Of a stretch of 34,822 nucleotides of DNA, positions 1 to 34,822 are shown piece by piece. Below the pieces are notes generated by a model. It did not search any database. It was not told the DNA's origin and saw nothing but the letters and a program-made list of their open reading frames with translations. The stretch covers positions 1-34,822 of the forward strand of contig JAFGIN010000201.1 of assembly GCA_016929595.1 (NCBI GenBank), read 5' to 3'. This DNA comes from Chitinispirillaceae bacterium. Lineage in GTDB: Bacteria > Fibrobacterota > Chitinivibrionia > Chitinivibrionales > Chitinispirillaceae. The position numbers and the translations under genes were made by a program. Position 1 is the first letter of the stretch; every line of letters begins with the position of its first letter.

Positions 1-612
1 AGAACATTCACACTGCAATTGGCATCTCCTGAAGGATTTAAACTTGCGATGGGATAGTTACGTTTTGAGCGTTTTTAGTGAGTTCTGTTGTTCTTTTGAC
101 ATTGCTGGATTTTTGACTTGCAAATCCCGGATCTGGTAAGATTTTAATCCCGCAGCTCTCCGGACTCGCCCCCTTGCTACCACATCGTTAAAAAATATGG
201 ATGGCAGGCGATTTGATGTGGGTCAGCAAGATTAGAAGTACGCCAACTCATTTGTAATCCCACACTCAGTGCCCTTTGCGTCGTCGAAAATGACCCTTGC
301 AGTTGCTGCCGGATAAAACTGCTCAATTCAACAACACGATCCCATACCGGTAGCTGACTGCACAAGAAAAATCACGTTTTCAATGGTAACATCTGTTGGT
401 TTGTATTTCTTCGGCAAAAAGTGGAGGAGATGGAAGCAAATGGATCAAAGGCGAATTTTTGAGTTGAACGTTCGGGTTTGAAGCCGCTTGGCCACAATGC
501 CTGATGCTTAAGGATCAAGCGCACCCGCAAAATAGAATCAAATCTGTCTACTCGCATACTGTAACAACCCTCTTACGTCGCATCTATACCTGTTGTATAA
601 CAATAGTTTAAT
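1..612. other. stretch without a recognisable gene
   Basis: No open frame on either strand gives a product I recognise. Two minus-strand frames of about 60 codons (177-365 and 372-557) lack a convincing ribosome binding site and any known motif. The stretch precedes an hsdM fragment that has lost its own 5' part, so it is probably decayed or rearranged DNA. Confidence 0.4.
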
Positions 613-942
613 ACTCATAAAAAAAATCTTTACACCACCTACAACCTTGCCCGTATGAATATGTTTTTGCACAACATTAACTACGACAAGTTTCATATTG
701 CTTTGGGCAACACTCTTCTGGACCCCCATTTTGGGGATGAAAAACCTTTTGATGCCATTGTTTCCAATCCGCCATACTCGGTAACCTGGATCGGCAGTGA
801 TGACCCAACCCTCATCAACGATGAACGCTTTGCCCCTACCGGCGTTCTGGCTCCCAAATCTAAAGCCGACTTCGCTTTTGTGCTCCATGCACTCAGTTAT
901 CTTTCCGGTAAAGGCCGTGCGGCGATTGTCTGTTATTTATAA
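613..942 (+). pseudogene. hsdM fragment (type I restriction DNA methyltransferase)
   Basis: This is an internal piece of a type I restriction-modification N6-adenine methyltransferase. The reading frame carries [15 protein letters not shown], typical of the S-adenosylmethionine-binding core, then the catalytic NPPY motif (in IVSNPPYSV) and [25 protein letters not shown]. About 110 of the usual 500 or more residues remain. The similarity runs upstream of the ATG at 655, but an in-frame TAG at 604-606 shows the 5' part is gone. The 3' end stops right after AAIVCYL, where full-length HsdM would continue with a few hundred more residues, and the DNA passes straight into a RhuM-like frame. The piece cannot make an active methylase. 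Confidence 0.85.
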
Positions 943-1508
943 GGAAAACGAGCTTTCGGAGCAGGATACAGTGAGAAAAATCGGAAATTCCGATTTTTCT
1001 ACAAAACCAACAAACTTCTATAATCTGGATGTGATTATCTCGGTCGGTTATCGGGTTAAATCCTTGCAGAGAACCCGCTTCAGGCAATGGGCAACACAAA
1101 GGCTGAAAGAATACATTGTAAAAGGCTTCACCATGGACGATGATCGTCTGAAGGGTACCGGCGGCGGCAACTACTGGAAAGAGCTGCTTGAACGTATCCG
1201 CGATATCAGAAGCAGTGAAAAGGTGCTCTATCGCCAGGTGCTCGATCTGTACGCAACCAGCATTGATTATGATCCGAAGTCTTCAGAATCAATTATCTTT
1301 TTCAAAGTAGTGCAGAATAAATTACACTATACAGTAAATAAGCAGACTGCCGCTGAAACGATTTATTCGAGGGCTGATGCCGAGAAAAATTTTATGGGGT
1401 TAACAAGTTTTTCAGGTAAAGACACTTTCTCCGGTGGAAAAAGATTACCTCGACACGATTATGGCTTTGGAGCAGAAGATCGCAAACAAGGCGGCAAAGC
1501 ATGAGTAA
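937..1508 (+). pseudogene. RhuM-family protein remnant
   Basis: RhuM-like proteins are often encoded inside type I restriction-modification loci; their role is unsettled. The frame from about 937 gives ENELSEQDTVRKI, then FYNLDVIISVGYRVKS and RLKEYIVKGFTMDDDRLK, which are hallmark RhuM stretches, followed by LLERIRDIRSSEKV and YATSIDYDP. About 70 N-terminal residues are missing, because the frame begins in the middle of the domain directly after hsdM. Around 1419-1425 the frame shifts: the final segment (LSPVEKDYLDTIMALEQKIA) is read in the third frame to the stop at 1506-1508 and looks like the RhuM C-terminus, so an internal deletion lies near 1420. The tail overlaps the hsdS start by 8 bases, which preserves the original gene order. 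Confidence 0.75.
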
Positions 1509-1983
1509 ACAAAATTTTATGGAGAAGATGCTTGAAGGTGTTGAGGTGGAGTGGAAGACATTGGGGGATGTTGGGAATATTTGCATGTGTAAGAGAATTC
1601 TAAAACACCAAACTACTGAAATTGGTGATATACCATTTTATAAAATTGGAACTTTTGGGAAAGAAGCAGATGCTTATATTACTCTGGAATTATTTAAGGA
1701 GTACAAAGCTAAATATAGTTATCCCAAAATAGGTGAAATATTAATTTCTGCAAGTGGTACAATTGGAAGAGCAGTAATATTTGATGGGAAAGATGGAGAT
1801 ATTCAAACTAAGATAAAAAAAAATCGGGAACGTCTTGCAAAACATAATGATATAGAAACAATACAAAACTTGAGTGCATATTCCATAAAAGAAAATTTTA
1901 AATACAGTTACCATTCTATCCATAAAAGAAATAACAATCTAAATAAAATTGATATTTACCATTTATTTTTTGATTATACATAA
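1501..1983 (+). pseudogene. truncated hsdS (type I restriction specificity subunit)
   Basis: HsdS recognises the DNA target of a type I restriction-modification complex. The first 100 or so residues fit the start of a target-recognition domain: EWKTLGDVGNICMCKRI, then GDIPFYKIGTFGKEADAYI and GEILISASGTIGRAVIFDGKDG. After about 1800 the frame becomes very AT-rich and lysine/asparagine-rich and no longer resembles HsdS, although it stays open to 1983. A normal HsdS has two recognition domains in about 400 residues; this has about half of one. No hsdR is visible. Confidence 0.7.
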
Positions 1984-2025
1984 GCATTTAAATTCTGCCG
2001 ATCCGTATTATTGGCCGATCTCACC

Positions 2026-2115
2026 CAAGGTGACCGGCCAGTCTAATTCAAAATGACCGATGAATCCCAAGTAATTTTACCGCATAATCTCAACCAAAAT
2101 GACCGGCAAATCTCA
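2026..2115 (+). repeat. imperfect ~20-base repeats resembling an IS21-type terminus
   Basis: Three related units occur at 2026-2049, 2050-2069 and 2096-2115. They share a core like AAAATGACCGGCnAATCTCA, and a further TGACCGG lies at 2123-2129. Multiple short TGACCGG-like repeats are the kind of structure found at the ends of IS21-family (istA/istB) elements. No transposase gene is present, so this would be a solo end left after deletion. The assignment to an IS is inference; the repeats themselves are visible. Confidence 0.45.
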
Positions 2116-2720
2116 GTTTATCTGACCGGAGCGTTTACTCTCCATAATCTAAATTCAACCTTTTGCTGTGTATTCGGTTTTTTAAGCAACCATCAATCTT
2201 CCATCCTCCCCCATCCCCTCTGTCATTTTTCATTATGTCCCTCAGTCCCGCCGTCATCCCAACCTTGACTCTTCTATCATATTTTCCTATATTAATGGGG
2301 GTTCAAAGGTTCAGCGTTCAGGGTTCCGGGTTCAGGAGCATGAGAGCTTTAGAATTTTAGAATTTTAGAATTTGAACCTTTGAACCTTGAACTTTCCCAT
2401 CCCGATTCTCATCACACCGATTTCCCTGACTCGCCCTTCTGCAACCCTGATACTACTTAGTTCCCGAATTTCTGTGATATAGGAGTTAAGGATCTATGAA
2501 AATTGGGATTGGAGCGAGATTTGAGGGTGGGAGTTCGGGGTTTATATCGGTGACAGGTGAGGAGTGTGTTTTTGGAGGAGTTAGTGGAGGTTGGTAGAAA
2601 TAAATGGAACGAATGGACATTATAGGCGGTGGAAAAAACAAGAAGAGAGAAGACTGCCTGTTCAGAGGCAGAAAAACAGTGGTGCAAGACCAGGAAATCA
2701 AGAAGCAGGAATAATCAGCA
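2116..2720. other. non-coding stretch with repeats
   Basis: No gene is supported here. Short frames, for example from the ATG at 2496 on the plus strand (34 codons), show no recognisable features. The stretch contains the inverted repeat at 2300-2386 and a run of three 8-base AGAATTTT units. Confidence 0.4.
2300..2386. repeat. 14-bp perfect inverted repeat with internal tandem 8-mers
   Basis: The left arm GGTTCAAAGGTTCA (2300-2313) is the exact reverse complement of the right arm (2373-2386). Between them lie several GTTC-containing near-repeats (2311-2336) and a period-8 tandem of AGAATTTT (2351-2373). No coding potential is evident. It may be a miniature repeat element or a simple palindromic intergenic repeat. 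Confidence 0.7.
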
Positions 2721-2947
2721 ATGGAAACCAGGAAGAACCAAGTCTATTATTCTGAATTGTATAAGAAATTATATTCCAGTCCGGTTCCGGTGACAATTTC
2801 ATCTATAGAGGATGACACCTGGATTGATGTAAACGATGCCTTTTGCAGGTTAATAGAGCACGCTCGTGAAGAGATCATCGGGCATACCAGTATAGAGTTG
2901 AATCTTATCGATCCACAATCAAGAGCTGAAATACGCATGGATCTGAT
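2721..2947 (+). pseudogene. PAS-domain fragment
   Basis: The frame from ATG 2721 gives about 75 residues of a PAS sensory domain: YSSPVPVTISSIEDDTWIDV, then NDAFCRLIEHAREEIIGHTS. This matches the usual PAS pattern of a conserved N-A/D-F stretch followed by a GY/EEIIG loop. The domain stops near 2945 without its last strands or any output domain. The frame runs on to 3044, but that part overlaps another frame that encodes a HEPN-toxin tail. It is probably the start of a PAS histidine kinase cut by a deletion; similar PAS sequences occur in the intact kinase at 5752. Confidence 0.6.
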
Positions 2948-2950
2948 ACC

Positions 2951-3109
2951 TGTGAATTACTTATTGACTATTTGGAATTCAGGCATTTCTTCAGACATAC
3001 ATACTTTTTCAAATTGGAATGGGACAAAATGTCCGTGCTGTTAGATAAACTGGAAAGGTGCTGGGCCTTATTTCAAGCGGATGTTCAAAAATTCATTAAT
3101 ACAAATTAA
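2951..3109 (+). pseudogene. C-terminal fragment of a HepT-like HEPN toxin
   Basis: In the second plus frame the sequence reads CELLIDYLEFRHFFRHTYFF and continues to KFINTN and a stop at 3107-3109. It contains R-x4-H-x-Y (RHFFRHTY), the catalytic signature of HepT/HEPN ribonuclease toxins, followed by the typical helical tail (LEWDKMSVLLDKLERCW). Only about 52 residues remain of roughly 140, with no start codon, and the fragment begins exactly where the PAS fragment ends. No MNT-type antitoxin nucleotidyltransferase is nearby. The family is recognised from the motif alone. Confidence 0.6.
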
Positions 3110-3450
3110 TACAGGGAGTTGTTTTTGATACATCTGTGTAAAGGAATTACCGAATAAGCAGATCTCGATCATATTCAGAAGGTTGAAAGTCAAAAAAACT
3201 ACTATCCCTGCAGCTCTAAAATTACAAAAACATTTTTTACTTACCATTCTTCGTTACACTTCGCAATAAACGCTGCTTGAAGGGCGCATTTTCTTCATTC
3301 GGTTCGAGATAATCTCTGCATATTACTACATTACGAAGAATGTGCAATAACAGGTTTTGATTTTTGCTTATTTATATGATTGTATTTTCTTCTGTTTTGC
3401 TTCAAAAAAACGTATTATTTATAAAACCTTTACTCATGAAGGAGACTACT
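3110..3450. other. intergenic stretch with a spaced inverted repeat
   Basis: No coding region is supported. A 10-base inverted repeat, CATTCTTCGT at 3245-3254 and its reverse complement at 3333-3342, brackets about 80 bases upstream of the VOC gene. A regulatory role is possible but unproven. Confidence 0.35.
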
Positions 3451-4347
3451 ATGGAAAACAGCATGCAAAAAATCGTACCAAACTTGTGGTATAACGGCAA
3501 CGCTAAAGAAGCCGTGGACTTTTATGTCTCTGTCTTTCCAGACGCGAAAGTCATTGCGACTTCGTATTATCCAAAAAGCAAAGAAGAAGGGCTGGCCGAC
3601 TTCCAGCTCAATATGGCCGGTAGAGTACTATCGATTGACTTTGAAATCATGTGGTTTCGTTTTGTGGCAATAAACGCGGGACCGGAATTTACCCCCAATC
3701 CGTCCATATCATTTTTCATCACATTGGATTCGAAAGAAGAAATCGATGCGTTATGGGGAAAGCTTTCAGGAGGTGGAAACCCATTGATGACGCCCGGGAA
3801 ATATCCGTTCAGCGAGTACTATGGATGGGTGCAGGATAAGTACAATGTGAGCTGGCAGCTGATTTTGAACAATCCCACTGGCGACTGGCGACCGAAAGTA
3901 ATCCCATCACTGCTCTTTACTCAGGACAAAAACGGCAAGGCAGAAGCAGCGGTAACATTTTATACATTTGTTTTCAAAAATGCAAAGAACGGGCTGTTGG
4001 TCCGGCGCACTGAAGACGATCCTGTGGCAAAAGCGGGTACACTCATGTTCGGCGATTTTGCGATTGAAAATACCTGGATTGCAGCAATTGACGGCGGGCA
4101 AGGGCACGAATTTACGTTCAATGAAGGAGTGTCGCTTTTGATCGCATGTAAGGGACAAGACGAGATTGATTACTACTGGGAGAAGCTCACTGAAGACGGT
4201 GGAGAAGAGAGCATCTGTGGCTGGCTTAAGGATAAATACGGCGTAAGCTGGCAGGTTGCACCTGCGAATATGGAGGAACTCATGAAGAAGCCTGATGCAT
4301 TCAAGATCATGATGCAGCAAAAGAAAATAATCATTGCGGAGTATTGA
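3451..4347 (+). CDS. double VOC-domain protein (PhnB/glyoxalase-like superfamily)
   Basis: This is a 298-residue cytoplasmic protein made of two vicinal-oxygen-chelate halves. The first (about residues 6-145) starts KIVPNLWYNGNAKEAVDFYV, and the second (about 148-290) starts KVIPSLLFTQDKNGKAEAAV. Each half ends with the typical DKYNVSWQLI or DKYGVSWQVA signature seen in PhnB-like proteins, often misnamed 3-demethylubiquinone methyltransferase. The substrate cannot be told. ATG 3451 is preferred to the upstream 3364 because AAGGAG lies 8-12 bases before it and the family starts here. The last residues (KKIIIAEY) fit the family's usual lysine-rich end. It appears intact, unlike its neighbours. 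Confidence 0.85.
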   Translation: MENSMQKIVPNLWYNGNAKEAVDFYVSVFPDAKVIATSYYPKSKEEGLADFQLNMAGRVLSIDFEIMWFRFVAINAGPEFTPNPSISFFITLDSKEEIDALWGKLSGGGNPLMTPGKYPFSEYYGWVQDKYNVSWQLILNNPTGDWRPKVIPSLLFTQDKNGKAEAAVTFYTFVFKNAKNGLLVRRTEDDPVAKAGTLMFGDFAIENTWIAAIDGGQGHEFTFNEGVSLLIACKGQDEIDYYWEKLTEDGGEESICGWLKDKYGVSWQVAPANMEELMKKPDAFKIMMQQKKIIIAEY

Positions 4348-4367
4348 GGAAGCGGAGGAACCCTAAC

Positions 4368-4508
4368 ATGAAAGAATATAAAAGGGAATATCCTTTATTC
4401 TCGCTGTGCGGATTGAATTGAGGATTATTTCTGTGTTTTCACACTGAAGGATCATCAAGGTGTCCTGGATGTGAAGGAACGGATTTTCCTCTGAAACATC
4501 CGAAATAA
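4368..4508 (+). pseudogene. DUF3795-like N-terminal stub with in-frame TGA
   Basis: The frame starts MKEYKREYPLFSLCGLN, reaches TGA at 4419-4421, and continues in frame with HTEGSSRCPGCEGTDF and LKHPK before TAA at 4506. DUF3795 proteins are small, cysteine-rich and probably metal-binding; they begin with this sequence and have a cysteine right after CGLN, exactly where the TGA sits. A good GGAGG lies 8 bases before the ATG, and the gene follows the VOC stop by 20 bases. The protein would be cut to 46 codons, well short of the family length, so decay is the simplest reading. Selenocysteine is an alternative that the truncation makes unlikely. Confidence 0.65.
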
Positions 4509-4541
4509 AAATGATAACATGCGGCCGGTCGGTTTCGAGCA

Positions 4542-5562
4542 TTACCTTCTGCTTTGCTCTATCGTAAATATCGTATCGATAATAGCTTTCAACTCATCCC
4601 AGGTTGTCACCGATGCGATACAGCGCTTTTTGCTGCAGAAATAGCAGGTGGGGTTCCCTTCAATAACTTCATGATTCCGGGAAAGTGCTGCAACAGGATC
4701 CGATTCCAGTGCTCCCTGGTTTTATTTCTGGAAACTATACTCCGGTATGGCACATAGTGCTGCCTTGTTTCAGTCAGAATCCCGGGAATCTCCGAACCTT
4801 CACTGATAAAAACGAATTCATTATACCCTTCATAAAAGGGATACATGCAATTTATCAATCCCGCATATGCCCAGAGATCCTGTTCAATCCGGAAATTATA
4901 CACCGATAAAATTCTTTCTGCTTCGTAGTGAAACTCATCATTACCAGTTAAAGATGTAAGCTTCACCAGGTTTCCACAATGAACAGAAATTCCACTGAGG
5001 ATAGCATCATCGGCTCCGGATAGAGTTTTTAGAGTAAGACTGCCGGAATCAGTTGCTACGGAATATAATCCATCGGCAGATCCGAACTTGTCACAAGAGA
5101 TTTTTGCAAATTCCAGACTTTTTTTCAGCCAGTATGGATCGAAATCGGTTTCGAACAGGTCAATGAGGCCCATAGTTAAAAAGGAGTAATCGTCAAGCAT
5201 TGCTTCAATTTTAACCTGATTATTCTTGTATACCCGCCCTAAATTACCATTTGGAAGCATTATGGTATCAAGAATGAAATTAGCTGCATTTCGTGCCAGC
5301 CGGTAATCTTCTTCTCTTTTAAAGACCTGGTACGCACGGGATAATGCACTGATCATTAAGCCGTTCCAACCTGTAATAATTTTCTCATCACGAAATGGCT
5401 TTACCCGTTGCTCTCGTACCTTCAAGAGTTTTTGTTCAGCTACCCTGACTTTCGCTATAAAGCTCCGAGGGATATCAATCAACAGGATTAAAGGCGTGCA
5501 GTAGATAAGGACTTGTCTCGTGGATCAGATGATTCGGTTTTTTTTTGATCATTTTCTTGCAT
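4542..5562 (-). pseudogene. yyaL-type thioredoxin-domain/six-hairpin protein, internally deleted
   Basis: YyaL (DUF255; spermatogenesis-associated 20-like) proteins have an N-terminal thioredoxin-like domain followed by a large helical barrel, about 680 residues in all. The natural start survives at 5562-5560 with AAAGGA upstream, and after a one-base shift at a run of nine A (coding strand) it reads LIHETSPYLLHAFNPVD, the family N-terminus. Near 5485 the sequence jumps to the C-terminal half: KPFRDEKIITGWNGLMISAL, then about 250 helical-barrel residues. The CxxC thioredoxin segment and half the barrel are lost. A second shift near 4675 moves the end to another frame (NPTCYFCSKKRCIASVTTWD) and a stop at 4542. 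It is a clear pseudogene. Confidence 0.85.
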
Positions 5563-5751
5563 TATCGTCCTTTATTAAAGATGTTGAATCGAAAAAAAAT
5601 TAACAACTATCAGGCCGGGGCATCAGAGCAAGGTATAGGATTTGATATAATTCAGCTTGGCAAAATCAGGAAAGGCTATGCAGCTAAAAATTAGCCTTGG
5701 AAAAGCAACAAAGGAAAGCTGGTAAAGCTTCTCCAATTAAAGTAGGTATCC

Positions 5752-7638
5752 ATGAAAGAGACTATAGCTTTATCAAATATGAGTTCGGAAGAAGCACGCC
5801 AATATGCGGAAAACATTGCCGATACCGTTCGTAATGCACTCCTGGTACTGGATGGTAACTTGCGGGTCCGTTCCGCAAACAGAAGCTTCTATCAACAGTT
5901 TAAAGTAACAGCGGCGGAAACCGAAAACCACCTGATTTTCGAGCTGGGAAATGGCCAATGGGATATCCCTGATCTTCGGCGATTACTGGAAAAGATCATC
6001 CTGGAAAAAATTACGATTGAGGATTTCGAGGTACAACATCGTTTTGAGCAGATCGGCGAGAGAGTGATGCGGCTCAATGCCCGGCGAATACAGCGGGAAC
6101 AGGGACAACCGAGGCTCATTCTCCTTGCAATTGAAGACATCACCGAGTCATTTGCCGTACACCACGCATTGCAGAAGTCGGAAAAGAAGTATCACAAATT
6201 CGTCGAAGAAATAAACAGCGTCATTATCAGCTTTGACCAGCGAGGAAGAATTACCTTTTTCAACCGGTGTAGTGAAAAACTCTTTGGATACTGCCGTGAT
6301 GAAGCTATCGGCAAGCCATTCGTGGGGACAGTCATACCCCTCGTTGACTCCAGTGGAAACGATAATTCGGACCTGACTGAGAAAATGATCTCAAATCCGG
6401 AGAAGTATTACGAATATGAGTGCGAAACCCGGCGCAGAGACGGCAGTGTGATCTGGATTTCCTGGAACGCCAAGGAGGAGCGGGATGTGAACGGAGCAGT
6501 CAGCGAAATTATCATCGACGGGAATGACATAACCGAACTGAAGAAAATCCGCCAACGTAACCAGGAGGAACTGAAAAGAAGCGAGCAGCGGCTGCAGCGG
6601 GCTCTTGGGATAGAAACCCTCGGAGTCCACTTCTTTGACATGAAGAATACTTTTACTGGTGCTAACGACGCCTTCCTTCGTATGATTGGCCACGATCGTC
6701 AGGCGCTTGAGCGTGGTGAGCTGAGATCGGACTGTGTAACTTCAGCAGAGTGGATGCCCCGCACCTGGCAAGCATTCGAAGAGTTGAAAACAACCGGACG
6801 ATTCAGTCCGTACGAAAAGGAACTCATCCGCCCGGATGGCTCACGTTGGTGGGGGCTTTTCGCCGGAACGCGACTTGGTGAAAACGAGGCAGTTGAATTT
6901 GTTATCGACATCACCGACCGCAAACTGGGCGAAAAGGCGCTGCAACGGCGCACCGAAGAACTCGCCTCTTCCAACCGCAGCCTCGAAGCCTTTTCCTATT
7001 CCGTCTCCCACGACCTGCGCAATCCCCTCCACACCATTGGTAGCTTTGCCGATTTTCTCATTGATGATTATTCCGAACGGCTCGATGAAGAAGGCCGGAA
7101 TTACCTACGACGCATCGTCTCAGGCGTGAAAAAAATGCAGGTACTTATTGATGATATGCTCAACCTGTCGCGTCTGGGCAGACAGGATATGAAACGGGAG
7201 GATACCAACCTTAGCGATATAGTGCGTGATTACCTTCAGGAACTGAAAACCACTGAACCAGCGCGACAAACAGAATTTGTTATTCAGGACAATCTCCATG
7301 CCAAAGCCGACAAGCGAATGACACATCTGGCGCTTGAAAATCTGCTGCGTAACGCATGGAAATTTACATCTAAAAGAGAAGTCACCCGGATAGAATTTGG
7401 CTCTATTGTCAAAGACAATCAAATCGTCTATTTTGTTCGGGACAACGGCGTGGGATTCAATATGCAATGTGCCGGGAGGATATTTGAGCCGTTCAAGCGG
7501 GTGCATGCCGAAAATGAATTCGCAGGTACAGGCGTGGGATTATCGATTGTTCATCAGGTGGTTGAAAGACATGACGGAAAGGTTTGGGCTGAGGGTGAAA
7601 CAGGAAAGGGCGCGACCTTTTACTTTACTATAGGTTGA
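5752..7638 (+). CDS. cytoplasmic multi-PAS sensor histidine kinase
   Basis: This 628-residue protein has no signal peptide or membrane segment. It has three PAS-like domains, about residues 20-130 (the type seen with CheB/CheR-like kinases), 145-265 and 280-393, with GRITFFNRCSEKLFGYCRDE clearest in the second. A coiled linker (EELASSNRSLEAF) leads to the phospho-acceptor domain with H420 in SYSVSHDLRNPLHTIGSF, then a GHKL ATPase with N-box (ENLLRNAWKF), G1 (DNGVGF) and G2 (GTGVGLSIV). It should sense a soluble or redox cue and phosphorylate a response regulator, but none is encoded nearby, so it is an orphan. The start at ATG 5752 has only a weak AGTAGG-like site upstream. Confidence 0.93.
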   Translation: MKETIALSNMSSEEARQYAENIADTVRNALLVLDGNLRVRSANRSFYQQFKVTAAETENHLIFELGNGQWDIPDLRRLLEKIILEKITIEDFEVQHRFEQIGERVMRLNARRIQREQGQPRLILLAIEDITESFAVHHALQKSEKKYHKFVEEINSVIISFDQRGRITFFNRCSEKLFGYCRDEAIGKPFVGTVIPLVDSSGNDNSDLTEKMISNPEKYYEYECETRRRDGSVIWISWNAKEERDVNGAVSEIIIDGNDITELKKIRQRNQEELKRSEQRLQRALGIETLGVHFFDMKNTFTGANDAFLRMIGHDRQALERGELRSDCVTSAEWMPRTWQAFEELKTTGRFSPYEKELIRPDGSRWWGLFAGTRLGENEAVEFVIDITDRKLGEKALQRRTEELASSNRSLEAFSYSVSHDLRNPLHTIGSFADFLIDDYSERLDEEGRNYLRRIVSGVKKMQVLIDDMLNLSRLGRQDMKREDTNLSDIVRDYLQELKTTEPARQTEFVIQDNLHAKADKRMTHLALENLLRNAWKFTSKREVTRIEFGSIVKDNQIVYFVRDNGVGFNMQCAGRIFEPFKRVHAENEFAGTGVGLSIVHQVVERHDGKVWAEGETGKGATFYFTIG

Positions 7639-7698
7639 AACATCATACAATTATCGCTCCATTTTACAGGCATAGATTCCGCAACATGTTTTCATGAT

Positions 7699-7863
7699 AT
7701 GAAAATTGGTATACCACAAGCGCTTATAAACTATTACATTGGAGAATTCTGGGAGAATTTTTTCCTTCAACTCGACATTACTGTCATAAAAAGCAGACCG
7801 ACAGACCGGCACTGTCTTGAAGAAGGGATACGAAAGATGCCAGGAGAAACGTGTCTGCCTTAA
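7699..7863 (+). pseudogene. N-terminal fragment of a DUF2229 (acyl-CoA dehydratase activase-related) protein
   Basis: From ATG 7699 the 54-codon frame reads MKIGIPQALINYYIGEFWEN and ends PTDRHCLEEGIRKMPGETCL-P before TAA at 7861. This matches the opening of DUF2229 proteins, partners of the 2-hydroxyacyl-CoA dehydratase activase, including the ETCLP stretch. Those proteins are about 350 residues or are C-terminal modules of long activases. The rest is missing, and an activase tail follows about 80 bases later. The remains suggest a lost 2-hydroxyacyl-CoA dehydratase-like operon. Confidence 0.7.
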
Positions 7864-7944
7864 AATGCTATGCAGAAATGTCTGAGATCTGATACAACGC
7901 GGTGTAGACTGTATTTTCATTCCGCGAATCGTTTGTATCAGGAA

Positions 7945-8299
7945 AAAACCGAGAATCAAACTGTGGTTGCAAAAAGAAAAGAGATCAAACCAGATGTTCT
8001 CTTTCAGGGGGGTGTCGCTGCAAATTCAGGAGTAATCCGTAGATTAAAAAAAAGCATTGAACCTGAATTTGATAATACCGGAACCATTTCTTGTTATGGG
8101 TGCTCTCGGTCGCCTTACTTGCATCACGCAAACCGGCCAGATCTCCTCCTTTATAGGTTTTGACAAGTGCATTGCGTCCGATTTTGAATCGAAAGGGTTT
8201 GTGTATGAAGGATGTACAAACCGATGCGAAATAGTAGAGATTCTCCGGGACAGTTCTGTAATTGCCCATTACGGCGGTCGATGCGGAAAATGGGATTAA
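7945..8299 (+). pseudogene. C-terminal fragment of a BadF/BadG/BcrA/BcrD-type activase
   Basis: These ATPases carry a 4Fe-4S cluster and activate 2-hydroxyacyl-CoA dehydratases. The frame from about 7945 reads KEIKPDVLFQGGVAANSGVI, the family's ATPase-domain signature. A one-base shift in the eight-A run at about 8046-8053 then moves to another frame, which reads LIIPEPFLVMGALG, then ASDFESKGFVYEGCTNRCEI and HYGGRCGKWD to the stop at 8297. The first half with the phosphate-binding loops is missing. The fragment ends 5 bases before the convergent SnoaL-like gene. Confidence 0.8.
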
Positions 8300-8304
8300 G
8301 CACT

Positions 8305-8736
8305 TCACCCCCCAAACGGTAAAACCAGCTTCTGTCCGCTGTTGATCTGCTGTAAAAGAGCGAAGCGGTCGAAGACTCCCCAGTGCTCTACAATCCTGAA
8401 GTCGTGAAACCTGCACTCCTCGATAACATCGATGATGAAATATTTCCCTGCAGCTTCGATTCCCATAAAGTCTTTGACTTGTTTCCCTTCCATAATAAGC
8501 CGGGACCAGGTGCGGTCTTCGGTCTCCACCAGTTCGGAGATGGTGATATGCAGATCCGAAAAGGTCTCTCTCAAGGTTGTTATCCAGGTGGTAAGTCCTT
8601 CGATGGTGGGTGGATAGACTCCTTTCTGATGCTCCACAAAACGGGTAGCTACATACTCGGTAAGGGAGTCGAAAATACCCTCGTTGTAAATATGCTGAAT
8701 AAAGTTTCTGTAAACATCGCTGTTGGAGTTTATCAT
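8305..8736 (-). CDS. SnoaL-like (ester cyclase / NTF2-fold) protein
   Basis: This 143-residue soluble protein has the SnoaL-like pattern: an opening helix (VYRNFIQHIYNEGIFDSL), VATRFVEHQKGV, then TTLRETFSDLHITISELVET and a closing strand set, EHWGVFDRFALLQQI. SnoaL relatives include polyketide cyclases and many uncharacterised small-molecule-binding proteins with an alpha+beta barrel; no substrate can be inferred. ATG 8736 has a GAAAGGG site just upstream. It is a single gene, convergent with the activase fragment and about 215 bases downstream of the Omp85-like remnant in the same direction. Confidence 0.8.
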   Translation of the reverse strand: MINSNSDVYRNFIQHIYNEGIFDSLTEYVATRFVEHQKGVYPPTIEGLTTWITTLRETFSDLHITISELVETEDRTWSRLIMEGKQVKDFMGIEAAGKYFIIDVIEECRFHDFRIVEHWGVFDRFALLQQINSGQKLVLPFGG

Positions 8737-8951
8737 GTGACCCTTTCATAACAAATAAATCGGGTAAAATTGATCGTTATCTTTATGGGATGCAAAATGT
8801 AGACCGCTGATATGTGGCAAAGCTTTCAATTGTCGCTGGATTTAACGCACATATTTCGCAATTGCATGCTGTATGGGTTATCTCTTTCCAGCAAGTAGTT
8901 ATTAGCTCTCACAGGGGTGCAGCTTACGGAGCTTCCCGATAAACAGGTCTT

Positions 8952-10463
8952 TTACCAACCGGGTGCAATCAAAAGCCCAATGTCCCAGGACTTGTCGGAT
9001 CTTTGAAAAGGGTACGCCAGATAAAATTGAAATACCAGAAGATTGAGGAGACCGATCCTGAGTGCTCCTCCAGTACTGAAAACGGGGGTGCGCTCGCCAT
9101 TTGATCCTGAGAAATCAAATTGCGGAAGGTTCTGGCTTGTCCAGGCTACCCCGGCATCGAAAAAGGGTGCAATCTCTACGGGCAGAAATGGAAAGGGGAA
9201 AATTGCAAGCGGTTCAGGACCAATGAGGGGGATACGGAATTCAACATTGGCCACTGCCAATCTGGAGCCAATGAGGCGGTTGAAATCAGGGCAGCCTTGA
9301 AAGTTATTGGCAGCAGAGCAGTTCGTAAGATCGAATGAGAAATAGGAATAACCCCGCACCAGTGCCTGATTTCCCAGAAAAAGGAAAGAGAGTCGATCAT
9401 TATCGGAATCACCGAAATATCTTCCATACTGATAAAGGCGGTAGGCCAAAGTAAATGGACGAAGAAACAGGTACTGACGATAATCTGCCAGTGCGGAAAT
9501 AAAATTTAAAGAACCCAGAGTTGGTTGCACCTCAGACCGGTATCGTCGCCCCCTGATTGGAGATTTCAACCCAAAAAATGAAAAGTCTCCGACAAATGCA
9601 CCTGCAGTACTGAAGATGTTCAGTCCCGATGGATCATCTACAGGTATAGAGGTTCTTTCCAGTATCTGATTACCATTACCGGAGACGACCTCCCCTGAGT
9701 AGTTGTAATAAATTCTGGAGTATGATGTTGCAGCTTCAATACGGCGGTTTAAAGAGAGTGGATATTCAACCTGGAAGCGAAACTGGTCCTGAAATGTCCG
9801 CTTTTGAACGAGAGTTGAAGTTGAGACCAGCGTACTATTTCCATCAATAGTCATCGTATCGGTTCCGGAAGTAGTCTCGGTGATACGTGATGGTATATGG
9901 CTGAAACTTACCCCCCAGTTCAGCCGGGCATCGCGGTTGAGATAAAAGAGTTCGCCTGCAATATCAAGCCATCCCCCGGAGATCTGAACCCCTGCCCCGG
10001 TGAGATAGTTTCCCAGAAGATTGCTGAATACGACTAAAGCTCCACCGCCGACACCAACTCCATAAGGAGATCCCTGGATACCACCGTAGAACTGACCAAT
10101 ATTATACAAACGCAATCGTGGTTGATAATCGGTGACCAGCATGGAGTCAACTTCAGGAATTGCAAGGTTTTTGAGGTAGTTCAGGACTGTCTGGTCCGCC
10201 CTTTTCTGAGGTGGGAGACTGACATTTGCGATATACTCATCATACCGCGCAGTAAATGGTTCTCCCGGTCCGGTTTGAAATAGCCTGATCTGGTAATCGG
10301 ATTTTGAGAAAACGGTTGCGGCTATGATTCCCGATCTGGAGAGAGAAATGGACGGGGACAACTGGGTGAGACCTGAGATGCCTGTAGCAACATTGGTTAC
10401 GCGAAAATACTCTCCGGTTTCTGTGGTCCTCCGGTATACATTGGGTACTCCATCGGGTATTGG
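8952..10463 (-). pseudogene. 5'-truncated TolB-like beta-propeller/Omp85-like outer-membrane protein
   Basis: About 500 residues remain. The first 35 or so (from DGVPNVYRRTTETGEYFRVT) look like the last blade of a PD40/TolB-like propeller. The rest resembles an outer-membrane barrel of the surface antigen/Omp85 type: LGNQALVRGYSYFSFD, GSRLAVANVEFRIPLIGPEP and a final strand ending IGLLIAPGW with a terminal aromatic residue. Intact proteins of this architecture are near 1000 residues with a signal peptide. Here a stop (10464-10466) sits directly before the surviving blade and no signal peptide is found. The only start available is a TTG at 10361. A shortened protein without an export signal would not reach the outer membrane. 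Confidence 0.65.
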
Positions 10464-10466
10464 TCA

Positions 10467-10908
10467 GTCTTACTCTGCGCGAACAGAGTGCCGGATGTGG
10501 TGTATATAGTATGCTCATTAAAAAAAATTACATTTGCACAATTATTCTTCCAATCATTCCAGCCCATTTCATGCGGGACACAGAAATCATCAAATGGATG
10601 GATCAGAACGGGAGAAACGAGCCGTTTTGCTTTTCCAGTTTTCCGCAGGCAACCGGAATGGTTATGTGCGCAGGCACTCCTTCGAGCGATTTCACTGACA
10701 GGGGAATCTGCTCTTGATCAGAAATGCCGTGCAGGTAGACAACTCTTTTTTTATCAAGGAACAGTGAATTATCCAATCCCTTCTGCAGAATTCGAACCAA
10801 CGGATTCTCTTTCTGGTTATGGATGGACCGGGGGAATTGCCGCGGCAAAAAGACGAACTCACTGAGTCGCGATAGAGAGAAAAATAGCTGCGTTCTCCTG
10901 AATCAAAA
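10467..10908. other. stretch without a recognisable gene
   Basis: Several frames of 80-125 codons cross this stretch on both strands, but none has known motifs, a convincing start or a consistent product. It separates the truncated barrel gene from the DUF389 gene and is probably left over from the deletion that removed the barrel gene's 5' half. Confidence 0.4.
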
Positions 10909-11538
10909 CTAACGATCATTCTCGCTGAAGAAATTAAACACAATGAACCCCATAAACACTATCATACCTGTATTAATCGCAAGCATAACCAGTCCGCCCT
11001 TTACACTTTCCCAATCACCGGTAATTGCCGCTATCCCGGCACCAGCTACTGTTGGCACAAGAGCAATCGAGGCAACTACTCCGACTAGTGTATCCTGTTT
11101 GTTATGAGACACTGCTATAGCTCCTGCAGTGCCTGCAGCAAAGGCTGCAACAACACTATACCAGCCGGTAGTTACCCTTTCAGTAAGCATTTGTGAAAGA
11201 ATCAGGTTAGGATTTATTCCGGTAATAAGCAGCAACCAGGTTGTAACCATTGTGCAGAAAAGGGCAATTATAAGTCCGACGGTGACAATCATGAAACCTT
11301 TTACTACAGAGTTGAACTGTTTATTTGCTATCCCGATAGCTATCAGGATAAGTGGTGGCATGACAGGTGCGATTACCATCGAACCGATCAGTATGGGGAT
11401 TGAATTTGTCAGAAATGCTACTGCCGCCAGTGTACCGGATACGGCCATAAGGATAATATATGTTTGATTTAATTTAGCTTGAGGTTCAATATCGCCCTGA
11501 AAGTTTTGCTTGTTTTGTTTGCGACCATCTCTGGACAT
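10909..11538 (-). CDS. DUF389-family membrane protein
   Basis: This 209-residue inner-membrane protein has about six hydrophobic segments. The family-typical stretches are LTNSIPILIGSMVIAPVMPP, near the first membrane pair, and GTAGAIAVSHNKQDTLVGVV followed by ASIALVPTVAGAGIA. DUF389 (TIGR00341-like) proteins are widespread and uncharacterised, and many carry an extra N-terminal domain that is absent here. ATG 11538 has AGAGG 7 bases upstream. It is the last gene of a minus-strand run, 26 bases after the PRC-barrel gene, so it is probably co-transcribed with it. Confidence 0.85.
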   Translation of the reverse strand: MSRDGRKQNKQNFQGDIEPQAKLNQTYIILMAVSGTLAAVAFLTNSIPILIGSMVIAPVMPPLILIAIGIANKQFNSVVKGFMIVTVGLIIALFCTMVTTWLLLITGINPNLILSQMLTERVTTGWYSVVAAFAAGTAGAIAVSHNKQDTLVGVVASIALVPTVAGAGIAAITGDWESVKGGLVMLAINTGMIVFMGFIVFNFFSENDR

Positions 11539-11564
11539 GTAAACCTCTTGCTAACAACATCCTA

Positions 11565-12347
11565 TTACCAGTTGTACGGTTTATGATAATAATCAAATAA
11601 TCTGGATTCAAACTCACGTGAGATCGGCATTCCGGACTCATAGCGCGGGCCTTGCTCAATAATAGTGGGATTGATATCGAAGTAGGTCCTGTTTGTTCGC
11701 CATTCAATTTTTTGAGACCATTGCGAAGCCAGAATTATTTTCTTTCTGGACAAAATGGATCCTGTTTCTAAAATGATAAAACGTAATATCCATTTCTCAT
11801 CATCAAAAAGAAAATCTTTTACACTGCCCATTTCCATATCCTGCGCCACTACTGTGTAGCCGGTAACCTCTTTAGTACTGCGTAAACAGCTTTTCTGAGG
11901 TTCGCACTCTCTTTCCATATCCTGTTTTCTGCTTTTTTCATTATATCGTTCAATATCATCAGGTGCATTCTGGTTTACATTGCTTCCCGGGTAGAGATCG
12001 GTGCCAAATTTTGAGGCATAATTGGGATCATCCCAATAATAGGGCCATCTGTAGTGAGTATGTATCTCCTGCTCTTTTTGGCGTGAAACAGGTTGTTCGG
12101 TATCGATATCCGGGCTTCTTCGTAATTGAGCTGCTGTAATGTTTACAAGCACTCCATCCGGTCCGATAGATTGAACGGCCAGAGGGGAGAGTAACTTTCT
12201 TTCTTTTGAGAGCAGCGATCCCGTTACAATAACTATATAGCGGATTGCCCAGTTATTATTATCAAAATAAAACTGTTCTATTTTCCCGGAGATATCATCG
12301 CTTGTCCGTATTACAACATCTTTCATCATTTCGGTACTTCTGTACAT
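11565..12347 (-). CDS. double PRC-barrel domain protein
   Basis: This 260-residue protein has two PRC-barrel halves. The first (about residues 7-75) has VVIRTSDDISGKIEQFYFDN and AIRYIVIVTGSLLSKERKLL. The second (about 163-230) has MGSVKDFLFDDEKWILRFII and TGSILSRKKIILASQW. A charged, proline- and tyrosine-rich linker joins them, and the tail (SREFESRLFDYYHKPYNW) is shared with a second, mostly deleted gene at 13103. PRC-barrels occur in photosynthetic reaction centres, RimM and stress-induced sporulation-type proteins. The function here is unknown, and the protein is probably cytoplasmic. ATG 12347 has AGGGAGA at good spacing, and CPBP ends 14 bases upstream. Confidence 0.85.
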   Translation of the reverse strand: MYRSTEMMKDVVIRTSDDISGKIEQFYFDNNNWAIRYIVIVTGSLLSKERKLLSPLAVQSIGPDGVLVNITAAQLRRSPDIDTEQPVSRQKEQEIHTHYRWPYYWDDPNYASKFGTDLYPGSNVNQNAPDDIERYNEKSRKQDMERECEPQKSCLRSTKEVTGYTVVAQDMEMGSVKDFLFDDEKWILRFIILETGSILSRKKIILASQWSQKIEWRTNRTYFDINPTIIEQGPRYESGMPISREFESRLFDYYHKPYNW

Positions 12348-12361
12348 TTTATTCTCCCTGA

Positions 12362-13084
12362 TTATTTTTTATCAAACAAAGGCAGAACTACAATTGCGAT
12401 AAAATTCTGAAGAAAATGGATCACTATCGGCGAAATTAAACTCTGTCGCCACACATAGATCAACCCTAATACAAAACCGATTGCTCCGACAGTAATTACT
12501 CCTGAGCTCCCCTCATATCCGTGACCAAGTGCAAAAATGACCGATGATAGTATGAGTGCTGCAGTCCGGTTTTTAGTTATCTGAGTAAACCGGAGGATCA
12601 GATACCCTCTGAAGAGTGTCTCTTCACTGAAAGCTACAATGATTACCAGAATAGTTGCAAGAGACATTTCAAACACTCCTGATGCTGCAAGAAACGAGGG
12701 GACAGGAGTACGTGGTGAAGAGAACCCTGACTGCTGAAGAATGGATTGCAGAAGAGCTGCACCATAGAAAATGGGAACTATTAATAGGACACCCCAGATA
12801 ATTTCACCCGGGTAGTTTTTAGAGGTCCATCCCAGTCGACTGAACGGTTCACGATCCCGCCATGAAAGGAACAGGACCAGGAAGAGAAGCCCAAGGTCCC
12901 GGAAAATTGTCGATAGTGCAACTAACACGAATGGGATATTGCCACTACGTAAGCCAAAAAAGGAGAGGAACATCGAGGGGACAATTAAAAAAAGGATGAC
13001 AGTAATCTCGATGATTCGTTCTTTGCGGGGAGGCGGTTCTCCTGTTTCGGAATTGATTTCGGTATAAGGAAACTGCTGCGACAT
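12362..13084 (-). CDS. CPBP-family intramembrane metalloprotease
   Basis: This 240-residue polytopic protein belongs to the CAAX prenyl protease/bacteriocin-processing (Abi, CPBP) family. The expected motifs are all present: EE-x3-R (E154, E155, R159 in FSEETLFRGYLILRF), H188 in FALGHGYEG, and H223/N227 in SPIVIHFLQNFI, all in or near membrane helices. It should be a zinc-type glutamate protease in the inner membrane, but its substrate is unknown. ATG 13084 has AAAGGA upstream. It lies in a minus-strand run with HtrA, a broken M50 protease and PRC-barrel genes, which suggests a role in envelope maintenance or stress. Confidence 0.9.
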   Translation of the reverse strand: MSQQFPYTEINSETGEPPPRKERIIEITVILFLIVPSMFLSFFGLRSGNIPFVLVALSTIFRDLGLLFLVLFLSWRDREPFSRLGWTSKNYPGEIIWGVLLIVPIFYGAALLQSILQQSGFSSPRTPVPSFLAASGVFEMSLATILVIIVAFSEETLFRGYLILRFTQITKNRTAALILSSVIFALGHGYEGSSGVITVGAIGFVLGLIYVWRQSLISPIVIHFLQNFIAIVVLPLFDKK

Positions 13085-13102
13085 CTGCCAATCCTTTGGA
13101 AG

Positions 13103-13172
13103 CTAATCTTTGATCCAGTAGTACGGCTTGTGATAATAATCGAACAATCGGGTCTCATATTCGCGTGAGATC
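13103..13172 (-). pseudogene. C-terminal tail of a second PRC-barrel protein
   Basis: Read on the minus strand this gives SREYETRLFDYYHKPYYW and a stop at 13103-13105. It is nearly the same as the tail of the intact PRC-barrel gene (SREFESRLFDYYHKPYNW), so a paralogous gene once ended here. All but about 22 codons are missing, and the upstream side joins directly to the start of an M50 protease. Confidence 0.8.
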
Positions 13173-13340
13173 GATAACACCCATAACCCAATAGATCGTG
13201 GAAGAAAGGCCCGGAAGATAGTATGGGAAAACACCTGAAGCAAGCGACCATGTGATAAGGAAAAAGAGGATCAGCCAGCTCAAATCGATACTGACCTGGA
13301 AACCCGCTAATTTAAAAAGCCGGATAGATTTGCCGAACAT
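13173..13340 (-). pseudogene. N-terminal fragment of an M50-type site-2 protease
   Basis: The frame begins MFGKSIRLFKLAGFQVSIDL, continues SWLILFFLITWSLASGVFP and ends YWVMGVI, which is the familiar start of SpoIVFB/YwhC-like membrane metalloproteases. ATG 13340 keeps a GGAG site (5-base spacer). The protein is cut exactly before the HExxH catalytic segment that should follow GVI within about 15 residues, and the sequence passes into the tail of a PRC-barrel gene. The frame ends at 13155 after 61 codons. It is inactive. Confidence 0.8.
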
Positions 13341-13381
13341 AAAAACTCCAGTTTAGATGAACCAGGCTCCGATAATGCCAA

Positions 13382-14875
13382 TCACACCGTAAATGATATG
13401 AAGAACCGGTTACCACCTCTGTTAATCTGAAATGCCACAGTCACCCCTTGTTTTACGCCTCGCAGAAATTTACGGTAGTCATTCAAGGATTTGATATTTG
13501 TCCAGTTTTTTCCTTCGACTTTTACTCTGGTAATGACATCACCGGGACGCAGTCCCGTACGTGCATCAGTAATCTCAGGAGCGACTGTTGTGACCACCAC
13601 CCCGGAAACATCGGAGGATAGACCCAGACGGCTTCGCAATTGCGGAGTGAGAGCATCCACACCGATTCCCAATCTATTCTCCACATCTCCCCTATTGGGG
13701 CGTGACTGTTGCCCGGATTCTGTTCCTCCAACTACCTGAGACGTGCGCTTTGCAACCTGTACCTGAACTGACACTTCTTTTCCATCTCTGAGAAGGGTAA
13801 ACGGAACCCGGGTTCCCGGTTGGATCGAGGCAATTTTATTGATCAATTCATTGGAATTCGTGATTTTTTCGCCGGCAACAGAAATAATAACATCTCCCGC
13901 TTGAATACCTGCTTTAGCTGCAGGTTGATTTTGAACAACATCGCCAACAAGCACGCCCCCAGTCGTTTTAATCCCAAGCGCATTTTTCATTTCGGGGGTA
14001 ATGTCCTGAACGGTAATCCCGATCCATCCCCTGATAACCTCCCCTTCATAGATCAGGTCCTCCATTACCTGGCGGGCCAGATTTATCGGAATGGCAAAGC
14101 CGATTCCCATGAATCCTCCGGTTTGTGAGAAGATCAATGTATTGATCCCCACCACAGCTCCGGCATAATTAACAAGCGCACCTCCGGAGTTTCCCGGGTT
14201 GATTGCTGCATCAGTTTGAATAAAATTCTGATAGGTAAGTTCCTGACCGACTCTGCGCCCAAGTGCGGAAACGATTCCTGAAGTAATGGTTGATGTCAAG
14301 CTGAAAGGATTACCGATTGCTGCTACCAGATCCCCCACCCGAAGGCTGTCGGAATTACCCAGATATGCAACCGGAAGATCGTTGGGGATAGTGCCGGATA
14401 TTTTTACAACGGCGACATCGCTTGCTGAATCGGAACCGGTAATTTCACCTTTGAAAATTCTGTCATCAGACAGGCGGATCTCTATTTCCTCTGCACCAGC
14501 AACAACATGATAGTTTGTGAGAATATACCCTGATCCGGAAACAATGACGCCCGAACCTAAACCCTGCATACGCCGTTCACGCTTTTCCGGTGGTGGAGCA
14601 TCGGACGGAGGGCCGAAGAAACGGTAAAAAGGGTTACGGTAAAAGAGAACGGTATCGATACGAGTCGGAATAATAGAAACAACAGAGGGAACAACTTCCT
14701 GTGCAATTTTAAAATAAAGATCGCGGACAGCTGCGATATTCTGTTCCTCATATTCGATTGGCGGTTGTTCTCTTCCGAATGTTATGCTTCCTTTCTGAGG
14801 GCGATTCTGGGAAAGAGGTGTACACACATAGAGGCTGAATATGGAAATGATCCATAATGGAAACTTACTTTTCAT
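13382..14875 (-). CDS. HtrA/Deg-family periplasmic serine protease
   Basis: This 497-residue protein has a signal segment (FPLWIISIFSLYVCTPL). The chymotrypsin-like domain carries the complete triad H123 (ILTNYHVVAG), D153 (SASDVAVVKI) and S230 (NPGNSGGAL). Two PDZ domains follow (about residues 270-370 and 405-495), each with a GIQAGDVI or GLRPGDVI-type loop. It should degrade or refold damaged envelope proteins. ATG 14875 is preferred to the upstream ATG at 14902 because AGGGAGA lies about 8 bases before it and a signal peptide then begins properly. It may be the stress protease of the minus-strand membrane cluster. Confidence 0.93.
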   Translation of the reverse strand: MKSKFPLWIISIFSLYVCTPLSQNRPQKGSITFGREQPPIEYEEQNIAAVRDLYFKIAQEVVPSVVSIIPTRIDTVLFYRNPFYRFFGPPSDAPPPEKRERRMQGLGSGVIVSGSGYILTNYHVVAGAEEIEIRLSDDRIFKGEITGSDSASDVAVVKISGTIPNDLPVAYLGNSDSLRVGDLVAAIGNPFSLTSTITSGIVSALGRRVGQELTYQNFIQTDAAINPGNSGGALVNYAGAVVGINTLIFSQTGGFMGIGFAIPINLARQVMEDLIYEGEVIRGWIGITVQDITPEMKNALGIKTTGGVLVGDVVQNQPAAKAGIQAGDVIISVAGEKITNSNELINKIASIQPGTRVPFTLLRDGKEVSVQVQVAKRTSQVVGGTESGQQSRPNRGDVENRLGIGVDALTPQLRSRLGLSSDVSGVVVTTVAPEITDARTGLRPGDVITRVKVEGKNWTNIKSLNDYRKFLRGVKQGVTVAFQINRGGNRFFISFTV

Positions 14876-15009
14876 ATGATTTATCTCCCTAATGTTAATC
14901 AAGTATGTACAATTATATGCAGATAATTACATTAAAATGTGCAAAAGATGTACCTTCGGAAAACGGATATACATTTAATTTTTCGAACCGGAGGGTGCCA
15001 GCAACAATG

Positions 15010-17817
15010 CTATTTCTGATTTTCAAACAGATTCATCAATTGTTCCAGACGGGCTCCTGCTTCAGAATAGTTACCTTGATTGACAAGTTCTCTGAACTCC
15101 TGCATCAGTTTTCCTGCCTTTTGTGTATCACCCCCTGTTTCCGGACCAGGCACTCCCGGCTCCGTGACCTCCCCGACAAATCCTTCTCTGGTAGCAAGAA
15201 GCTCCAGGGCCTGCTCAAAACGTTCTGCCCATATGACGTGTTCCTGGTCTGCAAGAATTATCCGTTTTATCTCAGGTAAACGAGCATCGTTTGCCTGAAT
15301 CAGTACCGGTTCTGCATACATGACAAAAAGGGAATCGCGATGGAACAGTGGTATTACCAATAAATTGCCACGGATAACTTCCGAACCCTGCTGCCCCCAC
15401 AGGGTTATCGATTGAGACATGATTGTATTCTGATCGATACGTGCTTCAATTTGTCGTGGGCCGAAGACTTCGACCCCCTTGGGAATTGGGTACACTGTCA
15501 TATCGCCGTAATGAGGAATATCTGAATGGCCGGCTATCCACCCATTCATCACATTTTTATTCCGGGGTGTGAAGGGAACTATCAGTGCAAACTCTATGGA
15601 GTCCCGGCCGGAAAATTCAATCATTACATAATAAGGAGATATCGGCTGGAACTCTCCACGATATCGTTCTGTTGCGTATTCCCATAGATCTTCACGCTGA
15701 TAGAAGGTTTCAGGGTTAACCATATGGTAGGCAGCATACATTTCGGATTGTATGGTGAAAAAATCGGTTGGATATCGAATATGCTTTTTGAGATCTTCGG
15801 GCATCTCATTAAAGTTTTTAAACAGATCAGGAAAAATCCGTTGATACGTTGAGATGATAACATCGCTGCTATCGATAATGTATGGATCGACGGTGCCATC
15901 GTAAGCGTCAATTACCACTTTTACCGGGTTACGAATGTAATTATTTCCATGAAAATGGTTCAGCAGTCCCTGATATGGCTGAGAGTATGGATACATACTG
16001 GAAGTTGTGTAGGAATCCAGTATCCATACGATCCGGCCATTATCGGTAATGACGGGATAAGGATCTCTGTCGAATTGAAGAAATGGCATAATCGCCTGTG
16101 CCCTCTCCCTGATCGAACGACGGAAGAGGATTTTTGATTTGTCGGTAAAATACCCCGAAATCAGCAACTTATAGTCATCAAAGCGTAACGTATACAGGAA
16201 TTTATTGATAAATGAACCGATAGAGACACCCCCTTTTCCACTATAGGAGTTATACTCCACCTGATCACCGATCGGATAATCAAACTCAAGTTCGGTGGTA
16301 TTGACATAAACAAAATTGTCGGTAAGCTCTCCGTAATAAATTCTTGGCTGATTGATAGTCACCGATTTTACCGATGATTGGGGAGGTATACCTCTGATGA
16401 GCAATCGTGGTTGTCCTTGTGATAAAATATCATGGGCCGGAAGAAGTACTGCACCAAAACCATGCGTATACTTCAAATGAAGGCTGACCCAGTTTTTTGA
16501 TCTCGGGTCAAGATCTTCCTGTGAGAGTTCACGCACCGCCAGCATTACCTGACGATATTCACCATCGAGATTATATCGATCGATATCGACATCATTGAAC
16601 CGATAGTAGAGCCGTATCTCCTGTTGCTGTCGTAAATTTTCCAGTAATGCCCGCCAATCCCACAGCCGCACATTCATAAGCGTAGATTCGTTATCTTTAA
16701 TAACGGATGTAGTGATATTCCGTCCAATGCGGTAAAGTTCTTCTTCAACCCGCTCTTGTGTAATGCTGTATCCGCTTCTGGTAAAAGTAATATTATTTAC
16801 AAGATACGGCTTTTCGAGGGTGATTTCATTGGGGCTTACATATAGAAATTGGACTAAATTAGGAATAAGCCACAACAACAGAACCATGAGAACTACAATG
16901 GTAACAGGATAGATGGCAACACGCGGATTGATTGAACGATCTGGTATGAAAATAAAATGCTTACGGAACGGTTTGGAAAACGAGCCAATAAAGAGCATTA
17001 TAGCAAACAGCGCCAGTATACCCGCGATGATTGCGTTTGCATAGATACCCACATGGGCATCAGTGTATCCGGCACCTACAACTGCAGTGGCATTTCCATA
17101 CAGAAGATAGTAGATCTGAAGATAAAAATACCAGGCAGCAACAAGACAGAGCAGTGAGGTTAAAAATAAAAAGTGACCGGCAAATTCACTTATTGTAAAT
17201 CTGATCTCATCGGGAGAATCCATTTTTGAATAGCGTGAAAAAAGGAAAAAACCTGGAATCGTATACGCAGCAAGCAATCCGGAAATGAACCACCCGATGA
17301 ATGCAGAATATAAAGGAAGCGAAAAGAGATAAAAAGAGATGGAACGGCCCAGGATAGGTTCTTCAAGAGGAGAACGCACTTGATTGATAAAAAGCAGTAC
17401 CTCGTTCCACAGACTGGCAGGCCAGAATCCGAAAAAGAAAGAGATGATAAGGATCCCATACAACCCGTAGCCCCGCCCTCTGATACCCAACCTTGAACGG
17501 AGAATCGCATAGTTTGTATATAAAAACAGGGCAATAATTCCGGACCCGCCTATAAAGAGAAATAATCTGGCAAAAAATACGGTCCAGAAGCGGCCTGTGT
17601 AGCCAAGGTTAGCAAACCAGAAGTATTCTGTTATAAAATTCAGAAATATATTGAATAAAACAACTATCAGAATACCTGTAAGGAGAATAGCTATTTCTGC
17701 ATGAAGACTTTTTTTTCGTTGCGATACATACTGATTGTTTTTTACATTACGCAATGATCGCAGCAGTGGGATAGAGAAAAGCAGGAGAATGAGAATGCTT
17801 AGAACAAAAAGCAGCAT
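15010..17817 (-). CDS. UPF0182-family large membrane protein
   Basis: This 935-residue protein has about seven transmembrane helices in the first 330 residues (starting MLLFVLSILILLLFSIPLL). A very large extracytoplasmic region follows, with the family's recognisable stretches such as LHLKYTHGFGAVLLPAHDI, IRYPTDFFTIQSEMYAAYHM and RGNLLVIPLFHRDSLFVMYA. A short C-terminal tail (GVPGPETGGDTQKAGKLMQE) follows a proline/glycine-rich link. The function of UPF0182 proteins is unknown. ATG 17817 has AGGAG at 7 bases. It is co-directional with the small secreted protein 22 bases upstream and with the HtrA gene about 135 bases downstream. Confidence 0.95.
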   Translation of the reverse strand: MLLFVLSILILLLFSIPLLRSLRNVKNNQYVSQRKKSLHAEIAILLTGILIVVLFNIFLNFITEYFWFANLGYTGRFWTVFFARLFLFIGGSGIIALFLYTNYAILRSRLGIRGRGYGLYGILIISFFFGFWPASLWNEVLLFINQVRSPLEEPILGRSISFYLFSLPLYSAFIGWFISGLLAAYTIPGFFLFSRYSKMDSPDEIRFTISEFAGHFLFLTSLLCLVAAWYFYLQIYYLLYGNATAVVGAGYTDAHVGIYANAIIAGILALFAIMLFIGSFSKPFRKHFIFIPDRSINPRVAIYPVTIVVLMVLLLWLIPNLVQFLYVSPNEITLEKPYLVNNITFTRSGYSITQERVEEELYRIGRNITTSVIKDNESTLMNVRLWDWRALLENLRQQQEIRLYYRFNDVDIDRYNLDGEYRQVMLAVRELSQEDLDPRSKNWVSLHLKYTHGFGAVLLPAHDILSQGQPRLLIRGIPPQSSVKSVTINQPRIYYGELTDNFVYVNTTELEFDYPIGDQVEYNSYSGKGGVSIGSFINKFLYTLRFDDYKLLISGYFTDKSKILFRRSIRERAQAIMPFLQFDRDPYPVITDNGRIVWILDSYTTSSMYPYSQPYQGLLNHFHGNNYIRNPVKVVIDAYDGTVDPYIIDSSDVIISTYQRIFPDLFKNFNEMPEDLKKHIRYPTDFFTIQSEMYAAYHMVNPETFYQREDLWEYATERYRGEFQPISPYYVMIEFSGRDSIEFALIVPFTPRNKNVMNGWIAGHSDIPHYGDMTVYPIPKGVEVFGPRQIEARIDQNTIMSQSITLWGQQGSEVIRGNLLVIPLFHRDSLFVMYAEPVLIQANDARLPEIKRIILADQEHVIWAERFEQALELLATREGFVGEVTEPGVPGPETGGDTQKAGKLMQEFRELVNQGNYSEAGARLEQLMNLFENQK

Positions 17818-17839
17818 TGTGTCTCCTGTTTACATTGAA

Positions 17840-18253
17840 TCACCGGTTGTTCCAGACCGGTAAACCTTTTCTATTGCGGAATAGATATCGCTTTTCCTTG
17901 TTTGAAATCTGCGCAGCAATAATCACATTTTTCCCACGGAAATTAACTCTTGATCCGATAATTTCAACTGTATCCCCGGGTATGATACACATTTTTTTTT
18001 CCTTCACGAGCCGAATCGGTCCAAGGAAAACCGTTTCTGTGTCCTTTTGAGTGGTGACTAACATCCGGATTTCGTTATCGGTCCCATTGGTAGATTGTAA
18101 CTCGATTTTTCTGACCCGCCCCGTTATGGTGTCAACTGTCGCAGTATCATATAATCGTTCATAGACCGCTTTCTCTCCCGGAGCATCAGCAGGGTAATCC
18201 ACAGACAGGCAGGGAATATACAGTGTAATTAAAACCAACATTAATTTTTTCAT
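17840..18253 (-). CDS. small secreted OB-fold-like protein
   Basis: This 137-residue protein begins with a hydrophobic signal-like stretch (KKLMLVLITLYIPCLSV). The rest reads as a small beta-barrel with a GRVRKIEL strand, a GPIRLVKEKKM segment, and PGDTVEIIGSRVNFRGKNVI followed by AAQISNKEKRYLFRNRKGLP. That pattern resembles OB-fold proteins such as MamS-like or nucleic-acid/ligand-binding OB proteins, but I cannot assign a family. It sits 22 bases upstream of the UPF0182 gene in the same direction, so a joint operon is likely. It is probably periplasmic. Confidence 0.6.
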   Translation of the reverse strand: MKKLMLVLITLYIPCLSVDYPADAPGEKAVYERLYDTATVDTITGRVRKIELQSTNGTDNEIRMLVTTQKDTETVFLGPIRLVKEKKMCIIPGDTVEIIGSRVNFRGKNVIIAAQISNKEKRYLFRNRKGLPVWNNR

Positions 18254-18537
18254 GATAAATGAATAAAGCTAAATTCATGCCGGATTAAATGTTATTTCAA
18301 TAATTAACTGATTTACACAAATGAAAACTACCATTATGAATTCTCAATATCCGGCATACAAATTGATTCTTTCAAATTGATGCCGATGAACTGGTCCGGA
18401 AAGATTTGTATCCGCTCTCTGATAGATGGGACAGGTACGAATTCAGGGGAAAAGAGCTATCTTAAGCTCTCCGGAAAGAACTTAACAGATATACACTGCG
18501 GCACTCTGGATGGTAATGGTATTTATTTGTGCGCAAA

Positions 18538-19128
18538 AACAACGTTATGCAGTACAGGAGTTCTTTCGTGAAAATCAATCCGGATAAACTTCAGCGGTAC
18601 CGCTGGGAATTCAATCTTATAATGGATAGCACCATAAATGCATTTGCCATGCCTGGTGGAAAAGTGGCAGTTTTGAGCAGAATTCTTTCCATTACAAATG
18701 ATGCTGCCGGTATGGCATTCTTGCCTGGATATGAAGTTGCTCATTCTATTGCAAACCATGCTAATGAACGGTTAAGCCAGTTTCTTCTTGCTGAATTCTG
18801 TGGGATGGTTCTTTCTGAAGCACTTGGTAAACAATCGGAAACAACCCGACAGCTGGCTCTGGCAGCATACGGTTTAGGCGCCCAGGTCGGAATACTTCTC
18901 CCTTACAGCAGAACTCACGAAAGTGAAGCAGATCGTCTTGGACTTATTTTCATGGCTATGGCAGGATACAACCTTGAAAACGCTATCGGTTTTCTTGAAC
19001 GAATGCAGGAAATTCAGAAAGGACAGGGTCCACCTGAATTTCTCAGCACCCACCCGGCTCCAGAAAACAGAATCGAAGATATCAGGAAAATGTTACCGGA
19101 AGCAATGGAATATTATAGAAACGAGTAA
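18538..19128 (+). pseudogene. decayed M48 (Ste24/LoiP-like) metallopeptidase
   Basis: M48 proteins of this type are membrane-anchored or periplasmic zinc proteases that degrade outer-membrane proteins. The body reads RYRWEFNLIMDSTINAFAMP-GGKVAV, then PGYEVAHSIANHANERLSQF, and later HESEADRLGLIFMAMAGYN. The zinc motif should be HExxH but reads YExxH (TAT for CAT at 18730-18732); the third ligand in ESEADRLG is present. The 5' part (lipoprotein signal) is absent. Upstream of about 18575 the match AVQEFFREN lies in a different frame, showing a shift. Three tail residues end at 19128, 20 bases before the next gene. Probably a pseudogene; a pseudoenzyme is possible. Confidence 0.7.
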
Positions 19129-19148
19129 TTGAAAACTGAGGAGATACT

Positions 19149-19670
19149 ATGAAAAAAAGTCATTTAGCACAACTGTTTCCGATACTTATGATACTACCCT
19201 TTGCAGCTATCGCACAGCAGGCTGATACCGCCGGGCAATCTTTTCTGGTTAATGGCAACGGCGGAGATGCTCCCGCATCATTAGAAATAGGTGTGGTGAT
19301 AGGTGAGCCAAGCGGTTTGAGTGCGAAATACTGGGTTTCGAAAAGAAATGCCTTCGATCTGGGAGTGGGCTGGTCATTTGCCGATGAGGGTAGATTTGAC
19401 CTCTACGGAGATTACATGTATCATCCGTATTACTTTCCATCAGAATATGGTGATTTTCCTATGTTTATTGGTGTCGGCGGAGCACTTCGCTTAAGTGATA
19501 ACTCATTCTTCGGAGTGCGCTTCCCATTAGGAGCTGAATATTTGTTTAACCGGGTACCTCTCACACTGTTTGCACAATTGGCACCGATTATGGAAATCAT
19601 TCCTGAAATTGATTTTCGGCTTGAAGGCGGATTCGGGGTCAGGTTTGCATTCGGGAGGAGTGGTTCCTGA
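19149..19670 (+). CDS. small outer-membrane beta-barrel protein
   Basis: This 173-residue protein has a cleavable signal peptide (HLAQLFPILMILPFAAIAQQ) followed by alternating strands rich in aromatic residues and glycine: SLEIGVVIGEPSGLSAKYWV, AFDLGVGWSFADEGRFDLYG and FFGVRFPLGAEYLFNRVPLT. The last strand (RLEGGFGVRFAFG) ends in F-A-F. It resembles small OmpA-like or BAPKO_0422-type barrels. The start ATG 19149 has TGAGGAGATACT immediately before it, a good site. It is 20 bases after the decayed M48 frame in the same direction, so they may once have formed a pair. Confidence 0.75.
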   Translation: MKKSHLAQLFPILMILPFAAIAQQADTAGQSFLVNGNGGDAPASLEIGVVIGEPSGLSAKYWVSKRNAFDLGVGWSFADEGRFDLYGDYMYHPYYFPSEYGDFPMFIGVGGALRLSDNSFFGVRFPLGAEYLFNRVPLTLFAQLAPIMEIIPEIDFRLEGGFGVRFAFGRSGS

Positions 19671-20085
19671 ATTTAAAACAAATAACCGACCAAAAATAAG
19701 TAAACCACAGAACACACGCTACTACATTACGGCTCATTTAAATGGAAGCCTCCACTACTCATTTTTTGCAAAAATTCGTTCATTTCGACTCCGCTCAATG
19801 AACGAATTTTATCCACATCCATTTAACCATCCACTGTCTTCTGTCTGCCGCATTCTGCCCACTGCAGCGTTTTCTGTGAATAGCCGCGAAGTTCAGGAAA
19901 GTTGATGAAATCCGTCCGTCATGTGGTATAATTTTCAATAGTAGTACTTGATCCCGAAAAACACTATTAATTGAAAAAATGATACTCATTACTACGCGTT
20001 AAATTTATTTTATTCAAGAAAACAAAAATTTATACCTCTCACTTAATTGAAACAACAAAATTCGAAGCAACCTTTGAGGTACCAC
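19671..20085. other. intergenic stretch with a hairpin repeat
   Basis: No gene is supported. It holds a long perfect hairpin (19771-19810) and the likely promoter/leader of the GH45-like gene. The frame open from the TTG at 20047 is not favoured, because a GAGG site fits ATG 20086. Confidence 0.4.
19771..19810. repeat. 14-bp hairpin repeat (REP-like)
   Basis: AAAATTCGTTCATT (19771-19784) is the exact reverse complement of 19797-19810, around a 12-base loop TCGACTCCGCTC. The loop and right shoulder recur near the window end (34798-34817), with 17 of 20 bases matching. It has the form of a palindromic intergenic repeat and could also work as a terminator for the upstream gene. Confidence 0.8.
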
Positions 20086-21819
20086 ATGCAAAAGAAGTTG
20101 AGTTTTATTTATCTTTTCGTTATGATACTGTTGCTGTTCAGCAACTCATTTTCCTCCCAGATCCTTTTGGGTACGGTTAAAGACCAGTCCGGGGCAGGTG
20201 TCAAGGGTGCAACCATACAACTGGTCAGAGCCAAATTATCCACGGTTACGGATTCCGGGGGCAACTGGCAATTTGATATACCACTGTCCATAAATATGCA
20301 GCGTGCTCAAAATGGTTCTTTCGCAGCTGCGATCAGGAACGGTCTGTTGGCTGTTACTATTCACAAACCCTATTTTCACGTAAAGGTCAGCCTTCACCAG
20401 CTCGATGGAACTCTCATTGCCTGGGTGACTGATAAAAAATTCCCATCCGGGCATCATACAATAAACCCGATAAAACACTCTTTGCCGTCGCAGATAGTTT
20501 TGATAAAGGTCGATATTGATGGCGTTGTGACCTATTTTAAAGTGCTGAATATGGCCGGGCATATCGCTCCAGTCTCTAAGGGAGATAGTGAAACATCCAG
20601 GCACCTTGCCAAAACGAGTGCTGTGATCGACACCATCAAGGTTACCAAAAGCGGTTATCAGGATACTGCCGTAGCCATCGAATCCTACACATCCGGCCCT
20701 CATCACATCGTTCTGAAAAAAATTGGAGTCTCCTATCGTCTGCCGCCACCGAGTTATTGTCACGCCTGGGACTATGTCAAGGACTGTATCCCGGGCGATC
20801 CCAACTCAGCATGTGGTGGTGTCTGCTACACCATCAACGCATGCAGTGAGAGCCAAACGTCGAAGCCTGGTGCCGACGTCACGTTCATCTGTCCAAGATA
20901 CATGCTCTACAGTCCGGAGATGCTTCAGGCTGCGATTGACGACGGCAATGAAGAGTATCTCTACGCCGTCGTGGGTCACGACACAGACCGCGGGTTCCTC
21001 GACGGCGATGCGACGAGTACCTGCTGCCAGTGCTACCAGATTATCTACGCCTGGCCGAGCCCGCAAAACGAACGGCAGGTTCAATTGAATCCCGACGATG
21101 TAAGCAATCCGGCGTCTGCGGTGCCCGTTCCCAAACCGATTATTGCTCAGAGCTTCAACACTGCAGCTACGCAAAACACATTCGACATTTACATGGGCGG
21201 CGGCGGTTTCGGTGCTCACAACGGTTGCGGTCCGGGACTCGGAGCGACCTCCACCTCCGGGCAATACCTCTACGAAAAATACCCCGAGGAGGGGGGCCAC
21301 TCCGGCGGCGTGAAACCGATTACCCACTGGAGCGAGTGCAAGAACCAGTATCAATGGGTCACTGAAGAGAGCCTCGGGTCAGAAGCGTGTCAAGATAAGG
21401 TTACAGAAACCTGCAACGAGATTACCCACGCCGACCCGAAGATTACCGAATACGCGAGAAACTCCTGCATCAAAGCCAATCAGCCCCAATCCCTCTACCA
21501 TGCCAACTGGTCCGTTTACGTGCGCCTCGTGGAATGCCCCGAAGCCCTCACCCGGGTAACCGGTTGCGGACTGCAGAACCAGGGCCTGCCTGAGGTGGAC
21601 AAACTCATCACTGCCGAGGAGGCCGCAAAAGATAATTCCTTCTGGAAAAAGGGCTCCAACGGCAGAATGTATGAAACCACTACCATGGAAGACTGCTGCC
21701 GCCCCTCCTGTGCTGCGGCCAACTGGGTACAAGAAAAAGGCCTTAAGGTCGACCCTGACTACAACGTCTTCTACTCCTGTGATCGTGCCGGGGTTCCCAT
21801 TACCCAACCGGAGAAGTAG
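20086..21819 (+). CDS. secreted GH45-like endoglucanase, apparently circularly permuted
   Basis: This 577-residue protein has a signal peptide (FIYLFVMILLLFSNSFSSQI). Next come a carboxypeptidase-regulatory-like domain (about residues 22-80), a beta module (about 80-220) and a cysteine-rich domain (about 225-577). The domain has the blocks of glycoside hydrolase family 45 in shifted order: CCQCYQIIYA (C313-), FDIYMGGGGFGAHNGC (D367, the acid Asp position), VECPEALTRVTGC (about 484), and last TTTMEDCCRPSC (D536, the base Asp position) with FYSCDRAGVP. In ordinary GH45 the DCCKPSC block is first. It should cleave beta-1,4-glucans outside the cell; activity is inferred only. The catalytic part is visibly more GC-rich than its neighbours. 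ATG 20086 has GAGG 8 bases upstream. Confidence 0.75.
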   Translation: MQKKLSFIYLFVMILLLFSNSFSSQILLGTVKDQSGAGVKGATIQLVRAKLSTVTDSGGNWQFDIPLSINMQRAQNGSFAAAIRNGLLAVTIHKPYFHVKVSLHQLDGTLIAWVTDKKFPSGHHTINPIKHSLPSQIVLIKVDIDGVVTYFKVLNMAGHIAPVSKGDSETSRHLAKTSAVIDTIKVTKSGYQDTAVAIESYTSGPHHIVLKKIGVSYRLPPPSYCHAWDYVKDCIPGDPNSACGGVCYTINACSESQTSKPGADVTFICPRYMLYSPEMLQAAIDDGNEEYLYAVVGHDTDRGFLDGDATSTCCQCYQIIYAWPSPQNERQVQLNPDDVSNPASAVPVPKPIIAQSFNTAATQNTFDIYMGGGGFGAHNGCGPGLGATSTSGQYLYEKYPEEGGHSGGVKPITHWSECKNQYQWVTEESLGSEACQDKVTETCNEITHADPKITEYARNSCIKANQPQSLYHANWSVYVRLVECPEALTRVTGCGLQNQGLPEVDKLITAEEAAKDNSFWKKGSNGRMYETTTMEDCCRPSCAAANWVQEKGLKVDPDYNVFYSCDRAGVPITQPEK

Positions 21820-21847
21820 CCGGCCTGTTTTTAAAACATGGTTGGCT
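21818..21847 (+). terminator. stem-loop terminator after the GH45-like gene
   Basis: Beginning in the stop codon, AGCCGGCCTGTTT pairs with AAACATGGTTGGCT (13 pairs, one bulge, loop TTA), followed by GTTTATATT. It is a good candidate intrinsic terminator. Confidence 0.6.
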
Positions 21848-21869
21848 GTTTATATTATGATTGATATGA

Positions 21870-21897
21870 ACTCCCCTTGTGGACCCTTGTGGGGAGT
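21870..21897 (+). terminator. possible second stem-loop
   Basis: ACTCCCC (21870-21876) pairs perfectly with GGGGAGT (21891-21897), around a loop that contains a partial direct repeat (CCCTTGTGG). No strong T-run follows, so termination is less certain. Confidence 0.3.
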
Positions 21898-22095
21898 ATG
21901 TTATTAAAATCACCATTATTGATAATGATTCTACAACAACCATATAGCCTGCCCGGGAAGGCAGTAAGAATACGCGTCAGGAAAAAAACCGCTAAGAAAG
22001 TCAAATAACACAGAGGCAGCGTTGTCCATTACTATGAAAACGAGACCTGTTTCAGAATAGCGGTCCATTTCCCTGCGAATGGTCGATTGTGGAGG

Positions 22096-22266
22096 GCACG
22101 TATACTTTTAATTTCATTTCAGATTATTGCCGGGGTTCTGTTCGGAGGATTCGGGCTTTTGCTGGCTACACCCGCTCTGGTCGTAGCTATTGGATTTATT
22201 CAAACACTCTATGTAAATAGATATCTCGGGGATGACTCAAGCTTCTATCGTTTCATACTCTCGTAA
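22096..22266 (+). pseudogene. C-terminal fragment of an AI-2E/PerM-family transporter
   Basis: The frame reads ISFQIIAGVLFGGFGLLLAT, then PALVVAIGFIQTLYVNRYLG-DD to the stop at 22264. This is the usual last membrane helix and tail of PerM/AI-2E-type permeases (GxLFGxxGLLLATP). About 57 residues remain of some 350, with no start. It is probably a relic. Confidence 0.65.
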
Positions 22267-22287
22267 AGCTCAATCATCGGTTGCTGA

Positions 22288-22436
22288 TTATTTTAATTCA
22301 TACAGGACCATGTCTCCAACCGGTACATGGATCTCGTTGGCATCAACAATTCCCCACTCCGGATCCAGCTTACCATTATTGTAAATTAGCCGGATGTATC
22401 TTATGTATCTGGCCAAAAAAGCATTTGAAAATACGG
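22288..22436 (-). pseudogene. C-terminal fragment of a discoidin-like (F5/8 type C) domain
   Basis: On the minus strand the frame reads ARYIRYIRLIYNNGKLDPEW, then GIVDANEIHVPVGDMVLYEL and a stop at 22288-22290. ARYIR, then an NNG turn and a closing strand such as VDANEIHV, are typical of the end of discoidin/carbohydrate-binding domains in secreted proteins. The rest of the gene is absent. It is convergent with the PerM-like fragment, with 21 bases between the two stops. Confidence 0.45.
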
Positions 22437-22642
22437 GGCGAAACCAGAAAACGCAGTACTTAACTATGGGTGGATGTGCTTAGCATCAGATGTTTTACAT
22501 GTTTTGTTTCTTGTTCCGGTACAGATATTGCAGCTAGTCCGAAGATGTTTTACTATCGTCTATATATTAAAACAAAGGGCATAGTATTGTAATTTATAAA
22601 AATTGCATTTAACATTTCAACCAGACTCAGGAGAAAATCTGA

Positions 22643-23575
22643 ATGTCTCGAATAGTAACTTTCACCATAAACCCGGCTATTGATGTTAGTATGGAGATCC
22701 CGCAATTAATTCCTGATAGAAAGCTGCGCAGTTCTCAGACACATAAGGAACCGGGTGGAGGTGGTGTTAATGTGGCAAGAGCGTTGGCAAGACTGGGAAA
22801 GAAATCGACCGCCCTGATTGCATGCGGAGGAGAAACCGGCTTGCTGCTCACGAACCTTCTTTACTCTGAGGGCATTGACTATACTCCGCTTCCGATAAGC
22901 GGATTAACACGCGAAGATTATACTCTCTATGAAAAAAGCTCCGATGCATCATACCGGCTTGTGACACCAGGTCCCACATTCAGTGAGGCCGATACAAAAA
23001 CTTGCATGGATCGGGCTTCGATGTATATAGAAAAAGAAGATTATTTTGTATTGAGTGGCAGTTTGCCTCCTGGTGTTCCTGATGATTTCTATGCTGATAT
23101 TATTAGCCAATCAAATGAAAAAGGTGCACTGAGCATTGTCGATACGTCAGGACTACCTTTAGCAAAAGCTGCAAAAGCCGGGGCCTACTTACTGAAACCC
23201 AACATGCGCGAACTGAGCCAGCTTACCGAAATAGAAATTAACAATGAAGAAGATCAATTGAAAGCTGCAATGGATCTAATTGAGTACGGGAATTGCAAAA
23301 TACTTGTTATTTCATTGGGATCGGCAGGTGCATTACTTGTAACTAAAGAAGTCCAACACAGACTTAGAGCGCCGAATGTAAAAGTTAAGAGCAAAGTAGG
23401 AGCTGGTGACAGCATGGTTGCGGGCATTTTATTTGGTTTATCCGAAAACTATCCGATAGAGAAAGCGGTACAGTTCGGGATAGCATCAGGGGCTGCAGCG
23501 GTTATCACTCCTGGCACAGAGCTTTGTCGTAAAAACGATACATTAAAACTTTTTGAACAACTGCAAAATAGCTGA
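22643..23575 (+). CDS. PfkB-family 6-phosphofructokinase-like/hexose-phosphate kinase
   Basis: This 310-residue cytosolic kinase of the ribokinase/PfkB fold is closest in pattern to Pfk-2 and 1-phosphofructokinases. The start reads IVTFTINPAIDVSMEIPQL, the N-terminal signature is GGGGVNVARALARLG, and LSGSLPPGVPDDFY and LLKPNMRELSQL are typical. The catalytic/anion-hole motif is VGAGDSMVAGILFG near residue 255. It should phosphorylate a fructose-phosphate-type sugar with ATP; the exact substrate is not decided by sequence. ATG 22643 follows AGGAGA. It is the first of three co-directional genes (kinase, CapA, dienelactone hydrolase) with gaps of 130-160 bases. Confidence 0.9.
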   Translation: MSRIVTFTINPAIDVSMEIPQLIPDRKLRSSQTHKEPGGGGVNVARALARLGKKSTALIACGGETGLLLTNLLYSEGIDYTPLPISGLTREDYTLYEKSSDASYRLVTPGPTFSEADTKTCMDRASMYIEKEDYFVLSGSLPPGVPDDFYADIISQSNEKGALSIVDTSGLPLAKAAKAGAYLLKPNMRELSQLTEIEINNEEDQLKAAMDLIEYGNCKILVISLGSAGALLVTKEVQHRLRAPNVKVKSKVGAGDSMVAGILFGLSENYPIEKAVQFGIASGAAAVITPGTELCRKNDTLKLFEQLQNS

Positions 23576-23732
23576 TGTGCATAAAGAGATTTTTTTAAAA
23601 AATGTTAATTAAATGCGCTCATGATAAAGCTGCGTAAATGACTTTACCGCCATATTTCTGTTCCGATAATTCATTTATTTTTTCAAAAGAACCGGAACCT
23701 ACTCCCCTGCTAAATTCAACACGGAGAAAAGA

Positions 23733-24830
23733 ATGAGGCTGTTTCTTTGCGGCGATGTAATGACCGGCAGAGGAATCGATCAGATATTACCATATCCGTC
23801 AGATCCTCAGATCTTTGAACCGTATGTAAAGGATGCCGGTGACTATATAAAACTTTCCGAATTATTATACGGAACTATTTCCCGCCCTGTGGATTTCAGT
23901 TATATCTGGGGTGATGCAATTGAAATATGGGAACTGATGCAACCTGACTTTAAAATTGCCAACCTTGAAACAGCTATCACCAGCAGCAATGAGGCATGGC
24001 CGGATAAAGAGATTAATTACCGTATGAATCCTCAAAATGTTGACTGCCTTTCCAGGGCTGGATTTGGATGTTGCTCACTGTCAAACAACCATATCATTGA
24101 CTGGGGCTATTCCGGATTACTGGAAACGCTCTCATCTCTGCATAAAATTGGAATCGAAACCGCTGGAGCTGGAGTTAACCTTGGAGAAGCAACCGCTCCT
24201 TGTATCAAGGATTTTGGAGAGAAAGGACGAATAATCGTACTATCAATGGGAATGGAAACAAGCGGTATTCCCTCAGAATGGAGTGCGACAGACAAAAAGC
24301 CGGGTATATTCCTCACTGAAGGCCTGGCAAATGAGCTGGCATCATTTCTTCTGCCTGTTTATTTAAATAAAAAGCCTCACGATATATTTGTTGTGTCAAT
24401 TCATTGGGGACTTAACTGGGTTAATGATATCCCCAGGCAGCATACAAAACTGGCACACCTGCTTATTGACAAATTCAATGTAGATATTGTTCACGGCCAC
24501 TCTTCACACCACGCACTTGGAATCGAGATTTACAAAGGTCGTTTAGTTCTGTACGGCTGCGGAGATTTCATTACAGACTACGAAGGCATTTCCGGTTATG
24601 AAAATTACAGGGGAGATATTTCTTTAATGTATTTCGCTGACATAGACAACAGGGGGGGTCTTCAGGACCTTACCATATTTCCAATGCAGATGCGAAAATT
24701 TCAATTGAATCATCTTTCTGCTTCTGACAGGAAATGGATCGAAAACTCCCTGAATGCCAGAGGAGAAGAATTTGGAACCAGCGTGATACAAAACCAAAAC
24801 AGTTTTAAACTCCAGTGGAAGAAAAAATAA
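23733..24830 (+). CDS. CapA-family metallophosphoesterase-like protein
   Basis: This 365-residue protein resembles the poly-gamma-glutamate capsule protein CapA. The motifs run in order: GDVMTGRGID (residues 7-16), NLETAITSS, a SNNHIIDWGYSGLLETL loop, SIHWGLNW and VDIVHGHSSHHALGIEI, then GRLVLYGCGDFITDY. These histidines and asparagines form the metal site of the calcineurin-like fold. No signal peptide or anchor is seen, so it may be cytoplasmic, unlike classic membrane-anchored CapA. ATG 23733 has GGAGA upstream. CapB/C ligase genes are absent, so capsule synthesis is doubtful. A hydrolase role is possible. Confidence 0.9.
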   Translation: MRLFLCGDVMTGRGIDQILPYPSDPQIFEPYVKDAGDYIKLSELLYGTISRPVDFSYIWGDAIEIWELMQPDFKIANLETAITSSNEAWPDKEINYRMNPQNVDCLSRAGFGCCSLSNNHIIDWGYSGLLETLSSLHKIGIETAGAGVNLGEATAPCIKDFGEKGRIIVLSMGMETSGIPSEWSATDKKPGIFLTEGLANELASFLLPVYLNKKPHDIFVVSIHWGLNWVNDIPRQHTKLAHLLIDKFNVDIVHGHSSHHALGIEIYKGRLVLYGCGDFITDYEGISGYENYRGDISLMYFADIDNRGGLQDLTIFPMQMRKFQLNHLSASDRKWIENSLNARGEEFGTSVIQNQNSFKLQWKKK

Positions 24831-24958
24831 CAATTCGATTTATCGTACCGTAAGGATAAATTGCATATCTTGTTCAGTTTGGCATAGCAATCGCCCATTC
24901 AAAAGAATATTTCCTATATATTCCATACTGTAATAACTCCATTTACAAGGATAATTAA

Positions 24959-25606
24959 ATGAAAGATATCGAAAATCCCGTTTTAATACCGTCAGGTTCT
25001 ATGCATCTGGAAGGTGAATTATTAATACCTGATAATTCCAAAGGGGTCGTTTTATTTGCCCATGGAAGTGGAAGCAGTCGTTTCAGCCCCCGTAATCGTT
25101 ATGTTGCTGAAGTTATCCGTGAAGCAAAAGTCGGCACACTTCTATTCGATCTGCTTACCTCTGGAGAAGAATCGGTGGATATGTTTACCGGACAATTACG
25201 TTTTGATATAGGTCTGCTCACCCGGCGTCTTGAGGATGCAACTAACTGGCTTTTAAAGATACATGAAGGTCATCCAGTATCTGTTGGATACTTTGGGTCA
25301 AGTACCGGTGCTGCAGCAGCTCTTTCGGCTGCAGCTCATTTTGGCAATTCAATTGGTGCAGTTATTTCCCGTGGAGGAAGACCCGATCTTGCTGAATCAG
25401 AGCTGTTAAGAGTTACAGCTCCAACTCTCCTGATCGTGGGAGGGCTGGATGATGTTGTCATTAAACTTAATAGAGGAGCAATGGAATGGTTGAAATGTGA
25501 AAAAAAACTCGCTATCGTACCTGGCGCAACCCATCTTTTTGAAGAGCCAGGAACACTTGAACAAGTTGCGCAACTTGCAGCAGACTGGTTTAAAAAACAC
25601 CTGTAA
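24959..25606 (+). CDS. dienelactone hydrolase-like alpha/beta-hydrolase
   Basis: This 215-residue soluble enzyme opens with GVVLFAHGSGSSRFSPRNRY (oxyanion region). The nucleophile elbow is GYFGSSTGAAAALSAAAHF, the Asp is in VGGLDDVVIKLN, and the His is in IVPGATHLFEEPG. This subtype is often fused to or neighbours phosphoribosyltransferases and appears in stress-type accessory clusters; no substrate is known. ATG 24959 has AAGGA 9-13 bases upstream. It is the third gene of the kinase-CapA-hydrolase group and converges with the bactofilin-like gene over about 100 bases. Confidence 0.9.
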   Translation: MKDIENPVLIPSGSMHLEGELLIPDNSKGVVLFAHGSGSSRFSPRNRYVAEVIREAKVGTLLFDLLTSGEESVDMFTGQLRFDIGLLTRRLEDATNWLLKIHEGHPVSVGYFGSSTGAAAALSAAAHFGNSIGAVISRGGRPDLAESELLRVTAPTLLIVGGLDDVVIKLNRGAMEWLKCEKKLAIVPGATHLFEEPGTLEQVAQLAADWFKKHL

Positions 25607-25648
25607 TTGTACAATCTTCAGAGTAATGGCTGAGGTACGGAATTTTAA

Positions 25649-25666
25649 GAGCTGCAAGAGCAGCTC
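25649..25666. terminator. stem-loop between convergent genes
   Basis: GAGCTGC (25649-25655) pairs perfectly with GCAGCTC (25660-25666) around AAGA. It lies between convergent stops with T-rich flanks on both sides, so it may end transcription in both directions. Confidence 0.5.
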
Positions 25667-25708
25667 ATGATTTGTTTCAAGACCAGCGCGCACATATCAG
25701 AACTGACA

Positions 25709-26833
25709 TTATAATTCTTTTTTGAAAAGAAACGAAACATACATACCCCAGCCCAGTGCTTCAACAAAAAGCCAGACGAGTATGTTAAAAAATGGAATAA
25801 ATGACAACACTGCCAGGACCAATGCTCCAATTAAAAAATGATAGTGCCGCTTTTGCACTTGCCAGGCGAATTTTGTTGTCAGGTACTTGCCCAGCACCAC
25901 AGCGCCGATAATTCCTGCAAGATACATTAATGGAACAAATGCAAATATGAGCACAAAACCAAAGGGTATAGTGACAACCAGTATAAAACTCAGTGCTATC
26001 AATGCCGGATAAATAAGCTGCGGAATGAGCCCCCATAATGCGGTGTACCAGAAAGATCGTTCAGACTTTTGCGAATCAAGTGATCTGAATGCCGGTAAAA
26101 AAAGAAGTAATAATCCCACAATGATATATGAGATAAGAAGGGCTAACCGAGCAAAATATCCAGTTGCTTTCTTTGAAGGAACCAGCCGCTTTCCAGACTG
26201 AAATCTCTTTTCACGTTTAATGGTACCGGTTATTCGCTCCTGTTCAGCCTTGCTCAATTCCTTCCTGGCGGTGTAAGTAAAAGTACCATTAATTCTTCCC
26301 TTTTCGCCAATACTGATATGTCGGGCATAAGCGGTAACATTACCCTGTATTTCATTGTTGATAATTAATTGATTAGTGGCCGTATACAAACTTCCATCAA
26401 GTCTGCCATTGATTTCAATATCTGCACACGCAGCAAAAAGATTGCCCTGTATAGCTGCATTTTCACCGATCTCCAGCGCTCTGCATGCAATATAGTTATT
26501 CCCGGTTATTTTACCGGTGATATCTATATCCATACAGGCAACCATAACGCCATTGCCCGCGTTACCGGAAAAAGAAACATCCTGACATATCGCAAATGTA
26601 CCGAGTGTGGTTTTGCCAGAGAAGTTGAGTTTTCTACCTAGAAACAACAGGTCCTCCGCCTGCCCGGAAAACTTCAAGTCATTACCCATGAATAGATAAT
26701 CTTCGTTAAAAACGCCCGGTTCTGATCTGGCCCTGCCACTATCACTCTTTAGATCGTTATGTATGACCATCGCGGTGATAGTAAACGTGCAGCAGAATAC
26801 AAGAAATATGGCTGAGGCTATTTTCGATTTCAT
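25709..26833 (-). CDS. bactofilin-like (polymer-forming) membrane protein
   Basis: About 374 residues. A signal/anchor helix (SAIFLVFCCTFTITAMVI) precedes a run of short beta-helix-like repeats: SGQAEDLLFLGRKLNFSG, SGNAGNGVMVACMDIDITG and NAAIQGNLFAACADIEINGR. This is the bactofilin/polymer-forming pattern. A basic segment (KREKRFQSGKRLVPSKK) then leads to about five C-terminal membrane helices. Bactofilin domains build cytoskeletal filaments; here the helices would place the repeat region outside the membrane or tether it to it. ATG 26833 is preferred to 26929 because GGAG lies 5 bases before it and the extra residues look unlike a leader. It converges with the hydrolase gene. Confidence 0.8.
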   Translation of the reverse strand: MKSKIASAIFLVFCCTFTITAMVIHNDLKSDSGRARSEPGVFNEDYLFMGNDLKFSGQAEDLLFLGRKLNFSGKTTLGTFAICQDVSFSGNAGNGVMVACMDIDITGKITGNNYIACRALEIGENAAIQGNLFAACADIEINGRLDGSLYTATNQLIINNEIQGNVTAYARHISIGEKGRINGTFTYTARKELSKAEQERITGTIKREKRFQSGKRLVPSKKATGYFARLALLISYIIVGLLLLFLPAFRSLDSQKSERSFWYTALWGLIPQLIYPALIALSFILVVTIPFGFVLIFAFVPLMYLAGIIGAVVLGKYLTTKFAWQVQKRHYHFLIGALVLAVLSFIPFFNILVWLFVEALGWGMYVSFLFKKEL

Positions 26834-27599
26834 CAGTACTCCATATATTGGGTATCGGACTAATGGCTCTCTGATACAGCACATTGCGAGCCAGAAGATA
26901 GTATGTGACCTGGCAGCAGAAGTGATCAAGAAAACGGACTAAATTACAGGCACGAACTCATCAAAATGGTGACGTTCTACATTTCATCCTTCTTACAATT
27001 TAATCCTTACAGCACTCAAGTCACTCCCGGTCTGATAATCAACAAGACGCATATGGCAAACGCGAACTGCGCCGATATACTGTACCTTTCCCAATGTCAT
27101 AATCAGCATCATCCTGTTTTTCAATGAGTTGCGGTTCTGTATGAGAAATCCGGATTTTACTTTTAACCAATATATCTATACCAATCGTTAGTTTTTATCA
27201 ATTTTCTTTCTTCTATAAGGTAGTTGCATAATTGCGACTGCAGCCGTCTGTCAGGATGGAAATCGATTGATTCTATGGCTAAAGCACAAAAAAACATGAT
27301 AATACCTGGATAACCAACCAGCTTTTTTTTGTTCAAAAACTTTCCATGTCTGTATACCCCCCCCACCACCACTACGGCAAACACACTACAGATCCGAATC
27401 CACATTCTGAATTGACATTCCAATCGCCTCCACATAGCCTGATAATTTGCGATTCAACATTTTTTTCACTTTCATTCATCATACAAGAATGATATAGTGA
27501 GACTTGATAGAACAATGTTAAATAATTCTTTTTCCACAGGATTATTCAAATCTTATTTAATATTACCTTAACACATTACAAATTCTCCGGAGGTTGTGT
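26834..27599. other. long intergenic stretch
   Basis: No gene is clearly supported. A minus-strand frame (27163-27435, 90 codons) has a plausible protein-like end (SIDFHPDRRLQSQLCNYLIE) but no motif. A C8 run sits at 27357-27364. The last 100 bases are AT-rich and lead to a strong CCGGAGG site for the large secreted protein. Confidence 0.4.
26993..27112 (-). CDS. hypothetical 39-residue frame
   Basis: The frame reads MMLIMTLGKVQYIGAVRVCH and ends SDLSAVRIKL. It looks like the C-terminal end of a soluble beta protein rather than random coding, but no family is recognised and the ribosome site (AACAGG) is too close to the start. It could be a small remnant. Function unknown. Confidence 0.2.
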   Translation of the reverse strand: MMLIMTLGKVQYIGAVRVCHMRLVDYQTGSDLSAVRIKL

Positions 27600-30500
27600 A
27601 TGCCAAAAGTGTACCGAATTTCATTTCTGGGATTTGTGATATCAGCATTATCTGCTGTTACTGCAATCGCCCAATCTGATGGTGATGCACTGCAATTACA
27701 AACATTTGTCATCGAATCAGGGGCTGACAAGCCAGATGTAACCGATGGTCTGATTGCAAATCCCGTCAATTTAGATGATTGGAAATCTGCCTATGCACGA
27801 AAAATTACCTTTGAAGCAGCAGGAGTAGGCACTCGGACTGGTACTATATTATTTACCAATGACAATGATTCTTTCTATATGAGTCTTGCTCTGCCTAATG
27901 ATAACAACGGGGCAAACCAGGGCTTCTTTATTTATTTCGATCTGGACAATAATGGTGTTCTCGACGGAACCCCATCACAGCTGGGTGAGTATGCCGTCAG
28001 ATGCGTGAAATTAGACGCAACTCAAGCGATTTTAACTGAATACGGATGGAATGGCACTCAATGGATAGAGAATACAATTGCGACTCCCGGACTTGAACAG
28101 GGGTTTGCGGATAACGGATCGGGTGGAAGTCACGTATACAATTTTGAAATCAGGATACCATTTTTAAGCAATCCCCCGAATGCTGGACAAGCCTATTTTG
28201 GCACTGAACCTGGCAATGAATTAGGGGTTATGATTACACTTGATCTTCAGGCAGGAGCTTTTTACTGGCAATCGGCGGGAACCAGTATTACAAATACATC
28301 GCAATGGGGCGAACTGATGATCAATACAGCAATGGCTTCACCGCGGCAGATTGCTTCATTGTTTGCCAAAACCAGAATTCCAGATGTCAGTGATGGTAAT
28401 ATTTCGGATGATCCAAACTGGAATTATGCATTCGATAAAACAGTAGTTTTTACAGATTTTGCTGGTAACAAACTGACTAATTGCCGTATTTTGACTAAAG
28501 AAGCCGGTGGCAATCTTTACTTTGGGGCTAAGATTACTGACAATGTCAGCAACAACGGCGACTATTTGCAAATTTATTTTGATCAGGGTGCCAATGGTGG
28601 TGAAATGAATTACGTCTTGAACTCTTCTGCCAGTTCACGAAAAGATGATGCAATCAGGGTAGCCGGAAATGATGCACTGGGAGATTTAAATTTTGATGGG
28701 TCATCCTGGATAAGTGATGGTGTAATCAACCTCACCGGAGCTGCAAATTTCATTACAGGGACAGCCTGGGAATTTGAGCTTGCAAAACCGCTTACTACTG
28801 CTGATGGAAATGACCTCTCAATCACTTCCGGTGACAAAGTAGGAATTCTATTCCGATACTATGATGCAGATAACAGCCGTGATTACTGGTGGAGCAGCAC
28901 TATAAACAGTGATTTTAATAAAGTGGATGTTTCCACAACTTACAATGCATTAGGATGGGGAGAACTTGCAACTGGTGGACCATTTGTCCAACCATTATGT
29001 CCGGAACAAAATGATGTTATCTCAGGAACATATCCTTTTATGATATACGCAGAAGATGAAAGTGGCGTTGCTGACATCGATTCTGTTGATTATCGTATTA
29101 CCGATCTCAACGACAATATTTTTATAGATTTTTCCTCCGTTACACGATTGACAAAGATTGATAATACGTCTTCCGGTTTGTGGGTGACAACATTCAACTC
29201 AAATACCGGAACAACGCCGGATGGTGATTACAACGTAGTTTTCCGGGTAAAGGACGATGATGGAATATCGGTAAAATCACCAGTCAGGATCAGAATTCAA
29301 AATACCGGTTCTGTTGGCGGCCCGTCTATTTCAGATGTCAGTCTGAAAACAGGTGACCTCATTGCAGGAAGCTATCGCTTAACTTTTAATGTTTCTCCTT
29401 CAAGTTCTTATTTATTGGTTTCAGATTCCATTGAGATCTCAATCGATGGTCGTAACTGGACAAAAGTAGATTCCACACCATCGGCAACAGGAGGTAACGC
29501 AAGGGATTCGATTGGAACAACAAATCTCAATGACGGTGTGCACACCATTCGGCTCCGGGCAAAGGACAACGGTGGTCTGGCATGGGGGTATTCTGACCTT
29601 ATCATTTTCAATGTCAAAAATGAGGGTACAGCACCAGTTATTACAATTACCTCACCGGCAGATTCTTTAGAAAAATCCGGATCTCTTTCAATAGGATTTT
29701 CTGTTGCTCTACAAGCAGGCCGATCGATTGATTCCTGTCAAATTTCGGTAGACGGATTCAATTGGGTTCGTACCACCACCAATACAACTCACTTAATCAA
29801 TACCGGTCACTATACAGATGGCACCCATATAATACAGATTAGAGCATTTGACAATTCAGGACGGGTGGGTTATTCCAATTCTGCGGCATTTGTTTTCAAA
29901 AACTCACCAACTGTTACACTAACAGCCCCACGGCCGGATTCTGTAGTTTCAGGTACGTTGATTGTAACGTTCACTTCAACAGCAATCGCACCCGCAACAA
30001 TCGCTTCTTCTCAGATCTCGATTGATGGTGGTACATGGCGGGCAACTTCGACAGGAACACTCGATACACTCAATACACAAACACTCACTGAAGGTTCACA
30101 TACGATTCAGATAAGAGCTACCGATTCAAATAATAAAACTGGTATTTCCGGTATTCGGAAATTTGTAGTGCGTAATAATCCATCAGTCATCCTGGTTTCT
30201 CCCAAAGCCGATACAGTGCTGCAGGGAACAGTGACCGTCAATTTCAATGCTGCCGCTGTTGCACCGGCATTTATAACCAGACGAAACATTTACATAGATG
30301 GTACATTAGTTGACACATCAACAACAGAAGACGCCTGGCAGTGGAATACGGTACATTATAATGATGGTCAGCATACCATTCAGGTAAGAATAATCGATTC
30401 TGACGGGAAAGCAAGTACCAGTGAACTCGTCTCAGTAACCCTGGCAAACACACCGATAGTGCGAATACTATCACCATCAGATACCATGGAACTTTCCGGA

Positions 30501-32408
30501 GTAGATACTATTAAATTCAATGTTTCGTATGCACCGGGAACAACCCGGGATACAACGGAAATCGCCTTTAACGGCGGTACCTGGATTCCAACAAGTGGCC
30601 CGTTTTCTCACGTATGGGTAACAACCGATTTTCTCGATGGAAATCATACGATTCAGATTCGTGCCCGGGGAACAAACGGTAAAGTTGGTTATTCTCAGGT
30701 CAGCAGCTTTAAAATATCAAATGCACCATCAGTAACCATACTTGCCCCTACCGGTGGCGAAGCAATATCCGGAGATTATCTGGTCAGATTCAGTATTAAA
30801 CCGGTTGCACCGGCAATCATAACCCGACGAAGTATCTCAATTGATGGTAATCCCTGGTCAGACAACCTTGTTGATTCCGCAAGTTTCCTTCTAAGAACCA
30901 TGGGATGGGAAACCGGTACGCATTCAATCAAAGTACGGGCATTTGACAACCGAGGCAGAATCGGATATTCCGGTGAACGTTCGTTAGTAGTTGATAATAA
31001 CGCACCCCTCACCTCTGCTCCAAAAGCAGAATATAATGAAGCATCCCTTACTGCAAAATCAGGTTCTGATGTTCTTGTTACGGTCCTGGTTAAAGATAAC
31101 CTGGTAGGATTACGGACAGATTCTGCAGTGATTCTCTCATCAGCATCAATCAACAGTTCAGGTTCAGTAACCTATGTAATGCTTGACAACGGAAATTCCG
31201 GTGATAAAGTTGCCGGTGATAATATATTCAGCGCTCTTGTAAAAGTATCAACTGACAGTACAGGCACAATAGGTTATTCAATCCGCAGTATCGACAGACT
31301 AGGCAATGACACTACCATTTTCAGTGCAATCAACCTGGACAATATTGCACCGGTAACACATTATACCCTCGATCCTGTTCCTGAAAGTGGAATCAATAAA
31401 CTGAATGGAAAGACCTTTTTCCGTAGACTGGTAATGAAAGGATCCTATGGGGATAAAGGTGGTTCAGGTTTATCCCGGGCTTTTATTTCGGTGAAAAATG
31501 ACAGTGGTCTTCATGTGAATACCAGCCCGGTCAATCTTGATTCTGAAGACTCTTTATTCAGCAGGGTCATAGATTTAATACCAGGCAGGAATATTCTAAT
31601 GTTGTATGCCATCGATAAGGCAGGAAATGTCGATAGTACCATTAGTGAAGTAGTGTATTATGAACCCAAAGCAACAAAAACTATCAACCGTGAAGGTGGA
31701 ATGGTATTAAATCCTGATGGTTCATCGGTAACGGTTTCCAAGGATGCACTTCTTGGACCTGTAGAAATCACTATAGTACCGGTGGAACCAATCGAGCAGA
31801 GAAAGCCTCTCAATAAGAATGTAACGCTGATCAATGTTGCCCACGACTTCGGTCCTGATGGAACAACATTCCGCAAACCGGTTCTGGTAACACTTTCCTA
31901 TACAGAAGCAGATCTGGATCTTAACCAGGATAGTAAACAGGATGTTGATCCCAGAAAATTGACTGTCGTGTTCTGGGATGGCGGTACGTGGCGAGCAGCA
32001 GGCCCGAGCAGTGTTGACACTGCCAAACATACAGTATCGGTCAGTGTGAACCATTTCACTATCTTTGATCTTGCAATTTTTAATGCACCCGTATCAAGTG
32101 AACTGGTTGCTTTCTGGACTGCCAATCCACTTAAACATGGCAAAGGCACCTATTTCACCTATAATGTTCCTGAGGCAGGTACCGTAAGTTTAAAAATTCT
32201 CGATATGGCCGGAGACCTGGTATACCAGCTTATTCCAGCTAAAACACCTGCATTGCCAGGCCCAACCCCGGTTTCAGTTGAATGGCGGGGACAGAATGTT
32301 GCCGAAAGATTCGCAGGTGTCGGACTGTATGTTTATCTGTTTACCTATACCTCAAACAGCACAAATAAAACAACCGTCATCCGTAAGCCTATCGGCGTAT
32401 TAAAGTAA
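27600..32408 (+). CDS. 1602-residue secreted multi-domain surface protein
   Basis: A signal peptide (ISFLGFVISALSAVTAIAQS) leads into two CBM9/DOMON-like beta-sandwiches (about residues 30-230 and 260-460, the second opening TRIPDVSDGNISDD). An Ig-like domain follows, then six tandem Ig-like repeats of about 92 residues (about nt 29320-31000). Each repeat has a SIDG-W strand, DGxHTIQIRA and an F-V-N end. Two further Ig-like domains, a ZU5-like domain (REGGMVLNPDGSSVTVSKDA) and a FlgD-like C-terminal domain (EAGTVSLKILDMAGDLVYQL) complete it. It is probably an exported adhesin or carbohydrate-binding protein; the FlgD-like end is common on secreted FCB proteins. ATG 27600 has CCGGAGG 7 bases upstream. 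The PorV-like gene follows by 17 bases. Confidence 0.9.
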   Translation: MPKVYRISFLGFVISALSAVTAIAQSDGDALQLQTFVIESGADKPDVTDGLIANPVNLDDWKSAYARKITFEAAGVGTRTGTILFTNDNDSFYMSLALPNDNNGANQGFFIYFDLDNNGVLDGTPSQLGEYAVRCVKLDATQAILTEYGWNGTQWIENTIATPGLEQGFADNGSGGSHVYNFEIRIPFLSNPPNAGQAYFGTEPGNELGVMITLDLQAGAFYWQSAGTSITNTSQWGELMINTAMASPRQIASLFAKTRIPDVSDGNISDDPNWNYAFDKTVVFTDFAGNKLTNCRILTKEAGGNLYFGAKITDNVSNNGDYLQIYFDQGANGGEMNYVLNSSASSRKDDAIRVAGNDALGDLNFDGSSWISDGVINLTGAANFITGTAWEFELAKPLTTADGNDLSITSGDKVGILFRYYDADNSRDYWWSSTINSDFNKVDVSTTYNALGWGELATGGPFVQPLCPEQNDVISGTYPFMIYAEDESGVADIDSVDYRITDLNDNIFIDFSSVTRLTKIDNTSSGLWVTTFNSNTGTTPDGDYNVVFRVKDDDGISVKSPVRIRIQNTGSVGGPSISDVSLKTGDLIAGSYRLTFNVSPSSSYLLVSDSIEISIDGRNWTKVDSTPSATGGNARDSIGTTNLNDGVHTIRLRAKDNGGLAWGYSDLIIFNVKNEGTAPVITITSPADSLEKSGSLSIGFSVALQAGRSIDSCQISVDGFNWVRTTTNTTHLINTGHYTDGTHIIQIRAFDNSGRVGYSNSAAFVFKNSPTVTLTAPRPDSVVSGTLIVTFTSTAIAPATIASSQISIDGGTWRATSTGTLDTLNTQTLTEGSHTIQIRATDSNNKTGISGIRKFVVRNNPSVILVSPKADTVLQGTVTVNFNAAAVAPAFITRRNIYIDGTLVDTSTTEDAWQWNTVHYNDGQHTIQVRIIDSDGKASTSELVSVTLANTPIVRILSPSDTMELSGVDTIKFNVSYAPGTTRDTTEIAFNGGTWIPTSGPFSHVWVTTDFLDGNHTIQIRARGTNGKVGYSQVSSFKISNAPSVTILAPTGGEAISGDYLVRFSIKPVAPAIITRRSISIDGNPWSDNLVDSASFLLRTMGWETGTHSIKVRAFDNRGRIGYSGERSLVVDNNAPLTSAPKAEYNEASLTAKSGSDVLVTVLVKDNLVGLRTDSAVILSSASINSSGSVTYVMLDNGNSGDKVAGDNIFSALVKVSTDSTGTIGYSIRSIDRLGNDTTIFSAINLDNIAPVTHYTLDPVPESGINKLNGKTFFRRLVMKGSYGDKGGSGLSRAFISVKNDSGLHVNTSPVNLDSEDSLFSRVIDLIPGRNILMLYAIDKAGNVDSTISEVVYYEPKATKTINREGGMVLNPDGSSVTVSKDALLGPVEITIVPVEPIEQRKPLNKNVTLINVAHDFGPDGTTFRKPVLVTLSYTEADLDLNQDSKQDVDPRKLTVVFWDGGTWRAAGPSSVDTAKHTVSVSVNHFTIFDLAIFNAPVSSELVAFWTANPLKHGKGTYFTYNVPEAGTVSLKILDMAGDLVYQLIPAKTPALPGPTPVSVEWRGQNVAERFAGVGLYVYLFTYTSNSTNKTTVIRKPIGVLK

Positions 32409-32425
32409 GAAAGGCTGGAAATACT

Positions 32426-33421
32426 ATGAAAAAATCAATTTTATCGACAACGTTACTTCTCTGTATTATTAAGATGATTTCGGCATCTCCGGTCGATATG
32501 ATGATTGGAGCCCGGGGATATGGTTTCGGGGGAGCGTATTCTGCAATTGTAAATGATCCAAGTGCTTCTTACTGGAATCCTTCCAGACTTTCTCATATAG
32601 ATCATATTTCTCTCATGGAAAGTAACTGGATTCTTCAGGATGTTCAGGGAATGAATGTGAATTATGTATCATTTGCAATGCCGCTCAAGCATGTAGGGAC
32701 AATAAGCGGAAGCTGGTTACTCAACCATGCCAATCTGGAATTCGGAGAATTCAATGAAGATGGAACGCTGAAAACATTTTCCAATTCAGCTAATGAAAAT
32801 ACGTTTTCTATTGCAATGGGAAGACAGCTCTTTGAAAAATTTTTATTCCTTCAAAAGTTCTCAATCGGATTTACGATAAACAGGTTTACATTCAACACTA
32901 ACAGTGAAGATGGGGCCGGTTCCGGCTTTGATCTTGGTATGTCCACGGAATTTCCTTTGGGATTCAGTCTCGGTTTTACTGCACGCAATATGGGTGCTGA
33001 GATCATGGGATATAAGCTTGATCCATCACTGCGTTTAGGTTTGGGATACTCCAAAAGATTCAAGGAAATGCATCGGATCACCGTAGGACTGGATGGTGAA
33101 TATATCATGAATCGGGATTATTCAGATAAGGTAACTCAGGAACCAGCCCGCAACAACATTAAAGGTTTCGGAGGTGTTGAATATTCCCTGGTATTTAGTG
33201 ACTTCGAAATTGCTCTACGCGGTGGAGGATACGGAATGGCATTACATAACACAATTGGCAATTATTCTTTTTCCGGTGGTTTCGGGTTTACCTGGCTTGG
33301 ATATTCACTTCAATATGCTTTTATGGGAGCAACCGATCGTGATGCATCTTTGGGCTATGGACACAGGATCTGCCTGGTTTTACAATTGGACAGATTATTT
33401 AAAGATCAAAACTCCCATTAG
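32426..33421 (+). CDS. PorV/PorQ-like outer-membrane barrel protein
   Basis: This 331-residue protein has a signal peptide (ILSTTLLLCIIKMISASP). The hallmark FadL/PorV-type start is GARGYGFGGAYSAIVNDPSA, then SYWNPSRLSHID, followed by strands such as FALAMG-like FSIAMGRQL, GFSLGFTARNMGAEI and RLGLGYSKRFKEMHRITVGL. PorV is the type IX secretion shuttle in Bacteroidota; related PorV/PorQ proteins occur in Fibrobacterota-like genomes. The gene is 17 bases after the giant secreted protein, so the pair is likely co-transcribed and may handle its export or anchoring. No other secretion components are in the window. Strong terminators follow. Confidence 0.85.
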   Translation: MKKSILSTTLLLCIIKMISASPVDMMIGARGYGFGGAYSAIVNDPSASYWNPSRLSHIDHISLMESNWILQDVQGMNVNYVSFAMPLKHVGTISGSWLLNHANLEFGEFNEDGTLKTFSNSANENTFSIAMGRQLFEKFLFLQKFSIGFTINRFTFNTNSEDGAGSGFDLGMSTEFPLGFSLGFTARNMGAEIMGYKLDPSLRLGLGYSKRFKEMHRITVGLDGEYIMNRDYSDKVTQEPARNNIKGFGGVEYSLVFSDFEIALRGGGYGMALHNTIGNYSFSGGFGFTWLGYSLQYAFMGATDRDASLGYGHRICLVLQLDRLFKDQNSH

Positions 33422-33438
33422 TCAGAAATGCTATGTAG

Positions 33439-33481
33439 CTATGAGCAGGAGTTCAAAATACTTTTGCTCATAGTTGTTTTT
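33439..33481 (+). terminator. intrinsic terminator after the PorV-like gene
   Basis: CTATGAGCA (33439-33447) pairs perfectly with TGCTCATAG (33465-33473), followed by TTGTTTTT. It is placed just after the PorV-like stop. Confidence 0.75.
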
Positions 33482-33540
33482 CATCTGTGATTACGACCAA
33501 TCACCAACCACTCAGTCACCATGCACCAGCGCCTAGCCAG

Positions 33541-33571
33541 AAAACGGAAATCATCATTCCGTTTTTTCCCC
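33541..33571 (+). terminator. second stem-loop before the pilin-like gene
   Basis: AAAACGGAA (33541-33549) pairs perfectly with TTCCGTTTT (33557-33565) around ATCATCA, followed by TTCCCC. With A-rich left and T-rich right arms it could act in either direction. Confidence 0.6.
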
Positions 33572-33636
33572 TCAAAACATGTTACTATGAAAAAAAGACT
33601 CGAGAAGTATTTCAATTATTAAACCAGGGGAAATGA

Positions 33637-34734
33637 ATGCATAAAGATGCACCACCAGATCAGACTCTATTGCAGAACGATTCCGGATCGACACTTATTG
33701 CTGTGATAATATTAGCGGTTGTAGCCGGCATCATTTTACAGGCAATTGGTTTTTCAACCAAAAACACACTGAAATCCAGCGGCCGTCAATTATCAAAAGT
33801 CGCCTCACTCAATATTGCAGAAGCAGCTAAAGAAAGCTTCTACAGTGAACTCCGTGCTGAAACATTTATTCCACAGCCTAATTCAGATAGCTTAGTTTTT
33901 TCCGAAGTACCATTTGCAGGTGGAACCTATTCTCTGAGATGCAGAACAGATGCAAACCCGGAACTGCTTACCATTACATCTTTTGGTGCAATTCGTGGAG
34001 AGACTACAAAAGTTGAATTACACACCCGGTTTGGACCGGAAATCTCCGGCTGGGGCTTTTCCCAAGGAGTTGGAGGAGCTATCGTTGCACGATACGATGT
34101 CAATATTGCCGGAAACATTGTTGTTGATGGCAGAGATTATGATTCGTTGAACAGTCTGACAGGAGAAAATGCTTATGGGATATGGACCTGCATGACAATG
34201 CTTCAGCAGGGTGATGATGCATTAGTTGGTGGAGGTGGTATAGCTCCGCTTAACAGAGTGGCAATTCCGCCGGTTTTCGATAAGGTAGTACTGGAAAACG
34301 GCCCGGTCTCAGCAAGCCTCTCCTCTCCTGAAGCGTTTTTCGGTGTAGAAAATGGTGCTCTGGACAAATTCAAAGTCGCAACACTGTCAACACCTTTTCA
34401 TGGAGTAGTATACATTGAAGGGGATGTCGGCCCGGTGGATTTCAAGAACTCGAGTGGTATATTAATTATCCATAATGCATCAAAAACAGCTACATTCAAA
34501 GGTACCCTGGGTACGTTCAAAGGCTTGATGATTTGCGACCGGGTGGACAAAATCAACGGAGAAATGAATATACTTGGAGCAGTCGTGACATTGAGCGACT
34601 TCAATGCATCCTGGTTTGGTAATGGTCAGGCGACTATACATTACAGCTCTCAGATACTTGACAATTTACGTGGCATTTGTGATAATCTGGAAATGGTGCT
34701 CGAAGAACGTTCCTGGAAAGAACTGGTTTTATGA
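33637..34734 (+). CDS. PilX-like pilus-associated protein
   Basis: This 365-residue protein has a pilin-like N-terminal helix (DSGSTLIAVIILAVVAGIIL) after a short polar leader, with a possible prepilin cleavage after the glycine of SG-STL; the usual +5 glutamate is missing. The rest is beta-rich, with IAGNIVVDGRDYDSLNSLTG and GVVYIEGDVGPVDFKNSSG, in the style of PilX/DUF-type type IV pilus minor proteins. It would sit at the inner membrane or pilus tip. ATG 33637 has CAGGGGA nearby. No pilin or assembly gene is visible before the window ends. Confidence 0.75.
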   Translation: MHKDAPPDQTLLQNDSGSTLIAVIILAVVAGIILQAIGFSTKNTLKSSGRQLSKVASLNIAEAAKESFYSELRAETFIPQPNSDSLVFSEVPFAGGTYSLRCRTDANPELLTITSFGAIRGETTKVELHTRFGPEISGWGFSQGVGGAIVARYDVNIAGNIVVDGRDYDSLNSLTGENAYGIWTCMTMLQQGDDALVGGGGIAPLNRVAIPPVFDKVVLENGPVSASLSSPEAFFGVENGALDKFKVATLSTPFHGVVYIEGDVGPVDFKNSSGILIIHNASKTATFKGTLGTFKGLMICDRVDKINGEMNILGAVVTLSDFNASWFGNGQATIHYSSQILDNLRGICDNLEMVLEERSWKELVL

Positions 34735-34797
34735 TATGTGGGTATGCATTTGGTTGGTATGAGAATACTCATCGATTCGCATATCGCCTCACCCCAC

Positions 34798-34817
34798 TTC
34801 GACTCAGCTCAGTGACC
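34798..34817. repeat. second copy of the TTCGACTCnGCTCA repeat
   Basis: The core TTCGACTCAGCTCAGTGACC matches the loop and right shoulder of the hairpin at 19771-19810 in 17 of 20 bases; only CACT/AGTG pair around it. The long stem is absent. The window ends directly after. Confidence 0.6.
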
Positions 34818-34822
34818 GCCTC

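Follow-up and report, generated by a model that had tools for sequence, protein, structure and literature searches.

A giant Ig-rich protein and an adjacent PorV/PorQ-family barrel: a proposed type IX secretion cargo and private partner in the Fibrobacterota

Here we report a two-gene unit in which a giant exported protein is followed directly by a PorV/PorQ-family barrel, and we propose that the two are probably a type IX secretion system (T9SS) cargo and its private partner, which would extract the giant and most likely keep it on the cell surface. The strongest evidence is the linkage of one type of C-terminal domain (CTD) with one clade of barrels, and this linkage suggests a private surface anchor or shuttle for a single secreted protein. 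The unit lies near the end of the window, the whole stretch of 34,822 nucleotides analysed here, which is one entire contig (C57) of a 6.6 Mb MAG in 224 contigs and 95% complete. We found no description of PorV-family/CTD gene pairs in the literature searched, which lay outside most subscription journals and outside preprints.

The giant's open reading frame (27594..32408, + strand, as are all features of the unit) begins with TTG; read from the ATG at 27600, just downstream of a Shine-Dalgarno-like GGAGG at 27589-27593, it encodes a cargo of 1602 residues (27600..32408). Residues 1-25 (27600..27674) resemble a signal peptide closing in AIAQ, and the protein appears to have no lipobox, both judged by eye from the translation. 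The barrel gene (32426..33421, 331 aa) begins 17 bases past the giant's stop at 32408. The sequence-only reading had drawn attention to exactly this arrangement, a 1602-residue exported protein with a barrel gene 17 bases behind it; the open reading frames confirm it, and the pair is more than chance, as it is kept in 11/11 full-length relatives. A scan for terminator-like sites found none between the two genes on their strand. The longest stem that it found has 18 pairs with a T-rich tail behind them and occupies 33435-33477, 14 bases 3' of the barrel gene, where it may close the two-gene unit; because the scan gave 7 sites against 6.4 expected, the length of the stem is the only notable thing about this hairpin.

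Two observations concern the rest of the window. Behind the hairpin, positions 33637-34734 encode a 365-aa protein with an N-terminal hydrophobic stretch that looks pilin-like by eye, with no convincing family match and no counterpart at the other barrel loci. At the far end, positions 797-1983 hold a RhuM-family gene and, overlapping it, a second gene whose product is a type I restriction specificity domain just 160 aa long.

In the passenger part of the giant, Ig-like Big_7/Big_13 repeats occupy approximately 29010..31500 (Big_7 3.9e-21 over five stretches, the best at residues 861-929), and a sub-threshold ZU5-like domain follows at 31674..31913 (residues 1359-1438; PF00791, 18.8 bits against a cut-off of 21). 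The N-terminal region (27672..29009), aligned with three orthologues (alignment A3), shows two DG..I..W..A repeats by eye and belongs to no known family: its 446 residues have no convincing match in Pfam or among the solved structures of the PDB, and neither a phmmer search with one passenger segment nor Pfam searches with the members of the passenger profile gave anything convincing. OXA beta-lactamases were the best rows when the four-member passenger profile was compared with structures, at E 0.06 or worse, and were taken as chance. The DG..W..A pattern also brought CBM9 to mind, an assumption of our own that no search supported. The surface-adhesin or polysaccharide-binding role that had been suggested for the giant thus finds no support beyond its size and its Ig-like repeats. 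Over the part covered, conservation of the giant extends to most of the relatives.

The CTD and the barrel travel together across genomes. Within the order, 9/40 genomes contain a match to the barrel at E 1e-8, eight of them full-length and one a fragment, and each of the seven full-length relatives of the window's barrel has, as its immediate upstream neighbour, a gene ending in this CTD. When the eight CTDs are made into a profile, it scores above 140 bits in exactly the 8/40 genomes with a full-length barrel, the next best match being 41.8. Since this profile came from those same eight CTDs, we used leave-one-out models, in which the left-out CTD scored 103-152 bits and no other protein of the own-genome regions exceeded 37.4. 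CTD and barrel are both present in eight of the 40 genomes and both absent from 31; the last, G014, has a barrel fragment of only 81 residues and lacks this CTD. A phylum-wide search of 167 genomes added three full-length barrels (35-43% identity), each lying 7-13 bp 3' of a CTD gene (106.6, 97.7 and 85.5 bits). As these loci were found after the CTD profile had been built, the linkage there is a true prediction. Across the phylum, then, all 11 full-length barrels have a CTD gene 2-81 bp upstream, and in G153 a second CTD giant (103.5 bits) precedes the first. No flanking gene is common to any two of the 11 loci at E 1e-5, several of the contigs being short.

One locus bears on which part of the giant the barrel follows. 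In G031 the passenger has no BLASTP match at E 0.01 either to the window's passenger or to those found in the other relatives, and by eye it is a row of Ig-like repeats; despite this exchange its CTD is 51.5% and its barrel 46% identical to those of the window. G031 is a natural swap in which barrel and CTD stay together while the passenger is replaced. With the passenger exchanged and the CTD retained, it is the CTD rather than the passenger that looks like the barrel's partner.

The CTD itself comprises the last 100 residues of the giant (32106..32405), which we aligned with seven orthologues (alignment A2, eight members) and propose as a T9SS sorting or anchoring signal. Its AF2 model is confident (pLDDT 85.8), is Ig-like with 7 strands and resembles the T9SS CTDs of PorU and PorZ. 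Foldseek placed PorZ first (4.2e-4, the sole match below 0.001), with FlgD and PorU lower, and VIA-align, a re-examination of Foldseek's list, placed the PorU CTD at the top (Z 10.7, 2.5 A, 92 residues). Unrelated Ig-like domains such as that of RbmA (Z 10.5) are almost level with PorU, so the fold of the CTD alone proves little.

By sequence the CTD stays under the cut-off of each curated model: it scores 14.7 bits against TIGR04183, the T9SS Type A CTD (cut-off 23), with only 4/8 members of A2 matching at all (best E 0.022), and 19.7 bits against CHU_C (cut-off 27), and has no match to TIGR04131. The label FlgD-like, given to the domain in the sequence-only reading, is a fair one in that profile A2 finds Xanthomonas FlgD (3c12) at E 0.0056; the match to FlgD_ig (PF13860) itself is sub-threshold, at 13.8 bits against 27. 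A lysine, K94, is invariant in all eight members and lies inside strand 89-98 of the model, and Type A CTDs are reported to carry a conserved lysine in their last strand (PMC10994853, PMC11285876). An orthologue from elsewhere in the phylum (L200) aligns with the C-terminal portion of the PorU model (44.1 bits, E 5.8e-12), the cut-off of 420 for that model applying to the whole sortase.

The second gene (32426..33421) encodes a PorV/PorQ-like barrel, as had been read from the sequence, and the assignment holds at the level of the family. The protein reaches 93.1 bits against NF033709 (PorV_fam; cut-off 90, and 92.8 bits in the genome scan), the only curated family over its cut-off, and in Pfam it finds only TraF_2, at 0.021. 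It falls far below the cut-offs of the equivalog models for PorV (NF033710, 24.5 bits against 250), PorQ (NF033711, 36 against 220) and PorV2 (NF052325, 33.5 against 325). An AF2 model from eight orthologues has moderate confidence (mean pLDDT 75.9) and 14 barrel strands, counted on the model, and Foldseek's best match to it is PorV of Flavobacterium johnsoniae (8gl6_F, E 2.5e-10), ahead of FadL. VIA-align does not separate the two, with Z 24.9 for FadL and 24.6 for PorV (278 residues, 6.3 A). Comparison of the barrel profile with the sequences of solved structures gave no relative and two chance matches only. We looked for a ligand-binding face and saw none, the predicted extracellular loops being no more conserved than the strands.

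The genome also encodes a bona fide type IX translocon. A 2108-aa protein is over the SprA/Sov equivalog model TIGR04189 (443.7 bits, cut-off 200), so that Sov/SprA, one of the components by which the sequence-only reading was to be judged, was found in the giant's own genome, and SprA_N (PF14349) occurs in 39/41 genomes. At least 13 PorV-family matches, some within the same gene, occur in the own genome. Of its 213 candidates for TIGR04183, 150 were scored, and dozens of these exceed the cut-off; the model also gave matches below cut-off in many control genomes and one over it in 1/14. Taken together, the SprA, PorV-family and TIGR04183 matches indicate that the genome has a translocon, the carrier family and cargo tags; neither motor nor ring was detected. 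Of the remaining components named at the outset, PorL, PorM and PorN (GldL, GldM and GldN) gave nothing over cut-off in 24 genomes with models whose sensitivity outside Bacteroidota is uncontrolled: GldM had no match over cut-off, GldL noise-level matches only (0/24), and GldN none (0/24), nor did GldN match in any control genome. PorP_SprF was likewise over cut-off in 0/24 genomes. A T9SS in Fibrobacter was proposed earlier from CTD-like domains in F. succinogenes (PMC6851124), a paper whose main text does not use the terms PorV, SprA or GldM. A clear SprA in genomes where GldL, GldM and GldN go undetected leads one to ask what powers secretion in this phylum, the Fibrobacterota.

Based on these observations, we suggest the following course. 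The giant would be exported by Sec and would then enter the SprA translocon. There the PorV/PorQ-family barrel encoded next to it would take over its C-terminal Ig-like domain and carry the giant out via the lateral opening of SprA, much as PorV in Bacteroidota is described as inserting its loops sideways into the SprA pore, taking the CTD and leaving with it (PMC10994853). The barrel would most likely go on holding the uncleaved CTD, so that the passenger is displayed on the cell surface; PorU and PorZ, according to PMC5562754 and PMC10202324, retain their CTDs, and PorV and PorQ hold these two proteins at the surface. The gene order of SprB-SprF, the PorQ-type family of the barrel and the PorZ/PorU-like CTD together lead us to read the giant as a surface protein with a private barrel that extracts and keeps it.

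The sequence-only reading had suggested that the two genes may be a cargo-shuttle pair. The pairing of cargo and carrier is supported by SprA in the genome, the barrel family, the T9SS-like CTD model and the joint occurrence of CTD and barrel; a permanent anchor of the kind that PorQ provides for PorZ fits as well as shuttling does. A barrel that is a transient shuttle only, with a sortase-like step removing the CTD and the giant then released or linked to lipopolysaccharide, would be in keeping with the role of PorV towards Type A cargo in Bacteroidota (PMC5562754, PMC10994853) and with the presence in the own genome of another PorV-family gene adjoining an M6i-type T9SS protein. We nevertheless regard it as unlikely: one barrel clade for one CTD type, adjacent in 11/11 loci, is more than a general shuttle needs, further CTD proteins number in the dozens in the own genome (150 of 213 candidates being scored), and the closest folds belong to CTDs reported as uncleaved (PMC10202324).

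The near tie of FadL and PorV on the barrel model bears on another reading, in which the second gene encodes a FadL-type channel or a structural, BamG-like barrel, the general PorV secretes the giant, and the two genes are co-expressed for a purpose such as ligand binding and uptake. Against the model, Z is 21-25 for FadL transporters and for BAM barrels of Bacteroidota, roughly equal to PorV, and BamG, a FadL-family barrel, is described in complex with a surface lipoprotein (PMC12611786). Set against this are the PorV_fam match as the sole curated family over its cut-off, with only TraF_2 at 0.021 in Pfam, the giant's apparent lack of a lipobox, and the retention of the CTD in G031 while the passenger is exchanged, and we think such a role improbable. 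That the genes are simply an old operon kept by shared regulation, their products never touching, would accord with the short gaps, the lack of a terminator-like site between them on their strand and the hairpin behind the second, and is the least credible account, as the flanking genes all differ, CTD and barrel occur together in eight genomes and not at all in 31 of the 40 (the last having the barrel fragment), and G031 changed its passenger and not its CTD. That the giant and barrel are T9SS cargo and private partner is the reading that we think most likely.

Other PorV-family barrels allow this reading to be placed in a wider setting. We took a census of 69 PorV-family places chosen among the matches listed, leaving out most of the classes of about 800 and 980 aa and places at contig starts. 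At ten of the 69 (L083, L085, L110, L138, the second barrel of L139, L144, L150, L151, L159 and L160) the upstream gene has an end that is CTD-like by eye; L138, L144 and L151 are single cases that may be due to chance, with nearest tree neighbours that are unlinked or have no upstream stretch. The tree covered 72 barrels (61/69 census open reading frames of 250-560 aa and the 11 of the window's family), and in it the window's 11 barrels form one clade with 100/100 support. A second supported clade, the C113 type, has four loci (L083:4693-7423 on own-genome contig C113, L139, L159 and L160), at each of which a CTD-ended cargo of about 500-560 aa is followed by a barrel of the clade. A third, the C82 type, has two (L085:7104-13156 on own-genome contig C82, and L150), with a CTD-ended cargo of about 1480-1600 aa and then a barrel of about 515 aa. 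Leave-one-out scores within class were 103-152 bits for the window type, 128-175 for the C113 type and 24-26 for the C82 type, a class of two members only and low scores; across classes they reached at most 31.4 bits (C113 type) and 9.0 bits (C82 type). By these profiles, two further barrel clades pair with CTD types of their own.

Several other arrangements of the barrel family were seen in passing. Another clade, of about 20 PorV-family barrels (L081, L104, L106, L107, L108, L111, L112 and others), nearly always follows a gene of about 235 aa, a lipoprotein by eye, with gaps of mostly a few bases. At L079:5053-7464 (own-genome contig C120) an 803-aa PorV-family protein carries the barrel profile in two stretches around a long PorZ-like insert (31.9 bits, under the cut-off), and its gene is followed by that of an M6i-type T9SS-dependent protein with a CTD-like end; among the matches listed, proteins of about 800 aa with the barrel profile are present in the majority of the 24 genomes covered. 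L082:5348-8284 (own-genome contig C50) encodes a 978-aa protein in which a PorV-family barrel part is extended far at the C-terminus, and frames of about 980-1000 aa with a PorV-family match recur in the order, again among the matches listed. At L166:3080-13065 (G024) two genes share 4 bases: one encodes a 2546-aa protein that has a CTD-like end and is AgmC-like in its N-terminal part (125.3 bits, cut-off 275), the other a 782-aa barrel protein.

We tentatively raise a broader idea, for which we would claim less than an even chance of being right: outside Bacteroidota, T9SS may have diversified PorV/PorQ barrels into private, sortase-independent surface anchors, each paired with a separate CTD type, and may dispense with the known GldL-GldM-GldN machinery. 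A review suggested that cognate PorV-like barrels protect CTDs from cleavage (PMC10202324), and the pair described here makes that suggestion testable; a set of private anchors, if real, would be a direct case of it. Cognate cargo-barrel pairs are documented for Type B CTDs in Bacteroidota, where the cargo uses an adjacently encoded PorP/SprF barrel (PMC12618676, PMC9143113), and a separate PorV/PorQ-type solution in another phylum would make cargo-specific carriers a general T9SS design.

The pair shares features with three known systems and differs from each. In its parts it resembles PorQ-PorZ and PorV-PorU of the Porphyromonas gingivalis attachment complex, in which, as described in PMC5562754, a PorV/PorQ-family barrel holds one CTD protein at the cell surface, and whose CTD fold is the closest match to the giant's CTD model; here, however, the cargo is a giant Ig-rich protein encoded directly upstream of the barrel, which itself scores far too low for either the PorV or the PorQ equivalog model. 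In its layout it is like SprB-SprF and the Type B CTD-PorP-SprF pairs of Flavobacterium johnsoniae, specific pairs in which a large surface protein is followed by the gene for its cognate barrel (PMC12618676), whereas the 24 genomes have no PorP_SprF over cut-off, the window's barrel is of the PorV family, and the giant's CTD is below the CHU_C cut-off with no TIGR04131 match. With the Type A CTD/PorV shuttle it has in common an Ig-like CTD of 7 strands with an invariant lysine in the last; unlike PorV, which is described as serving many cargoes (PMC10994853), the window's barrel clade was found only beside one CTD type.
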